A stretch of 64,000 nucleotides of DNA, taken from NCBI RefSeq assembly GCF_014274465.1, contig NZ_CP060394.1, positions 4,278,001-4,342,000 of the forward strand, read 5' to 3'. The notes under the pieces are model-generated. The model was not told where the DNA came from. It saw only the letters and a program-made list of their open reading frames with translations, and made no database searches. This DNA is from Alloacidobacterium dinghuense (GTDB taxonomy: Bacteria; Acidobacteriota; Terriglobia; Terriglobales; Acidobacteriaceae). Shown here piece after piece: positions 1 through 64,000 of the stretch. The position numbers were made by a program, and so were the translations under genes. The first letter of the stretch is position 1. The number at the start of each line of letters is the position of its first letter.

Positions 1-833
1 GATATCGCGCCGTCTCGCGCAGCGTACGCGAGATTTTTGCACGCCACACCGATCTGATCGAGCCTCTGTCGCTCGACGAGGCCTATCTCGATGTGACCGA
101 AAACAAGAGCAACCTGTCGACAGCTACCCGCGTAGCGCGAACCATCCGGGAACAGATTCGCGAAGAGTTGCATCTGACCGCTTCTGCGGGCGTTGCCCCC
201 AACAAGTTTCTGGCAAAGATTGCGTCCGATTGGCGCAAGCCCGATGGTCTTTTCGTAATCCAGCCCGAAGATATCGACACCTTTCTGCCGCCGCTGCCTG
301 TCGGCCGCATTCCAGGCGTGGGAAAGGTCACTGAAAGGAGGTTGGAGGAAATCGGCATTAGGACCGTGGGAGACCTGCGCAGTCTGGAGTTGGCAGTTCT
401 TGAGAGCCGTTTTGGGCGCTATGGAATCCGGCTGCACGAGCTTGGCCGCGGCATAGACCACAGCCCGGTTGTTCCTGACAGGCCAACGAAGTCCATCTCC
501 GCGGAGGATACTTTCGAGCATGACGTACTGTTAGAGCATACAGAGCCGATGATCCGCCGACTCGCTGAGAAGGTCTGGATGGCTACCAGCAAAGAGTCTC
601 GCATCGCACATACAGTGGTTCTCAAGCTGAAAACAACGGAATTTAACATTCTGACCCGCAGCCATACACCGGCTTCTCCTCCGTCTTCTTGTGAAGAGTT
701 AACAGAAATTGCGTTGTCGCTGAGAGGACGAGTGGAGCTGGGACCGGAGCGACGTTTCCGCCTTGTCGGCGTGGGCCTGAGTAATTTCTGCGACCACAGA
801 GAAACTCCTGCGCAGCCAGTGCTCTTCGAATAA
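1..833 (+). CDS. dinB: DNA polymerase IV (Y-family), 5'-partial
   Basis: Error-prone translesion DNA polymerase. The reading frame is open from base 3 at the window edge, so the N-terminal catalytic part is missing. The visible protein begins just before the Y-family active-site motif SLDEAYLDVT, which carries the metal-binding Asp and Glu. A thumb with a helix-hairpin-helix (PVGRIPGVGKVTERRLEEIG) and a little-finger domain follow, ending near LVGVGLSNF. A GTG at 93 could look like a start, but the homologous frame continues upstream of it, so it is internal. The gene ends 47 bp before the Fpg-like gene on the same strand, so the two may form a repair pair. The promoter and any LexA box lie outside the window. 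Confidence 0.95.
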   Translation, partial: YRAVSRSVREIFARHTDLIEPLSLDEAYLDVTENKSNLSTATRVARTIREQIREELHLTASAGVAPNKFLAKIASDWRKPDGLFVIQPEDIDTFLPPLPVGRIPGVGKVTERRLEEIGIRTVGDLRSLELAVLESRFGRYGIRLHELGRGIDHSPVVPDRPTKSISAEDTFEHDVLLEHTEPMIRRLAEKVWMATSKESRIAHTVVLKLKTTEFNILTRSHTPASPPSSCEELTEIALSLRGRVELGPERRFRLVGVGLSNFCDHRETPAQPVLFE

Positions 834-880
834 CTTCAACCGGGTTGCATAATCACGAGCCTCCGTGCAATCTGATAGCC

Positions 881-1780
881 ATGCCGGAGTTGCCCGACAT
901 AGCCGCCTACATCAGCGCACTGGAATCTCGCATCGCCGGACAGCCGCTTGAGCATGTCCGAATCAACAGCGCCTTTCTACTGCGTACGGCACGGCCGCCC
1001 ATTTCCGATGTTGAAGGCCATGTCGTGGCAGAGTTACGCCGTATCGGCAAGCGCATTGCCATGAAATTCGACAATGATTTGTGGCTCGTGTTCCACCTGA
1101 TGATTGCCGGCCGACTGCACTGGAAAGCAGCAGGCGCGAAACTGGCCGGGCGGAATAGTCTGGCAGCGTTTGATTTTCCCAATGGTTCCCTGGTGCTGAC
1201 TGAAGCGGGCACAAAGCGACGAGCATCCTTGCACGTCTTTGCGAATGAAGAGGAATTGCGTTCGGTCGATCCTGGAGGTATTGAAATTTTCTCAAGCAAT
1301 CTCGATTCGTTCCGCATAGCGCTCACCGCGGAGAACCGCACCCTCAAACGCGCTCTTACTGATCCGCGTATCCTCAGCGGGATCGGCAACGCCTATTCCG
1401 ACGAGATTCTGTATGCGGCGCAGTTGTCACCCATTACTCTCACGCACAAGCTGCAACCTCAGGAATGGGAGCTGCTGTTCACAGCTACCCGCAATACTTT
1501 GCAACTCTGGATAGACCGGCTCAGCAATGAGGCGAAGTCTGGATTTCCGGAAAAGGTCACAGCATTTCGCAAGGACATGGCAGTGCACGGACGCTATGGA
1601 GAACCATGCCCGCGATGCGGCCAAAAAATTCAGCGCATTCGTTATGCCGATAACGAAACAAATTATTGCGCAAATTGCCAGACCGGCGGAAAGGTCCTCG
1701 CTGATCGTAGCTTGTCGCGTCTGCTGGGATCGGATTGGCCGCGTACACTGGACGAGTTGGAAGCGCTCAAGCGACGCTGA
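881..1780 (+). CDS. Fpg/Nei-family DNA glycosylase (MPELPDI subgroup)
   Basis: Probable base-excision repair glycosylase/AP lyase of 299 aa. The start at 881 is chosen because the family requires Pro2-Glu3 at the mature N-terminus (MPELPDI); an upstream TTG at 845 would destroy this. The GK motif after the first strand (RRIGKRIAMKF), the helix-two-turn-helix (LSGIGNAYSDEIL) and a C-terminal zinc finger (CPRC...CANC, C-x2-C-x16-C-x2-C) are all present. The finger Arg that contacts DNA in classical Fpg (QRATFYC) is replaced by Asn (DNETNYC), and the Met of the HLGMSG intercalation motif is shifted or replaced (HLMIAG). There is an extra tail of about 30 residues after the finger. From memory, this pattern belongs to a widespread Fpg-like subgroup, so the substrate may not be 8-oxoG. 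Confidence 0.9.
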   Translation: MPELPDIAAYISALESRIAGQPLEHVRINSAFLLRTARPPISDVEGHVVAELRRIGKRIAMKFDNDLWLVFHLMIAGRLHWKAAGAKLAGRNSLAAFDFPNGSLVLTEAGTKRRASLHVFANEEELRSVDPGGIEIFSSNLDSFRIALTAENRTLKRALTDPRILSGIGNAYSDEILYAAQLSPITLTHKLQPQEWELLFTATRNTLQLWIDRLSNEAKSGFPEKVTAFRKDMAVHGRYGEPCPRCGQKIQRIRYADNETNYCANCQTGGKVLADRSLSRLLGSDWPRTLDELEALKRR

Positions 1781-1806
1781 TCGTTTTCGGTCTTAGATGC
1801 TGCATG

Positions 1807-2220
1807 CTACCTCGTGACGGCGGGAGGCGTACGCATTCGCTCTTTCAAACTCTTTGCGAGCTTCTCAATCGCTTCGGCCTTTTTGGTGACAGCGATGGAT
1901 AAAGTATTCTTGTTGCTCTTATCTACCTCGGCCTTTAGTTCCTGGGCAAGCTGATATAGCTTCTGCGAGTCCGCGGCAAATTGAGCCTGGCGCGCATCTT
2001 CCGGTGATGTCGCATGGTCTGTGGCTGGCTTCGAGTCAGAGGAGTCGTTGGCTTTCTCATCCGGAGTCGTTGCCTGTTGCGAAGATGCAGGTTCGGACTG
2101 GCTACTCTGTTGCGCTTCTTGCTGCGCATGTGATGTTAGCAAGATTGTCGAAGGAGCCAGCAGAAGCAATGCGGCGATTGCACTGCCTAATCGCTTTATC
2201 ATTGCATTTCTGCTTCGCAC
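1807..2220 (-). CDS. Small secreted hypothetical protein
   Basis: A 137-aa protein with a signal peptide (MIKRLGSAIAALLLLAPSTI...HAQ), a Ser/Gln/Asp-rich low-complexity linker at about residues 35-75, and a charged helical C-terminus at about residues 80-130 that looks like a coiled coil (SQKLYQLAQELKAEVDKSNK). The start is a GTG at 2220 preceded by GGAGG at 8-nt spacing; an ATG at 2202 would also keep the signal peptide. It lies downstream of the CRTAC1 gene on the same strand, 131 bp away, and converges with the glycosylase gene. No catalytic motif was recognised. It resembles short periplasmic hypothetical proteins common in Acidobacteriota, and its function is unknown. Confidence 0.75.
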   Translation of the reverse strand: MRSRNAMIKRLGSAIAALLLLAPSTILLTSHAQQEAQQSSQSEPASSQQATTPDEKANDSSDSKPATDHATSPEDARQAQFAADSQKLYQLAQELKAEVDKSNKNTLSIAVTKKAEAIEKLAKSLKERMRTPPAVTR

Positions 2221-2351
2221 CTCATGGCCCTCCTACTTGCCGCAAAACGCAACTACTGCGCTTTCGATATTGTGGCATTTCTTCGCGAATATTACAGCCG
2301 AGATACAGTCCAATCTATTGTGAACTAGAAAACCATGCTGGAGACATTGGA

Positions 2352-4154
2352 TTAAGGGTGAGGTGCGAAAGAAAGTGGCCTCGCCGCCGGTTGGGAGTTC
2401 ACGACTCCATGCCCCTCTTGCACCGTATAAAAGCGGTTGACTGGTAATTGCGTGAGCACGTCTTTTGCTCCCGATGGCCAGAATATCTCGACTCGATCGA
2501 TGCTCTCGTGCTTGCCCAGACCAAAGTGCAGACGCAAATCATTCTGAGACAAGTAGCTGCCTCCGCTGCGCACTTCATCTTCCTCGACAAGTTCGCCAGC
2601 CGTGACGCGCACGCGCGCATTCAGTGCAAGACGGTTGCTTTTTGTCCCCTGCAGGGCAAGACTGACCCAGTGATTCTGCGGACCGCCGTCAGGCCGAAGA
2701 ATCATCGGTTCACCTTCAAGGTTTTCAACTACGAGTTCGATATGCCCATCATTGAAAAGATCGCCCACCGCAAGCCCTCGACTCACTTGCGGAATCTGAA
2801 TCGCTGCGCCTGCCTCCTGGCTTATGTTCTTGAAAGTGCCGTTGCGCTGATTCAGAAACAGCAATTTTGGCTCGCGATATTTTGTGCCTATTCCAGCCGC
2901 GCCAACTTGGGGATAGACGTGGCCATTCACCATGAAGAAATCCGGCCAACCGTCGTTGTCCAAATCGAAAAATGCATCTCCCCATCCGACGTGTGGAGTC
3001 GTGCTCTGCGCAATTCCCGACGCGTAAGAAACATCCGTAAAGTTAAGATCGCCATCGTTGCGATAGAGAGCCGCGTACTCCTCGGAAAAGTGAGTGATTC
3101 CGATCGAGAAGCGCCCGGTGTGAAGATAGTCGCCAAGCGCTACTCCCATATTCGCCTGCTCGGCGCCATCTTGATTGACGGCCACTCCAGCCTGATAGGC
3201 CACGTTGGTGAAGTGGCCGTTCCCATCATTGCGATACAGATAATTGGGCTCGCCGTCGTTGGCGACAAAGAGATCGGGACGACCGTCACCATTTAGGTCA
3301 GACCACACTGCCGTGAGCCCAAAGAAACCTTGTGGGTCGTCCACTCCAGCTTGCTTTGAGACTTCACTGAAAGTGCCATCACCATTGTTGTGATAAAGAT
3401 TGTCACGAAATCCTTTCAGGCCTCTGGGGCCGCATTGCACGGGAACATTGTGATACTTGCAGGTTAGTCGCGAGCCGAATGTCGGCAGATCGTCGAGATG
3501 AAAGTCGACATAGTGCGCAACAAATAGATCTGCAAAACCGTCGCCGTCATAATCGCCAAACGCAGCTCCTGTGGCCCAGGCGGTGTCATTGCCTAAACCG
3601 GCCTGCTTGGTTACATCGGTGAAGGTGCCGTCACCGTTGTTTCGGTACAGCACTACGCCACCAAAGCACGTGACCAGCAAGTCAGGCAATCCATCATTGT
3701 TGTAGTCGCCGACTGCCACACCCATCGCCCAACACGGATAACCAACTCCGCTTTTGTCTGTCACGTCGGTAAAGGTACCATCGTGATTGTTGTGATAAAG
3801 CGCGCTCTTCGCCTTCTTGCCGGCGAGCGCCATCTCCACGCTCTGCGCATTCGTGAAGTAGATATCGGGATAGCCATCACCGTCATAGTCAATCAGCGCA
3901 ACGCCTCCACTCATAGACTCGACGACATACCGCGCCTCGGGCGTAGAGAGATGATTGAAGTGAATACCTGTTGCAGCCGTAATGTCGATGAGTTGAGGGA
4001 ATTCTGCATGAGTTGCGACGGATGTGGCAGCCGATTGATGTGAAGCCGATTGAGTCTGCTGCGGAAATATATAGAGACGCGGCGCCAACAACAGAGCCAG
4101 GAAAATGACCACTGCAGAAAAGCTTCCGTGCTTACTTCGGCAGATCAGCGTCAT
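2352..4154 (-). CDS. CRTAC1-type FG-GAP/VCBS repeat protein with ASPIC/UnbV C-terminus
   Basis: A 600-aa exported protein. After a signal sequence (about residues 10-32) come many FG-GAP/VCBS beta-propeller blades with Ca-binding D-x-D-x-DG loops (DYDGDGYPD, DYNNDGLPD, DLNGDGRPD, DLDNDGWPD) alternating with LYRNNGDGTFTDVT-type strands. The C-terminal 80-100 residues (NHWVSLALQG..., then RSGGSYLSQNDLRLHFGLG) match the ASPIC/UnbV module. Its start codon lies inside the last 23 nt of the TPR gene, so translation is probably coupled. CRTAC1 and TPR proteins often accompany Oar-type TonB receptors in Acidobacteriota. A surface glycan-binding or scaffold role is inferred, not shown. Confidence 0.92.
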   Translation of the reverse strand: MTLICRSKHGSFSAVVIFLALLLAPRLYIFPQQTQSASHQSAATSVATHAEFPQLIDITAATGIHFNHLSTPEARYVVESMSGGVALIDYDGDGYPDIYFTNAQSVEMALAGKKAKSALYHNNHDGTFTDVTDKSGVGYPCWAMGVAVGDYNNDGLPDLLVTCFGGVVLYRNNGDGTFTDVTKQAGLGNDTAWATGAAFGDYDGDGFADLFVAHYVDFHLDDLPTFGSRLTCKYHNVPVQCGPRGLKGFRDNLYHNNGDGTFSEVSKQAGVDDPQGFFGLTAVWSDLNGDGRPDLFVANDGEPNYLYRNDGNGHFTNVAYQAGVAVNQDGAEQANMGVALGDYLHTGRFSIGITHFSEEYAALYRNDGDLNFTDVSYASGIAQSTTPHVGWGDAFFDLDNDGWPDFFMVNGHVYPQVGAAGIGTKYREPKLLFLNQRNGTFKNISQEAGAAIQIPQVSRGLAVGDLFNDGHIELVVENLEGEPMILRPDGGPQNHWVSLALQGTKSNRLALNARVRVTAGELVEEDEVRSGGSYLSQNDLRLHFGLGKHESIDRVEIFWPSGAKDVLTQLPVNRFYTVQEGHGVVNSQPAARPLSFAPHP

Positions 4155-5328
4155 CGGAGTTTTTCTGGCCTGACTCGACTCGCATGTCGTGAAAAACTTT
4201 TTGCAGTTTGTCTTTCATCTCTTTGTATTTTTTGTATTCGGCTATCTCTTTGTCGGCCTCTTCAGTTTTTCCTTGGCGGCGATAAAGCGTAGCGAGACGA
4301 TAGTGTGCGACCGAATTCGAAGGATCGATTTGAATTGCGCGCTCTAATAACTCTTGCGCCTTCTCACTCTGGTTCATCGTCACGAGAACCTTGGCGAGTT
4401 CAAGCGCTGCGTCCGCATCGTCTGGTTGCAACTGTAACGCTCGTGAGTAGTCGTCATAAGCCGCCTTGGAATCTCCGTGTTTGGCAGCGATCATTCCGAG
4501 CATCAATTGTGACTTCTCGTCGTTAGGGTTTGCCGCGAGAGCCGCCTTGAATTCTGTCTCCGCTTCTGCCTGCAGCTTTTCGTCGGTTGAATTGTAGAGA
4601 AGATTCCCAAGTTCGAAGTGCACCCCCGGAAGCTTCGGATCTATCTTGATGGCCTCGCGATAGTTGGCGATAGCAGGAGCTTCGTCCCCGTGCCTTGCCA
4701 GTTCACGCGCCATGACTTGATGCATCTGCGCGCTATTCGGAGCGGCAAGCGCAAGCGTAAGCATTGCCTTGTCTGCAAGATCGTTATAAAGCCGATACGA
4801 AATGTAAAGCAGAGATGTGTCGGTAGGCTGCGAGGCCAGCAGTGTGGATGCTACCGTAGCCGCCTTTTCAAGATCGCCCGTCGATGTGTAATTGTCGATC
4901 AGCGCACGCCCGACTTCGGTTTTGAATTTATCTTCCGTGAGATGGGGAAACACTGCTTCGAGGTCTTTTCGGCTTGATTCGCTATCACCTGATCGGCCTT
5001 CGGCCAGTCCCAACAGTCCCTGAATCTTCCATAGTTCGGGCCGTGTGCTGATCGCGGTACGCAGATGAGGAACTGCCCCCTGGTAGTCTCCACGAAAAAA
5101 GAGCAGCACGCCGAGATTCGCCTGAGTGTCCGTGTTTTGAGGGTCTAACGCAACAAGAGTCTGTAGCTCAGGAATCGCCAGGTCGGGCCGTTGTTCCTGC
5201 AGATATTGCCGTGCAAGCCGCTGATGCTGCTCGATTTCGGCTTGGTTGCTCGCTGCTGTTTGCCCGAGCAAGGCAAGAGAAGCCGATGGCAAGAAGAACA
5301 GTGCAAGCAACATGGATTTTAAAGACAT
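4132..5328 (-). CDS. Periplasmic TPR-repeat protein
   Basis: A 398-aa protein with a signal peptide (MSLKSMLLALFFLPSASLALLGQ) and about nine tetratricopeptide repeats showing the usual A/L/G/A/P pattern, for example DTQANLGVLLFFRGDYQGAVPH, GVHFELGNLLYNS and DADAALELAKVLVTMNQSEKA. The C-terminus is a charged helix (EEADKEIAEYKKYKEMKDKLQK). It sits 96 bp downstream of the TonB receptor and overlaps the CRTAC1 gene by 23 nt, so it is probably the middle gene of a three-gene unit. The likely role is a protein-interaction scaffold on the periplasmic side of the receptor. The substrate cannot be read from the sequence. Confidence 0.9.
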   Translation of the reverse strand: MSLKSMLLALFFLPSASLALLGQTAASNQAEIEQHQRLARQYLQEQRPDLAIPELQTLVALDPQNTDTQANLGVLLFFRGDYQGAVPHLRTAISTRPELWKIQGLLGLAEGRSGDSESSRKDLEAVFPHLTEDKFKTEVGRALIDNYTSTGDLEKAATVASTLLASQPTDTSLLYISYRLYNDLADKAMLTLALAAPNSAQMHQVMARELARHGDEAPAIANYREAIKIDPKLPGVHFELGNLLYNSTDEKLQAEAETEFKAALAANPNDEKSQLMLGMIAAKHGDSKAAYDDYSRALQLQPDDADAALELAKVLVTMNQSEKAQELLERAIQIDPSNSVAHYRLATLYRRQGKTEEADKEIAEYKKYKEMKDKLQKVFHDMRVESGQKNSDDADLPK

Positions 5329-5424
5329 GACATTCCATCATACCGAGCCATTGCCGTCGGTACATGCAGATACGAAAAGGACGGCGTGGTAAGCGCCGTC
5401 CTTTCCGGTTGTAAAGAGTAAAGG

Positions 5425-8400
5425 TTAGAAGAAGATACGTCCGTAGAGTTGCATGGTGCGGCCGTAGACCGTGAGGCCGGTAATCGTGCCTTCGTTTCCG
5501 CTGTTGATCGTCGCATTGGGCGTAGCAAAACTGGGATGATTGATCACGTTGTTTGCCGACGCGCGAATCTCGACGCCCATACTCTCCCAGGGAATATGGA
5601 AGGTCTTACCAAGTGCAGCATTGAACAGGAAGAAGCTCGGGCCGTACATGTTATTTCTTTGCGTGTTGCCGAATGTGGCAGCAGCCGGCTGCACGTACGA
5701 AGCAGTATTGAACCAATGATTGAGGTCCTGGTGAGTAGAGATTGGACTTCCAACCTGGTTTGGATACTGCTGGCTGTTACCTGCCAGCGAGAAAGAATTG
5801 TCCGTAGACATGTTCACGGTAAACGGACTGCCGGAAGTCAGGACGAAGGTTGGCGAAACCTGCCATCCTCCAACCAACGCATCCAGGAGCGCGCTATGGT
5901 TCAGGAATTGGCGCCCTCTACCAATTGGCAGATCATAGAGTATCGCCGTCTTGAAGGAATTGCGGACATCGAAGTTCGATGCGCCATAGTTCGCATCAGG
6001 ATTGTAGGACCTCTGATAATAGAGATTCCCCGCGCTGCTGCCCCAACCGGAGGAGTCAATGGTATCCAGCATGTGCGACCACACATAGCTTGCTTGGAAA
6101 TCGAGACCCCGTGTGAGACGCTGCTGAACTGTGGTCTGCAGCGAGTTGTAGTTTGAGCGGGCGTTGTTCGTTCCACCCGCTCCAGAACCACTGTTAATTC
6201 CCAGGAACAATGGATAGGGCCGTAAGCCCTGATCGTTTGGTCCCAGGCTGGCTTCAGGCACCTGATTGATGTCCACCGGGAAGAGCAGATTATGACCGTG
6301 GCTGCCGACATAGGCCACCGTCGCGACCATCGTGGAAGTCAATTCTTGCTGTATCTCAACGTTCCACTCCAGGATCTTTGGGACCGGTGTGTGATATTGC
6401 TGATACGCAGGAGGGGCCGTGTTATTGTAGGCGTCCGGAGTCGTCGGGGAAGTAAGATAAGCCGAATTCACGCTTTTCCCAGACGGTTGATAGGCTGTGC
6501 TTCCATTCGAGGAGAGAAGCACGACTGGGTAGGTGCCGGTTGTACTATCCGAAAGATTGCCGTTGGACCCAAAGGCTCCTCCCATGCCCGCGCCATAGGT
6601 ATCGTCGCTCCAGGTATAGCCATACAGTCCGATACCGCCTCGAAGCACAGTCTTGGGTCTATAGGAGTAGGAGAATCCGAAACGAGGCAGAAAGGTGCCC
6701 CAACTCGGCGCCTGCAGGCTGTCACGTCCGTTCGCCTTCGTTGTGCCATACCACATGGCACCCAGTGAGTTGTTCGCGGGATTGATAACCCTTGGGTCGA
6801 AGGAGGCCATGTTGCCCTTCACTTCGTGCCAGCCGGTCATGCCCTGCCAGCGCAGGCCTGCATTGATCGTCAGGTTCGGACGCAGCTTGATATCGTCCTG
6901 GACAAAGATCTGCGGGCTCTTCAGTCGGCCGCCCCATTCCGGCGTCACTTTTGCATTCCAGTAGTTGGTTTGGCCCAGCAGGAAGTCTGCAAAACCCATG
7001 CCGGTCGTCGTATCTCCGTTGGTGGAGTTTGTATACACGCCGGTATAGCCCATCTGACCTCCATTGGTGTTGCCCCATGCGGTGGAGTCCGCTCGATTGA
7101 TCAGGAACTCGCCTCCGAAGTGCAGCACGTGCCGGCCACGGATCATCGTGACCACATCCGAAGGATCGAACACGAATTCCTTGTACACAGAATTCGTGTT
7201 CGGTTGTAATTCATAGAAATTGCCGTTTCCTGAAATCTGGATGTCCGGGAAAATATCGGCCTTGGCGAACTGCCAGCCCAGCTTGGCGGGAAAGCCCTGG
7301 TTGAGGGAGTACGGTTCGAAGAAGTTCAGCTGGTCTGTGAAACCCATGCGGGCTTCATTGATAAGGTTTGGGCTGATCGTCCACACCCAGGAGACCTGCG
7401 CATTGTCGCGGCTGACGTCACCACTTTGGCAGTTAATGGGGCAGATTCCCTGATTGTGATACTGGGCCGGGTTATCGCTGTTCGTCTCGGAAATAATAAT
7501 GTGGTTGTTCGGATTGATCTGCCAATCGAGCCGTCCGAAATACTTTGTGAATGGGTTTGAACTGGGTACGTTATAGAAGAAGTTGTTGGTGATGCCCGAG
7601 CCTGTATTTGGCGCCGGATAGTACTTCGAAATAGCAGCCGCGACCGGATCAATCATGTTCGCGGGAATCTTATTGCCGTTGTGGTATTCGTCTGCGAAGG
7701 ATGTGCGATGGGCAACGCCTTTCGCGTCGACCGTCTGCGTCGTCGGATCGTAGATGGTGGGAAAGCCCGTGAAGTCGCCACTGAGCAGTGCTGCCGTTGG
7801 CACATTCTCAAATCCGGTGTTCGCGCTTCCAGGATTAATCGTCTTGTCGTAGTTGAAGTAGAAGAATATCTTGTCCTTCAGGATTGGACCGCCAACCGAG
7901 AAGCCGAAATTGTTGTAACGGACGAGCCCAACCGTGGTCTTCGCGCCGAAAGCATAATTGGCGGCATTCAACGCATTGTTCTGGAAAAACTCATAGCCCG
8001 CACCGTGGAACCGGTTCGTGCCGCCTTTACTGATCTGGTTGAAGGTCGCGCCACCGATACCGTACTGCGCCGAGAATGCCGACGTGTCGATCTTCACTTC
8101 AGCGACCGTCTCCAGCACCATCACGTCGGCGTTCTGGCTCATCGGGAGGGTGGTCGTCGCGCCATCCGCCAGCACGGTGTTATAGGGCAGGTTGCCGTTG
8201 ATCGACGCTGTCTGGCCTGTCCGGTAATTCACGCTCGAAGCGCCGGGAAGCAATTGCACGAAGTTCTGCCAGTCCGCGCCCACTTGCGGCAACTGAAGGA
8301 GCTGGGTCGACTCAAGCGTGTTTGTTTGCGCGCCGGTTTCAGTCTTCAAGAGCGGTACATCGGTCTTGACGACCACTTCCTGTGTTGCCGCACCTACAGC

Positions 8401-8724
8401 CAGCGACGCGTTGACGGCGACCGTCTCTACGCCAAGTGTGATGGGGCCGCGAACATAGGTCTGAAAACCCGCTGCTGTAACGGTGATCAGATAGTGGTCC
8501 GGAACGATGGAGCCCGTATCGTACAGGCCAGCGCCATCGGTTGTATAAACATGGGATATCCCTTTGTCGACGTCTTCGACCTTGACTGTAGCGCCCGGAA
8601 CAACAGCGCCTGTGGCGTCTGTCACGACACCGCGAATATCGCCTGAATTTGTGTTTTGCGCAAAGCCCGCTATGCCCGAAAGTGTCAAGGCAATGACGAG
8701 GCTGCTGCGAATCAACTTGCACAT
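5425..8724 (-). CDS. Oar-type TonB-dependent outer-membrane receptor with N-terminal carboxypeptidase-regulatory domain
   Basis: A 1099-aa outer-membrane transporter. The start at 8724 is preceded by AGGAGG with 6-nt spacing; the in-frame ATG at 8748 lacks this. It has a signal peptide (MCKLIRSSLVIALTLSGIAGFAQ), a CarboxypepD_reg-like beta-sandwich (about residues 27-110, GDIRGVVTDATGAVVPGATV), a plug (about 115-230) and a long barrel. The last residues, MQLYGRIFF, carry the terminal Phe typical of BAM substrates. It is divergent from the GH30 gene across a 392-bp region that holds a LacI-type operator, and it leads into the TPR and CRTAC1 genes. Family knowledge suggests oligosaccharide uptake, and the LacI and GH context supports this, but the ligand is unknown. 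Confidence 0.93.
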   Translation of the reverse strand: MCKLIRSSLVIALTLSGIAGFAQNTNSGDIRGVVTDATGAVVPGATVKVEDVDKGISHVYTTDGAGLYDTGSIVPDHYLITVTAAGFQTYVRGPITLGVETVAVNASLAVGAATQEVVVKTDVPLLKTETGAQTNTLESTQLLQLPQVGADWQNFVQLLPGASSVNYRTGQTASINGNLPYNTVLADGATTTLPMSQNADVMVLETVAEVKIDTSAFSAQYGIGGATFNQISKGGTNRFHGAGYEFFQNNALNAANYAFGAKTTVGLVRYNNFGFSVGGPILKDKIFFYFNYDKTINPGSANTGFENVPTAALLSGDFTGFPTIYDPTTQTVDAKGVAHRTSFADEYHNGNKIPANMIDPVAAAISKYYPAPNTGSGITNNFFYNVPSSNPFTKYFGRLDWQINPNNHIIISETNSDNPAQYHNQGICPINCQSGDVSRDNAQVSWVWTISPNLINEARMGFTDQLNFFEPYSLNQGFPAKLGWQFAKADIFPDIQISGNGNFYELQPNTNSVYKEFVFDPSDVVTMIRGRHVLHFGGEFLINRADSTAWGNTNGGQMGYTGVYTNSTNGDTTTGMGFADFLLGQTNYWNAKVTPEWGGRLKSPQIFVQDDIKLRPNLTINAGLRWQGMTGWHEVKGNMASFDPRVINPANNSLGAMWYGTTKANGRDSLQAPSWGTFLPRFGFSYSYRPKTVLRGGIGLYGYTWSDDTYGAGMGGAFGSNGNLSDSTTGTYPVVLLSSNGSTAYQPSGKSVNSAYLTSPTTPDAYNNTAPPAYQQYHTPVPKILEWNVEIQQELTSTMVATVAYVGSHGHNLLFPVDINQVPEASLGPNDQGLRPYPLFLGINSGSGAGGTNNARSNYNSLQTTVQQRLTRGLDFQASYVWSHMLDTIDSSGWGSSAGNLYYQRSYNPDANYGASNFDVRNSFKTAILYDLPIGRGRQFLNHSALLDALVGGWQVSPTFVLTSGSPFTVNMSTDNSFSLAGNSQQYPNQVGSPISTHQDLNHWFNTASYVQPAAATFGNTQRNNMYGPSFFLFNAALGKTFHIPWESMGVEIRASANNVINHPSFATPNATINSGNEGTITGLTVYGRTMQLYGRIFF

Positions 8725-8943
8725 ACTTGCCTCCTGAAAAAAGTCCATCTGCTTTTGCCTCGTCTCAGCTTCGCTGAAGACTAGGCGCTTCTGGGTAAAT
8801 ACTGAACCCCATTCTTATGCGACTTGCGATTCGCAACTGTTTCCGTTCGGTGAGGCAGGAGTGCAGTTGTCCTTACCTCTTTCCGGGCGGAGATGATTTG
8901 CCGCATTCAAAGCAACTGCCACGCTTCCTTTCACAAAGCAAAG

Positions 8944-8955
8944 ACAACCGTTTGT
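8944..8955. promoter_or_regulatory. Predicted LacI-family operator
   Basis: The sequence ACAACCGTTTGT is a 12-bp palindrome with a central CG, the hallmark of LacI/GalR operators. The same pattern, ACAANCGNTTGT, recurs at 17777-17788 in the other divergent promoter of this locus. Similarity extends into the flanks: AGACAACCGTTTGTTT here, against the reverse complement of AAACAAACGATTGTCT there. The probable binder is the LacI protein encoded at 13458-14534. Confidence 0.65.
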
Positions 8956-9011
8956 TTAAGGACGCAAGAAAGCTCCTAAAGTACGAAGCGTTGTCGATGA
9001 AAACAATTCGC

Positions 9012-9024
9012 AAATACGGTTGTC
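9012..9024. promoter_or_regulatory. Degenerate second operator-like site
   Basis: AAATACGGTTGTC matches the reverse complement of the 8944-8955 site at 11 of 13 aligned positions, and its right half (CGGTTGTC) is intact. It lies 68 bp from the strong site, centre to centre, so it could be a weaker auxiliary operator for looping. Without a motif score this is tentative. Confidence 0.3.
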
Positions 9025-9116
9025 AAGCGAATTCTTCTCCGTGTCACTCCTAGACAAACCTTTGCCTTAGTACTTCAGATATGCGAGGATGGGTCGTCTC
9101 AGCCGATTGAAGCATC

Positions 9117-10541
9117 ATGAATAAAACAACCCGCCGCACCTTCCTGAAACTCGCAGCTGTCGCGGCCTCCTCGAGCGCCTCCCGTCCGCTTACTGCATGG
9201 ACCGTGGTCGATGCGCCCTCAGGCGGAACTCACGTCAAAGCCTGGCGCACGTCGGGAGCGCAACGGTGTGTTCCGATCGAGGCGCCCGCCTGGCAAACAG
9301 GCGTTCCGACTTCTCCCATGAGCATCCGTCTCGACCCTGAGCAGCGCTATCAACAGGTGCTCGGTTTTGGTGCGGCGCTCACGGATGCCTCCTGTTACCT
9401 GCTTGAGCAACTTGACGCCGAAAAGCGGAAAGCATTGCTCGATGAGTGCTTTGGCCCTTCAGGCCTGAGCTTCTCCGTTGCACGCACGACCATTGGCTCC
9501 AGTGACTATTCGCTCAATGCGTACAGCTATGACGACTCCGAGTCGCCAGACCCTGAACTCACCCACTTCAGCATCGACCACGACCGCAAGTACATCCTCC
9601 CGCTGCTGAAGGAGGCCCGCCAGACAAACCCCGAGCTGTTTTACTTCTCCTCTCCCTGGAGTCCGCCCGCCTGGATGAAAGCAGGTAACTCCCTGCTCGG
9701 TGGTTCCATGCGTAAGCACTATTTTGCTGCTTATGCACAGTACTTCGTAAAGTTCCTTCAGGGGTACTCTGTTGACGGCGTCAAAATCAACGCGGTTACC
9801 GTTCAAAACGAAGTGGATACCGATCAGGACGGCCGTATGCCCCAGGCGCTCTGGGGCCAGGAATACGAGATGGATTTTGTGAAGAGCTACCTGGGCCCGG
9901 CACTCCAAAAGGCCTCGCTCGACACGAAGATCTGGATCCTCGATCACAACTACAACCTGTGGGGTCGCGTTGTCGATGAGCTCAGCGATCCCGACGTCTA
10001 CAAATATGTCGATGGCGTGGCCTGGCACGGATACTACGGGCCGCCCTCGTCCATGACGCGCGTGCACGATACGTTTCCCGAGAAGAATGCTTATTGGACC
10101 GAAGGCGGGCCGGATTTCAAAGCGCCCGACTACGCCACCGACTGGGCCAACTGGTCCAGCACATTCACGGGAATCCTCCGCAACTGGGCGAAGTGCATCG
10201 TGAGCTGGAACCTGGTGCTCGACGAGAATGGCAAGCCCAACATCGGTCCCTTTTCCTGCGGCGGCTTGCTAACGATCAACTCGAGGACACGCGAACTCAC
10301 GCGCAGCGGGCAATACTGGGCCTTCGCCCACTATTCCAAGGTGATCCAGCGCGGCGCATCCGTCATTGCGTCCTCGGGAGATCTCGATAAGATCGATCAC
10401 GTCGCACTCCAGAATCCGGATGGCAGCCACGTCCTGATCCTTACCAACACCGGCCGCGAGGAAACTGTGCAATGCGCGCATCGCGACCAATCGCTGACCG
10501 TTTCCCTTCCACCGGATTCCGTCACGACACTGGTCTGGTAG
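9117..10541 (+). CDS. Secreted GH30 glycoside hydrolase
   Basis: A 474-aa retaining glycosidase of family GH30, the (beta/alpha)8 plus beta-sandwich fold that includes glucosylceramidases and beta-1,6-glucanases. The N-terminus MNKTTRRTFLKLAAVAASSS is a twin-arginine signal. The conserved FGFGAALTD-like start of the barrel (VLGFGAALTD), the acid/base Glu in TVQNE (E232) and the nucleophile Glu in YWTEGG (E329) are all visible. The C-terminal beta-sandwich ends with HVLILTNTG...SVTTLVW. It is transcribed away from the TonB receptor over a shared LacI-type operator, which suggests co-regulated breakdown of the imported glycan. The ribosome-binding site is weak. The substrate is not decidable from sequence alone. 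Confidence 0.93.
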   Translation: MNKTTRRTFLKLAAVAASSSASRPLTAWTVVDAPSGGTHVKAWRTSGAQRCVPIEAPAWQTGVPTSPMSIRLDPEQRYQQVLGFGAALTDASCYLLEQLDAEKRKALLDECFGPSGLSFSVARTTIGSSDYSLNAYSYDDSESPDPELTHFSIDHDRKYILPLLKEARQTNPELFYFSSPWSPPAWMKAGNSLLGGSMRKHYFAAYAQYFVKFLQGYSVDGVKINAVTVQNEVDTDQDGRMPQALWGQEYEMDFVKSYLGPALQKASLDTKIWILDHNYNLWGRVVDELSDPDVYKYVDGVAWHGYYGPPSSMTRVHDTFPEKNAYWTEGGPDFKAPDYATDWANWSSTFTGILRNWAKCIVSWNLVLDENGKPNIGPFSCGGLLTINSRTRELTRSGQYWAFAHYSKVIQRGASVIASSGDLDKIDHVALQNPDGSHVLILTNTGREETVQCAHRDQSLTVSLPPDSVTTLVW

Positions 10542-10690
10542 CTGGAGCGCTTAACCTTCGCCAATTTCGCGATCAGCTCAATTGGCCGAAAGCAAACTGG
10601 TCAATCGATCGACTCTCTTTCCACTGAGCATCGTCAGGCATTCGGCGAACCACTGATGTGAAGGTTTACCAGCGGCGTGGAGAAGCCCCT

Positions 10691-10720
10691 GCCCCCAGCC
10701 AGCAAAGCTGGCCCGGGGGC
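10691..10720. terminator. GC-rich hairpin between convergent genes
   Basis: GCCAGC-aaa-GCTGGC forms a perfect 6-bp stem and is extended by C-rich and G-rich arms on either side. It lies between the end of the GH30 gene and the end of the NAD(P)-binding gene, which converge. There is no strong T-run, so it may be only a partial terminator. Confidence 0.4.
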
Positions 10721-10749
10721 CACGGATTCGGTGATTTATTTCTCTAAAT

Positions 10750-11496
10750 CTAAGCAGGTTGGGCAAGCCATTCGTCGAATCGTGTCTTCCCGAGGCTTGC
10801 ATTGCCTTCGGGAACGAGTGCGCGTTCGGTCACCTTGATGCCGTAGTAAGTCGCCTGCGGATCAGCGACAACTTTTCGCGCATCCTTGTATGCGGTCAGA
10901 CCATGCCGGATAAGTTCATCGAGGCGGAACTGCTCCGGCCCCCCTACTTCTACGATGCCATTCACTGGTGAACCTGTCGCGACGCGGCCTACTGCACTGG
11001 CGACATCGTCAGCGGCCATAGGTTGGATAAGTACAGACGGCAGGTGCACCTCGTTGCCCTTGGTGGAGAAATCGGCGATGCCCTTGACGAATTCAAAGAA
11101 CTGCGTCGCGCGGACGATCGAATGAGGGATCGATGATGCTTGGATGAGCTTCTCCTGAGCCATCTTTGCCCGGAAGTAGCCGCTTTCAAGCAGACGTTCC
11201 GTTCCTACGACCGACAACGCAACATGATGTTTCACATCTGCAGCTGCTTCAGCGGCGAGGAGGTTACGGGTTGATGTCTCAAAGAAATTCATCACAGCCG
11301 CGTCTTCCCAGGCCGGAGCATTGGATACGTCCACGACAACCGATGCACCCTTCAGCGCTTCTGCCAGTCCTTCGCCGGTGAGCGTGTTGACGCCCGAATT
11401 CGGGGACGCTGCTATCGCTTCGTGCCCTTGTTCACGAAGCTTGGGGACGAGTTTTGATCCAATGAGTCCACTACCGCCGATGACTACGATTTTCAT
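10750..11496 (-). CDS. NAD(P)-binding NmrA/SDR-like protein
   Basis: A 248-aa atypical short-chain dehydrogenase. The start at 11496 gives MKIVVIGGSGLIGSKLV with the GGSGxxG dinucleotide-binding turn at the N-terminus and an AAGGA-like ribosome-binding site; longer in-frame starts lack one. The middle carries an NmrA-type pattern (SIPHSIVRATQFFEF, then MAADDVASAVGRVA), and the classical YxxxK triad is not obvious, so it may be a redox sensor or a dehydratase-like enzyme. It lies downstream of the cupin and ECF41 genes. ECF41 sigma factors are typically linked to such oxidoreductase or NAD-epimerase-like partner genes, which fits the context. Confidence 0.88.
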   Translation of the reverse strand: MKIVVIGGSGLIGSKLVPKLREQGHEAIAASPNSGVNTLTGEGLAEALKGASVVVDVSNAPAWEDAAVMNFFETSTRNLLAAEAAADVKHHVALSVVGTERLLESGYFRAKMAQEKLIQASSIPHSIVRATQFFEFVKGIADFSTKGNEVHLPSVLIQPMAADDVASAVGRVATGSPVNGIVEVGGPEQFRLDELIRHGLTAYKDARKVVADPQATYYGIKVTERALVPEGNASLGKTRFDEWLAQPA

Positions 11497-11598
11497 GACT
11501 AAATCCTTTCGCCGTGCCCGCCATGAGCACGTTGCAAAATCCAATTCCTCGGAAAGAGTGATTGAAGTTCTAAGTGGGTTACCGGTAAGCCGTCGAAG

Positions 11599-11979
11599 CT
11601 ACTTCACCGGAATCAGAACAGGCGCATTTTTGTCTTTGACCAGGAAGACGATAAATTTGGCCGGTTTGGTATTGCTGGCATTGCGGCCAACAATGTGAAC
11701 GTCGTTGGGTCCTTCGTAAAAGGTCTGTCCAGGTGTCAGGGTGACAGGTTCTCCGCCTTTTACCTGCATCACGACGGTTCCATCGAGTACGTAGACAAAC
11801 GCGTGAGCATTGTGCCGATGAATGGGATCCGAAGCGCCAGGCGGATATTCGACTGTGATCATCAGGCCTTCTTTGCCAGGGAAGTCCTTCAAATCCTTCG
11901 ACATCAGCGGAGTGACCTTTGCCTCCTGCGCCATGAGCGGGCCGGAGATGAGGCACAGCAGCATCAAGATTGTTTTCAA
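11599..11979 (-). CDS. Secreted cupin-domain protein
   Basis: A 126-aa protein with a signal peptide (MKTILMLLCLISGPLMAQ) and a single small cupin barrel. Metal-ligand motif 1 is visible as HRHNAHAFVYVLDG and motif 2 as PGQTFYEGPNDVHIVGRN. The start codon is TTG at 11979, preceded by AAGGAG at about 7 nt. A longer alternative frame at 11579-12043 is out of frame and unrelated to cupins. It is the first gene after a predicted ECF41 promoter (12045-12071) and precedes the NAD(P)-binding gene by about 100 bp on the same strand. The enzymatic activity is unknown; many such cupins bind small molecules or act as dioxygenases. Confidence 0.9.
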   Translation of the reverse strand: MKTILMLLCLISGPLMAQEAKVTPLMSKDLKDFPGKEGLMITVEYPPGASDPIHRHNAHAFVYVLDGTVVMQVKGGEPVTLTPGQTFYEGPNDVHIVGRNASNTKPAKFIVFLVKDKNAPVLIPVK

Positions 11980-12044
11980 TGGATAGCTCCTTTCTCGTTG
12001 CCCGAGTCAACTGCTGATGCAGAGCGGGCTTATGTACTAGCAAG

Positions 12045-12071
12045 GACCTGGCAGAGGAGTGTTTTGTGACA
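12045..12071 (-). promoter_or_regulatory. Predicted ECF41-type promoter
   Basis: Reading the minus strand, TGTCACA (12065-12071) is followed after exactly 16 nt by GGTC (12045-12048). The published ECF41 consensus, recalled from knowledge, is TGTCACA, 16 nt, CGTC, so only one base differs. The site is 66 bp upstream of the cupin start and between it and the sigma gene, where an ECF41 target promoter would be expected. Confidence 0.65.
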
Positions 12072-12110
12072 TGCCATCTCGGAATGTAGCCTAATTTTTT
12101 TCCGATGCGA

Positions 12111-13019
12111 CTATAAAGACTGGCTCGATGCCTGCGAGATCACCGCAAGCTTTGCCGGACTCATAACCCACAGGATTTGGCCGATGCCCTGCGGTGAAAC
12201 ATCTATCGCAACAAGCGCATAGGCGATTCCCTTGTTTCTTATAAGCGCGGCTGGTTGCCCGTTCACCTGCACTCGTGTAACAGTCCAGTCCGCCCAGAAA
12301 CGGGAAGAGAAGGTAGCGATGAATTTCGCTACACGCTCACGCCCGAGAACAGGAATACGCGCCGCTCCTAAAATTCCGCCACCATCGGTAATGGAAACAA
12401 TGTCCTCGGTAAAGATCTCTTTGAGCGCAGATATATCTGCCTTTTGCGCCGCAGCGAGGAAGGCTTCAAGAAGGCGGCGATGTTCGGAGGAGCTTACCTG
12501 AGCTCTCCGCTCGTCAGTGATGTGTTTGCGTGCGCGAGTGACCAGCTGACGTGTATTCGACTCGGTGAGCTGAAGGATGTCCGCGATATCGCTATAGGAG
12601 TAATCAAAAGCCTCGCGAAGAACGTAGGCGGCACGCTCATTCGGCAATAGTTTTTCAAGCAGAATCAGAACCGCCAATTCCAATGCTTCACCGCGCTCTG
12701 CTCCAAGGGTAGGATCGGCTGCGGTGTCTACGGGCTCTGGGAGCCAGGGGCCGATGTATGTTTCGTGACGAGAGCGGGCGGACTGCGCGAGATTGATCGC
12801 CAGCCGCACCGTCGTTGTTACAAGTAATGCCGTCGCATCTCGGACGACACTCCGGTCAGTGGATTGCCAGCGCAGCCAGACCTCCTGCACAATGTCCTCC
12901 GCTTCGGCGGCAGTTCCCAGCATCCGGTAGGCGATGCCGAACAGCCGTGGACGCACGCCGAGGAACGCGACAGTAGCCTGATTGAGTTCGTCGATATCGT
13001 CCGAACGCTGCGGATCCAT
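12111..13019 (-). CDS. sigJ: ECF41-family RNA polymerase sigma factor with SnoaL-like C-terminal domain
   Basis: A 302-aa extracytoplasmic-function sigma factor. Sigma region 2 lies at about residues 20-90 (LFGIAYRMLGTAAEAEDIVQEVWLRW). It is followed by the ECF41 linker signature WLPEP (YIGPWLPEPVDT) and region 4 at about 120-170 (AYVLREAFDYSYSDIADILQLTESNTRQLVTRAR). The C-terminal 120 residues form a SnoaL/NTF2-like domain with the conserved DGGG motif (SITDGGGILGAARIPV); in this group that domain modulates activity in place of an anti-sigma factor. It is upstream of the cupin and NAD(P)-binding genes, the expected partner type. Assignment to ECF41 is firm; the symbol sigJ is by analogy with actinobacterial homologues. 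Confidence 0.93.
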   Translation of the reverse strand: MDPQRSDDIDELNQATVAFLGVRPRLFGIAYRMLGTAAEAEDIVQEVWLRWQSTDRSVVRDATALLVTTTVRLAINLAQSARSRHETYIGPWLPEPVDTAADPTLGAERGEALELAVLILLEKLLPNERAAYVLREAFDYSYSDIADILQLTESNTRQLVTRARKHITDERRAQVSSSEHRRLLEAFLAAAQKADISALKEIFTEDIVSITDGGGILGAARIPVLGRERVAKFIATFSSRFWADWTVTRVQVNGQPAALIRNKGIAYALVAIDVSPQGIGQILWVMSPAKLAVISQASSQSL

Positions 13020-13457
13020 CGTCCCATTCTATGGGACAGGGTCCAGTTCCAAAGCGGGAATCCCAATAAGAGAATTAATACTCGTTGCAACGAGCATTGG
13101 CGGAAAGATGGATTGATTCCGGTAAAATAGAAATAGAGGACAAAGAAAAGGCCACCCGCTACGAAGCGGGCTTTTCTATTTTGCGAATCGACTCTTCAGC
13201 ATGGAGACCATGCGAGGGAGATGTATCGCCTGGATCAGGCAAGCCCCGATCGAGCCTGGATCAAGCGAGCAGACGTTCGTAAATTCCTTGTTTGGACGAA
13301 TTTACAAAATACCGGGGGAGGGTTCAGCATCGATCGCCCCCGGGTGATTCACGAGATAGAAAGCCCCTCAGGGCCGGTCAATACAGCGAGGATTGCTGAG
13401 AACCTGCAACCTTCTAAGTACTTGTATTTGGAAGAATTTACAAAAAGTATGGGTGCC
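13020..13457. other. Intergenic region between sigma factor and LacI gene
   Basis: This 438-bp region has no supported gene; the longest frame crossing it, 13221-13898, is antisense to lacI. It holds a terminator-like hairpin (13144-13177). It also holds an inverted pair GTAAATTC (13279-13286) / GAATTTAC (13298-13305) with a further GAATTTAC at 13434-13441, and a C/G-rich inverted repeat CCGGGGG...CCCCCGG at about 13312-13344. The promoter of the sigma gene should lie at its left end. Confidence 0.6.
13144..13177. terminator. Bidirectional terminator-like hairpin
   Basis: The inner stem is CCCGCT-acga-AGCGGG, and the outer arms are AGAAAAG and CTTTTCT, giving A- and T-rich flanks on both sides. 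It is downstream of the LacI gene on the minus strand and about 125 bp upstream of the sigma gene, so it could insulate the two. Confidence 0.6.
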
Positions 13458-14534
13458 CTAGAGCCGGACAGCTTCTCTTCGCGTTCGAGCCGGGTTGGTC
13501 TGCCGCGGGGCGCAAGTGGTTTCACGAACAATGAGGCGCGGCTTGACCGCAACCTCCTGCGGAATCACAGCTGGCTCACGCAAACGTTCCAGCAGAAGCT
13601 GTGCAGCGAGTTTCCCCATCTCGTGCAGGGGCTGGCGGATAGTGGTCAGGCTTGGTGTCTGGAAAGCTGCCTGGGGAACGTCATCGAATCCGATGACGGA
13701 AATGTCTTGCGGGACCCGAAGCTGTGCGTCGTGCAGCGCGCGGATCGCGCCGATGGCAGCCATGTCGTTGAAGCAGACAATGGCTGTAAAGCGGCGGTGA
13801 TGCGCCAGAAGTTGCTGAACAACCGGGTATCCCAGCTCTGGCGTCGTCAGGTCTTTTGTGAGCTGAATGGTCAGCTCGGGCCGAATCGCCAACCCTAGAT
13901 CGGAGGCAACCTTCACGATCCCCTGCCATCGGACCTCTGAGTCGGAGCTGTATGGTTGCCCGCGCATGAATGCAATATCGCGATGTCCTAGATCGTACAA
14001 GTGTCGAAGAGTCATCTCCGCCGCCGTATTGTGGTCCAGCACGACATTGGTAACGCTCTTGATCCTCCGATGCCCAGCCACAGCAACCGCCGGTACAGCA
14101 AGCTTGTGATCAAGGTGGGTATCAATCGCAATGATGCCCTCCGCACCGCGGCTTACGAGCATATGCGGATATTGCTCGATCAGATCGGTGCGGTGCCGGT
14201 GATGTGCAATGAAATAGAAATAGTTTTCCTCGAGCAAATGATCGCCGATGCCACTCATCACTTCCGTGTGATAACCATCGGCAAGCACTGGAACGAGAAT
14301 GCCGATCGTCATCGTGCGGCGATTGCGCAAAGAGCGCGCAACGAAGCTGGGCCGGTAGTTAAATTTCTGCGCCGCAGAGCGGATGCGTTCCCGTGTTGCC
14401 TCAGGAATCGAGCGCCCGGGAACGTTGTTCAGCACAACCGAAACAGTAGCGGGATCGAGCTTCAGATGGGCTGCAAGGACCTTGAGCGTTACAGGTTCCG
14501 CAGAGGAGTTAGAACTGGTCTTCTTTTTGCCCAT
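13458..14534 (-). CDS. LacI/GalR-family transcriptional regulator
   Basis: A 358-aa repressor. A short Lys/Ser-rich leader is followed by the LacI helix-turn-helix and hinge helix (TLKVLAAHLKLDPATVSVVLNN, about residues 17-38, then RIRSAAQKFNYRPSFVARSL). A periplasmic-binding-protein-like effector domain with both subdomains follows (TMTIGILVP..., GAEGIIAID, DLGHRDIAFMRG, FNDMAAIGAIRAL, ISVIGFDDVPQAA). It lies between the GH30/TonB unit and the beta-helix/PfkB unit. The palindrome ACAANCGNTTGT in both divergent promoter regions is the natural candidate target. The effector is probably a sugar or sugar phosphate. No copy of the palindrome was found at its own promoter, so autoregulation is not supported. 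Confidence 0.95.
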   Translation of the reverse strand: MGKKKTSSNSSAEPVTLKVLAAHLKLDPATVSVVLNNVPGRSIPEATRERIRSAAQKFNYRPSFVARSLRNRRTMTIGILVPVLADGYHTEVMSGIGDHLLEENYFYFIAHHRHRTDLIEQYPHMLVSRGAEGIIAIDTHLDHKLAVPAVAVAGHRRIKSVTNVVLDHNTAAEMTLRHLYDLGHRDIAFMRGQPYSSDSEVRWQGIVKVASDLGLAIRPELTIQLTKDLTTPELGYPVVQQLLAHHRRFTAIVCFNDMAAIGAIRALHDAQLRVPQDISVIGFDDVPQAAFQTPSLTTIRQPLHEMGKLAAQLLLERLREPAVIPQEVAVKPRLIVRETTCAPRQTNPARTRREAVRL

Positions 14535-14680
14535 GATATTGCGACGATCCTAAAAAGCCTCTTGTCAAAATTCTGGTTCGCGACCCATGAGCTGAAAAGT
14601 GAGCTCATATTTCGGCAACCTCTACTACAAAACGATCCATTCATTCAGCATTGAAAGCCCTACTGTCTCGCGGTTCTTGC

Positions 14681-17644
14681 TCATAAACCCGGGACTCTCG
14701 TTTTCACAGCATACAGCGAGGCATGCGTCAGGATGTAAAGCGTAGCTCGATCCGCTCCGCCAAACACAAGGTCAATCGGACGCTCAGGCACATCGATGCG
14801 CCCGAGCAATTCACCTTTCGGGCTGTAGACAAGCACCTGCCCTGCGGCCAGATAGACATTTCCCTCCTGGTCCTGCGTAACACTCTCACCGCCTCGTTCA
14901 GCAAAGAGTTGCAAATCTGTAATTGTGCCTTTCTCAGTTACATTTCCTTTGTATGTTCTCTCGTCCGATTCGTCGCTGATGTAAAAGGGGTGACCAGGCG
15001 CTGCCTGGGCCAAATTGAATGCCCGCAGCACATCGGCCATCTTCGTCCCGTAATAGAGTTTCCCCTGCACAAAGTCTTCGCCAGCGGGTATGAAGATGGT
15101 CTGATCGGGTGAGACATACTGGAATGGCCGGTCACCGGGAACACTCCGAACGCTCCAAACGTCCACAGGCAAAAGAGGCCTCATCTCTGGACGGTCGGCG
15201 GCTGCCTGAGGTTGCAACAGTGTCACCTGATCCATAGTTGATTCGGGCCGGAAAGAATACACGGTTCCTGTGCCTCCATAAGACACCACGATTAGATTTC
15301 CAGCTTTGTCGAAGCCGAGGTTCACCGGATCCAGAGGATTGTCGCGTACGACGATCGCCTCTTTGCTTTCTGGCGACCACTTGTAAATCCTTTGCCAGTG
15401 CGCGTCCACAAAGTACAGTTGCCCCTTCGGATCGACGGCTGCGCCGGAGATATTGAAGAACCCGGTTGCCAGTTTCTCCAGTTGCGCACCCTGTTTCAGC
15501 GTCGACACAGTTTGATCCTGATTCTGTGGTTCATACTTCGCTGGAACGTTTAGCGTTGCAAACTCGTACGCTCGCACATCCGCACGAGTCGTCGCATCAA
15601 AGACAGAGTTGTCAAATGCAGCCTTGCTGTCGCTGTCAACGTGTATATTTCGAAACCGAATATCATGCGAGCCCGACAACTTGATCGCGTAAGGAAACGG
15701 CTGATAGCTGCTCACTACTCGATAGCCGTGATAGTTGGCAATGGTGATGTTTCGCGATTGCGATATTTCAAGTGGAACCGCAAAGCCGCTTTCGCCCCGC
15801 TCTTCTTCTGTCTGGATAGCGTCCAGTTCCCAGTTCTCAACTTGATCCAGTTTGACCTCATTGCGAACGTGGTGTTCGCTGGATAGCTCGTACACTCGAC
15901 CAGGCGTGGTCGTATTCGAGATGTAGAGTCCAGCCTGTGCGAATGTGCTCGGTGTCCAGATATTTGCAAAGGTGCCACCTCCGCCATTCGTGATCCACAG
16001 ACTGGGATATTGACCGTCCCAGCGACGATGAATATCAGGGTCCGCTGTGTGCGTGTTGTTGTACGGATTCATCCGAGTGCCGTCGGCAGCATTGGTTCCG
16101 TGGCCGCCGAGAAAACGCACATCATCCATGAGAGAATCAGCGCCCGCCATCCACATTGCGCCCACTGCGCGGCCGTTAATACCGCCCGTTGAGAGGCCAA
16201 TTCCGGTTACGATGGTCTGCCCACCCTTTGGCGACTCGAGGAGTGCCTTCGGCGATCCGGGCCCCTGAAAGGCAGCCGTTCCATCCGGCAGATCAAACTG
16301 CGTCATGCTCGGATGCAGCCCGATGAGTACTGTATCCGGGCGAAGTTCTAATGTGTCTTTGACGACGTAGCGTCCCATCGGAATATAGAGCATACGATGG
16401 TCCGCGATCGCCTTCTGAACGGCGGCGGTATCATCGGTTACTCCATCGCCTTTTGCGCCAAGCGATTGCAGGTTTGCCCAGGTGTTTGCAGGCGGCAGCG
16501 CGGCGATTACATTTGCACCAAACTGCGGAAGATCTTTTACTGCTTCTGCGTCGAAACTCGTCCGAATTGCCCCTTCGTCGCCGGGCGCGCGCATTGTTAA
16601 TCCATGTGAGAAGGTTTTCACCACGTAGCTCTCACCGGAGCCTGCCGTCTGCTCTCCGGTTTCCCGCAGCAGCGCAAAGACGGGAACATGATGGCATGCA
16701 ATGTTTTCGAGATTGATTTCCGTGCGCGGGTTGTTGACATTGCTGATGGTAATGGCTGGTCCGCTGATGTTCTCGAAGCGCACATCTTTCGCCCACAGCT
16801 CCTCAGCGTAATTCGGATCGATAGAAATTGCCTCCGGAACGTTGCGGAAGGCGTCGTGAATCAGCGTCAATCCTGCCTCATGCTCGCGGATTGCTGCCTT
16901 CCTTTGCCCATCGAATGTTGAATCGAGCAGCGTAAACTGCCAGCCCGGCGATGGTTTCTGGGTGATGATGCCATAGTCCCCGCCATAGAAGTGCAGATCC
17001 TCGGCCTCGTTGCCGATATCTTTAAGCGCAGCCAAGCCAGAGCCAATGTGAAAGTCCATGTGCGCCAGGTAGCAATGCTGCGCCACATGAAACCGGATTC
17101 CCACTGCTGCTGGATTCCCGCTCCCAATCTCGAAGTCCACATTGCTCATCGCTGAATAGAAGGTTCCCGGATTCGCATCGACGACGTTGTTACTTGGAGG
17201 AACCGTTCCCTCCATAACGGGACGCGGGCCGCTCTGCTGGCGCTCTCTGAAATGGCTTCCACCGGGCCGTCCTCCGGTAAAGAAGAACATGTACGCTATC
17301 CCCTGCTGATAACCCGGGCTGTTATCGGGAAGCATAAATACGGGGCGGTTCGTGCCGTAGCCAATCAGTCGCAAGCCCGGCCACACGTAAATCGTGCGCG
17401 TGATGCGATACCGGCCCTCAGGGACAAAGACGATGCCCTCACCATGTTGATCTTCAGCCTTGTCGATGGCGGACTGAATCGCCTCACTGTCGTCTGCCAG
17501 GCCGTCCCCTGCTACGCGGAATTGATCCTTTGTCAGATAAACGGCCTTCGAATCGTCGAGTCGAAGCGGATAATAAGACGCCCCTTGAAGTGGAAGCGCA
17601 AGCCCAGCAAGAGTGGCCCCAAGGAGAATTATGTTCTTTATCAC
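14681..17644 (-). CDS. Large secreted tandem beta-helix protein (GH55/pectate-lyase-3-like) with C-terminal propeller
   Basis: A 987-aa exported protein with a GTG start at 17644 (AGGGA upstream) and a signal peptide (MIKNIILLGATLAGLALPLQG). Two pectate-lyase-superfamily right-handed beta-helices are present. The first begins near residue 40 (RVAGDGLADDSEAIQSAID) and the second near residue 390 (SLGAKGDGVTDDTAAVQKAI). Two such helices in one chain resemble GH55 exo-beta-1,3-glucanases. From about residue 730 to the end there is an SMP-30/NHL-like propeller (AAVDPKGQLYFVDAHWQRIYKWS, then NLGFDKAGNLIVVSYGG). Catalytic residues could not be assigned. It is divergent from the PfkB kinase over a LacI-type operator. 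It could be a glucanase, a lyase or a non-catalytic binding protein. Confidence 0.85.
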   Translation of the reverse strand: MIKNIILLGATLAGLALPLQGASYYPLRLDDSKAVYLTKDQFRVAGDGLADDSEAIQSAIDKAEDQHGEGIVFVPEGRYRITRTIYVWPGLRLIGYGTNRPVFMLPDNSPGYQQGIAYMFFFTGGRPGGSHFRERQQSGPRPVMEGTVPPSNNVVDANPGTFYSAMSNVDFEIGSGNPAAVGIRFHVAQHCYLAHMDFHIGSGLAALKDIGNEAEDLHFYGGDYGIITQKPSPGWQFTLLDSTFDGQRKAAIREHEAGLTLIHDAFRNVPEAISIDPNYAEELWAKDVRFENISGPAITISNVNNPRTEINLENIACHHVPVFALLRETGEQTAGSGESYVVKTFSHGLTMRAPGDEGAIRTSFDAEAVKDLPQFGANVIAALPPANTWANLQSLGAKGDGVTDDTAAVQKAIADHRMLYIPMGRYVVKDTLELRPDTVLIGLHPSMTQFDLPDGTAAFQGPGSPKALLESPKGGQTIVTGIGLSTGGINGRAVGAMWMAGADSLMDDVRFLGGHGTNAADGTRMNPYNNTHTADPDIHRRWDGQYPSLWITNGGGGTFANIWTPSTFAQAGLYISNTTTPGRVYELSSEHHVRNEVKLDQVENWELDAIQTEEERGESGFAVPLEISQSRNITIANYHGYRVVSSYQPFPYAIKLSGSHDIRFRNIHVDSDSKAAFDNSVFDATTRADVRAYEFATLNVPAKYEPQNQDQTVSTLKQGAQLEKLATGFFNISGAAVDPKGQLYFVDAHWQRIYKWSPESKEAIVVRDNPLDPVNLGFDKAGNLIVVSYGGTGTVYSFRPESTMDQVTLLQPQAAADRPEMRPLLPVDVWSVRSVPGDRPFQYVSPDQTIFIPAGEDFVQGKLYYGTKMADVLRAFNLAQAAPGHPFYISDESDERTYKGNVTEKGTITDLQLFAERGGESVTQDQEGNVYLAAGQVLVYSPKGELLGRIDVPERPIDLVFGGADRATLYILTHASLYAVKTRVPGL

Positions 17645-17776
17645 TGTGTCATTCCCTGTATTGTGCTGACTGGTCTTAAACGGGATTCTTCACCAGAACC
17701 AGCACGGCCATGGGGAGAATCGAATGCCCACATTGGGCCAAAATAACCAAAGAGCTGTCAAGTGATATTGCATGAA

Positions 17777-17788
17777 ACAAACGATTGT
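17777..17788. promoter_or_regulatory. Predicted LacI-family operator
   Basis: ACAAACGATTGT is a perfect ACAANCGNTTGT palindrome with a central CG, and is flanked by A- and T-rich bases that match the site at 8942-8957 in reverse orientation. It lies 133 bp from the beta-helix start and 102 bp from the PfkB start, in the 245-bp divergent region 17645-17889. It is probably bound by the LacI protein encoded at 13458-14534. Confidence 0.65.
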
Positions 17789-17889
17789 CTTAGTGGCGCG
17801 CTCGATGAAACGAAGGCAGCATTCGCAAAGAGGAGGATCATTCTCCATAGAGGCAACTTACCAGAACCTTATCCTCGGCCCGATCAACG

Positions 17890-18867
17890 ATGCGTTCACA
17901 GATCATTTACAGTGAAAATATGACGAAGGTGTCGAAGGTCGACCTTGTCGGCGTTGGACTAAATGCTACTGACACGCTGATCCCCCTCGCTATCTATCCT
18001 GCCCTCGGTTCCAAGGTGGAGTACCGCACCGCGACGGTAGCTCCGGGCGGCCAGGTAGCAACGACGGTAGTGGCCTGCCAGCAGTGGGGCATGAACTCCC
18101 GCTACGTGGGTAAGCTCGGCGATGACGAGGCAGCCCGGCTTCACCGGGAAGCATTCGCCTGCGCGGGCGTCGAAACACAGCTCATTACGGTTGCAGGAGG
18201 AGCAAGCCCACAGTCACTGATACTCGTAGATGGTGCAGGCGAACGAACCGTGTTGTGCCGCCGCGATGATCGGCTCGTTCTCCAGCCCAACGAACTGAAT
18301 CGCGAATGGATCGTGAACGCACGGGCTCTCCATGTTGATGGGCACGATACTGCCGCAGCAACAGTAGCCGCCCGTTGGGCACGGGCTGCGGGTATTCCGG
18401 TCGTTGGCGATCTGGACGAGCTATATCCTGGCGTGGAAGAGCTCCTTGAGAACATTGACTATCTCATTGTGAGCCGAGATTTTCCCTGCAGGCTTACCGG
18501 AGAGGTAGATCTGGAGAAAGCGTTGCACCGCATGCAACGTCGCTATGGATGCCGTCTCACCGCCGCAACATTAGGACCAGATGGTGTTTTGGCGTGGGAT
18601 GGCAAACAATTTCATCACACGCCCGCCTACTGTGTTCCAGTGGTGGACACAACAGGGGCAGGAGATATCTTTCACGCAGGCTTTATCTATGGACTGCTTC
18701 AGGGCTGGCCGCTCGACCGGCAACTCGACTTCGCATGCGCTGCCGCTGCGCTGAACTGTATGGCATCCGGTGCCCGAGGTGGCATTCAGAGCGTCGAGGA
18801 GATCGAAAGTCTTATGGTAACTGGCTCGCGATATTACGCTCCGTACTGCGTGTCGACCTCAGACTGA
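17890..18867 (+). CDS. PfkB-family carbohydrate kinase
   Basis: A 325-aa ribokinase-fold sugar kinase. N-terminal substrate-binding motif: APGGQVATTVVACQQWG, followed by GKLGDDEAAR. C-terminal ATP-binding and catalytic motif: DTTGAGDIFHAGF, with the catalytic base at Asp259. The first ATG at 17890 and a second at 17920 (MTKVSK) are both possible starts; the second gives the more typical length. It is divergent from the beta-helix protein across the LacI operator, so it probably phosphorylates the monosaccharide released by the locus. The family includes ribokinase, fructokinase and KDG kinase; the sugar cannot be chosen from the sequence. Confidence 0.92.
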   Translation: MRSQIIYSENMTKVSKVDLVGVGLNATDTLIPLAIYPALGSKVEYRTATVAPGGQVATTVVACQQWGMNSRYVGKLGDDEAARLHREAFACAGVETQLITVAGGASPQSLILVDGAGERTVLCRRDDRLVLQPNELNREWIVNARALHVDGHDTAAATVAARWARAAGIPVVGDLDELYPGVEELLENIDYLIVSRDFPCRLTGEVDLEKALHRMQRRYGCRLTAATLGPDGVLAWDGKQFHHTPAYCVPVVDTTGAGDIFHAGFIYGLLQGWPLDRQLDFACAAAALNCMASGARGGIQSVEEIESLMVTGSRYYAPYCVSTSD

Positions 18868-18894
18868 GGCATCAACTGGTGTCGCAAGAATGAA

Positions 18895-18925
18895 AAAAGG
18901 CGTACGGATAATCCGCACGCCTTTT
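18895..18925. terminator. Bidirectional rho-independent terminator (PfkB / infB)
   Basis: A 14-bp stem with one mismatch (AAAAGGCGTACGGA / TCCGCACGCCTTTT) around a 3-nt TAA loop. It has A-rich and T-rich ends on both strands and lies exactly between the convergent PfkB and infB stop codons. Confidence 0.9.
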
Positions 18926-18941
18926 ATTGCTGGTAATGGAT

Positions 18942-21900
18942 TTAGCTTGCCGTAAGCTCCGCGGCAACCTTCTCGGTTACGAAGGCCTCAATCGTATCGC
19001 CAACTTTGACATCGTTAAAGTTCGACAATCCGACACCGCATTCCATGCCGTTCGTAACTTCCTTAGCATCGTCCTTGAAGCGCTTGAGCGACGTCAGTTT
19101 GCCCTTGAAGACCTGCTCGCCATCCCGCATTAGCCGCACTTCCGCATCACGCCGCAGCACGCCATCGGTCACGCGGCAACCAGCAATCGTGCCGACCTTC
19201 GGGATCTTGAAGACGTTGAGCACTTCAGCACGACCAAGGTAGTTCTCCTTGAAAACCGGCTCCAGCAGTCCAAGCATCGCCTTGCGAATCTCATCCTGCA
19301 ACTCGTAGATAATCGAGTGCAGGCGAATTTCTACGCCTTCCTGTTCGGCAAGATCGGCGACCTTGCGCTCAGGACGTACATTGAAGCCGATGATGATGGC
19401 ATTCGATGCGGTGGCGAGCAAGACATCGCTTTCGGTGATAGCACCAACACCGGAATGGATGACCTTGATGCGCACCTTCTCGGTCGACATTTTCTGCAGC
19501 GAATCAGCCAGCACTTCGACCGAACCCGTAACATCACCCTTAAGGATGAGCGGCAGTTCCTTGACGCCAGCCTGCTTGATCTGCTCAGCCAGCCCTTCAA
19601 GCGACACGCGTGAGGACTTAGCCAGCTGCGCCTCGCGCTCCTTCATCCTGCGGTACTGCGCAATGCTCTTGGCCTTGTCGCGATCAGCGGTCACCAGGAA
19701 GGTATCGCCGGCATCCGGCATGCCTTCGAGGCCGAGGATTTCGACGGGCGTTGATGGCCCGGCTTCTTCGATAGCGCGTCCGCGATCGTCGAACATGGCG
19801 CGAATCTTGCCGAAGGTATTGCCGACAATGAAGCTGTCCTGATTGCGCAATGTACCGTTCTGCACTAGAACGGATGCTACCGCACCGCGTCCGCGGTCGA
19901 GTTTCGCTTCAATGACGGTGCCCACAGCAGAGCGACCCGGTGTTGCCTTGAGGTTTCCGAGGTCGGCTACCAGGCAGATCATTTCAAGCAGCAGATCGAG
20001 GTTTTGCCGCTTCTTCGCAGAGACATCCACAAAGACAGTCGAGCCGCCCCAATCTTCTGGAACGAGTCCACGATCACCGAGCTGTTTCTTCACACGATCT
20101 GGCTGTGCTTCAGGCTTGTCGATCTTGTTCACTGCAACGATGATCGGAACATTGGCGGCCTTGGCGTGGTCAATGGCCTCAAGCGTCTGCGGCATGACTC
20201 CATCATCGGCAGCCACCACGATGACAACGATGTCTGTCACCTTGGCGCCGCGAGCACGCATACGGGTGAACGCTTCGTGACCCGGCGTATCGAGGAAAAC
20301 GATCTCGCGTCCAAACGCGGGCGAATCTTGCTTACCGATGCGAACTTTATAGGCTCCGATATGCTGCGTAATGCCGCCAGCTTCGCCACCGGCGACATCC
20401 GTCTCTCGAATCGCATCGAGCAGCGAGGTTTTACCATGGTCTACGTGACCCATGACGGTGACAACCGGCGGCCGGGACACTTCCAGTTCGTCCGGGTTCT
20501 CCTGCTGCAGCATGCTCTCGATGGCTTCGTTCGCCATCTGGTCCTCGAACGTGATGAACTGCGTGTCCGCACCGAACTGGTGCGCCACATCCTTCACTAG
20601 TTCCGCGTCAAGCGACTGGTTAACAGTTACAAAAACGCCACGCATGAGCAGGGTCGCGATAAGATCCTTGCCGCGGACTCCAAGCTTTTCTGCCAAGTCC
20701 TTAACGCTGATGCCTTCGGTCACGGTAATCGTGCGAGTAATGGGTAACGGTTCCGAAGGAACCTGCGCACCACCGAAACGCGACGGCGGAGCAAAGCCCT
20801 TCATTGGGCCTTCTTTTGTTTTCGGATATTGCTGGCGGCCACGACGCTGCGGGCCACCTGGACGCTGTGGACGCGGCGCTTCGCCCGGAGGCGGTACAAG
20901 ACCGCCGGGAGCGCCACCCATTCCGGGGCGCGGACCACCGAACCCGGGACGGGCACCGAAACCGGGACGCTGGCCAAAGCCAGGGCGAGCAGCTCCAGGA
21001 GGGCCTCCAGGCTGAGTGCGCGTCGGATGCATGGGGCGGCGACCACCGGGGAACTGTCCCGGAGGACCGCCCTGTGGACGCTGACCACCAGGAGCACCAC
21101 CCGGACGACGATCAAATATAGGACGACCGCGCTGCAACCCGCCTTGCGTCTGTGCCGTTGGGGCCGACGACGCCTGCACGGGCGGTGGTGGAGGTGGCGG
21201 TGGAGCGGTGTAGACAGGACGCGGGCCAGTCTGCGGCATAATCACGCGCCGAACAGGAGCTGAGGCTGAGGCGGCCGAAGGTGCAGTTGGCTCAACCTGG
21301 GACGGTGCTGGAACTGGTGCTTGAACCTGTGGCTCGACGGGCGCAGGTGTAGAAGACGCGGCTGCTACTGGTGCTACAGGTGGAACCGGAGCACTCTGCG
21401 GCAGAGCTACATGCGGCGGCGTTGTGGGCTTAGCTGCGACAGGCACAGAAGGCGGCACCGCAGCAACTACTGGCCTTGCCTCAACCGCTGGAGCGACGGG
21501 CGGTTTGGCCACAACCGGGCCTGCCGGTGGCTTGGCGGCGATTGCGGGAGTCTGCGGCGGAGGAGGAGCAATTACAGCCGGGGCAGGTCGTGGCTGTGGG
21601 ACAATCCTGCGCGGAGCGGGCTTCGCAGCTTCAGGTGGAGCGGCGGGAGCCGGCTGCGAGACAGGTGGCCTGGGCGTAACATTCGTTGCAACCGGGGTGA
21701 CCACAGGCGCAGCAGCGGGCTTTGCAACGGGTGGCTGCGGTGTTGGACGACTGGCAGCCAGCGCTTCTTCTTCTTTTCGCTGCTGGATGGCCTTCAGCAC
21801 ATCACCAGGCTTCGATACGCGTGACCAGTCGATTTTAGGTTTGGCTTCGGCCTCGGCGCGAGCCGCCGCGGAGGTACCGCCCGTCTTGCCGCCACGGTTG

Positions 21901-22052
21901 AAGTGTGCGCGCACACGCTCGGCTTCATCCGCTTCCAGTGAACTGGAGTGCGTCTTTTTCTCAATCACGCCGACATCTGTAAGTACGTCCAAAATTGCTT
22001 TGCTCTTTACTTCCAGCTCGCGTGCCAGATCGTTGATTCGAACTTTGCTCAT
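18942..22052 (-). CDS. infB: Translation initiation factor IF-2
   Basis: A 1036-aa GTPase that brings initiator fMet-tRNA to the 30S subunit. The start at 22052 gives MSKVRINDLARELEVKSKAI, the canonical IF2_N domain, preceded by AGGGG; an upstream in-frame start at 22079 is not needed. Residues of about 90-400 form a long Pro/Ala/Val-rich linker followed by a Gly/Arg/Pro-rich stretch (GGPRPGMGGAPGG). A second IF2_N (VKDLAEKLGVRGKDLIATLL) and the G domain (GHVDHGKTSLLD at about residue 534, DTPGHEAF, NKID) follow, then domains II-IV. It lies downstream of nusA (146 bp) in the conserved rimP-nusA-infB order; rbfA and truB do not follow here. Confidence 0.97.
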   Translation of the reverse strand: MSKVRINDLARELEVKSKAILDVLTDVGVIEKKTHSSSLEADEAERVRAHFNRGGKTGGTSAAARAEAEAKPKIDWSRVSKPGDVLKAIQQRKEEEALAASRPTPQPPVAKPAAAPVVTPVATNVTPRPPVSQPAPAAPPEAAKPAPRRIVPQPRPAPAVIAPPPPQTPAIAAKPPAGPVVAKPPVAPAVEARPVVAAVPPSVPVAAKPTTPPHVALPQSAPVPPVAPVAAASSTPAPVEPQVQAPVPAPSQVEPTAPSAASASAPVRRVIMPQTGPRPVYTAPPPPPPPPVQASSAPTAQTQGGLQRGRPIFDRRPGGAPGGQRPQGGPPGQFPGGRRPMHPTRTQPGGPPGAARPGFGQRPGFGARPGFGGPRPGMGGAPGGLVPPPGEAPRPQRPGGPQRRGRQQYPKTKEGPMKGFAPPSRFGGAQVPSEPLPITRTITVTEGISVKDLAEKLGVRGKDLIATLLMRGVFVTVNQSLDAELVKDVAHQFGADTQFITFEDQMANEAIESMLQQENPDELEVSRPPVVTVMGHVDHGKTSLLDAIRETDVAGGEAGGITQHIGAYKVRIGKQDSPAFGREIVFLDTPGHEAFTRMRARGAKVTDIVVIVVAADDGVMPQTLEAIDHAKAANVPIIVAVNKIDKPEAQPDRVKKQLGDRGLVPEDWGGSTVFVDVSAKKRQNLDLLLEMICLVADLGNLKATPGRSAVGTVIEAKLDRGRGAVASVLVQNGTLRNQDSFIVGNTFGKIRAMFDDRGRAIEEAGPSTPVEILGLEGMPDAGDTFLVTADRDKAKSIAQYRRMKEREAQLAKSSRVSLEGLAEQIKQAGVKELPLILKGDVTGSVEVLADSLQKMSTEKVRIKVIHSGVGAITESDVLLATASNAIIIGFNVRPERKVADLAEQEGVEIRLHSIIYELQDEIRKAMLGLLEPVFKENYLGRAEVLNVFKIPKVGTIAGCRVTDGVLRRDAEVRLMRDGEQVFKGKLTSLKRFKDDAKEVTNGMECGVGLSNFNDVKVGDTIEAFVTEKVAAELTAS

Positions 22053-22198
22053 CCGCCCCTTTTGCTTCTCACATCCCAAGCGCTCAGCTGTTCATAGCAA
22101 CCTCATGCCAATGGGATTCAATCATATTTGTATTATCACCTGAAAATGATGCGTTTAGCGTCCATATCTCAGGCTCTTGCATTTGTAGATGGCGCATT

Positions 22199-23854
22199 TT
22201 ACACGCCATCCTCGTCAATCTTGTGCTCGCCGATTTCGTCTCTGGGCTCGTCCATATTTCCCTCGAGAACAGCATCACTGTGAACCGCTCGCGTATTCGG
22301 GTGATGCTCGGCCAATAATTCGCTGGTGTCATCGCGTCCCGGAACAACAGCTTCGGCCCCTTCATCTGCCAGAGCGGCGCCCTCTTCGGTCACTTCTGCC
22401 AGGCGCTCTTCCGCCATTTCGTCGCTTATCAGTCCAGAGCCGTCCTCACTGGGCCGATCTTCGCCAGCCTGCGTGAGATCCTGCTCCAGTGCTTCGATCT
22501 CTTCTTCAGCCTGCACGTCCGCGAGGTGCGCAGCCTCCGCCAGATTGGGAGTTGTCGGCAACGGGCGCTCTTCGCCCTCTTCATACTGTCCGAAGTAGTG
22601 GCGAACCGCCGTACCAATTTTCTCCAAAGTCTTCTCGCCGATACCCGGAATCTCTTCCAATTGCTCAGGAGTCATGTCAGCCAGCCCCTCAACAGTCGTG
22701 ATGCCTGCGGCGACCAGCTTCTGGATGATCGCTTCACCCAGTTCGCCAACCTGCTCGATTGGCGTCGCCGGACCACCAGACATCGCCTGCATCTGCTGCT
22801 CGACTTCCTGACGCTTTTCTTCCTCGCTCTTGATGTCGATCTTCCAGCTCAGCAATTTCGCGGCAAGCCGGACGTTCTGCCCTTTCTTGCCAATCGCCAG
22901 AGACAGCTGCGTGTCGTCGACGATGACTTCCAGCTGCTTTTCACCAAGATCTGTGATGCTGACGCGGCTTACCTTGGCCGGCTGCAAAGCCTTCTCGGCG
23001 AAAGTGGTGATCTCTTCACTGAACTCAATAATGTCGATTTTCTCGCCGCGCAGCTCGCGAATAATCGACTGCACGCGCATACCTTTCATGCCGACGCAAG
23101 CGCCGACAGGGTCGACGTCTTTGTCACGTGACATGACTGCGATCTTGGTGCGCTCGCCTGCTTCACGCGCAATCGCGCGGATCATGACGGTACCGTCGTA
23201 GATTTCAGGTACTTCGCTCTGGAAGAGGTTCTGCACCAGCTCTGGGGCCGCGCGGGAAACGATCACCTGGGGCCCCTTGGCGGCGCGATCGACGCGCTGC
23301 AAAACGACCCTTATACGCTCACCCACGGAAAACTGCTCCAGCCGTGACTGTTCGCGCTTGGGCATGCGCGCTTCCGCTTTACCCAGATCGAAGATGACGT
23401 CCTGCGGCTCTAAACGCTTTACGGTCGCGTTGATCACTTCACCGACACGGTGGTTGTACTCCTGGAAAACGGTATCGCGTTCAGCCTCGCGAACCTTCTG
23501 AAAGATGACCTGTTTGGCCATCTGCGCGGCAATGCGTCCCAGCACATCCGTCGGCTTGTAGTAGCGGATCTCACCGCCTATTTCAACCTCAGGCGCAAGT
23601 TCGCGGGCCTGATCGAGAGCGATTTGGTTCACCGGATCTTCGATCTGCTCTGGTGCCTCGACAACCGTCTTGTAGACATACGCGCGAATTTCGCCTGTTT
23701 CTTTGTCGAGTTCGGCGCGCATATTTTCCTGTGTCTTGTAATACTTGCGTGTCGCCAGCGCAATTGCGTCTTCGACTGCCGACACAACCACGCCCGGATC
23801 GATTCCCTTGTCGCGGCTCAACGCCTCAATGCTTTGATACAGCACACTTGCCAT
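22199..23854 (-). CDS. nusA: Transcription elongation/termination factor NusA
   Basis: A 551-aa RNA-polymerase-binding factor. Domains in order: N-terminal NusA domain (YQSIEALSRDKGIDPGVVVSAVEDAI), S1 (VGEVINATVKRLEPQDVIFDLG), two KH domains (VGACVGMKGMRVQSIIREL and LAIGKKGQNVRLAAKL), then a helix-hairpin-helix acidic-repeat domain (MTPEQLEEIPGIGEKTLEKIG). The last 120 or so residues are a very acidic, low-complexity tail (many EE and ED pairs). It is preceded by rimP (64 bp) and followed by infB. Confidence 0.97.
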   Translation of the reverse strand: MASVLYQSIEALSRDKGIDPGVVVSAVEDAIALATRKYYKTQENMRAELDKETGEIRAYVYKTVVEAPEQIEDPVNQIALDQARELAPEVEIGGEIRYYKPTDVLGRIAAQMAKQVIFQKVREAERDTVFQEYNHRVGEVINATVKRLEPQDVIFDLGKAEARMPKREQSRLEQFSVGERIRVVLQRVDRAAKGPQVIVSRAAPELVQNLFQSEVPEIYDGTVMIRAIAREAGERTKIAVMSRDKDVDPVGACVGMKGMRVQSIIRELRGEKIDIIEFSEEITTFAEKALQPAKVSRVSITDLGEKQLEVIVDDTQLSLAIGKKGQNVRLAAKLLSWKIDIKSEEEKRQEVEQQMQAMSGGPATPIEQVGELGEAIIQKLVAAGITTVEGLADMTPEQLEEIPGIGEKTLEKIGTAVRHYFGQYEEGEERPLPTTPNLAEAAHLADVQAEEEIEALEQDLTQAGEDRPSEDGSGLISDEMAEERLAEVTEEGAALADEGAEAVVPGRDDTSELLAEHHPNTRAVHSDAVLEGNMDEPRDEIGEHKIDEDGV

Positions 23855-23918
23855 GTTTTCTCTCTCAATACCTCAGCGATTGCCATCGCGAGCCCTATCG
23901 CAACCTGCTGCAGCTCGC

Positions 23919-24506
23919 TCAAAATTCCGGAACAAGATTCGCCCTTTCAATGTTCGAGAACTCGATCTCGACAGTTGTGTTCGCTGCGTCCTTTTTCTTA
24001 CTCTTGCCTTTTTGTTTCACCGCTGAAAGATCCAGCACAATGGAATGCCCTTTCACTTGTGTGAGCCTCCCATGCCAGTGGCGGTTGCTCGTAACCGCCT
24101 CAAAGGTTTGCAACTTCACCAGGCTGCCGGCAAATCGCCGGTAATCCTGCTCGCCATAAAGCTTGCGGTCGAGTCCCGGCGATGAGACCTCCAACGTGTA
24201 ATCTGCTCCGGGAACCAATTCCTCGACGTCCAGCACCGTACCGAAATCCTGGCTGAACTGCTGGCAATCCTCGTGTGTGATCCCCGCCAGCTGGTCGATT
24301 TCCACCCCGGAGGGTAATCCGGACATGGTTTCTTCAGCTTTCGCAGCTTCGGCCAGGTTCGCGCGTTTTTCAGCATTCTTCTCGATAAATACCCGCAAAA
24401 CGCGATGCTTGCTGCCACTCTGGTACTCAATTTCAACCACGTCGAGGCCGTGCGAAGCGGCAACCCGCTGCGCGGTGGCGCGAATTTGATCCAGATTCAA
24501 GGCCAT
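23919..24506 (-). CDS. rimP: Ribosome maturation factor RimP
   Basis: A 195-aa 30S assembly factor. The start at 24506 (MALNLDQIRATAQRVAASHG) is preferred over 24554 because homologues begin here. The N-terminal domain carries LDVVEIEYQSGSKHRVLRVFIEK, then the conserved GVEIDQLAGITHEDCQQFS and YTLEVSSPGLDRKL motifs, then an SH3-like C-terminal domain with a Lys-rich insertion (KQKGKSKKK). It is the first gene of rimP-nusA-infB and is divergent from the small membrane protein gene. Confidence 0.95.
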   Translation of the reverse strand: MALNLDQIRATAQRVAASHGLDVVEIEYQSGSKHRVLRVFIEKNAEKRANLAEAAKAEETMSGLPSGVEIDQLAGITHEDCQQFSQDFGTVLDVEELVPGADYTLEVSSPGLDRKLYGEQDYRRFAGSLVKLQTFEAVTSNRHWHGRLTQVKGHSIVLDLSAVKQKGKSKKKDAANTTVEIEFSNIERANLVPEF

Positions 24507-24701
24507 CGATGAATGAGTTTGCAGCAAAAGAAAAGTGGGCTTTCGCCCACTCATTCCTCCGAGCCCTCGGCTGACTCACGACAGGGCACGGACAAACTCG
24601 TCTGCTATTTCAGAATACTCCTCTTGGAGCTCGATTTCAAACCGATTTGTCGAGGTTATACGGTTGCCAAGCCCAGGAAATCCAACTACGATTCTGGCAG
24701 G

Positions 24702-24977
24702 ATGGCGAGGGCCATAAAAGTCGTTCTGGCGCTGCTTTGCCTCACTTGCATTCTCGCCCTGTGTATTGCCCCTTGGGTTGATCCCCCGGACACAACCCTC
24801 AAGTCGCTTCAAATCATCCTCTTTCTGATGTCTACTTTGGCGGCCGGTGCCTTCTGGCTGGCCGGCAACTTGCCGTGCGAACTACAGGGATTTGCTGGAC
24901 GTGCATCGCATACCCTCGTCCACTCCATTCCCAAGCTTCTGCCTCACCACGAGACAAGCTGCGTTCAGCAGTGCTAA
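24702..24977 (+). CDS. Small two-TM hypothetical membrane protein
   Basis: A 91-aa frame starting at ATG 24702. It shows two hydrophobic segments (IKVVLALLCLTCILALCIA, about residues 5-24, and LQIILFLMSTLAAGAFWLAG, about residues 37-56) separated by a short polar loop with Pro and Asp, and a His/Cys-containing tail (HHETSCVQQC). An upstream TTG at 24513 in the same frame would add 63 residues of unconvincing composition, so the shorter form is preferred. It is divergent from rimP. No family was recognised. The hydrophobic pattern argues for a real gene, but no strong ribosome-binding site is seen. Confidence 0.45.
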   Translation: MARAIKVVLALLCLTCILALCIAPWVDPPDTTLKSLQIILFLMSTLAAGAFWLAGNLPCELQGFAGRASHTLVHSIPKLLPHHETSCVQQC

Positions 24978-25271
24978 AGCAACACTGGTTTCTTTTTTCA
25001 TTGGATAAATAGCACTCTTCGAGAGGCTATTTCAGTACCGAAACGAACATGCTTTCAGCAAATTTTCGGGGAAATCCGTGAAGCGAATCGAAAATAACTT
25101 GCCAGAACTCGCAGTCGGGGTTATCTATGTTCAGCTTGAAACAAATGCGCCGGTGGATGCCCTGCATCAAACCGGCATTGGCTCAACTTTTAAAAGACCG
25201 TTTTGCGTAACAGAACGTCTAGGAAAATGCATCGGTAGATTCAGCAGTCCTCAGAGGGAGGTCGCATTCGC
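24978..25271. other. Intergenic region before the aldolase
   Basis: This 294-bp A/T-richer region has no supported gene. A 65-codon GTG-started frame (25078-25275) overlaps the aldolase start, lacks a ribosome-binding site and shows no recognisable domain. The region probably contains the aldolase promoter. Confidence 0.5.
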
Positions 25272-26006
25272 ATGACGTCGCAGCCCGCAATCACTCTGAC
25301 CGAATCCCCTGCACCAATTCGTCCGGCCCCCGCGGCGAACGTCGTCAATATTGAGCGACCAGACCGCGAGTTGCGCCGCCAGCTTACGCGTTTTTCCAAG
25401 TGGATGTACCGGCTTGGTTTTGCTCCCGGAACCTCTGGGAACCTTTCGGCACGGCTTGACAGCGAGCGTATTCTTGCAACCCCAACGGGCTGCAGCAAGT
25501 ACCTCTTACGCGCCTCGGACATGGTCATTGTCGACCTCAATGGCAAGCTGCTTTCGGGCTCACGCAATGTTACCAGCGAAATCGGCATGCATCTTGCCGT
25601 ATACGACTCCCGTCAGGACGTGCAGGCGGTTGTGCACGCGCATCCACCGATTGCAACTGCCTTTGCCTCCTGTGGCATGGCTCTTGATATGCCGCTTTGC
25701 GCGGAGCTTCTCATGACGCTGGGCAAGATCCCTCTGGCGGCATACGCGACCACCGGGACGGATGAAGTAGGCGCCAGCCTGGCGCCTTATGTGCGCGATC
25801 ACGACGCGATTCTGATGGCAAACCACGGCCTCGTTACCTATGGAAAAGACCTGCTGGATGCGTTCATGAAGCTCGAAACCACGGAGCACTTCGCCCAGGT
25901 ATGCCTGGCTGCGCACGAACTCGGCTGTCCGCGACTCCTTGAAGAGGATGCCATTCGGAAACTACAGCAGGCTAGGATGCGCTATCACTCGAACTGCCGG
26001 ATTTAG
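25272..26006 (+). CDS. Class II aldolase/adducin family protein (fuculose-phosphate aldolase-like)
   Basis: A 244-aa zinc-dependent aldolase-fold enzyme. After a Pro-rich leader of about 30 residues the family core is complete: FAPGTSGNLSARL (phosphate and glycine-rich loop), TPTGCSKYLL, the catalytic Glu in TSEIGMHLAVY, the zinc His pair in VVHAHPPIATAFA and the third zinc His in MANHGLVTYG. GGAGG lies about 10 nt before the ATG. The family includes L-fuculose-1-phosphate and L-rhamnulose-1-phosphate aldolases and methylthioribulose-1-phosphate dehydratase. The sequence alone does not separate these, and no fucose or methionine-salvage partners are adjacent. Confidence 0.88.
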   Translation: MTSQPAITLTESPAPIRPAPAANVVNIERPDRELRRQLTRFSKWMYRLGFAPGTSGNLSARLDSERILATPTGCSKYLLRASDMVIVDLNGKLLSGSRNVTSEIGMHLAVYDSRQDVQAVVHAHPPIATAFASCGMALDMPLCAELLMTLGKIPLAAYATTGTDEVGASLAPYVRDHDAILMANHGLVTYGKDLLDAFMKLETTEHFAQVCLAAHELGCPRLLEEDAIRKLQQARMRYHSNCRI

Positions 26007-26067
26007 TCAACCACAAACGTCGTCCGGAAACGTGCTACAAGGTTGTAACTCTGTTCTGGGGAGCTTC

Positions 26068-26559
26068 ATGCTTAATCCTTACGAAAAAGTTCTGGGCGGC
26101 CGCGATGCACAGGAGATCATTTCCGGCACTCCGACAAAGCTCGGAGCTATCTTCAACCACTTCGGTCCTGATGGTGTTGAGAGGTCACCGGCTCCGGGCA
26201 AGTGGAGCGCTCGTGAAATCTTCTGTCATCTAGCGGATTGCGAAATAACATTCGCCTTCCGCCTGAGGCAGGCACTTGCGGAAGAGAATCACGTAATCCA
26301 GCCTTTCGATCAGGAGAAATGGGCGACCACCTATGAAGCCTATGACGCTCCTTCAGCGCTAGCGGTCTTTTCTTCTATTCGACGCTGGAACCTGGCTCTC
26401 ATCAGAAGCAGGTCTCAAGCGGATCAGGAAAAGCAGGTGACTCATCCTGAGCGTGGTACGATGACTTTCCGAACGATTGTGGAAACGATGGCTGGGCACG
26501 ACCTGAATCATTTGCAACAACTGGAAGGGATCGCCAGCAAGAACACGTCAACAATCTAG
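26068..26559 (+). CDS. DinB-superfamily four-helix protein
   Basis: A 163-aa protein of the DinB/YfiT-like metal-binding four-helix-bundle superfamily (unrelated to DNA polymerase IV). Visible motifs are PGKWSAREIFCHLADCEITFAFRLR, with the first metal His, and TIVETMAGHDLNHLQQLEGI, with the C-terminal HDxxH pair. The start at 26068 is preceded by GGGGAG; an upstream in-frame ATG at 25939 lies inside the aldolase gene. It is 61 bp downstream of the aldolase on the same strand. Members often act in thiol (bacillithiol or mycothiol) transfer or as damage-inducible proteins; the exact role is unknown. Confidence 0.9.
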   Translation: MLNPYEKVLGGRDAQEIISGTPTKLGAIFNHFGPDGVERSPAPGKWSAREIFCHLADCEITFAFRLRQALAEENHVIQPFDQEKWATTYEAYDAPSALAVFSSIRRWNLALIRSRSQADQEKQVTHPERGTMTFRTIVETMAGHDLNHLQQLEGIASKNTSTI

Positions 26560-26579
26560 GTGGCAAAAAAGGGTAAAGT

Positions 26580-27230
26580 TCAGTCCTGCACAACGTTCAC
26601 GTCGCCAATACCCACGGTCGCATGCAGTTTGTACATCCCTTGCGCAGAAGTGTGGTGCGTCTTGGGAAAAAATCCATCCGAGCGCTGATGGGAAACCGCA
26701 TCTTCTGCGTCTCCAATCTTTGTCCCGGTACGAATGTCGTTGTATTTCGCGCTATCTGTTACACCCACCGTAAGATCACCTATGCCTACGTGTAGTTCCT
26801 TGTTGCCTTCAATTCCTTTCACCGAAAGGTCGCCAACACCCAGTTCAAGTTTCAGATCCGTTTGCGCCGGGACAGAGACTGTAACGCTTGCGCCCTGGTG
26901 GTTATCCTCGTTCTTTGGCAATTTGAGATCGATCGAAGCGCGGTCACCTGCTACGCCGAACCGCTTGATCCATGACTGTACGGTCGCATCGTCATAAAAT
27001 CCGTGCGGCTCAATCGTGAGTCGGATTGTCTTCAACTCATCGCTGCGAACAACGCGCACTTCTCCGACATTTACTTCCATTACCAATGTGCCGTTTTCCG
27101 GAAGACCCTTGCTCATAACCAGGCAATTTGGCTTAGGCAAATCTAGCTTTTGCCGCGAGGCAGTATCCTGCGCCTGCACTATGCCCGCTCCGGCTAGAAC
27201 AATAGCTGTACATATTGTCGATATCTTCAT
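26580..27230 (-). CDS. Secreted DUF4097-like beta-helical protein (downstream paralogue)
   Basis: A 216-aa exported protein with a signal peptide (MKISTICTAIVLAGAGIVQAQ). The body has alternating short beta-strands with Gly-Asp turns (LELGVGDLSVKGIEG, LHVGIGDLTVGV, LHATVGIGDVNVVQD), the pattern of DUF4097/putative adhesin repeats. It starts 9 bp after the stop of a paralogous gene and is probably in the same operon. It converges with the DinB-fold gene. The function is unknown; such proteins are often annotated as putative adhesins. Confidence 0.82.
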   Translation of the reverse strand: MKISTICTAIVLAGAGIVQAQDTASRQKLDLPKPNCLVMSKGLPENGTLVMEVNVGEVRVVRSDELKTIRLTIEPHGFYDDATVQSWIKRFGVAGDRASIDLKLPKNEDNHQGASVTVSVPAQTDLKLELGVGDLSVKGIEGNKELHVGIGDLTVGVTDSAKYNDIRTGTKIGDAEDAVSHQRSDGFFPKTHHTSAQGMYKLHATVGIGDVNVVQD

Positions 27231-27239
27231 ATGCGCTCT

Positions 27240-27968
27240 CTATTCCTGAGCGATGTCGAGACTTCCCATGCCCACGTTTACTTCCAGGGAGCCAACACCG
27301 CTTCCGCTGTAGCTTTTGCTCACAACGAAATGGCCATCATGGCCACCCGGCCTGTGATCGTGGAGCGAACCCATGCCAATATTCACCTGCATGTCCGCAT
27401 AGCTCTTGTCGCCGTCGACAAGCAGCTTTGCATGGCCATAACCCACATTGATTTCCCGCTCGCCGGCGCTGCCTATCGCGTCAAAATTCAAATCGCCTCT
27501 GCCCAGGTTGAATTCACTTTCCAAACCTTTGTTCATGGGAAGAGTCAATGTCACGATCGCGTGAGAATTGTTAGGAAATTTAAGGTGAATCGTGGCACTC
27601 TCGGGATCCACGCGCAGAATGTGGATGTAATCCGCTGCGGGTTTTTCTACCTTGTCTCCAAGCTCAACCGAAAGCTTCAGATCCTTCGCGTCCGGCTTGG
27701 TACGCACGCGCAATTGCGCATTGCAAACACTGACATTTAACGAGCCGGTTCCTGCGAACAATCGGACGATCTCAAGATGACGGGACTCCAGCACGTCCCC
27801 TGCCTGCTGCTGATATTGACGGTCGGAAACCGCGACTGGATCGCCATCGCAACTCAGATTATCGGACTTCTTGTCGTCCGCTCGCATTGTCGTGCACATT
27901 CCAAGAAGGACCGTTGCCGATACATATGCCAATCTTCGGCTAAATTGGAAACGATACGAATGCGCCAT
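27240..27968 (-). CDS. Secreted DUF4097-like beta-helical protein (upstream paralogue)
   Basis: A 242-aa protein. The start at 27968 (MAHSYRFQFSRRLAYVSATVLLG) follows a G-rich ribosome-binding site; an in-frame ATG at 28052 is possible but adds an atypical leader. The signal peptide is followed by a repeated beta-strand body with the same VGYGHAKLLVDG, VNIGMGSLHDH and VNVGMGSLDIAQ turns seen in the next gene, which points to a tandem duplication. The Gly-Met/Ile-Gly-Ser/Asp-Leu motif recurs about every 25 residues. It lies divergent from guaB. The function is unknown. Confidence 0.82.
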   Translation of the reverse strand: MAHSYRFQFSRRLAYVSATVLLGMCTTMRADDKKSDNLSCDGDPVAVSDRQYQQQAGDVLESRHLEIVRLFAGTGSLNVSVCNAQLRVRTKPDAKDLKLSVELGDKVEKPAADYIHILRVDPESATIHLKFPNNSHAIVTLTLPMNKGLESEFNLGRGDLNFDAIGSAGEREINVGYGHAKLLVDGDKSYADMQVNIGMGSLHDHRPGGHDGHFVVSKSYSGSGVGSLEVNVGMGSLDIAQE

Positions 27969-28135
27969 GGCGCCCCCCCATGCGTTAAAGGTCGGTACGA
28001 AAGTGCCCCGATTTCCGTTCCGCAGAAGTTTGCGGTACTTTTTGAACCCCACTACAATCTAATGAAATAAAAAGAAGCCGCCGTTATTGACTTGCCTCTA
28101 GCCCGCGAAGACACCTTTTCGCACTACGGAACATA

Positions 28136-29656
28136 ATGATTGAACATCCCGTCCCCGAAGCCTTAACGTTTGACGACGTTTTGCTGGTACCTGCATATAG
28201 TGAAGTTGTTCCTGCTCTGGTTAGCACGCAGACCCGGCTTACCAACCGTATCCTATTGAATACACCGCTCTTAAGCGCCGCCATGGACACCGTGACGGAG
28301 TCACGTCTGGCCATTGCTATGGCCCAGCAGGGCGGAATCGGCATCGTTCATCGCAATCTCACTATCGAGCAGCAGGCCGGCGAAGTTGATAAGGTAAAAC
28401 GCTCTGAGAGCGGCATGATCGTCGATCCGGTAACGATGACACCGGACCAGCTTATTGCTGATGCTCTCGAAGTAATGCGGAAATATAAGATTTCCGGCGT
28501 GCCTGTCACGAAAGAAGGCAAGCTTGTCGGAATTCTCACCAACCGCGACCTGCGATTCGAGACGCGCACCGACATTCCGATCGCCGACGTGATGACCAAG
28601 GAACACCTGATCACGGTACCTGTGGGCACGACGCTCGAAGAGGCCGAGTTGATCCTGCATCAGCACCGCGTGGAGAAACTGCTTGTCGTTAACGACCAGT
28701 ACGAGCTGAAGGGCCTGATCACGGTAAAAGACATCCAGAAGAAACTAAAATACCCGAATGCCTCGAAGGACAATCAGGGGCGACTGCGTGTTGGAGCAGC
28801 CATCGGGGCCACGGGTGATTATCTGGAGCGTGCCGCGGCGCTCGTGCAGAATCGAGTCGATGTTCTTTCCATAGACTCCGCCCATGGCCACTCTTCACGC
28901 GTTCTTGAAGCTGTCAGGGACGTCAAGCAGCGTTTTCCCGACGTCGACCTTCTTGCCGGAAACATCGCTACCTACGAGGGGGCGAAGGCCTTAATTGATG
29001 CTGGTGCTGACGGCGTCAAGGTCGGCATCGGTCCCGGATCCATCTGCACCACGCGCATGGTTACCGGCGCGGGCATGCCGCAGATCACTGCCATCAGCGA
29101 AGCCTACAAGGCAGGCCGCGAGCACAATATCCCGATCATCGCCGACGGCGGCATCAAGTATTCAGGCGACGTAGCCAAGGCAATCGCCGCAGGCGCTAGC
29201 AGCGTCATGATTGGCTCGCTTTTTGCCGGCGTGGATGAGAGTCCGGGCGAGACGATTCTCTACCAGGGCCGGTCGTTCAAGGCCTATCGTGGCATGGGTT
29301 CGCTCTCCGCCATGGCTCAAGGCTCCGGCGAGCGCTACTTCCAGAGCAGCCGAGATCTTGAAGAGGCTCCGAGCACCGAGGGTGTAGTCGCCCGCGAACG
29401 GAATGGACAGAACCGGTTGGCAAAGTTCGTTCCCGAAGGCATCGAAGGACGCGTGCCACATCGTGGTCCGCTGGAGGCAATGGTCTATCAGCTCGTTGGC
29501 GGGCTCCGCTCGGGCATGGGGTATCTGGGCTGCGAGACGATTGAAGATCTGCAGACGAAGTCGCGTTTCGTGCGCATTTCAAATGCTGGCCTGCGTGAAA
29601 GCCACGTCCACGACGTCATCATCACGCGCGAGGCCCCAAACTATCACGTTGAGTAG
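28136..29656 (+). CDS. guaB: Inosine-5'-monophosphate dehydrogenase
   Basis: A 506-aa enzyme that oxidises IMP to XMP, the committed step of GMP synthesis. The N-terminal barrel segment ([16 protein letters not shown]) is interrupted by two CBS domains at about residues 95-205 ([27 protein letters not shown]). The catalytic loop [15 protein letters not shown] has Cys304, and the flap RGMGSLSAM and C-terminal [12 protein letters not shown] are intact. The length is normal. It is divergent from the DUF4097-like pair, and a terminator follows at 29806-29836. Confidence 0.97.
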
Positions 29657-30102
29657 TCTAGGACACGTCGAGTAGCACTCGGTTCGATTTCTTGGGGCGC
29701 GTAAAGTCATCCTTCACACGCCCGTCGCTTTTTTAAGATAAACCCTGTTTGCTACCCCCCGCGGTTTTCTAAATTCGCCTATTTCAATAATTTACGAGCC
29801 AAACCAAAAGGCACGACCGATTTGGCCATGCCTTTTGTGCCTTCACTTTCAGGATAGCAGTGGTGTCAATAGGAATGAGGAAGATCAAGCCTTTTTCACC
29901 TCCTTCCTCTGCCCTGATGCTCAGCTTCAATCACCTTCTTGAGTTCTGTCGGTTCGTACGCAAGCTGTCCGAATGGCGGACACACGCACAGTCTGTCCTA
30001 TCCTTTTCGTTTGTGTGCCGTCTGACAACCAGCCTCAGACACCAGTTGCTTTTTCAACTGATTCGGAGAGAATACCCACGATACAAAAACCTAGTGACAT
30101 CC
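29657..30102. other. Intergenic region after guaB
   Basis: This 446-bp stretch has no supported gene. It contains the probable guaB terminator at 29806-29836 and a palindrome TGTCCG-aatgg-CGGACA at 29966-29982 that could be an operator for the downstream pair. An open frame from 29860 joins the next gene in phase, but its first 81 codons lack signal-peptide character. Confidence 0.55.
29806..29836. terminator. Probable guaB terminator
   Basis: AAAAGGCA and TGCCTTTT form an 8-bp stem around a 15-nt loop, giving a T-run after the right arm on the plus strand. It is 150 bp after the guaB stop, with only intergenic sequence between. Confidence 0.65.
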
Positions 30103-31764
30103 ATGGCTCACTCGCGGACTCTTTCTGTGTTGTGCGGTATGCTGCTTTTCTTCTCTGACGGCTTGCGGTCTCAGGCCCAGGACAACGGCGGACAGCGAAC
30201 CTACGATGTTCGCGGCACCGTTATCAACAGCACGACGCACGAACCGATTGCGCGTGCTTTGGTCACCATTGCGGGACAAGAGTCGTCCAGTTCGCAGCTG
30301 ACTGACAACGAAGGCCGCTTCGAATTTCCAAACGTACGGGCAGGAGGATCCACGTTAGTGGCCCGACGGCCCGGTTTTTTTGGCTCAAACTTCTCGCGCG
30401 ATCTCTCCGTGCCCGTTGATGTGGGGCCCGACATTCACGAGCATACGTTAGCACTTACGCCGGCGGGTACAATCACGGGTCAGATAACCTTGCCGGCGTC
30501 CGATCCGGGCGGCAATATTCCTGTTCAGCTGATGCGTCGCAACATCCAGGAAGGACTCGCCCTCTGGCAGCCTGTGGCGATGAAAACGACAAACAGCGAA
30601 GGAGCGTTCCGGTTTGGCGGTTTGCAACCCGGCGAGTACAAGCTGACCACCGATAGCGCCATCGAATCTGATGTTCCGTCTGAGCGAGTCTCCATTCGCT
30701 GGGGCTTCTCCCCGGTTTCGTATCCCGAAGAGGGCGATAGTAATGCCAACGGCTCGTTGAAGATCAATCCAGGGCAACAGGTGAATGTGCAAATGGCACT
30801 TACTCGCACACCCTTCTATCCTGTAACCATTTCACTTCCAGGTAGAGTGATAGCCCCGGGACTCTCAGCGCAGATATTTGACGGAATGGGTCGACCTTAC
30901 GCGGCATCGCCATTTTTGGGCCCGCAACAGCAAGGGCTTTCCGCCTGGCTCCCAGCCGGAAATTACAGCGCTATCATTCAATCTTTTTCGCCGAACTCGC
31001 CTCCCGGCTATGCGAGCCAGCCACTAACGGTGCGTGACGCGCCTGTCCATGCAGAGGGTTCGGTCATTTTGCCCGTTCGCCCCATTTCGGTATCCATCCG
31101 CAAAGAATTCACGGCGCCCACCAACAATAGCAACGCTCAGATCATACGGATCGAAAACGGAAGGCAGGTGGTTGAGCCTCAAGCAGATGTCAATTTGGTT
31201 CTTATCTCCGCAACCGACGGGGGCAATACGGGCGGCAATCTTCGCCATGAACCGGGGGGCGACGATTCGTCATGGCAGCTTGAAAATGTTTTTCCAGGCA
31301 AGTACTGGGTGCAGCCCTACGCGAACGGGGGATATGTCGCATCCATCACTGCAGGCGGAACCGACCTCGCGCGTGATCCTCTGGTGATTGGGCCGGGCGG
31401 CGCATCTGCTCCGATAGACATCGTGCTGCGCAACGACACCGCGACCTTATCCGTTCGATTGAAGACCACAGGATCAGCGAGTGAGGCTGGTGAGGACCAA
31501 CCGCATGGGTACCTCTATCTTCTCCCTCAGTTTGACTCTTCCTTTGTCATGCAGCGTGTCATGATCTCCGCCCAGGCATCCTATTTGCCCAACATTCCGC
31601 CCGGCACATATCACGCGTTTGCGCTCGACCGCGAAATGGATCTTGAGTATCGCAATCCGAAGGCATTGGAAGCCTACACCGGCAAGGGACAGATCATTAC
31701 GATGGAGCCGAACGGTACAACGAACCTCCAGATCGATGTAACACCGGCAGAGGCAGCGCCATGA
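30103..31764 (+). CDS. Secreted carboxypeptidase-regulatory-like domain protein (first of a coupled pair)
   Basis: A 553-aa exported protein. The start at 30103 gives a clear signal peptide (MAHSRTLSVLCGMLLFFSDGLRSQA); the frame is open further upstream to 29860, but that part is unlikely to be translated. Residues of about 30-120 form a CarboxypepD_reg beta-sandwich (YDVRGTVINSTTHEPIARAL, then GRFEFPNVRAGGSTL), and several further beta-sandwich units with GxYxL-type strands follow (GAFRFGGLQPGEYKLTTD). No peptidase active site is present. Its stop overlaps the next gene's start as ATGA, so translation is coupled to a paralogue of nearly equal length. The function is unknown; a cell-surface or matrix role is plausible. 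Confidence 0.85.
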   Translation: MAHSRTLSVLCGMLLFFSDGLRSQAQDNGGQRTYDVRGTVINSTTHEPIARALVTIAGQESSSSQLTDNEGRFEFPNVRAGGSTLVARRPGFFGSNFSRDLSVPVDVGPDIHEHTLALTPAGTITGQITLPASDPGGNIPVQLMRRNIQEGLALWQPVAMKTTNSEGAFRFGGLQPGEYKLTTDSAIESDVPSERVSIRWGFSPVSYPEEGDSNANGSLKINPGQQVNVQMALTRTPFYPVTISLPGRVIAPGLSAQIFDGMGRPYAASPFLGPQQQGLSAWLPAGNYSAIIQSFSPNSPPGYASQPLTVRDAPVHAEGSVILPVRPISVSIRKEFTAPTNNSNAQIIRIENGRQVVEPQADVNLVLISATDGGNTGGNLRHEPGGDDSSWQLENVFPGKYWVQPYANGGYVASITAGGTDLARDPLVIGPGGASAPIDIVLRNDTATLSVRLKTTGSASEAGEDQPHGYLYLLPQFDSSFVMQRVMISAQASYLPNIPPGTYHAFALDREMDLEYRNPKALEAYTGKGQIITMEPNGTTNLQIDVTPAEAAP

Positions 31765-33425
31765 GAAGTCCACTCGTATTAGCCAAGCTGCAGCTTTGCC
31801 GATTGAGCCTGTGCGCTCTGTTCGTTATCTGGGGCTCGCAACTGCGGGCACAAGAGAAAGGTGGTGGACCCTATCGCATTTCGGGAACCGTCGTGAATGC
31901 GGCCACCGGTGCACCGCTGAATCGGGCAGACATCTCGATTGCTACAGTAAAGCCCCCCGCCATAACGCAGTCTGTGCAGACCGGCCCTGACGGTCATTTC
32001 GAATTCGACGGCCTGCCAGCAGCCAAATACTCGCTGACGGGAGCGCGGCGCGGATTTATCCCAGCGGCTTATGACGAGCATGAACAGTACTCGACGGCAA
32101 TTGTGACCGGTGAGGGTCTGCGCTCGGAGAATCTCGTATTGCGGTTGGCACCCGATGCCGTCATCTCGGGCATTGTTACTGAGGATTCGGGCGATCCGGT
32201 AGAGAATGCACGAGTGTCCCTCTTTCGTCAGACGCATGACACTGGGAGTGAAAAGGCACGGATGGCGGATAACACGATGACCGATGACAGCGGCGCTTAT
32301 GAATTCAGCACCGTCGCACCGGGCGACTATTTCATAACGGTGAGCGGGCGCCCGTGGTACGCGGAGAATGGCGAAGGCATGCCACGCCGCCCCAACACCG
32401 TGGACGCTAAGGATATTCCCCACTCGCCGCTGGACCTCGTCTATGCAACCTCGTTTTATGCTGAGGCGACAAATCCTGACGATGCCACTCCCATCCCGCT
32501 GAAGGGCGGCGAAAGGGTGCAGATCAATTTTGAGTTGCATCCGCTGCCGGCACTCCATCTGCTGGTGCATTCGCCTGTGTCTGACGATCCCAATCTGGGC
32601 ACGCCGATGCCGTCACTGTCAAAAGAGGTATTCGGAACATCGGACTACGTAGACACAAACACGCGCGCCATTGCACCGGGCTTGACAGAGATCAGCGTTG
32701 CTCCGGGCGAATATCAGATTCATTTACGTGGAGGCGTGAACTCTCCCTCGGAACGGCTCAGCGCTGTCAACGTCACTTCAGACGAATCCATAGACGCTGG
32801 CACGGGCCAGGTTTTAGCGAACATCTCCGGCAGGGTTGCTATGGCCTCTGGAGAGGCATTGCCGCGGAGCACTGTCGTGACTCTGACCTCTTCTGATGGA
32901 AAGAACAGGAATGGCTCGGTTGCAGGTGAAGAAGGAACGTTTGAAATGGCCAACATGCCACCTGGAAAATACAGACCGGACGCCTGGGGCAACGGGAAAC
33001 ACCTTTTTGTGTCAAAACTTGCGGTAAACGGAGCGCAAGTTGAGGGAAGTCGCATCACCATTGGAAGTGGTCCTGTGATGATCGCGGCTACGGTCTATCC
33101 CGATCCGAACCTGGAGGTAACAGGCTTCGCTAAAAAAGCCGGAAAGCCAGCACCCGGAGCGATGATCGTTCTTGTGCCCGAGGACCCGGCTAATAATCGC
33201 GACTTGTTCCGCCGCGATCAATCCGATTCCGACGGAAGCTTTGCTCTGCTCGATGTGATTCCCGGCAAATACACGGTCGTTGCTATTGAAGATGGCTGGG
33301 CGCTCAACTGGGCTGAAGCCGATGTCATTGCGCATTATCTTGCACTTGGAAAGTATGTAACCGTGACGGAGACAAATTCGAAGACTACTGCGCTTAAAGA
33401 GCCGGTGGAGGTTCAGCCAAAATAA
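31761..33425 (+). CDS. Secreted carboxypeptidase-regulatory-like domain protein (second of a coupled pair)
   Basis: A 554-aa paralogue of the preceding protein. A signal peptide (about residues 1-30, LCALFVIWGSQLRAQ) is followed by a CarboxypepD_reg domain (YRISGTVVNAATGAPLNRAD, then GHFEFDGLPAAKYSLTGAR). A second unit begins near residue 130 (AVISGIVTEDSGDPVENARV), and further sandwiches end with GSFALLDVIPGKYTVVAIEDGW. The ATG overlaps the upstream stop (ATGA at 31761-31764). The repeated SG(T/I)V...GxxxxxARV pattern shows internal duplication. No catalytic zinc motif was seen. A terminator on the minus strand (for rplQ) lies just past its end. Confidence 0.85.
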   Translation: MRSPLVLAKLQLCRLSLCALFVIWGSQLRAQEKGGGPYRISGTVVNAATGAPLNRADISIATVKPPAITQSVQTGPDGHFEFDGLPAAKYSLTGARRGFIPAAYDEHEQYSTAIVTGEGLRSENLVLRLAPDAVISGIVTEDSGDPVENARVSLFRQTHDTGSEKARMADNTMTDDSGAYEFSTVAPGDYFITVSGRPWYAENGEGMPRRPNTVDAKDIPHSPLDLVYATSFYAEATNPDDATPIPLKGGERVQINFELHPLPALHLLVHSPVSDDPNLGTPMPSLSKEVFGTSDYVDTNTRAIAPGLTEISVAPGEYQIHLRGGVNSPSERLSAVNVTSDESIDAGTGQVLANISGRVAMASGEALPRSTVVTLTSSDGKNRNGSVAGEEGTFEMANMPPGKYRPDAWGNGKHLFVSKLAVNGAQVEGSRITIGSGPVMIAATVYPDPNLEVTGFAKKAGKPAPGAMIVLVPEDPANNRDLFRRDQSDSDGSFALLDVIPGKYTVVAIEDGWALNWAEADVIAHYLALGKYVTVTETNSKTTALKEPVEVQPK

Positions 33426-33451
33426 AAACGCACCTCACGTAAGGAGGTGCG
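33424..33451 (-). terminator. Rho-independent terminator of the ribosomal protein super-cluster
   Basis: Reading the minus strand, CGCACCTC and GAGGTGCG pair in a perfect 8-bp stem (33429-33436 with 33444-33451) around a 7-nt loop, followed by TTTTTATTTT. It is 37 bp past the rplQ stop, marking the end of the whole str-S10-spc-alpha series. Confidence 0.88.
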
Positions 33452-33488
33452 CGGTGCCGCAAGAAGCCGGCATAAATATCGTAAAGGG

Positions 33489-33968
33489 TTAAGCCTTTTC
33501 TTCGCCGCCTTCGCCAGCCTGAGCCTGCTCCTCGGCCATCGCCTTCTGCAGTTCTTCGCGCTTCTTGGCACGGGCTTCGGCGCGCTTCTGGCGCTTCTCG
33601 TCGAGAATCGCCTCGGCTCCGAGTAGCTCGATGAAGGCCTTCTCAGCACCGTCACCGCGCTGGAAACCACGGCGCACGATGCGCAGATAACCGCCGTTTC
33701 GGTCACCATAACGCGGGGCTACGGTGTCAAACAGGCGCGTTACGGCATCACGGGTTTGAAGGAAGGAAAGCGCCTGACGCCGCGCATGCAGGTCGCCCTT
33801 CTTACCCAGGGTGATCAACTTCTCCACGTGCGGACGAACGGCTTTCGCCTTGGCGACGGTCGTCTCGACGCGGTCTTCAAGAATAACGGACGTGACCAGG
33901 TTGCGCAGCAGAGCGCGGCGGTGGCTGGGGTTGCGTCCGAGTTTGTATCCTGCATTGCGGTGGCGCAT
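33489..33968 (-). CDS. rplQ: 50S ribosomal protein L17
   Basis: A 159-aa protein starting MRHRNAGYKLGRNPSHRRALLRNL, the conserved L17 N-terminus, with PHVEKLITLGKKGDLHARRQALS in the core. The last 35 or so residues are an Ala/Glu/Lys-rich extension beyond the usual 120-130 aa (EKRQKRAEARAKKREELQKAM). It is the last gene of the alpha operon, 69 bp after rpoA, followed by a strong terminator. Confidence 0.97.
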   Translation of the reverse strand: MRHRNAGYKLGRNPSHRRALLRNLVTSVILEDRVETTVAKAKAVRPHVEKLITLGKKGDLHARRQALSFLQTRDAVTRLFDTVAPRYGDRNGGYLRIVRRGFQRGDGAEKAFIELLGAEAILDEKRQKRAEARAKKREELQKAMAEEQAQAGEGGEEKA

Positions 33969-34037
33969 GGCAAATCTCTCTATCTGATTTCAGGGCTCGG
34001 GCACAGTCTATAAAACCGTGCCCTGATACGAGCCCTG

Positions 34038-35135
34038 TTAAAAGTTTTCAGTTTCGGTCGGCAGCGGAATGTCCGCTTCGTCCAGGCCTTCGTCGTCGTC
34101 GTCGTAACGGCCAAAGCTCGCAGCCGCCAGAGTGGCCGAAGGCAGAATGCTCGTCGGTCCAGGCACTGCGTTACCGTGCTCGTCGATCTTCATGCCGAGC
34201 GAAAGACCCATCTGCGCAAGAATTTCCTTGATCTCGTTCAGGGACTTGCGGCCGAAGTTCTTGGTCTTCAGCATCTCGGCTTCGGTCTTCTGCACCAGCT
34301 CGCCGATGGTCTGGATATTGGCGTTCTTCAGGCAGTTGTAGCTGCGAACGCTAAGCTCCAGTTCTTCGACCGAGCGGTTCAGATTGTCGTTCCGCAGCAA
34401 CGTGCGGCCTTCTTCAGCCTGCGCCTCAGCTTCGATCTCTTCCTCGAAGTTGATGAAGATGCTCATGTGGTCCTTGAGCAGCTTCGCCGCGAGGCCAATC
34501 GAATCGGCTGGAAGCACGGTGCCGTTGGTCCAGACTTCGAGCGTGAGCTTGTCGTAATCAGTAATCTGACCGAGACGAGCAGCCTCAACCGTGTAGTTCA
34601 CCTTGCGCACCGGTGAGTGAACCGAATCGACCGGGATGAAACCAATGCCGAGATCGGAGTCAAAGTTCTTGTCAGCGGAGATGTAGCCACGGCCGCGCTT
34701 CAAGCGCATTTCCATGTCCAGCTTGCCGCCTTCGCTGACGGTTGCGATGTAGATGTCCTTGTCGAGAATTTCCACGTCGCCATCGGCTTCGATCATGCCC
34801 GAGGTCACGACTCCCGGCGTCTCAGCGCGCAGATAGAGCGCCTTCGGGCCTTCGCCGTTTAACTTGAAGGGAATCTGCTTCAAGTTCAGGATGATGTCGG
34901 TTGCGTCTTCGACGACTCCAGTGATGGACTGGAACTCGTGCAGCACGCCCTCGATCTTGACTGCGGTGACAGCAGCGCCTTCGATGGACGAAAGCAGGGT
35001 GCGGCGCAGCGCATTGCCAATGGTGGTTCCGAAGCCGCGCTCAAAGGGCTGAGCGCTAAACTTCCCATACTTCTCTGTCAGCGAATCGCTATCGACCGCC
35101 AACCGTTTCGGCTTTTGAAATCCTCTCCAAAGCAT
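34038..35135 (-). CDS. rpoA: RNA polymerase alpha subunit
   Basis: A 365-aa protein. The start at 35135 ([20 protein letters not shown]) fits homologues; the in-frame start at 35171 would add 12 residues. The N-terminal assembly domain has [25 protein letters not shown], and the C-terminal domain has the helix-hairpin-helix [21 protein letters not shown], used for UP-element and activator contacts. A 40-residue acidic tail follows ([14 protein letters not shown]). It lies between rpsD and rplQ as usual for alpha operons. Confidence 0.97.
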
Positions 35136-35274
35136 ATCTTTATCGCTCTCCAACACAGGGCCGCGAAGCATTTTGCAGCGTCTGCGTTATTTTCTCCGTT
35201 GATTGAATTTTCACCGCATTGCTGCGATGTACATCTTTCGAGCCTTGCTCGAAAACTCGTTTACAAAGTCGCGC

Positions 35275-35352
35275 GTCATTCTGAGCGAAGCGAAGAATCT
35301 CAAGAACTCTAAATCCGTTGAGATTCTTCCTCCCGTTGGTCGTCAGAATGAC
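35275..35352. repeat. REP-like inverted repeat in the rpsD-rpoA spacer
   Basis: Outer arms GTCATTCTGA (35275-35284) and TCAGAATGAC (35343-35352) pair, and inside them GAATCTCAA and TTGAGATTC also pair, giving a long hairpin. It lies in the 245-bp spacer between rpsD and rpoA, an unusual place for an insertion. Similar GTCATTCTGAGC-type repeats are, from memory, common in acidobacterial genomes. Confidence 0.75.
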
Positions 35353-35380
35353 GGCTTCCGGGAGTCTGCGTTCTCAGCGA

Positions 35381-36010
35381 TTACTTGCTGTACAGTTCGA
35401 CGATCAGCTGTTCGTTGACCGGCAGGTTCACGTCCTCGCGCTTCGGCAGCGACAGCACCTTGCCCGACAGGTTCGCATGATCGACCGAGAGCCATGCCGG
35501 AGCCGGCTGGTGGCTGGCGAACTCACGCGAGGTCTCAAGCACTGTCAGCTTCTGGCTGTTCGGACGGATCTTGATTTCATCGCCCACGCTCACCTGGAAC
35601 GAAGGGATGTTCACTTTGCGGCCATTCACTTCCACATGCCCGTGGCGAACGATTTGGCGAGCCAGACGGCGCGATGTTGCGAAACCAAGACGGTAGGCAA
35701 CGTTGTCCAGGCGGCACTCAAGCTGCTGGATGAGGCGCTGGCCGGTAACGCCCTGCGCGCGCGAAGCCTTCTCATAGTACTCGCGGAACTGACCTTCGAG
35801 GGTGAAATAGATGCGTTTCGCCTTCTGCTTTTCGCGAAGCTGCAGGCCGTAGCCTACGATCTTCGCCTTGCGGTCGCGACCATGCTGGCCGGGGGCAAAA
35901 TTACGCTTCTCAATGGCGCACTTGTCAGAAAAGCACTTGGTGCCCTTCAGAAAAAGCTTGGTGCCTTCGCGACGGCAAAGGCGGCAGACTGCTCCGGTAT
36001 AACGTGCCAA
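35381..36010 (-). CDS. rpsD: 30S ribosomal protein S4
   Basis: A 209-aa primary 16S-binding protein and 30S assembly initiator. The N-terminus [20 protein letters not shown], with a later CFSDKCA, shows the C+ zinc-binding form. The S4 RNA-binding domain follows ([35 protein letters not shown]). It lies 125 bp after rpsK and upstream of rpoA; in many bacteria S4 represses the alpha operon. Confidence 0.97.
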
Positions 36011-36135
36011 TTCTCTTCTCCTAATTTCAGAGGCCGACCGGTTTACGCGCAGGCAGGCGCTTCATCCCAGTCCAAACCTTTTTATTTTATCGTAGTTTCA
36101 CTGCATAAGCGAATGCCCACGCGGTGAAACGCAAC

Positions 36136-36558
36136 TTACACTCTGCGACGCTTCGGCGGACGACAGCCGTTGTGCGGAATCGGGGTAACGTCGCGGATGG
36201 AGCGGACTTCAATGCCAGCCGCTGCCAGCGCACGTACCGCAGATTCGCGGCCCGACCCGGGACCGGCGACGCGGACATCAACCGAGCGCAGACCGTGATC
36301 GCGCGCCTGGTTGGCGGCGTTGATGGCTGCCTGCTGCGCGGCGAACGGGGTGCCCTTACGCGAGCCACGGAAGCCGAGCGAGCCCGAACTCTTCCACGAG
36401 ATGGTGTTGCCCTGACCGTCGGTGATCGTCACGATGGTGTTGTTGAACGAAGCCTGAATGTAGACCAGACCGTACGGCACATTCTTGCGCTCGCGCTTCT
36501 TGAACTTCTTGTTCTTGGTGGCGGCCTTTCCGCCAGCGCCCTGCTGTGCTTTTGCCAT
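36136..36558 (-). CDS. rpsK: 30S ribosomal protein S11
   Basis: A 140-aa platform protein. Conserved [16 protein letters not shown] and the RNA-contacting C-terminus [23 protein letters not shown] are present. An Ala/Lys-rich N-terminal stretch precedes the core. The ATG overlaps the rpsM stop by one base, so the pair is translationally coupled. Confidence 0.97.
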
Positions 36559-36944
36559 TAGGTCTTCGCCGTCGCTTTCTTCTTGTTCGCTACCGTGCCC
36601 TTACGCGGCCCCTTACGGGTGCGTGCATTGGTGTGTGTGCGCTGCCCGCGCGTGGGGAGACCACGGCGGTGACGCAGTCCACGATAAGACTGAATGTCGA
36701 TGAGCCGCTTAATGTGCATCGAGACGTCTTTGCGAAGGTCACCTTCGACATCGCCTTCATTCTCGATTACCTGGCGGATGCGGTTTACCTCGTCTTCGCC
36801 GAGATCCTGGATCTTCTTGAACGGATCAACGTTCGCAGCTCCAAGGATGCGCAGCGCACGCGGGTTGCCGATCCCGTAGATGTAAGTGAGCGCGATCCGA
36901 GCCTGCTTGTTGCGGGGCAGATCGACGCCAGCAATACGTGCCAT
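36558..36944 (-). CDS. rpsM: 30S ribosomal protein S13
   Basis: A 128-aa head protein. N-terminus [26 protein letters not shown], helix-two-turn-helix [15 protein letters not shown], and the basic C-terminal tail [15 protein letters not shown] are visible. It is the first gene of the alpha operon. The 175-bp spacer upstream, after rpmJ, contains two stable hairpins. Confidence 0.97.
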
Positions 36945-36988
36945 GCTTGTCCTTCTCTATGTTGCCCCAGAAACTCCGGGGCGGCTAA

Positions 36989-37010
36989 GCCGGTCTGATT
37001 TCAGACCGGC
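36989..37010. other. Hairpin in the rpsM leader
   Basis: GCCGGTCTG-attt-CAGACCGGC is a perfect 9-bp stem-loop. A second stem GCCCC/GGGGC at 36964-36982 lies between it and rpsM. No T-run follows in the direction of transcription, so it looks more like leader structure than a terminator. S4 autoregulation of the alpha operon through this leader is possible but unproven. Confidence 0.5.
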
Positions 37011-37119
37011 GTTTCTGACAGGCTTTTTGTTTGAATCTTGGGGTTCATCGCAAGCCTTTCCTGGCTAACTAGCCCCACCGCTTTCAGATTCTTGCCTGTC
37101 TGGATCAGACGCCTAGGCC

Positions 37120-37233
37120 TTAACCCTGGCGCTGCTTATGCTTTGAGTTCTCGCAGATCACGCGCACCACACCACGGCGGTGAATGATCTTGCACTTGTC
37201 ACAAATCTTCTTTACCGATGCACGAACCTTCAT
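37120..37233 (-). CDS. rpmJ: 50S ribosomal protein L36
   Basis: A 37-aa protein, [20 protein letters not shown] and on to NSKHKQRQG. The zinc ligands C11, C14, C27 and H32 are all present, which makes it the C+ form. It lies 11 bp after infA and before rpsM, the usual position. Confidence 0.96.
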
Positions 37234-37244
37234 TGACTGCTCCC

Positions 37245-37463
37245 TTACTTGTAACGATAGACGATGCGCCCGCGCGTCAAATCGTATGGGCTGAGTTCTA
37301 CCGCGACCCGGTCTCCCGGGAGAATGCGAATAAAGTTCTTTCGCATGCGGCCTGAGACGTGCGCCAGAACCTGGTGCTTGTTCTCAAGCTCGACTTTAAA
37401 CATGGCGTTTGGCAACGTCTCAAGGACCGTTGCCATTACCTCAATCGCGTCTTCCTTCGACAA
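37245..37463 (-). CDS. infA: Translation initiation factor IF-1
   Basis: A 72-aa OB-fold protein, of canonical length. It begins [20 protein letters not shown], has [16 protein letters not shown] in the core and ends [13 protein letters not shown]. It binds the 30S A site during initiation. It lies between map (71 bp upstream) and rpmJ (11 bp downstream). Confidence 0.97.
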
Positions 37464-37534
37464 TCAGATATCCCGATTCCGCCTGCCTTCCGCAGGCCTC
37501 GCCTCAAAAACTTACTGCGTCAAAACCACAGAGC

Positions 37535-38287
37535 TCACTGCGTCAGAACAACAGCGCCTTCAGCCGTAACCGCTACCGTGTGCTCAAAATGTGCGCTCAA
37601 ACTTCCGTCTTCCGTCACCGCAGTCCACCCGTCGCTCAGCACCTGCACACCAGGCTTGCCTGAGTTCACCATCGGCTCGATGCAGAGCACCATGCCTTCG
37701 CGCAGCTTCAAACCCTGTCCACGGCGGCCATAATTCGGCACCTGCGGATCTTCATGCAGCCGTGTACCAATCCCGTGTCCAACAAACTCCCGCACTACGC
37801 TGAAGCCGTCGGCCTCCACTACTTCCTGCACCGCAGCGCCGATATCGCCTAAGAATGCACCCGGCTTCACTGCGCGGATGCCGTTTTCGAGCGATGCCTT
37901 CGTGACTTCCAGAAGGCGCTGCGTCTTCGGCGCAATTTTTTCACCTACTGGCACGGTGATCGCCGAATCACCGTAAAACCCATCGATGATCACACCGGTG
38001 TCAATCGAGACGATATCGCCCTCGCGCAACACACGGTTCGCAGATGGAATGCCGTGCACCACTTCGCTATTGACCGACGTGCACAGCACAGCAGGATATC
38101 CACGATACCCTTTGAACGCTGGCGTCGCGCCCATCTCTTCCATCTTGGCGGCGGCTACGTTCTCCAGATCCATGGTCGTCGCGCCCGGCTTCACAAAGCC
38201 GCTCACGTAGTCCAGAATCTCGCGAACTACCGTTCCGCTGCGCCGCATCTTCTCAACTTCTTGCGGTGTTTTAATCATGATCGCCAT
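37535..38287 (-). CDS. map: Methionine aminopeptidase, type I
   Basis: A 250-aa enzyme that removes the N-terminal Met from nascent proteins. The five metal ligands can be placed: two Asp (SIDTGVIIDGFYGDSAITV), His (GHGIGTRLHEDPQVPNYG), Glu (CIEPMV) and Glu (AVTEDGSLSAHFEHT). A start at 38278 (MIKTPQE) is nearly as good as 38287. It follows adk by 7 bp in the spc-type order adk-map-infA-rpmJ. Confidence 0.96.
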   Translation of the reverse strand: MAIMIKTPQEVEKMRRSGTVVREILDYVSGFVKPGATTMDLENVAAAKMEEMGATPAFKGYRGYPAVLCTSVNSEVVHGIPSANRVLREGDIVSIDTGVIIDGFYGDSAITVPVGEKIAPKTQRLLEVTKASLENGIRAVKPGAFLGDIGAAVQEVVEADGFSVVREFVGHGIGTRLHEDPQVPNYGRRGQGLKLREGMVLCIEPMVNSGKPGVQVLSDGWTAVTEDGSLSAHFEHTVAVTAEGAVVLTQ

Positions 38288-38294
38288 CGGCCGG

Positions 38295-39011
38295 TCATCC
38301 CCTCAAACGCAGAACAGCAGCCATCACTGCAGCTGCAACTGCGTCCACCGGCTGTTCTCCGTCCACTTCCTCAAACCGTCCCAGAGCACGGTAATGCTCC
38401 ACGACCGGAGCTGTCAGCGACTCATAGGTCCGCATCCGCTCTTCAAAAACTTCTTCCGTGTCGTCTGATCGCCGCGCCAGAGGCGTGCCGTCGAGATCAC
38501 ATTTCTCATCGACCTTCGGCGGCTGCAAGTAGATGTTATAGCTGCTCTTGCAGACTGGACAGGTGCGCCTGCCGGTAATACGGCGCAGTAACTGAGTATA
38601 CCCTACTTTAATGCTGACAGCAATGACCGGAAGGCTGCCCGGTGGCGCCGCCAGGTACGAATCCAGCCACTCTGCCTGTCCCAGAGTGCGCGGGAAACCA
38701 TCCAGAATGTAGCCGTTGGCGGTATCGGGCCGCAGCAGGCGGTCGGCGACCATGTCATTGACCAGATCGTCGGAGACCAACTCACCCCGGTCCATGATGG
38801 CCTTGGCTTTTTTGCCCAGTTCCGTGCCGCCGGAGACATTGGAACGGAGGATATCGCCGGTTGAAATCTGTGGAATACCCCAGGCTCCCATGATGGCCTG
38901 GGCCTGGGTTCCTTTGCCGACTCCGGGTGCTCCGAGTAGAAGAATGGGACCGGGGTTGACGCGCATGGTTTTCCCGTCCGCCGTCCGCTTCTCAATCACC
39001 GCAACAGACAC
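38295..39011 (-). CDS. adk: Adenylate kinase
   Basis: A 238-aa enzyme that interconverts 2 ADP with ATP and AMP. The P-loop GAPGVGKGTQAQAI is preceded by an N-terminal extension of about 20 residues; an internal start near the P-loop is possible. The LID has a zinc-like set (CPVCKSSY...CDLDGTPL). GFPRTLGQAEWLD gives the conserved Asp and Arg. Its start is directly adjacent to the secY stop (no spacer). Confidence 0.95.
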   Translation of the reverse strand: MSVAVIEKRTADGKTMRVNPGPILLLGAPGVGKGTQAQAIMGAWGIPQISTGDILRSNVSGGTELGKKAKAIMDRGELVSDDLVNDMVADRLLRPDTANGYILDGFPRTLGQAEWLDSYLAAPPGSLPVIAVSIKVGYTQLLRRITGRRTCPVCKSSYNIYLQPPKVDEKCDLDGTPLARRSDDTEEVFEERMRTYESLTAPVVEHYRALGRFEEVDGEQPVDAVAAAVMAAVLRLRG

Positions 39012-40409
39012 TTACCAGGCCCGCCTTCCGCGGATGCGTCCGCTCCGCGGGGAGAAGCCTTCATAATGGCGCATGATGAGCTGCGATTCCACCTGGTTGA
39101 CGGTGTCCATGGCTACGCCGACAACGATCAGCAGCGAAGTTCCACCGAAGTAGAAATTAAAGCCGAGACCGTTGGTCACCCACAGCGGTAGACGTTCAAA
39201 AAGCGGCCCAATCAACCAGAGATGGTTCAGGTGGATACCGCTGATGAGAATCTGCGGGATGATCGAAATGACGATCAGGTACAACGCGCCCACCAGCGTA
39301 ATGCGGGTCAGGATATCGTTGATGAAATCCGATGTCCGCTTGCCCGGACGGATCCCGGGAATAAAACCGCCGTACTTGCGCATATTGTCAGCGATGTCAT
39401 CGGGACGGAAGACGATCGAGATGTAGAAATATGCGAAGAAGACGATAGCTACCATATATAAAAGCTCATACCATGGCTCGCCGGCATGCAACGCGTCAAA
39501 GACACGTGTGAGGAATGCGCTGTTGCGAACGAAATTCGCCTGCGCAAAAAGCAGTGGAGCCGACAAAACCGACGCTGCGAAGATGACCGGCATAACGCCC
39601 CCGGAATTCACCTTCAGGGGCAGGTGTGTCGATTGACCGCCCATCAGCCTGCGACCGACGATACGCTTGGCATACTGCACCGGGATACGGCGTTCGCTGC
39701 GCTCGACGAAAACGATGAAGGCCACGACGGCAATCATGGCGGCAACCAGCAGAATCAGCGCCGGAACCGTAAAAGCGCCGAACTTCTCCGCCTTGGCGGT
39801 GTCAACTAATTCTCCGATTGCCCGCGGCAGGCCTACGACAATACCGGCGAAGATGAGCAAGCTCATGCCGTTGCCGACGCCGCGATCGGTAATCTGCTCG
39901 CCCAGCCACATGATGAATGCCGTACCAGTGGTCAGCGTGAGCACCGTCATAATGACGAAGCCGGCGCCAGGATTTAGCACCAGTTGCAAGTCGCCCGAGC
40001 CATGCAACAGAGTCAGAGCAATCGCAAGCGACTGTACAATGCCCAGCACAACGGTCAGGTAACGCGTCCACTGCGTTATCTTCCGCCGCCCCAACTCGCC
40101 TTCTTTCTGCAGGCGCGCCAGCGGCTCATAGACCACCGTCAGCAGCTGGAAAATAATGGATGCCGTGATGTACGGCATGATCCCCAGAGCGAAAACGGTG
40201 AGTCGGCGCAAATTGCCGCCGCTGAATAAGTTCACGAGACCAAGCGAGCTACCGGCCTGCGAGTCGAAGAAATGTTCGAGCGCTGTGGCATTCACTCCTG
40301 GAGTGGGAATGAATGCGCCAAGGCGGTAAACGGCAAGCATCGCCATCGTGAACAGGACTCGCTTGCGCAGGTCAGGGATGCGGAAGATGTTGGCGAATTT
40401 CTCAAACAT
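39012..40409 (-). CDS. secY: Protein translocase subunit SecY
   Basis: A 465-aa central channel of the Sec translocon with about ten transmembrane segments. The N-terminus has FRIPDLRKRVLFTMAMLAVYRLGAFIPTPG and a short plug-like region (LVNLFSGGNLRRLTVFALGIMPYITASI). The cytoplasmic loop around PVQYAKRIVGR for SecA and ribosome contact is present, as is the QVESQLIMRHYEGF C-terminus. It lies 45 bp after rplO, as in other spc operons. Confidence 0.97.
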   Translation of the reverse strand: MFEKFANIFRIPDLRKRVLFTMAMLAVYRLGAFIPTPGVNATALEHFFDSQAGSSLGLVNLFSGGNLRRLTVFALGIMPYITASIIFQLLTVVYEPLARLQKEGELGRRKITQWTRYLTVVLGIVQSLAIALTLLHGSGDLQLVLNPGAGFVIMTVLTLTTGTAFIMWLGEQITDRGVGNGMSLLIFAGIVVGLPRAIGELVDTAKAEKFGAFTVPALILLVAAMIAVVAFIVFVERSERRIPVQYAKRIVGRRLMGGQSTHLPLKVNSGGVMPVIFAASVLSAPLLFAQANFVRNSAFLTRVFDALHAGEPWYELLYMVAIVFFAYFYISIVFRPDDIADNMRKYGGFIPGIRPGKRTSDFINDILTRITLVGALYLIVISIIPQILISGIHLNHLWLIGPLFERLPLWVTNGLGFNFYFGGTSLLIVVGVAMDTVNQVESQLIMRHYEGFSPRSGRIRGRRAW

Positions 40410-40454
40410 GAAGATTCAGGTTCCCACTCGAGCCTCTTCGCGAGGCCCCTCGCC

Positions 40455-40895
40455 TTACGCTACCAGAATTGCCTTGCCGCCCGCCTTCTCGATTTTTTCC
40501 TGAGCGGACTTCGAGAACTTGTGCGCGTGGACGGTGATCGCTTTGGTCAGCTCGCCGTTGCCCAGAACCTTGAGCAGGCCCTCGTGCTTCTTGATCAGAC
40601 CCTTGGCCGCGAAGAACTCGATGGTCAGCTCGGTCTCGCCCAGTTCCACCAGGCGGTCGAGGTTCAGAACCGTGTATTCGGTGCGGAAGATGTTGGTGAA
40701 GCCGCGCTTCGGCAAACGGCGGTGCAGCGGCATCTGGCCGCCTTCAAAACCGCGCATCAGGCTCGAACCCGAGCGGGAACCCTGTCCCTTGTGTCCACGG
40801 GTCGAGGTCTTACCCATGCCGGAGCCCATACCACGGCCGACACGCTTCTTGTTGCTGTTCGCCTTCTTCGGCGCTCTGAGATTGGAAAGATTCAT
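40455..40895 (-). CDS. rplO: 50S ribosomal protein L15
   Basis: A 146-aa protein starting MNLSNLRAPKKANSNKKRVG, with the basic glycine-rich arm GRGMGSGMGKTSTRGHKGQ, then GFEGGQMPLHRRLPKRGF and the L18e/L15-type C-terminal fold (TIEFFAAKGLIKKHEGLLKVLG). It is between rpmD and secY. Confidence 0.97.
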   Translation of the reverse strand: MNLSNLRAPKKANSNKKRVGRGMGSGMGKTSTRGHKGQGSRSGSSLMRGFEGGQMPLHRRLPKRGFTNIFRTEYTVLNLDRLVELGETELTIEFFAAKGLIKKHEGLLKVLGNGELTKAITVHAHKFSKSAQEKIEKAGGKAILVA

Positions 40896-40971
40896 GATGT
40901 CCTCGCTATACGCCGGGCAGGCTTGCCCTGACCGACTCGCTTTTAAATTGCTGGCTTACGCCAGATTCAAT

Positions 40972-40999
40972 GCGCCGTGAGGCGCGTTCGCCTGAACGG
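40972..40999 (-). repeat. Stop-abutting spacer repeat, copy rpmD-rplO
   Basis: Minus strand, directly after the rpmD TAG stop: CCGTTCAGGCGAACGCGCC, then TCACGGCGC. It is a member of the hairpin repeat family found in at least seven other spacers of this cluster; the GCGCC/GGCGC arms pair. Confidence 0.7.
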
Positions 41000-41191
41000 C
41001 TAGTTCTCGACGATCCGTACAAGATGGGGCACAGCATTGACCATGCCACGAATCGACGGCGTATCCTCACGCTCGACAACCTGGTTCAGGCGAGTAAAAC
41101 CGAGGCCCTTGACGACCTTCTTGTGCTTCACGGGAGCCTGAATGAACGAGCGGTAGTACTGAATCTTGATCTTTGCCTTGGTTTCGGCCAT
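41000..41191 (-). CDS. rpmD: 50S ribosomal protein L30
   Basis: A 63-aa protein, MAETKAKIKIQYYRSFIQAP and on, with the conserved HKKVVKGLGFTRLNQVVERED and PSIRGMVNAVPHLVRI. It lies 3 bp after the rpsE stop, and its own stop is followed at once by a copy of the spacer repeat. Confidence 0.97.
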   Translation of the reverse strand: MAETKAKIKIQYYRSFIQAPVKHKKVVKGLGFTRLNQVVEREDTPSIRGMVNAVPHLVRIVEN

Positions 41192-41194
41192 GAC

Positions 41195-41704
41195 TTATAA
41201 CTCCTGTACCTGCTTGCCGCGGAGCGCTGCCACTTCCTCGCGATCGCGCAGCTGAACGAGGGCGTCGAAGGTCGCCTTGATCACGTTGTGTGGGTTGGCA
41301 GTGCCGAGGCTCTTGGTGAGAACGTTCTGCACGCCAGCCGAGGTCATCACCGCGCGCACTGCGCCGCCAGCGATCACGCCCGTACCTTCCGGAGCCGGCT
41401 TCAACAGCACGTGGCCCGAACCGTAGCGGCCCAGTACCTGGTGCGGAATTGTTGTTTCCGTCAGGTTGATGCGGACCAGGTTCTTCTTGGCCGCTTCAAT
41501 GCCCTTGCGGATTGCCTGCGGCACTTCCTTCGCTTTGCCCGAGCCATAGCCTACGACACCGGCACCCGGATCGCCCACGACGACCAGCGCGGCAAAGGAC
41601 ATGTTCTTGCCGCCCTTGACGACCTTGGTCACGCGGTTGATCGCGACAACCTGATCCTTCAGGTTGTACTGTCCGGCATCCAGTTTCTTTTTCAGTGTTG
41701 CCAT
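41195..41704 (-). CDS. rpsE: 30S ribosomal protein S5
   Basis: A 169-aa protein. The start at 41704 ([20 protein letters not shown]) is chosen because S5 homology begins there; the longer in-frame start at 41905 runs into rplR. The double-stranded RNA-binding motif [23 protein letters not shown], the loop [19 protein letters not shown] and the C-terminal [21 protein letters not shown] are present. Confidence 0.97.
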
Positions 41705-41753
41705 TCGCTTCCTGATTTCCTTCTGGCGAGGCCTTAGGCCGCGCCTAAAACTT

Positions 41754-42110
41754 TTAGAACTCGAGACCGGCTTCCCGCGCCGCATCGGCCAGGGCCTTGA
41801 TGCGTCCGTGATAGAGATAACCGCCGCGATCAAAGACAACCTTCTTGATGCCCTTTTCCTGCGCGCGCTCAGCCACCAGCTTGCCAATTTCCTTCGCCGC
41901 TGCAATGTTGCCGCCGGTCTTCAGCTTGGCTGCCTTCGTCGACGCGGAAACCACGGTGACACCCTTGGAGTCGTCGATGACCTGGGCATAGATGTGGTTC
42001 AGCGAGCGGTAGACATTGAGGCGCGGACGCTCTGGAGTACCAGTCATCTTCTCGCGGATGCGCGTGTGAATGCGCTGGCGAATTTCGTTTCTGTTGATCT
42101 GCGTAATCAT
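41754..42110 (-). CDS. rplR: 50S ribosomal protein L18
   Basis: A 118-aa 5S rRNA-binding protein. Visible motifs are [40 protein letters not shown] and [26 protein letters not shown]. It is between rplF and rpsE. Confidence 0.97.
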
Positions 42111-42180
42111 TTCTCGTCTTCCTTCCTAACAGCGGAGCCGCCCTGCGGGTCCGTTCGGTTATCGATTCAGCTAGCGTCGA

Positions 42181-42212
42181 GATCCTTCGTCGCGCTTTGC
42201 GCTCCTCAGGAT
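42181..42212. repeat. Spacer repeat of the TCCTTC...GCTTTGCGCTC type
   Basis: In the rplF-rplR spacer the stretch GATCCTTCGTCGCGCTTTGC, continuing GCTCCTCAGGAT, closely matches a stretch at 55234-55260 in the rpsL-rpsG spacer. The ends, ATCCT and AGGAT, are inverted, so it can fold. Confidence 0.55.
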
Positions 42213-42246
42213 AATCGCGCGAGGCTCAAACGCCTCGCAAACGCGA

Positions 42247-42786
42247 TTACTTCGCTCCAGTCTTGCCAACCTTCTTCTTCAGCTTCTCGTCCGAGTAACG
42301 CACTCCCTTGTTCTTGTACGGATCGGGCTTGCGCAACGAGCGCATATCAGCAGCTATCTGGCCGACCTTCTGGCGATCGATACCGCTGACGGTAATGCGG
42401 GTCTGCTTGGGATCAATCGCCACCGTGATGCCGGTGGGCAGCGGAAATTCAATCGGGTGCGAATAGCCAAGCGTGAACACCACGGTGTCCTTACCCTTCA
42501 ACTCAACACGGTAACCGATGCCGACGATGTCCAGATCCTTCGACCAACCCTTGGTCACGCCTTCGACAGCGTTGGCCACCAGAGCGCGTGTCAGACCATG
42601 AATCGCAGCCTGCGAATCGCTTTCACGGCTGGCAACGATATGCCCGTCTTCCGTCTCCAGCTTGATGCCGGAAGGAATCACCTGCTCAACCTTGCCCTTC
42701 GGGCCTTCGACAACGATGGTATTGCCCTTGACGCTGTACTTCACGCCCTGCGGCAACGGAATCGGCTTCTTACCAATACGCGACAT
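42247..42786 (-). CDS. rplF: 50S ribosomal protein L6
   Basis: A 179-aa protein. The start at 42786 ([19 protein letters not shown]) is the usual L6 N-terminus. An in-frame ATG at 42834 adds 16 residues without a match. The C-terminal RNA-binding part has [21 protein letters not shown]. It is between rpsH and rplR. Confidence 0.97.
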
Positions 42787-42920
42787 TTCAAATCCTTTAC
42801 GGCTTGCGAGTCCCGGATTTTTGATCCGTTCCACTGCAGCCAGCGAGCTTTTCGCCCGCCCAACTTTATTCCTGCATTCGCGCCAACGGCGCGACCCATA
42901 TCATCCGCTCAGGCAAGAAC

Positions 42921-42955
42921 GGCGCCAAAGGCGCGTCCGCCCGATGCGGCCAGCA
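42921..42955 (-). repeat. Stop-abutting spacer repeat, copy rpsH-rplF
   Basis: Minus strand, directly after the rpsH TGA stop: TGCTGGCCGCATCGGGCGG, then ACGCGCCTTTGGCGCC. GGCGCC/GGCGCC-type arms can pair. It belongs to the same family as the copies at 43448, 44313, 49935, 50798, 51207 and 54695. Confidence 0.7.
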
Positions 42956-43354
42956 TCACCAGACTTCGCAGAGGATTTCGCCGCCTACGCCTTCTTTACG
43001 TGCCTGACGGCCGGTCATGACGCCGCGAGGCGTGGTCATGATGCTGATGCCAAGTCCACCCTGTACGCGCTTGATCTCGTCGCGACCGATGTAGACACGG
43101 CAGCCCGGGCGCGAAACGCGAGCGAGGTCGCGGATAGCAGCTTCGTTGTTGGCGCCGTACTTGAGGTACACGCGCAGCACATTGCGGCCATTCTCTTCAG
43201 CGGCCTTGTAGTTGGCGATATAGCCCTCTTCCTTCAGAATGCGGGCGATCTCGGTCTTCAGCTTCGAGGCCGGAACATCCAGCTTCTGGTGGCGCGCGCG
43301 GATCGAATTCCGCAAGCGCGTCAGGAAATCTGCTACTGGATCGGTAAAGCTCAT
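42956..43354 (-). CDS. rpsH: 30S ribosomal protein S8
   Basis: A 132-aa primary 16S-binding protein. N-terminus MSFTDPVADFLTRLRNSIRA; the C-terminal RNA-binding SGRP-like segment is GLGISIMTTPRGVMTGRQARKEGVGGEILCEVW. The order rpsN-rpsH-rplF is standard. In many bacteria S8 represses the spc operon. Confidence 0.97.
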   Translation of the reverse strand: MSFTDPVADFLTRLRNSIRARHQKLDVPASKLKTEIARILKEEGYIANYKAAEENGRNVLRVYLKYGANNEAAIRDLARVSRPGCRVYIGRDEIKRVQGGLGISIMTTPRGVMTGRQARKEGVGGEILCEVW

Positions 43355-43447
43355 CGTTTCTCCTTCATCCCCCGTTCGCTCTGCGATAGCAGAGAACCTG
43401 CGGGAATGTCTTGGCGTTGAGCATTGTGCTCAAACGCGAATTTGTTA

Positions 43448-43482
43448 GGCGCTGCAAGGCGCGTATCGCTGGACGCGCAGTC
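43448..43482 (-). repeat. Stop-abutting spacer repeat, copy rpsN-rpsH
   Basis: Minus strand, directly after the rpsN TAG stop: GACTGCGCGTCCAGCGATAC, then GCGCCTTGCAGCGCC. The arms GCGC...GCGC pair. It is very similar to the copy after rplC (49935-49972). Confidence 0.75.
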
Positions 43483-43668
43483 CTACCAGCTGGACTTAAC
43501 TACGCCGGGGATCTCTCCCTTGAGAGCCAACCCACGGAAGCACAGACGGCAGACGCCGAACTTGCGCAGATACGCGCGCGGGCGTCCGCACAGCTTGCAG
43601 CGGTTGTGCTGGCGAGAAGAAAACTTCGGCTTGCGGGCGTCTTTTACTCTTTTTGCGGTCGTTGCCAT
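43483..43668 (-). CDS. rpsN: 30S ribosomal protein S14, zinc-binding type Z
   Basis: A 61-aa short form. The start at 43668 gives [20 protein letters not shown]. The zinc ribbon CKLC...CRLC (C-x2-C-x12-C-x2-C) is intact and the C-terminus ends PGVVKSSW. An in-frame start at 43719 extends into rplE and is rejected. Confidence 0.97.
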
Positions 43669-43690
43669 ATTTCTTAGATCCTCTACTTCC

Positions 43691-44239
43691 TTACGCCGTC
43701 TGGCGGAACGGCATGCCAAACTGCTTGAGCAGCGCGCGCGCCGAATTGTCGTCCTGGGCCGAGGTCACAATCGTGACGTTCATGCCCTTCAGCTTGTCGA
43801 CCTTCGCGTAATCGATCTCAGCGAAGATCAGCTGGTCGCGCAGGCCAAGCGTGTAGTTGCCACGGCCGTCAAAGCTCTTCGTCGAAACTCCGCGGAAATC
43901 GCGAACACGGGGCAGCGCTACGGAAATCAGACGGTCGAGGAACTCGTACATCGCATCGCCGCGCAGCGTGACCATCGCGCCAATCGACATGCCCTCGCGC
44001 ACCTTGAAGGCAGCAATGGATTTCTTCGCCTTGGTCAGCACCGGCTTCTGACCGGTGATCGAGGCGAGGTCGGCCACGAGCGGGTCGATCATCTTCGAGT
44101 TCTGCGTCGATTCGCCCAGACCCATATTCAGAACGATCTTCTCGAGGCGCGGAACCGCCATCGTGTTCTCAAGACCCAGCTCCTTCTGGAGCGCGCCCTT
44201 GATTTCCTTCTGATACTTCTCTTTCAGTCTTGCTGCCAT
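43691..44239 (-). CDS. rplE: 50S ribosomal protein L5
   Basis: A 182-aa 5S rRNA-binding protein. The start at 44239 is [20 protein letters not shown]. Core motifs are [36 protein letters not shown] and [20 protein letters not shown]. It is 22 bp upstream of rpsN. Confidence 0.97.
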
Positions 44240-44312
44240 TTGCTTCTTCTCTTTTCTTCTCCGGTCTCGGGTTAGCATTTCGCCGTTTACCGTTACGGAG
44301 GGTAATCGATTT

Positions 44313-44344
44313 GCGCCATTCAGGCGCGATCGTCTGGACCAGTC
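44313..44344 (-). repeat. Stop-abutting spacer repeat, copy rplX-rplE
   Basis: Minus strand, directly after the rplX TAG stop: GACTGGTCCAGACGATCGCG, then CCTGAATGGCGC. The GCGCC...GGCGC arms pair. It is a slightly diverged member of the family. Confidence 0.7.
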
Positions 44345-44671
44345 CTACTTCTTTTTCGGCGCTAACGTCTGTCCGCACTTCTTGCACACGCGAACTTTCG
44401 TGTCGCCTTCAAACTTGTGTCCCACGCGGGTTGGACCGCAGCTCGGGCAAACCAGAGCCACGTTTGAAAGGTGGATCGGAGCTTCCTGCTCGGCGATGCC
44501 GCCCTTGATGTTCCGCTGCGGATTCGGGCGGACATTCTTCTTGATCATCCGCACATGCTCGACGAGGATACGGTTTTCATCAGGCACGACGCGCAGCACG
44601 CGGCCGCGCTTGCCCTTATCGGTGCCTGCGATCACTTCCACCTGGTCATTGCGCTGTATGTTCAAACTCAT
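44345..44671 (-). CDS. rplX: 50S ribosomal protein L24
   Basis: A 108-aa protein. The KOW motif NDQVEVIAGTDKGKRGRVLRV lies at the N-terminus. The C-terminus carries an extra zinc-ribbon-like CxxC pair (LVCPSCGPTRVG...RVCKKCGQ), as in a number of C+ type L24 proteins. It follows rplN by 27 bp. Confidence 0.96.
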   Translation of the reverse strand: MSLNIQRNDQVEVIAGTDKGKRGRVLRVVPDENRILVEHVRMIKKNVRPNPQRNIKGGIAEQEAPIHLSNVALVCPSCGPTRVGHKFEGDTKVRVCKKCGQTLAPKKK

Positions 44672-44698
44672 ACGATTCCCTTTACTTGCCGGGCTGAA

Positions 44699-45070
44699 TT
44701 AAAGAACTTCAGGAGCCAGCGAAACAATCTTCAAAAACTTCTTCTCGCGCAGTTCGCGAGCAACTGGGCCAAACACGCGCGTTCCGACCGGCTCACCGGC
44801 TTCGTTGATCAGCACGGCGGCGTTCGTGTCGAAGCGGATGTAGGTTCCGTCGCGGCGGCGCGTTTCTTTACGCGTGCGGACCACAACGGCCTTCACCACT
44901 TTGCCCTTTTTCACCTGGCCATCGGGCGAGGCTTCCTTCACCGCGGCTGTGATGACATCGCCAAGACCGGCCTTCTTGCCGCTTGCGCCACCCAGCGGCA
45001 GAATCATTTGCAGTTTGCGGGCGCCGGAGTTGTCGGCCACCTCAAGCATGGTTCTCATCTGCACTGCCAT
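44699..45070 (-). CDS. rplN: 50S ribosomal protein L14
   Basis: A 123-aa protein starting [20 protein letters not shown], with [29 protein letters not shown] and [20 protein letters not shown]. It lies between rpsQ and rplX. Confidence 0.97.
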
Positions 45071-45108
45071 CGTAGTTCTCCACCTTCCAGGGCTTCGCGG
45101 TACTACTG

Positions 45109-45172
45109 CTCTCGCCCTCTTGCTCTGCTCGCGCTATCTCGGCGCTCGCTCCGCAATTCACCCGTTACTAAA
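45109..45172. repeat. Spacer repeat shared with the rplV-rpsC spacer
   Basis: In the rpsQ-rplN spacer, the stretch GCTCGCGCTATCTCGGCGCT, continuing CGCTCCGCAATTCACC, matches almost exactly one at 47069-47128 downstream of rplV. It is a different family from the stop-abutting repeats. Confidence 0.65.
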
Positions 45173-45186
45173 TTCAAAAGCGGCGC

Positions 45187-45501
45187 TTACTCAGCGACCG
45201 GTGCTGCTGCTTCTACTTGTGCCAGCGCGGAGCGGCGGACAATCTCTTCCAGCTGCCAGCGCTTCAGCTTGCTTAGCGGACGGGTCTCGCGAATGCGGAC
45301 CACGTCGCCCACGCGCGCCGAGTTCTGTTCGTCATGCGCATAGAACTTCTTGCTGCTCTTCACGATGCGCTTGTACTTCGGATGCGCCTTGCGCATCTCT
45401 ACTTCCACGACGATGGTCTTCTGCATCTTGGTCGAAACGACCTGGCCGACCTTCTCGTTGCGGCGCGATTCTACTGTGGCTTCGCTCTTTACTTCAGTCA
45501 T
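45187..45501 (-). CDS. rpsQ: 30S ribosomal protein S17
   Basis: A 104-aa OB-fold protein. [19 protein letters not shown] and [29 protein letters not shown] are the family signature. Short extensions flank the core at both ends. It lies 3 bp after the rpmC stop. Confidence 0.97.
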
Positions 45502-45504
45502 GGC

Positions 45505-45777
45505 TTAGCGAGCCTCCTTCTTGGTCTTCTTTGCCTTCGCGGCCTTCACCGGCGCTGCCGATTCCGCCTTCGGAGCCTCGCCATGCAGCTTCAGCTCGCG
45601 CTCGCGCGAAATCGTCTTGATGCGAGCGATATCTTTCTTCAGCCCGCGCAGCTTCTTTACGCCTTCACTCTGGCCGAGCTTCATCTGGAAGCGCAGGCGA
45701 AACAGCTGTTCAGCCGCCTTGTGCTCTTCGACGTTGAGCTCGGTGTCGCTCAGATTGCGAATCTTTTCGAGTTCCAT
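45505..45777 (-). CDS. rpmC: 50S ribosomal protein L29
   Basis: A 90-aa protein. The two-helix core MELEKIRNLSDTELNVEEHK to KLRGLKKDIARIKTI is followed by an unusual Ala/Lys-rich tail of 25 or so residues (AKAKKTKKEAR). The usual length is 60-70 aa. It lies between rplP and rpsQ. Confidence 0.96.
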   Translation of the reverse strand: MELEKIRNLSDTELNVEEHKAAEQLFRLRFQMKLGQSEGVKKLRGLKKDIARIKTISRERELKLHGEAPKAESAAPVKAAKAKKTKKEAR

Positions 45778-45843
45778 CTCTTCTTCGTCTTCTCTCCGGG
45801 ACAGCGGGCTAATGCAACCCGAGTCTCCCTGAATCTGTTGGCC

Positions 45844-46278
45844 TTACTTCGCTGCGACCACAGCCTTGACCGTATGACGCTGAACAAAACGCGTCTTGAG
45901 CGGCAGCTTGTTCGAAGCCAGGCGCATGGCTTCCTGCGCGATCTCCGGCGCTACACCTTCCATCTCGAACAGGATCTTGCCTGGACGCACAACCGCGGAC
46001 CAGTGATCGAGCGGACCCTTGCCCGAACCCATTCGAACTTCGGCCGGCTTCTTCGTGACCGGCTTGTCCGGAAAGACGCGCAGCCAGACTTTGCCGCCAC
46101 GCTTGATGAAGCGCGTCATCGCAATACGGCTGGCCTCGATCTGGCGGTCTGTAATATAACCGCACTCCATGACCTTCAGGCCGAAATCGCCGAACGACAG
46201 CTCAGAGCCGCGCCATGCCTTGCCGCGCATCTTGCCCTTCTGCTGCTTGCGATACTTGACCTTCTTTGGCATCAACAT
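45844..46278 (-). CDS. rplP: 50S ribosomal protein L16
   Basis: A 144-aa protein. Core motifs are [40 protein letters not shown], and [28 protein letters not shown] start at 46272 (MPKKVKYR) is as likely as 46278. It lies between rpsC and rpmC. Confidence 0.97.
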
Positions 46279-46350
46279 AATGAAACCCTCAACTAGCTTT
46301 CAGCGAATCGCATCGCTGGGTGCCCCATCCTGACGAAGTCAGGGCGGGAT

Positions 46351-47022
46351 CTAAAATACCGACGTACCCACCGCAGCCTGCGGCTCACGCCGTCTCTGCT
46401 GGTAAATGTCTCCGCGATAGATCCAAGCCTTCACGCCGATCACGCCATACGTCGTGCGCGCTTCGGCAAAGCCGTAGTCAATGTCCGCGCGCAGCGTGTG
46501 CAGCGGCAGACGACCCTGCAGATACCACTCGGAACGGGCGATTTCGTTGCCGTTCAAGCGGCCCGAGACGCGAACCTTGATACCCTTGCAGCCGAAACGC
46601 AGCGCCGAATCGACGGACTTGCGCATCGCGCGACGGAAGCCGACACGCTTCTCCAACTGCAGGGCGATGTTCTCGGCTACCAGCTGCGCATCGAGCTCAG
46701 GCTTGTTGACTTCAAGAATATCGATGAAAACATCACGGTTGGTGCGCTTCTGCAACTCAACCTTGAGCTTCTCGATCTCAGCGCCCTTGCGGCCGATGAT
46801 AATGCCCGGACGCGCGGTGCGGATGATGATCCGCAGCTTGTTGCCCGGACGTTCGACCTCGACCGAGCTGACGCCGGCGGCCTTCAGCTTGTCCTTGAGC
46901 TCTTTCTTGAGCTTGACGTCTTCGACAAGGAGCTTGTCATAGTCGCGCTCGCTGAACCAGCGCGAACGCCACGGCTTGTTGATACCAATCCGAAATCCGT
47001 AAGGATGGACTTTCTGTCCCAT
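46351..47022 (-). CDS. rpsC: 30S ribosomal protein S3
   Basis: A 223-aa protein starting [20 protein letters not shown]. The KH domain [20 protein letters not shown] and the C-terminal [23 protein letters not shown] are clear. It lies between rplV and rplP. Confidence 0.97.
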
Positions 47023-47068
47023 AGTTCCCTCTAATTCCTACCTTTTAGGGTTGTGACTTCGCGCCTTT

Positions 47069-47128
47069 GGCTCTCGTCCCTACCCTCTCGCTTTGCTCGC
47101 GCTACTCGGCGCTCGCTCCGCGATTCAC
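47069..47128. repeat. Spacer repeat shared with the rpsQ-rplN spacer
   Basis: Immediately downstream of rplV: CTCTCGCTTTGCTCGCGCTA, then CTCGGCGCTCGCTCCGCGATTCAC. It matches 45109-45172 with a few substitutions and one small gap. Confidence 0.65.
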
Positions 47129-47647
47129 CTACTTCTTCGCAGCCTTCTTGGCAGGCGATTTCTTCGCTGCCGGCTTCTTTGTCGCAGTCTTCTTGGCTGC
47201 GGCCTTCTTTACAGGAGCCTTCTTCTTGGCGGGCTTCGCCGCGGCAGACGCTTCCGCGTCGACTGTCTGGACCAGACCGTCCTGCTTGCGCTCAGCCACG
47301 GAGATCACGATGTGGGCCAGGCGGCGCTGATAGCGATAAGCACGGCCCATTGGCGCCGGGCGGATACGCTTCATACGCGGGCCTTCATTGGCAATCGCAT
47401 TCTTCACGTAGAGGTTGTCCACATCCACGTCGAGCCCCTGCTCCTGGCTCAGATAGTTGGCGTTCTGCAGCGCGGAGCGCAGCACCTTCTCAACCAGCGG
47501 AGCAACAGCCTTTTTGGTGAACGCGACTGTATTCAGCGCTTCTTCCACCCCGCGGCCCTTGATCAGATCGAGCACCAGCCGCGCCTTCTGCGGCGATACC
47601 CGCTGAAACTTGGCTTCAGCCCGAAATTCCCGTGTGTCCAATTGCAT
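47129..47647 (-). CDS. rplV: 50S ribosomal protein L22
   Basis: A 172-aa protein. Core motifs are FQRVSPQKARLVLDLIKGRGVEEAL and the hook region MKRIRPAPMGRAYRYQRRLAHIVI. The last 50 residues are a Lys/Ala/Pro repeat tail (KKAAAKKTATKKPAAKKSPA), making it about 60 aa longer than E. coli L22. It lies 33 bp after rpsS. Confidence 0.96.
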   Translation of the reverse strand: MQLDTREFRAEAKFQRVSPQKARLVLDLIKGRGVEEALNTVAFTKKAVAPLVEKVLRSALQNANYLSQEQGLDVDVDNLYVKNAIANEGPRMKRIRPAPMGRAYRYQRRLAHIVISVAERKQDGLVQTVDAEASAAAKPAKKKAPVKKAAAKKTATKKPAAKKSPAKKAAKK

Positions 47648-47680
47648 TGGCTTGCCTCTAATCCTTCTAAAACTTCGCGT

Positions 47681-47968
47681 TTACCGCGGCTTCGCCGACG
47701 ATTCCGCGGCCTTCGCCGAGTGACCCTTAAATGTGCGCGTGGCCGCAAACTCACCCAGCTTGTGTCCCACCATGTTTTCCGTCACGTACACCGGCACAAA
47801 CTTCTTGCCGTTGTGCACCGCGATTGTGTGTCCCACAAAATCAGGGTGGATCGTCGAGCGACGCGACCAGGTGCGGACGACCTTCTTATCGTTCGCCTGG
47901 TTCAACGCATCAATCTTCACCGTCAGGTGGGTATCAATAAACGGGCCTTTTTTCGTCGACCGTGCCAT
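47681..47968 (-). CDS. rpsS: 30S ribosomal protein S19
   Basis: A 95-aa protein. [20 protein letters not shown], then [43 protein letters not shown], are typical. It lies 18 bp after rplB. Confidence 0.97.
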
Positions 47969-47986
47969 CAGGAATCCTCTTCGCTC

Positions 47987-48811
47987 TTACTTGCTGTAGC
48001 GGCTGACGATGAATGCGTCGGTCCGCTTGTTGTTGCGCGTCTTGTAGCCGCGTGTCGGCTGGCCCCACGGGGTCACCGGATGACGTCCGCCTGAGGTCTT
48101 GCCCTCACCACCACCGTGCGGGTGATCGACCGGGTTCATCGAGACACCGCGGTTCGTAGGACGGATACCCTTCCAGCGATTGCGTCCGGCCTTGCCGATC
48201 GTCACGTTCTCGTGATCGGTGTTGCCCACCTGGCCAATCGTCGCCATGCACTCCACCAGCACTTTGCGGGTTTCGCCGGAAGGCAGCTTCAGCAGCGCGT
48301 AGTCGCCTTCCTTGGCCACCAGCTGCGCTGAAGAACCAGCCGAGCGCACCATCTGCGCGCCCTTGCCCGGACGAAGCTCCACATTGTGCACCGTCGTACC
48401 GGCAGGAATGTTTTTGAGCGGCAGCGCGTTGCCGACGAGGATGTCGGCCTCGGGACCGCTCATCACGGTCTGTCCAACCTTCAGCCCAACCGGCTGCAGG
48501 ATGTAGCGCTTCTCGCCGTCCGCGTAGCTGATTAAAGCAATTCGGGAGGACCGGTTCGGATCGTACTCAATCGTTGCCACCTTGCCCGGAACGCCATACT
48601 TGTTGCGCTTGAAGTCGATCAAACGCAGCTTCTGCTTGTGGCCGCCGCCGTGGTGACGAATGGTCAGGTCGCCCGAGTTGCGGCGTCCGCCGGTGCGCTG
48701 CTTGATCTGAAGCAGCGGCTTATACGGCTTGTCCGTCGTGATGTCGTCATTCACCAGCGTGGTCTGAAACCGCAGCGATGGTGTGATCGGTCTGTATGTC
48801 TTGATCGGCAT
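47987..48811 (-). CDS. rplB: 50S ribosomal protein L2
   Basis: A 274-aa peptidyl-transferase-centre protein. [20 protein letters not shown] starts it, and the catalytic-region motif [24 protein letters not shown] is intact, including the conserved His. It lies between rplW and rpsS. Confidence 0.97.
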
Positions 48812-48915
48812 CGTTATCTTCTCTCTCGCCGCCAGCTCACTTCAGCCAGCGTTTGCTCAGATAGCTTTCTCCTGAGCAGCAATCCATCTTTTCGTAACCA
48901 GAGTCGTTCTTCTGA

Positions 48916-49209
48916 CTACAGGTTGTTCACGTAATCCGGCATCTTCTCGCCCGACTTCAGGCGCACATACGCCTTCTTCCAGTCGGGGCGGAAACCGGCA
49001 AACTTACCGCGACGGCGCTCTTTGCCGGCAACAGTGGCCGTGCGCACAGCGGACACCTTCACCTTGAAGAGAGCCTCGACTGCCTGCTTCACTTCGGTCT
49101 TGGTCGCCTTCGCGGCTACTTCAAAAACCAGCGTTCCTTCAGTTTCCTTAACGCCCAGTCCCTTTTCGGTGATCAGCGGGCGGCGAATGACTGTATACGT
49201 TGTCGGCAT
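48916..49209 (-). CDS. rplW: 50S ribosomal protein L23
   Basis: A 97-aa exit-tunnel protein that docks SRP and trigger factor. IRRPLITEKGLGVKET and VKQAVEALFKVKVSAVRTA are visible. The ATG overlaps the rplD stop by one base. Confidence 0.97.
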   Translation of the reverse strand: MPTTYTVIRRPLITEKGLGVKETEGTLVFEVAAKATKTEVKQAVEALFKVKVSAVRTATVAGKERRRGKFAGFRPDWKKAYVRLKSGEKMPDYVNNL

Positions 49210-49877
49210 TAGGCCACCTCCGCCTTTCTACGTTTTGAAACCGTCTTCTTGAGGTCCGCCTGCAGCTGTTCGAGTGCAGGCCGCGAGAAGATCGCGCGCT
49301 CATAGCGCAGCAGATCGTACGGATGCACTTCGTTGTTCAGCATCAGCTCTACACCCTTAAGATTGCGCGCGCCGAGAACCACATTTGGGCTCAGCTCCTT
49401 GCTGTTCTCAACCAGCAGGGCGGTCTTCTTGGCTTCGAGCTTGTTGAGCGCCTGACGGTACAGCTTCGTCTTGGGCTCGCTCAGCTCAAAGCTCTCGACG
49501 ACCGTGATCTTGCCGTCCTGCAGCTTTGCGGCAAGCGCTGAGCGGAGCGCGCCCAGCAGCTTCTTCTTGGGGAAGGCATAGTCATAGGAGCGGGGCTGCG
49601 GTCCGTGCACCGTGCCGCCATGCCGCCACAGAGGCGAACGCACCGAGCCGATACGCGCGCGGCCCGTGCCCTTCTGCTTCCAGAGCTTCTTGCCCGAACC
49701 GGAAACCAGCTTGCGATTTTTCGTCGCCGCCGTTCCCTGGCGCAGCGAAGCACGATAGTGCTTCACCGCTTCCCACAGAAGCGCCTCGTTTACCTCGCTC
49801 GGCGCAAAGACTTCATCAGCCAGCTCCAGCGAGCCAACCTTCTGTCCACCGAGATCGAATACGTCAATGTTTGCCAT
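49209..49877 (-). CDS. rplD: 50S ribosomal protein L4
   Basis: A 222-aa protein. The extended loop KLWKQKGTGRARIGSVRSPLWRHGGTVHGPQPRSY and the C-terminal LRYERAIFSRPALEQLQ are present. In some bacteria L4 regulates its own operon. It lies between rplC and rplW. Confidence 0.97.
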   Translation of the reverse strand: MANIDVFDLGGQKVGSLELADEVFAPSEVNEALLWEAVKHYRASLRQGTAATKNRKLVSGSGKKLWKQKGTGRARIGSVRSPLWRHGGTVHGPQPRSYDYAFPKKKLLGALRSALAAKLQDGKITVVESFELSEPKTKLYRQALNKLEAKKTALLVENSKELSPNVVLGARNLKGVELMLNNEVHPYDLLRYERAIFSRPALEQLQADLKKTVSKRRKAEVA

Positions 49878-49934
49878 CGTTTTTCTCTTTCAGCCTGAGA
49901 CCTTTGTCTCAGCCCTAAAGCGTCTTGCTAACTA

Positions 49935-49972
49935 GGCGGCCATCAGGCCGCGTGTTCGCTGGACGCGCAGTC
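49935..49972 (-). repeat. Stop-abutting spacer repeat, copy rplC-rplD
   Basis: Minus strand, directly after the rplC TAG stop: GACTGCGCGTCCAGCGAACA, then CGCGGCCTGATGGCCGCC. The GGC-rich arms GCGGCC/GGCCGC pair. Its first part is nearly identical to the copy after rpsN. Confidence 0.75.
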
Positions 49973-50722
49973 CTATTTCTTCTTTGCTGAAGCCTTCTTT
50001 GAAGCCTTCAGAGGATCGACCGTGCCCGAACCCGCGAATCCGCGGCGCTCGCGCGGCGGAGCCTTCGCCTTCGAGATCAGCACATAGCCGTCGCGAGGAC
50101 CCGGTACCGCACCTTCGACCATGATCAGGTTCTCTTCAATATCGATCCCGCGAATACGCAGGTTGCGAACCGTCACGCGATCCACGCCCATGTGACCCGG
50201 CATGCGCTGCCCGGGAAACACGCGCGAAGGAAACGACGATGCGCCGATCGAGCCCTGCACCTGGAACATGTGTCCGTGCGACTTGGGACCGCCGCCGAAA
50301 TTGTGGCGGCGAACAACGCCGGCAAATCCACGGCCCTTGCTCGTACCCACAACGTCGACATACTTCTCGTCGGAGAAGATATCGACCAGGACCTTATCGC
50401 CGGCCTTGACAGCGCCATTCGAGGACTCCTCGCCCTCGGCAGGCTTCTTCGCAGCGACTTCCACCGGAACTTCCTTCAGAAGCTTCACCGGAGGAACGTT
50501 GTTCTTGGCAAAGTGTCCCTGCAGGGGCTTCGTTACTTTCGAAGCCTTCACGAACTCGACCAGTCCAATCTGGGCTGCGTCGTAGCCGTCCTTCGCAGCC
50601 GTCTTAAGCTGTGTAATCACGCAAGGACCGGCCTGCAGGACGGTGATCGGGTGAACTTCACCCTTCTCATCGAACACCTGCGTCATACCGATCTTCTTGC
50701 CTAAAATCCCTGTAACTGACAT
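49973..50722 (-). CDS. rplC: 50S ribosomal protein L3
   Basis: A 249-aa protein. MSVTGILGKKIGMTQVFDEK, DVVGTSKGRGFAGVVRRHNFGGGPKSHG and FPSRVFPGQRMPGHMGVDRV are the family hallmarks. A short Ala/Lys tail ends it. It lies 109 bp after rpsJ. Confidence 0.97.
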   Translation of the reverse strand: MSVTGILGKKIGMTQVFDEKGEVHPITVLQAGPCVITQLKTAAKDGYDAAQIGLVEFVKASKVTKPLQGHFAKNNVPPVKLLKEVPVEVAAKKPAEGEESSNGAVKAGDKVLVDIFSDEKYVDVVGTSKGRGFAGVVRRHNFGGGPKSHGHMFQVQGSIGASSFPSRVFPGQRMPGHMGVDRVTVRNLRIRGIDIEENLIMVEGAVPGPRDGYVLISKAKAPPRERRGFAGSGTVDPLKASKKASAKKK

Positions 50723-50797
50723 CGTCTTCTCTCCCCATCATGTCTGCGCAACCTCCGCAGCCACTGAAGGTTTTTCTTAACTTGCCGTGGCTTTCTA

Positions 50798-50831
50798 GCG
50801 CCGCAAGGCGCAATCGCCTGGACGGCTAGTC
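50798..50831 (-). repeat. Stop-abutting spacer repeat, copy rpsJ-rplC
   Basis: Minus strand, directly after the rpsJ TAG stop: GACTAGCCGTCCAGGCGATT, then GCGCCTTGCGGCGC. GCGCC-ttgc-GGCGC makes a perfect small hairpin. This copy best represents the family consensus. Confidence 0.8.
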
Positions 50832-51149
50832 CTATTTTTCGAAAGCCTTGATCTCGACGTCCACACCGGCAGGAAGATCGAGCTTCATCAGGGCATCGAC
50901 CGTCTGCTGGGTCGGCTCGAGAATGTCGATCAGCCGCTTGTGCGTACGGATCTCGAAAGCTTCACGCGATTTCTTGTCGACGTGCGGCGAACGCAGCACG
51001 CAATACTTGTTCTTCACTGTCGGCAACGGAATCGGCCCGGCTACCTGCGCGCCCGTACGCTTCGCGGTGTCTACAATCTCGCCCGTCGAAGTGTCGAGTA
51101 CGCGGTAGTCATAAGCCTTCAGCCGAATGCGAATTCTCTGTCCAACCAT
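50832..51149 (-). CDS. rpsJ: 30S ribosomal protein S10
   Basis: A 105-aa protein. [68 protein letters not shown] is the S10 signature. It also serves as NusE in antitermination. It lies between tuf and rplC. Confidence 0.97.
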
Positions 51150-51206
51150 CTCGTGTCAATCTTCCTGTGGGTCAGCAGTTCATCCCGCCAACCCACTCAC
51201 TTTTAT

Positions 51207-51243
51207 GCGCCGCAAGGCGGCGATTGCCCGACGCGGCCAGCGT
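51207..51243 (-). repeat. Stop-abutting spacer repeat, copy tuf-rpsJ
   Basis: Minus strand, directly after the tuf TAG stop: ACGCTGGCCGCGTCGGGCAA, then TCGCCGCCTTGCGGCGC. The GCCGC...GCGGC arms pair. It resembles the copy after rpsH at its first 15 bases. Confidence 0.75.
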
Positions 51244-52424
<1,181 letters not shown>

Positions 52425-52501
52425 TGCCTTGTTCCTCTCTCGTATTCCTGCTAATGCTCTTCTTCACCAGGCCTCAATGAGGCCCAGCCATTTCCAAACT
52501 T

Positions 52502-54583
52502 TTACTTTCCCTGATTGCGTCCGATGATCTCTTCGGAAATCATGCGCGGCGCTTCTTCATAGCGGGCAAACTGCATCGAGTACGAAGCGCGTCCCTGCGT
52601 CGATGAGCGGATATCGTTCACGTATCCGAACATCTCCTTCAACGGAACCATCGCCTTGATCACCTGCGAACCGCCCGTGTGCTCCATGCCCTCGATGCGT
52701 CCGCGGCGCGAGTTGATGTCGCCGATGATCGTCCCCATGTGCTCTTCCGGAACCGTGACTTCAACCGCCATCACCGGCTCAAGCAGCACAGGACTCGCCT
52801 TCTTCGCGGCTTCCTTGAAGGCCATCGAACCGGCAATCTTGAAGGCCATTTCGTTCGAATCGACATCGTGATAGCTGCCGTCGAAGAGCGTCGCCTTGAA
52901 GTCGACCATCTCGTAGCCAGCCAGTACGCCATTGTGCAGCGCCTCGCGGATACCCTGCTCGGTCGGCTTGATGTATTCCTTGGGAACAACACCGCCACGG
53001 ATCGCGTCGATGAACTCAAAGCCCTTGCCCGGCTCGTTCGGCTCCAGGCGAATCTTGACGTGCCCGTAGTTACCCGAACCGCCGGTCTGGCGAATGTACT
53101 TGCCTTCCGCCTCGGCAGGCTTGCGGATCGTCTCGCGGAACGCAACCTTCGGCTCGCCCACGTTCGCCTCAACCTTGTGCTCACGCTTCATACGGTCGAC
53201 AAGAATTTCGAGGTGCAACTCGCCCATGCCGCTGATGATCGTCTGACCGGAATCTTCGTCCGTGTGAACTTTGAACGTCGGATCCTCATCCGCCAGCCGC
53301 GCCAGCGCAAGCCCCATCTTCTCCTGGTCAGCTTTTGTCTTCGGTTCGACCGCGACGTGGATAACAGGGGCGGGAAAAGTGATAGCACTCAGCGCAATGG
53401 GATGCTGCGGCGTGCACAGCGTATCGCCCGTCTTGAGTTCCTTCAGGCCCACGCAAGCGCAAATGTCGCCGGCATAGATCTCGGTAATATCTTCACGCTT
53501 GTTCGCGTGCATCTTCACCAGTCGCCCCACACGCTCGGTCTTGCCCGTGCGCGGATTCAAAACCGTGTCGCCCGTCTTCAACGAACCCGAGTAGAGGCGG
53601 ATAAAGCTCAGCTTGCCGAACGGGTCGTTGATCAGCTTGAATGCCAGCGCGGAGAAAGGTGCATCATCCTTAGCTTCACGGACAAGAATCACCGAATGAT
53701 CGGCAGGATCGATACCCTCAACCGCAGGCACATCGAGCGGGCTCGGCAGATAATCCACCACCGCGTCGAGCAGCGTCTGCACGCCCTTGTTCTTGAAGGC
53801 CGAACCGCACATCACCGGGAAGACCTTCATGCCAATCGTGGCATTACGAAGCGCCTTCTTCAGCTCTTCCGGAGTCGGCGTCTCGCCTTCCAGGAATTTG
53901 TGCAGCATGTCGTCGTCGTTCTCGGCGACCGTCTCGATCAGCTGCATGCGGAAGGCTTCCGCCTTCTTCACCAGATCAGCCGGAACCGGCTCGACTGAAT
54001 ACTTCGCGCCCATCGTTTCGTCGTGCCACACAATAGCGCGCATCTCGATGAGATCGACAACACCTTTGAAATTCGCTTCCGCACCAATCGGGATCTGGAT
54101 CGCAACCGGACGAGCGCCAAGGCGCTTGCGAATGGTCTCAATCACATGCTCGAAATCGGCACCGGCCTTGTCCATCTTGTTGACAAAGCAAATGCGCGGA
54201 ACCTTGTACTTGTCACCCTGCCGCCAGACGGTTTCCGTCTGCGGCTGCACACCCGATACAGAGTCAAACAACGCAACCGCACCATCAAGCACGCGCAGCG
54301 AACGCTCGACTTCAGCGGTGAAGTCAACGTGACCCGGCGTATCGATGATGTTGATACGGATGTTGTTCCAGGTGCAGGTCGTCGCAGCGGACGTGATCGT
54401 AATACCACGCTCCTGCTCCTGCTCCATGTAGTCCATCGTCGCCGTGCCTTCATGCACTTCGCCGATGCGGTGCGTAATGCCTGTGTAGAACAGAATGCGC
54501 TCAGTCGTAGTCGTCTTCCCGGCGTCGATATGCGCCATGATTCCGATGTTCCGGCAACGATTTAACGGTACTTGGCGAGCCAC
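52502..54583 (-). CDS. fusA: Elongation factor G
   Basis: A 693-aa translocase GTPase. G1 [16 protein letters not shown]2 [13 protein letters not shown]3 DTPGHVDF and G4 [10 protein letters not shown] are intact. Domain II ([12 protein letters not shown]) and domain III-V motifs ([18 protein letters not shown], then [17 protein letters not shown]) follow. The C-terminus ends [21 protein letters not shown]. It lies 77 bp upstream of tuf and 147 bp after rpsG. Confidence 0.98.
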
Positions 54584-54694
54584 TGTCTCTTCTCTCTAGT
54601 TCTCTCAGGCCTTACCAGCCCAAGGTTCAAATTTCATTCGGGAGCAGCTTTCAGCTCCCAACTTTTAACCACTTTCCTTCATCAACCCAGACCT

Positions 54695-54730
54695 GGCGCG
54701 CAAAGCGCGCGTCCGCCTAGACGGCCAATC
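54695..54730 (-). repeat. Stop-abutting spacer repeat, copy rpsG-fusA
   Basis: Minus strand, directly after the rpsG TAG stop: GATTGGCCGTCTAGGCGGAC, then GCGCGCTTTGCGCGCC. GCGCGC-ttt-GCGCGC forms a strong stem. It is the copy closest to the str promoter. Confidence 0.75.
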
Positions 54731-55201
54731 CTACCAGCGGTAGTGCGCGAAGGCCTTGTTGGCTTCGGCCATGCGGTGAACGTCTTCCTTCTTCTTCATC
54801 GCAGCGCCGCGGCCATTGGCTGCATCGAGCAGTTCATTGGTCAGCTTGTCGATCATGCCCTTTTCGCCACGCGCACGGCCATAGGTCACCAGCCAGCGAA
54901 TCGCCAGCGAGGTGCGACGCTCCGGGTTCACTTCGATCGGCACCTGATAGTTGGCGCCGCCGACGCGGCGGGTCTTCACTTCGAGCAGCGGCTTGCAATT
55001 CTCGACTGCCTTCTTGAAGAGCTTCAGCGCTTCGTCGCCGCCCTTTTGCTCCAGGTTCGTCATGGCGGTGTAGAAGATGCCCTGCGCGGTCGACTTCTTG
55101 CCGCCCCACATCATCGAGTTAACGAACTTCGTGACCAGCGTTGAGTTGTAGACCGGATCGGCTGCAACTTCCCGCTTCGCAATGTGACCTTTTCTCGGCA
55201 T
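54731..55201 (-). CDS. rpsG: 30S ribosomal protein S7
   Basis: A 156-aa head-assembly protein. [42 protein letters not shown] and [14 protein letters not shown] are conserved. S7 represses the str operon in E. coli. It lies 75 bp after rpsL. Confidence 0.97.
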
Positions 55202-55233
55202 AAACCTTTAACCTTGCGTTTCTAAACTTTGGT

Positions 55234-55260
55234 GGATCCTTCACGCTTTGCGCTCAGGAC
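55234..55260. repeat. Spacer repeat of the TCCTTC...GCTTTGCGCTC type
   Basis: In the rpsL-rpsG spacer, GGATCCTTCACGCTTTGCGC followed by TCAGGAC matches 42181-42212 in the rplF-rplR spacer. Confidence 0.55.
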
Positions 55261-55276
55261 AGCCGCGCGAACGCGG

Positions 55277-55672
55277 CTACTTTTTGCCCGGAGCAGCTCC
55301 GCCCTTGGCGCGCTTCGCACCGTACTTCGAGCGGCTTTGCGTACGCTTCACCACGCCGACCGAGTCGAGCGTGCCGCGCACAATGTGGTAACGCACACCC
55401 GGCAGATCCTTCACACGGCCGCCGCGGATGAGCACAATCGAGTGCTCCTGCAGGTTGTGGCCTTCGCCCGGAATGTACGACGTGACTTCAATGCCATTGG
55501 TCAGGCGGACACGGGCTACCTTGCGGAGCGCCGAGTTCGGCTTCTTCGGCGTCTGCGTGTAAACACGGGTGCAGACTCCGCGGCGCTGCGGCGATCCCTG
55601 CAATGCAGGCGATGCCGTCTTATAATTCGGCGCCGTGCGCCCTTTTCTCACGAGCTGACTGAATGTAGGCAA
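55277..55672 (-). CDS. rpsL: 30S ribosomal protein S12
   Basis: A 131-aa decoding-centre protein. The start is TTG at 55672 ([20 protein letters not shown]) with AAGGAG 6 nt before it. The conserved [17 protein letters not shown], with the lysine linked to streptomycin resistance in wild-type state, and [13 protein letters not shown] are intact. It is the first gene of the str-S10-spc-alpha series and is preceded by a leader of about 400 nt. Confidence 0.97.
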
Positions 55673-56093
55673 TCCAAACTCCTTACCAACTCAAAAACTC
55701 TTTTACCGCCTGACGCGACACCACCGCTCGCGCACGATTCGTGACAGCGCAAAATCCGCCATCAGCCCGCGCGAAGTCCGGTGTTGCTTCGCGTCTGCAC
55801 TGCTTCAATCCCAGACGAGAATCAGGACGGTGGCCGCACGTTCCTCTGTCCCGCATAATCGGGAACGAAAGAAAGCCGACTCCGTTTCGCTGATTCCGGC
55901 CTGCATAGTCCTTCAAGGTGAAGGGGGTCGCAGGCACCGATGCGATTCGCCCATCTCATGAGAATGATGGGGTTCGCAGATACCGTATCCGCCAGTCCTT
56001 AGTTTCTCCGACTGGCCTTACTGCGAAGCTTTTTAGGTCGTGGCTGCTCTCCGGATAAGACGCACACGAAGAGCACTCTCATGGAACCTTCTA

Positions 56094-56122
56094 AGAGTAC
56101 CAAGTACCTTTATTTGAGTCAA
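56094..56122 (-). promoter_or_regulatory. Predicted sigma70 promoter of the str operon
   Basis: On the minus strand, TTGACT (56117-56122) and TACTCT (56094-56099) are separated by exactly 17 nt. The -35 matches TTGACA at five of six positions and the -10 is weaker. It is about 420 bp upstream of rpsL and gives a long leader containing GCCAGTC...GACTGGC and other stems. Confidence 0.55.
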
Positions 56123-56300
56123 CAAACCCCGCAAAAATTCACAATTTTCGCGTGTTCTTAGCGCTCTTAACGGTAGTTTAGCACCTTTAAGTGTGCGAAT
56201 GGACCCTGAAATTGCTGGTCCGGAGGCTGCCTTTGCTGGTGCAGAGGGAGACTGCCTAGGGCTTACCTCCCCCTCCCCGGGGTGGGCGTTTCGTTTTGTT

Positions 56301-56404
56301 TTATTTTCAATCGTTTACGGGGGGATCATCCCCCGCTAGATCATTGACTTGATTAGGGTTAGGTACTTTCTAGTGTTTTCAATCACTTAGCGGGGGATCC
56401 CCTT
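56301..56404. repeat. Direct repeat TTTTCAATC...GGGGGATC with C/G arms
   Basis: Two copies of TTTTCAATC-n-TTA-n-GGGGGATC occur, at about 56305-56326 and 56376-56397. In each the G-run is followed by GATC and a C-run (GGGGATC...CCCC), so each copy can form a small hairpin. The block lies between the str promoter and the S9 peptidase. Confidence 0.6.
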
Positions 56405-56417
56405 TCCCTACAGAAAA

Positions 56418-56436
56418 ACGTCGCAGATTGCGGCGT
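56418..56436 (-). terminator. Hairpin with T-run on the minus strand
   Basis: ACGTCGCA and TGCGGCGT pair with one mismatch around a 3-nt loop, and TTTTT follows in the minus direction. No minus-strand gene lies upstream of it, so it could stop stray transcription before the str promoter or act as an attenuator. A perfect hairpin GTTTGGCG/CGCCAAAC at 56476-56499 lies just outside it. Confidence 0.45.
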
Positions 56437-56639
56437 CTTCTCTCCAGAAACTTCCCACTTATATCCAGAATAGCAGGTTTGGCGAGAAAACACGCCAAAC
56501 TGATTTCGCTTGCAAGTAGCTTTATTTGAATAGCTTACGCGTGCCAACGCAGGCGATGGGACTTGACAGCGAATTCTGCCAATTCCATGAATAGCGTCAG
56601 CGGCCTTTATTCCTTCGCTGTCTGCTACTATCCCGCATT

Positions 56640-58739
56640 ATGTCCCTTCGCAAGCCGATTGTGTTCCTCGCCTGTCTTTTGTCAGGCGCTACCGCTCTCG
56701 CCCAGACACCGGCCGCTGCCCCGGCAAAAGATCCGCGCATCGGCCAGATCATTTCCCAACTCGAAGCGGTTCGCGCTCCCCGACAGACCGCGATTTCCCC
56801 CAACAGCAACTGGGTAGCATGGGTCGTGCGTGCGGAGGAAGGTCGGGGTTCCGTGATCGAAGCTGCGCCGGTCAGCAATCCGTCGTCTACCTTCCAGGTC
56901 ACGGCCTGCGCAGAGGGCAAGCAGGGCGAGGAGAATGAGATCGCCTGGTCACCGGATTCGAAAACGCTGGCCTTCTTCTCCGATTGCAACAGCGAGCATC
57001 AGCAGGGGCTTTACCTTGAAGAGCCAGCGGCGAAGACTCCGGCGCGGCGCCTGACGACATTCCATGGATATGCGGATTCCCCGCAGTGGTCGTCGGACGG
57101 GAAATTTATCGGCTTGCTTTATGTTGAAGGGGCGACTCGTCCCTCCGGAGCGCTTGCCGCAATGAAGCCGCCAGCGGGAGTGATTGGAGTTGAGGGACTT
57201 GAAATTCAGCGCGTCGCCGTTGTGGATACTGCCTCGGGAGACCTCTCCCAAATCACGCCTGCCAACCTGCATGTCTATGAGTTCAACTGGTCTCGGGATT
57301 CGAAGAAACTGGCGTACATTGCTGCGCAACCTCCGGGAGAGAACAACTGGTGGGTCGCCAAGCTCTATACGCAGCCATTTATGCCGGGAACAAAGCCTTT
57401 TGCGGGAGGCCGCGCCACGTTCGACCCGAGCATAGTAGTTGATCCAACCACCGGCCACAGCCCCGTCTTCGGCCTGCAACTCGCCGTTCCTCGTTGGTCG
57501 CCTGACGGCTCGCAGATCGCCTTTATCGCAGGATTGATGTCCGATCAGGGCTCAACTGGCGGCGATCTCTACGTGGTTCCTGCAACTGGAGGGGAGCCGA
57601 TCAACATGACTCCCGGGCAGACTGCTACAACCAGTTGGATTTCCTGGCCCAGACCCGGTGAAATTCAATACTCAGCCATTCGTGGAGGCTCCAGCGAGTT
57701 CAATACTCTGGTACTCGATAGGCCCACCGATACGGTCAAGCAGCACACCGTTCTCAATTTTCAATTTCCAGCCAACATCGGTGATGGACGGCTCATGATG
57801 AGTCTCTCAGATGGAGGTGGTGATTTCGCCTTCATCAAGAGTTCATTCTCTGAAGCACCAGAGGTTTGGGTCGCCAGAGACGTCGATGGGGAATGCGCGA
57901 AAGACTGCTATGAATTCCAGCAGATCACCCATTACAACGACAACCTGAAGCCCTCGTGGGGCAAATCCGAGTCTGTAACTTGGAAAAACGACGGCTATGA
58001 CGTGCAGGGCTGGCTGCTCTACCCTGCCAATTACGATCCGGCAAAGAAATATCCGCTGATTGTTATGGTTCATGGCGGACCGTCGGCAGCGGCGACGCCG
58101 CACTGGCCGGGAGCCGGCTTTGGGGCAGCGCCATTCTCTGCGCTCGGCTACTTTGTGCTTGAGCCGAACCCGCGCGGCAGCTACGGACAGGGCGAGAAGT
58201 TCACCCAGGCCAATCGCAAGGACTTCGGCTATGGCGACCTGCGGGACATTCTTGCCGGGGTCCATACCGTGGCCAATAAATACTCGGTCGATCCGGAACG
58301 CGTCGGGATCACTGGCTGGAGCTATGGCGGATTTATGACCATGTTCGCGGTTACGCAGACGAACCGCTTCCGCGCGGCCGTGGCCGGCGCGGGCATCGCC
58401 AACTGGCAGAGCTACTATGGCGAAAACTCCATCGACCAATGGATGATCCCGTTCTTTGGCGCATCGGTTTATGACGATCCGGCTGTTTACGCTAAGAGTT
58501 CAGCCATTAACTTCATCCATAAGGTCAAGACGCCTACGCTTGTGGTTGTGGGCGACCGCGATGGCGAATGCCCGATGCCGCAATCCTTTGAATTCTGGCA
58601 TGCGCTGCGCGATCAGCATGTGCCGACGCAACTGGTCGTCTATCCCAATGAAGGCCATCACTTTGTCTCGCGCGATCATCAACGCGACGTGCTGGAACGC
58701 GCACTGAGTTGGTTCGAGCAATACATGCCAGCGCAATGA
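56640..58739 (+). CDS. Secreted S9-family prolyl oligopeptidase
   Basis: A 699-aa serine peptidase with a signal peptide (MSLRKPIVFLACLLSGATALAQ). A beta-propeller of WD40/PD40-like blades covers about residues 40-430 (WSPDSKTLAFFSDC, WSRDSKKLAYIA, WSPDGSQIAFIAG). An alpha/beta hydrolase domain follows, with HGGPSAAATPHW, the nucleophile elbow GWSYGGFM (Ser561), the acid near GDRDGECP (Asp641) and the catalytic His in NEGHHF (His673). It fits acylaminoacyl-peptidase/DPP-IV relatives that degrade short peptides outside the cytoplasm. It is a single gene, ended by a strong hairpin. Confidence 0.95.
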   Translation: MSLRKPIVFLACLLSGATALAQTPAAAPAKDPRIGQIISQLEAVRAPRQTAISPNSNWVAWVVRAEEGRGSVIEAAPVSNPSSTFQVTACAEGKQGEENEIAWSPDSKTLAFFSDCNSEHQQGLYLEEPAAKTPARRLTTFHGYADSPQWSSDGKFIGLLYVEGATRPSGALAAMKPPAGVIGVEGLEIQRVAVVDTASGDLSQITPANLHVYEFNWSRDSKKLAYIAAQPPGENNWWVAKLYTQPFMPGTKPFAGGRATFDPSIVVDPTTGHSPVFGLQLAVPRWSPDGSQIAFIAGLMSDQGSTGGDLYVVPATGGEPINMTPGQTATTSWISWPRPGEIQYSAIRGGSSEFNTLVLDRPTDTVKQHTVLNFQFPANIGDGRLMMSLSDGGGDFAFIKSSFSEAPEVWVARDVDGECAKDCYEFQQITHYNDNLKPSWGKSESVTWKNDGYDVQGWLLYPANYDPAKKYPLIVMVHGGPSAAATPHWPGAGFGAAPFSALGYFVLEPNPRGSYGQGEKFTQANRKDFGYGDLRDILAGVHTVANKYSVDPERVGITGWSYGGFMTMFAVTQTNRFRAAVAGAGIANWQSYYGENSIDQWMIPFFGASVYDDPAVYAKSSAINFIHKVKTPTLVVVGDRDGECPMPQSFEFWHALRDQHVPTQLVVYPNEGHHFVSRDHQRDVLERALSWFEQYMPAQ

Positions 58740-58752
58740 CCTGATAGCGAAC

Positions 58753-58787
58753 AAGATAATGCCCGGTCACAGGCCGGGCATTATCTT
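58753..58787 (+). terminator. Rho-independent terminator of the S9 peptidase
   Basis: A perfect 14-bp stem, AAGATAATGCCCGG with CCGGGCATTATCTT, around a 7-nt loop. It begins 14 bp after the stop codon. Only a short T-run follows, but the stem is very stable. Confidence 0.85.
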
Positions 58788-59085
58788 TGGATCCGTCAGT
58801 TCGGTCCCGCGATATGCTTCACTGCAGTTCACACCCCCCTTGAACAAGTTTTTCTGTTGACGCAACCGTAACCGTGTGGCAGATTAGGGGGGCTGTTTCA
58901 GAGACACGTATGCAACAACCCGCTGCTTTTTCCTGTCGCTGCTGAATTCTTTCCTCGCGCATTCTGCTGAGGTTGTAAGTCCTTCTCAGTTCATCGGTCA
59001 CTTCTGTGGTGCCTCGCTGCGTTCGCATTCCCCCCTCCGGCGAACGTAAACCCTCACACCTTCCCACGCAGGAGATGGAACTCTC
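58788..59085. other. Intergenic region before the sedolisin gene
   Basis: This 298-bp region has no supported gene. Apart from the ribosome-binding site GGAG near 59070 nothing stands out. Confidence 0.5.
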
Positions 59086-61131
59086 ATGTTGCGAAAAGCT
59101 AATTTCTCAAATTGGGCCTGGGCTTGCAGTGTATCTATTGCATGCACTTTGCTTGCCGGCCCCGCACTTCACGCACAAACGCAGATTGAACGCGCGCCCA
59201 TCGCCGATTTTTCTTCCGATCATGGTCCGATTCACCCTCTTCAGGAAATCACTCTTACGGTGCATCTGAAGGTGCGCAATCAGGCAGCCTTCGACAAGGC
59301 TGTCGAAGATCTTTACAGCCCTGGCTCACCCACCTATCACCAGTGGATGACAGACAGCGACCTGGCCCGGTTTGCGCCGTCACCGGCCGAGATTGAGACC
59401 GTGAAGAAAGAGCTTGTGTCGAACGGCCTTTCGATTCTCTCTGTCGGCTCCGACAATCTCTCCATTCGTGTCCGCGGTGCGGCTTCGAGTGTTGAGAGGG
59501 CATTCCAGACGCAGATTCATGAATTTGAACGCGAGGGCAAGACTTTCCACGCCAACGTAACGCCGGCGAGACTGGCTGGCCCGGCTGGCTCGTTGGTGCG
59601 TAGCGTCACCGGACTCAGCGATATGAAACTTAAGCCACTGATCAAATATCAGCTTGATCCTAGAACGGGTAAGCCGCACACCGCGCCGGCCAAGCTGCCA
59701 GTTGCCACACTTAAGCAGGTCAGCGGCGGATGGTCTGGAATTGCGACCAACGACTGCTTCTCGAGCCCTTCATCAGTCACGCTCACTACAGCCGGAGCCA
59801 CCCTGCCTGTCGGGATCTATTTTGGGAATAACTATGACACAGCCTTCAACGACACCCCATCGATTTCCTGCTCCTGGACTCCATCGCAACTCCAGACTCA
59901 TTACGGCCTGGATAAGGCATATAAGGCGGGTCTTGACGGAACCAAACAGACGATCGTGATCCTCGATGGCCCAACAGATGGGACAGAATTGACGACCGAT
60001 CTTGCTCTATTCTCCAAGCTCTCCGGTCTTCCGGCAATCAATTCTTCGAACTTCCAGATTCTCTATCCAGACGGCAAGCCAAGCGCTCTGGCGCTGCAAG
60101 TTGAAAATGTGCAGGACGAATCGTCACTCGATGTTCAGTGGGTTCATGCAATGGCTCCCAAGGCCAAGATCGTCATCGAAATACTGCCTACGACAGACTG
60201 GACGGAATTTGAGTTCGCGATCGACTTCACCAGGCAAAACAAAATCGGCAATGTGATGTCGGTTAGCTACGGTTTGCCGGAAGCTCTTTTTGGGGCCTTT
60301 ACTGTTCAAGGATTTGAGCAAGTGTTGAAGAAGGCTGCGGCTGCCGGTATCGCCGCCGCCTTCTCCAGCGGAGACGGTGGTGACGAAGGAATCGGCTCGC
60401 CTAGCGGTGGCGGCGCACTCTATCCCTCGACATCAGCCTTCGTCACGGCTGTTGGCGGAACGAGCATCGGCATCCCCAATGGAACAACAACCGGAGCGGA
60501 AGTCGGCTGGGGCAACAATGTCACTTTCCTCTCTTTTGCAACCAATGCAGTCTTAGACCCGCCACAGGGGCTGGGAAATTACGCTGGAGCAGGAGGAGGC
60601 GTGAGCGGCTTCATTGCCAAACCATCCTGGCAAAAGTCCTTCCCTGGGACGACACGACAAGCTCCGGATATTGCAGCCCTGGCTGATCCATTCACCGGGG
60701 TGGTCTTTGTTCTGGGAGGCACTCCCATGGCCGGCATCGGCGGAACCAGTTTGGCGGCGCCTATCTTTTCCAGCATCTGGGCAATTGCGGATCAAAAGGC
60801 TGGAAAGCCTCTTGGGCAGGCCGCTCCTATGCTCGCAGGTCTTGCCCCATCGGTTATCAATGACGTCGTCCCCGTGAGCAGTGTCACAAACGTCTCTGGC
60901 GTCATCGTTGATTCGAATGGTTCAACCTTTTATTCATCCAACGATCTGCTTCCTCCGCTCTTCACCACAACGAAATATGTCAGCGCGTTCTGGAATCTGG
61001 GCGGTGAGTATGTCGACCTCAGCTTCGGCACGGATACATCGCTGACGGTGACGAAAGGCTGGGATAACGTAACCGGCTGGGGAGTTCCCGACGGACTCTC
61101 CTTCATCACGGCTGCAGCCAAAGCAAAGTAG
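59086..61131 (+). CDS. Secreted sedolisin-family (S53) serine-carboxyl peptidase
   Basis: A 681-aa acid protease. A signal peptide (CSVSIACTLLAGPALHAQ) is followed by a Pro-kumamolisin activation domain at about residues 30-190 (LYSPGSPTYHQWMTDSDLARFAPS). The catalytic domain then begins near QTHYGLDKAYKAG. The catalytic Glu345 and Asp349 are in ESSLDVQW (E-x3-D) and the nucleophile Ser555 is in GGTSLAAP, the S53 hallmark. The calcium-site region near the C-terminus (GWDNVTGWGVPDG) is present. Acid-stable S53 proteases fit the acidic habitats of Acidobacteriota. It is a single gene with GGAG upstream. Confidence 0.95.
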   Translation: MLRKANFSNWAWACSVSIACTLLAGPALHAQTQIERAPIADFSSDHGPIHPLQEITLTVHLKVRNQAAFDKAVEDLYSPGSPTYHQWMTDSDLARFAPSPAEIETVKKELVSNGLSILSVGSDNLSIRVRGAASSVERAFQTQIHEFEREGKTFHANVTPARLAGPAGSLVRSVTGLSDMKLKPLIKYQLDPRTGKPHTAPAKLPVATLKQVSGGWSGIATNDCFSSPSSVTLTTAGATLPVGIYFGNNYDTAFNDTPSISCSWTPSQLQTHYGLDKAYKAGLDGTKQTIVILDGPTDGTELTTDLALFSKLSGLPAINSSNFQILYPDGKPSALALQVENVQDESSLDVQWVHAMAPKAKIVIEILPTTDWTEFEFAIDFTRQNKIGNVMSVSYGLPEALFGAFTVQGFEQVLKKAAAAGIAAAFSSGDGGDEGIGSPSGGGALYPSTSAFVTAVGGTSIGIPNGTTTGAEVGWGNNVTFLSFATNAVLDPPQGLGNYAGAGGGVSGFIAKPSWQKSFPGTTRQAPDIAALADPFTGVVFVLGGTPMAGIGGTSLAAPIFSSIWAIADQKAGKPLGQAAPMLAGLAPSVINDVVPVSSVTNVSGVIVDSNGSTFYSSNDLLPPLFTTTKYVSAFWNLGGEYVDLSFGTDTSLTVTKGWDNVTGWGVPDGLSFITAAAKAK

Positions 61132-61157
61132 TTGCCGCTGCGGCACAGAGAAACAGG

Positions 61158-61184
61158 GTGGTGGGCTGATCTTCGGCCCACCAC
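61158..61184. terminator. Hairpin after the sedolisin gene
   Basis: GTGGTGGGC and GCCCACCAC form a perfect 9-bp stem around a 9-nt loop, 26 bp after the stop. The T-run is poor, but the position fits a terminator. Confidence 0.65.
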
Positions 61185-61428
61185 GCTTGCAACTTTCAAT
61201 TACCGAGGGCGAAGAGAGCTGATACATCTTCGCTACAAGAATCAGACTCGAGATAAGAAAATTTTCCTGCCGGTGGTGAGAGCGCTCGAAGGCGGTTCAT
61301 GGTGAAACGCGACTACATATGGGATCACTATGGCCACAACAGACGAAAAATCTGGCAGGAATACGAGAAGAGTTCTTTTGCAATGCACGCCAATGATAAC
61401 GAATCGATGGCGATGGAATTGAGGAACC
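61185..61428. other. Intergenic region before the repeat protein
   Basis: No supported gene. It contains the upstream signals of the next gene, with GAGGAACC just before its start. Confidence 0.5.
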
Positions 61429-62559
61429 ATGATGTCGAAAGAGCGTGTGTTTATTGTGGCATTGCTGTTCGTCGGCCTTGTCTCGGCCCTCCATGGGCAA
61501 AACATCATTACGTTTGATGTTCCGAACGCTGTTTATACGGATCCAACAGGGATCAATCCTTCAGGACAGATTACAGGCGACTATTCGGGTGCGGACCTTA
61601 TGCACCATGGATTTCTGCGAGAAAGAAATGGCGCCATTATCAGGTTCGACGTGGCTGGTTCCACGGAGACTTTTCCAACAGCAATTGATACGCTGGGAAA
61701 TGTGATTGGGTACTCCGATGGCCCGACCAGTCAACCGGAACCTTTGGTTTTTAACACCATTCGGGGTTTCATACGGCACCCGAATGGAACGATCGTGCTC
61801 TTTGATGCATGCTCTTCCGCTCGGCCGCCTTTTCTTGAAAACGGTGAGACATTTCCTCGGGCGACAAATGCATTCGGCGAGATCGTTGGGCAATGCCAGC
61901 AAACCATTGATATTGACACCTTCGACTATGGCTTCGTCCGACAGCCAAACGGGACGGCGGCGCCAATAAATACAATCGCTGCTTGCGAAAACCGCGTTCT
62001 CGGCTTTACGGATGCCGTGGCTGTAAACCTGAGCGGTCACGTCACTGGGTCATGTTCGAATGGACCGGGGCCGAAACTTGGCTTTGTGCAAAACCCGGAT
62101 GGCGCCATCACTACATTCAATGTGGATGATGTAGCTGAGGCAACGTCGACCAAACCGACCGCAATCAGCCAGAGTGGGCAGATCACGGGAATTTATACCG
62201 ATGTTCAGGGGACCGAGCAGGCGTTTCTGCGGCAGCGAAACGGTACGATTAGTCTGTTCAGCGTTGGGAATGCTGTTGCTACAAACCCTCAGGGGATTAG
62301 CCCGGCAGGCAGGATCGCGGGTTTCTGGGTAGACGGAAACAACGAGGATCACGGATTTGTCAGAAAAGAAAATGGCCACAGCGTGTCCTTTGATGTTCCT
62401 GGCGCTACCGATACCACTCCTGTTGCTCTGAAAAACGGCATGATAACGGGTCATTACTCAACAGCAAACGGCGATGTTCACGGATTCTTTGTACGCATTG
62501 AGGATCTGCTAGAGCAACACCATCACGGATGGGATATGACCGATTTGGATCTTCCCTAG
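61429..62559 (+). CDS. Secreted HAF-repeat-like beta-propeller protein
   Basis: A 376-aa exported protein with a signal peptide (VFIVALLFVGLVSALHGQ). The rest is a tandem repeat of about 45-50 residues with the pattern ITGxYxDxxGxxHGFLRxxNGTIxxFDVxGA..TxPxxIN, for example QITGDYSGADLMHHGFLRER, RIAGFWVDGNNEDHGFVRKE and MITGHYSTANGDVHGFFVRI, about seven copies. This is the HAF/extracellular-repeat pattern, which probably folds as a beta-propeller. No catalytic motif was seen. It stands alone between the sedolisin and the lipoprotein genes on the same strand. The function is unknown. Confidence 0.85.
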   Translation: MMSKERVFIVALLFVGLVSALHGQNIITFDVPNAVYTDPTGINPSGQITGDYSGADLMHHGFLRERNGAIIRFDVAGSTETFPTAIDTLGNVIGYSDGPTSQPEPLVFNTIRGFIRHPNGTIVLFDACSSARPPFLENGETFPRATNAFGEIVGQCQQTIDIDTFDYGFVRQPNGTAAPINTIAACENRVLGFTDAVAVNLSGHVTGSCSNGPGPKLGFVQNPDGAITTFNVDDVAEATSTKPTAISQSGQITGIYTDVQGTEQAFLRQRNGTISLFSVGNAVATNPQGISPAGRIAGFWVDGNNEDHGFVRKENGHSVSFDVPGATDTTPVALKNGMITGHYSTANGDVHGFFVRIEDLLEQHHHGWDMTDLDLP

Positions 62560-62920
62560 GACCTCTTACCAGCGTGCAGGCGCTTCCATCATTGCAGGGC
62601 CCAGGCTCGCAGCGACGAGCGCCTCCGCTCTTTACCGCTCTTGCGCAACTCTTTTCCACAGCGTTCGAAGGGGGGAACTCCAAGCCTGCTTTTTCAACCA
62701 CTCCCCGCAGGCCACGCAGCAGAAGCGGTCCGCCTGTTCCCATGGCTAACGATTAGCCCGCGGCGTATCGATCTCCCTTCGCGGCGGTCCCAATCGCTTG
62801 CTGAAGTCCTTTCAAGCTTTTACACTCAAATTTCGGAACTATATCCTTGAAGAGACTCCCAGAGAATCTCTGGCAGTGACAACCGTCTGCGTGGCGAGTC
62901 CATACAGACGGGGAGGTTTC
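62560..62920. other. Intergenic region with structured leader of the lipoprotein gene
   Basis: This 361-bp region has no supported gene. Near its end two hairpins precede the next gene: CCAGAG-aat-CTCTGG (62859-62873) and CCGTCTG...CAGACGG (62883-62911). The second overlaps the first base of the GGGAGG ribosome-binding site at 62911-62916. Confidence 0.6.
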
Positions 62921-64000
62921 ATGCAGCGGTTTTTCGCCCTGATTGCTTTATTTGTACTTTCGATTCCCGTCGGCATCTCCATCGCAGGCTGTGGTGGCAC
63001 AAACCCTAACAACTATTGCATCAAGAATGGCCACGGATACGGTGAGAAGGTCACAGACCTTGACCACATCAACCTGGGACCGGCGTCGACCGGAATCTCC
63101 CTTTCTTATGGGCAGACCGGCCAGGTAAATCAGCCTACCGGCTTCAACTGCAATGGCGGCACGGTCAGCGTCGCACACTATGTTTACGGCACAACGAACC
63201 TGAACCTCGCCGACATTAATCCGTCGACCGGTGCGATCTGCGCCGGCACATGGAACCGTCACAGCGCCTCAGGGATCCCGGACTTCACCATCTGCACGCC
63301 GCCAACGCAGCCGGGAGTCGCTCAGGTCACGGCAAGCGCTTCGGCGGTGACCAGCAATCCGATCAGCATCTATATTCATCCGGCGGTCACGGCGATCACG
63401 ATCGGCTCCCAGACAGCCTGCGTCTCCCAAAACCAGACGTTAAATTATCCGGGAACAACCACGCCCATGCCGCTGACGGTGAATACGCAGGTCTTTGGTC
63501 CCGACGGCGTGACTATCCCTTCCCAATACGTGGGCACCGTCACCTACAACCCTGTAAATAGCAGTATCGTCACCATTAACAACACGACAGACACCACAAG
63601 CACGAATCCTGTAAATGGTCTCGCCACCGCCCTCCAGCCTGGGTCGACGGTCATCAACGCCGTGCTCGCAGGCACCACCTCTGCCGCCGGATATTTCTTC
63701 ACTTGTCCGCCAGCCAGCATTGGACTCACGCTCAACGGCTCAACGGGTATGCCTACTCCCGTGACCGTGACCGCCAGCAGCCCGCAGAATCTCCTGGCGA
63801 ATATTCCTGACACAACCGGGACCGGCATCAGCGGCCTCTCGCTGGACTACACCTCGACGCAGCCCAAACAGATCTCCGTCAGCAGTTCCGGTACGGTGAC
63901 CGCTACCTTCCCGACGACCACCACGATTACGGCAATATGCCAACCCGGCACGTGCAATCCCGCGCCGGTAAATATCATCGGCCAGCTGGGAACCGGCCTG
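62921..64000 (+). CDS. Lipoprotein with Ig-like (Big_2-type) repeats, 3'-partial
   Basis: A frame open from ATG 62921 to the window edge (360 codons visible). The N-terminus MQRFFALIALFVLSIPVGIS, continuing IAGC, is a lipoprotein signal with the acylated Cys at residue 24. The mature part is Thr/Ser/Asn-rich and Gly-rich with several bacterial-Ig-like beta-sandwich stretches (ITIGSQTACVSQNQTLNYPG, then PASIGLTLNGSTGMPTPVTV), and Cys pairs in places. GGGAGG precedes the start by 4 nt. The role is unknown; an envelope-anchored surface or adhesion protein is likely. It follows the HAF-like gene on the same strand. Confidence 0.85.
   Translation, partial: MQRFFALIALFVLSIPVGISIAGCGGTNPNNYCIKNGHGYGEKVTDLDHINLGPASTGISLSYGQTGQVNQPTGFNCNGGTVSVAHYVYGTTNLNLADINPSTGAICAGTWNRHSASGIPDFTICTPPTQPGVAQVTASASAVTSNPISIYIHPAVTAITIGSQTACVSQNQTLNYPGTTTPMPLTVNTQVFGPDGVTIPSQYVGTVTYNPVNSSIVTINNTTDTTSTNPVNGLATALQPGSTVINAVLAGTTSAAGYFFTCPPASIGLTLNGSTGMPTPVTVTASSPQNLLANIPDTTGTGISGLSLDYTSTQPKQISVSSSGTVTATFPTTTTITAICQPGTCNPAPVNIIGQLGTGL

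Follow-up and report, generated by a model that had tools for sequence, protein, structure and literature searches.

The promoters of ECF41 sigma factors are described by the consensus TGTCACA-N16-CGTC, given together with a logo of 285 sequences (Wecke et al., 2012, PMC3426412). In the available text of that study NmrA/Epimerase proteins form one of three classic ECF41 target classes, the arrangement of a sigma gene followed by its target accounts for 14% of the set, and four ECF41-linked cupin cases are counted in a survey of 373 ECF41 proteins; the physiological role of the group was not found (PMC3426412). Two systems from this work, Ecf41Bli-PydfG of Bacillus licheniformis and Ecf41Rsp-PRSP_0606 of Rhodobacter sphaeroides, are the closest described counterparts of the locus presented here, which lies in the window, the whole 64-kb stretch of DNA that was analysed. 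As far as the available text describes them, both resemble the window locus in the C-terminal extension of the sigma factor, in a TGTCACA −35 element, in a target gene that adjoins the sigma gene and in the lack of an obvious anti-sigma factor (PMC3426412). They differ from it in the −10 element, which is TGTT and CGTC in the Ecf41Bli and Ecf41Rsp systems and GGTC in the window, although all are of the NGTC/NGTT type, and in their targets, which are carboxymuconolactone decarboxylases rather than a cupin and an NmrA-type protein (PMC3426412).

The sigma factor, its putative promoter and the genes behind it

The sigma gene lies on the minus strand (12111..13019) and encodes a protein of 302 aa. 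Both ECF-like sigma regions are recognised above their cut-offs (Sigma70_r2, PF04542, E 3.1e-10; Sigma70_r4_2, PF08281, E 1.3e-12), and TIGR02957 covers residues 19-294 with 325.4 bits against a cut-off of 323.25. The C-terminal match to SnoaL_2 is weak (E 2.6e-5) and its 25.2 bits fall just below the Pfam gathering score of 27; a C-terminal SnoaL-like extension of ~100 aa, which is an ECF41 feature, is nevertheless present. The initial annotation had named WLPEP and DGGG as ECF41 marks, and both are read in the protein, the former in the sigma2-sigma4 linker (YIGPWLPEP). In ECF41 factors the beginning of the extension is marked by DGGGK. In the window the residue after DGGG is I (DGGGI); its place is taken by K or R in those more distant relatives in which DGGG occurs, and mostly by another residue in the near clade. 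No anti-sigma gene is found beside the sigma gene, the downstream neighbour being the cupin gene and the upstream one a LacI-type regulator, assigned by eye. A terminator-like hairpin that could be used on both strands was observed upstream of the sigma gene (13154-13171).

A gap of 131 bp separates the sigma gene from the cupin gene, all on the minus strand. Within it TGTCACA-AAACACTCCTCTGCCA-GGTC, with a 16-nt spacer, is read at 12071..12045 (minus strand), exactly where an ECF41 promoter had been annotated, and both the strand and the place between the two genes fit the target promoter that had been proposed. The −35 element TGTCACA (12065..12071) is identical to the −35 given for ECF41 in the available text of PMC3426412. 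The spacer (12049..12064) has the length that, in ECF41 loci, far exceeds all others from 6 to 26. The −10 element GGTC (12045..12048) follows the rule of G or T before GTC where the sigma factor has Asn76. From the typical distance between −10 and +1, the transcription start is predicted to fall within 12035..12041. The annotation had further described the site as one base off the consensus, which is correct as to the letters, GGTC against CGTC, but the difference is no flaw since GGTC is normal in the Asn76 sigma lineage.

The cupin gene (11599..11979, minus strand; 126 aa, Cupin_2 E 3.7e-17) is the first of the presumed target operon. A Shine-Dalgarno sequence, AAGGAG, is read 7 nt before its TTG start (11987..11992, minus strand). 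The second gene (10750..11496, minus strand) encodes an NmrA/epimerase-type NAD(P)-binding protein of 248 aa, for which NAD_binding_10 and Epimerase both exceed their Pfam cut-offs (PF01370, 26.4 bits against 20.9) and NmrA stays below its own (24.8 bits against 27). The Cupin_2 and Epimerase matches, together with a cupin N-terminus that looks signal-peptide-like by eye, agree with the original description of a secreted cupin followed by an NAD(P)-binding protein. Its accompanying remark, that this is a less usual partner set, does not hold, as NmrA/Epimerase is a classic ECF41 class and cupins are already mentioned in the available text of the 2012 study (PMC3426412). Among the partner classes tested, carboxymuconolactone decarboxylase, oxidoreductase and epimerase, the window fits through Epimerase. 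In searches against solved structures the cupin gave weak matches, mostly to repeat proteins named Cake and with no functional lead, and the NAD(P)-binding protein gave one moderate match.

Cupin and NAD genes are frequent neighbours in relatives, and comparison within the bacterial family of the window shows the cupin-NmrA cassette as a recurring putative target of ECF41. The two genes would presumably be carried on one transcript and might serve redox or xenobiotic detoxification. The neighbourhoods of relatives also encode Rieske proteins, Fer4/CDGSH proteins, a ferritin-like protein, a haem peroxidase and an alpha/beta hydrolase, which would point to redox or xenobiotic chemistry.

The site is very probably the promoter through which the ECF41 sigma factor encoded directly upstream drives its targets, the cupin and NAD genes. 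This reading, which is also that of the initial annotation, is the best supported because of the TIGR02957 subfamily of the sigma factor, the orientation and place of the site, its 16-nt spacing, which recurs across phyla, and the way the motif tracks the sigma factor. In the proposed mechanism the SnoaL-like C-terminal domain would respond to a signal, upon which the sigma factor would join RNA polymerase; domain 4 would read TGTCACA and domain 2 GGTC, and transcription would start ~4-10 nt past GGTC, yielding a transcript that encodes both the cupin and the NmrA-type NAD(P)-binding protein. Observed here are the sequence and spacing of the site, its conservation, the gene order and the joint occurrence of motif and sigma factor; analogy with the described systems suggests recognition by the window sigma factor itself and control by its SnoaL-like domain with no separate anti-sigma factor.

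Alternatively, the cupin and NAD genes could be transcribed mainly by read-through from the sigma gene or from a housekeeping promoter, with the motif as a decayed leftover. The three genes are co-directional and the sigma-cupin gap holds no terminator-like site on the minus strand (a weak one lies inside the sigma gene, 12332-12313), as read-through would have it, and the motif does vary in relatives, with a spacer of 17 in L206 and 15 in L239 and with TGTCACG in L118 and L231. A scan restricted to E. coli-type promoters nevertheless found no sigma-70-like one on the minus strand between 11480 and 13300, and in the window the positions conserved in the lineage are intact and the −10 element fits residue 76 of the sigma factor, which makes this alternative improbable.

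Conservation of the motif and its association with the sigma factor

The pattern TGTCACA-N15-17-SGTC matches the 64-kb window once, at the promoter site. Shuffling the window 100 times gave a mean of 0.17 matches, and since 15 of the 100 shuffles had at least one, the bare match is not significant alone. Nor is there an excess of TGTCACA-N15-17-NGTC in the 6.27-Mb genome, with 9 matches against 16 for the reversed control. Judged by our own assignment of probable genes, six of the nine are intragenic and three precede a gene (L140, L141 and L142). The first of these three is another TGTCACA-N16-GGTC (C1:2215453-2215479), 54 nt upstream of a gene for an ABC transporter ATPase. It is probably a chance match, because none of 29 relatives has it even with a relaxed pattern, in a scan where the flanks of L272 and L275 were clipped and the scanned stretch may be off. 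The second, a TonB-type site at 4229857, has a 17-nt spacer and AGTC. A wider ECF41 regulon in the same genome was considered and rejected, given the six intragenic matches and the ABC transporter site found in 0/29 relatives.

These background frequencies, nine matches against 16 in the control and an N16 site that relatives do not share, are what would favour the view that the promoter match itself arose by chance, the pattern being short. Against this, the chance of an N16 match on the right strand of the 131-bp gap is ~3e-5, as estimated from the four N16 matches of the genome, and the motif is conserved over orthologous loci and phyla with a peak at spacer 16. The match exceeds chance by its position and conservation despite its background frequency genome-wide.

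Alignment of the upstream regions of orthologous loci had been proposed with the original annotation; in this comparison the TGTCACA and NGTC boxes are conserved. The sample consisted of 77 loci from named genomes, of which 31 with a remote sigma factor served as a negative set only, and of loci from 200 genomes of the window's family, 33 of which have a sigma match at E 1e-50. Matches from a Terriglobia MAG were 67-68% identical to the window sigma factor over part of the protein, and group with the window family in the tree. Each locus set was scanned for TGTCACA-Nk-NGTC with k from 6 to 26. The two boxes peak sharply at 16 nt in ECF41 loci of Acidobacteriota, Actinomycetota and Pseudomonadota: 31 N16 sites occur in 18 of 21 near-clade loci of the family, the window included (other spacers, at most 5), 42 in 23 of 33 Actinomycetota loci (at most 9) and 13 in all 11 Pseudomonadota loci (at most 4). 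A family clade with ~40% identical sigma factors has 8 in 5 of its 10 loci, and the two Terriglobia MAG loci have one each, 2 in all. The 31 remote-sigma loci have none, and the reversed control at spacer 16 gave 0 in every locus set. A smaller bump was observed at k = 11 (5 and 9 sites). It is this cross-locus comparison that makes chance a very unlikely source of the match in the window.

The motif was also compared with the presence of the sigma factor at the heads of cassettes. In the 200 family genomes cupin matches occur in 29 (E 1e-25) and NAD matches in 38 (E 1e-60). In 50 cassette heads a full motif, with a spacer of 15-17 and within 200 bp, was counted by hand. Among NAD-bearing heads it is present in 17 of 22 where the genome has a near sigma factor against 3 of 19 where it has none (Fisher p 1.3e-4, a value that ignores relatedness and so treats genomes that are not independent). 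The group without a near sigma factor includes G032, G054 and G059, which have a remote or partial sigma match. Set aside were seven cupin-only heads, none with the motif, and two heads (L231 and L238) from genomes with only a ~40% identical ECF41, neither with a full motif; L213 and L243, at contig ends, and several matches with no fetched flanks were not counted. A set of 27 sigma-less cassette loci has 0 motifs, and omits the motif-bearing L209, L217 and L239; because it was chosen after the motif results were known, reliance is placed on the two-by-two count of heads.

Five near-sigma heads lack the full motif: L118 (TGTCACG), L125, whose NAD gene is split in two, L204, L218 and L220. The motif-bearing heads with no near sigma factor, L209, L217 and L239, belong to genomes G108, G048 and G011, in which no ECF41-like sigma factor is found at E 1e-15; loss of the sigma factor, incomplete assembly or recognition of the site by a different factor would each account for them. 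The motif lies 53-65 nt before the leading gene in 17 of the 20 motif-bearing heads. The cupin gene comes first in the window, L115, L204 and L206, and the NAD gene in the other pairs seen; where present, the motif precedes the leading gene, whichever of the two it is. G130, whose sigma factor is the sister of the window's in the tree, has the same order of sigma gene, motif, cupin and NAD genes. In G193 a motif-bearing NAD gene lies ~2.3 Mb away from the sigma gene, so that control there is likely to act in trans.

The window sigma factor is the only ECF41-like one found in its single-contig genome of 6.27 Mb. That a different ECF sigma factor recognises the site is hardly credible: at least seven further genes have ECF-like similarity to it (E 1.1e-11, the next best match, to 4.9e-6), but in the genome search with the window sigma factor none matched over its full length or at ECF41-like identity, and the motif tracks the near ECF41 clade.

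Residue 76 of the sigma factor and the first base of the −10 element

Residue 76 of the sigma factor, an asparagine in the window (codon 12792..12794, minus strand, numbered from the ATG at 13019), covaries with the leading base of the −10 element. Among loci of the window sigma lineage this base is G or T, apart from an A in L128, and in Pseudomonadota relatives it is C in 13 of 13 sites. In the first set of loci Asp76 is present in all 13 with C and Asn76 in 43 of the 44 others, and two columns outside sigma2 separated that set equally well. Newly fetched motif places, 11 in number, comprised three Asp76 loci with CGTC, one of which also has TGTC (L282) and one a 15-nt spacer (L290), and eight others without CGTC; three earlier loci refetched with wider flanks fit as well. 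A second fresh set, drawn from other families of the phylum for all but one locus and including two motif-less loci, gave CGTC in 8 of 8 Asp76 loci (L323 with a 15-nt spacer). Its L325, which encodes a Ser76 sigma factor, has two GGTC and two CGTC sites, the latter ~3.5 kb away. Loci fetched after the rule had been noticed therefore conformed, except for the additional TGTC of L282 and for L325.

Over the 78 loci with N16 motifs, 21 loci with none having been set aside, CGTC is absent from 52 of 52 Asn76 loci and is the only form in 21 of 23 Asp76 loci, the exceptions being L128 (AGTC) and L282 (mixed); of three loci with another residue, two lack CGTC and L325 is mixed. In a leave-one-out analysis of 76 loci residue 76 predicts C or not C with 98.7% success, and the next column with 93.4%. 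The base class switches ~3 times on the tree (bootstrap 2-3) and well-supported branches force only one switch; with so few independent events the determinant may be another, linked one. A manual alignment places residue 76 at Asn88 of M. tuberculosis sigmaH. According to the available text of PMC6411747 this Asn88 acts as a wedge at the melting point and may help to set specificity, the described contact being with a neighbouring base. The evidence leans slightly towards ECF41 consisting of two promoter-reading classes set by one sigma2 residue, with GGTC or TGTC read by Asn76 and CGTC by Asp76. The window pair falls in the Asn/GGTC class. No earlier description of such a rule was met in a limited literature search, key ECF papers lying outside its reach. 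The apparent rule of one residue and one base for ECF41 promoter choice offers a clue to how such sigma factors read DNA.

Related loci and comparison with known systems

The genome contains a second cupin-NAD pair (C1:548067-549291; L204 4068-5292), 82% and 90% identical to that of the window. Its head has no ECF41 motif. A sigma-54 activator gene (Sigma54_activat, E 5.4e-72) precedes the pair, and TGGCAAG-N4-GTGCA, 58 nt before the second cupin start, is the most sigma-54-like site among the 50 heads according to a home-made score; a shuffle test of this site is indicative only, the pattern having been fitted to it. Related activators occur at four further places in 61 stretches (L134, L228, L242 and the overlapping L130/L210). 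From its sequence the second pair looks to be under a different control, of the sigma-54 type. Two modes of expression of one enzyme pair can thus be compared in the same genome, which could help to find the ECF41 signal.

The second pair is followed by a gene that resembles TetR by a weak Pfam match, and by genes for a small acidic protein and, judged by eye, a TMEM175-like protein. The small acidic protein (~80-115 aa), of which this is the single copy in the window genome, is conserved in ten places (L117 5014-5265, L122 4972-5211, L123, L124, L127, L130, L131, L132, L204 6056-6364 and L220), with QEExYLExxEEELRxIL and mostly also DDPPL. In five of the ten it has an ECF41 motif on one side and the sigma gene on the other. 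The L117 member has no Pfam match, and neither it nor the L204 member has one in NCBIfam.

Autoregulation is not indicated in the window, where no motif lies 5′ of the sigma gene; several relatives do carry one upstream of theirs. Two to four N16 sites occur in 8 of the 21 near-clade loci (L117, L121, L122, L130/L210, L218, L222, L225 and L226), the fourth site counted for G077 coming from L130 and L210 taken together. Genes behind some of these sites encode Rieske, ferritin-like or Fer4_19-CDGSH proteins, and behind others no ORF of at least 90 aa was found. Such multi-promoter loci depart from the published picture of ECF41 with a single target.

Some natural ECF41-like sigma factors were observed to end or diverge soon after sigma4, with DGGG absent (L130, L131, L132, L133, L134, L033, L034, L044, L046 and L051), although assembly errors are possible. 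This is near the point of an artificial truncation that made Ecf41Bli highly active.

The best solved-structure match of the window sigma factor is SigJ of M. tuberculosis (PDB 5xe7, E 4.3e-40), which aligns with it over sigma2, WLPEP, sigma4 and the start of the SnoaL-like domain, to residue 242. The NCBIfam SigJ model gives 263.8, below its cut-off of 271, whereas TIGR02957 exceeds its own. A literature search for ECF41 together with cupins returned nothing beyond PMC3426412 and a review. In the available text of the former the cupin of the ECF41-cupin loci is oriented as the sigma gene, as in the window, and the four cases stand there without sequences (PMC3426412); motif, gene pair and relatives are compared here. 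The window promoter adds one well-supported member to the known ECF41 promoter class, and the multi-promoter loci of relatives and the residue-76 rule extend beyond the 2012 picture.
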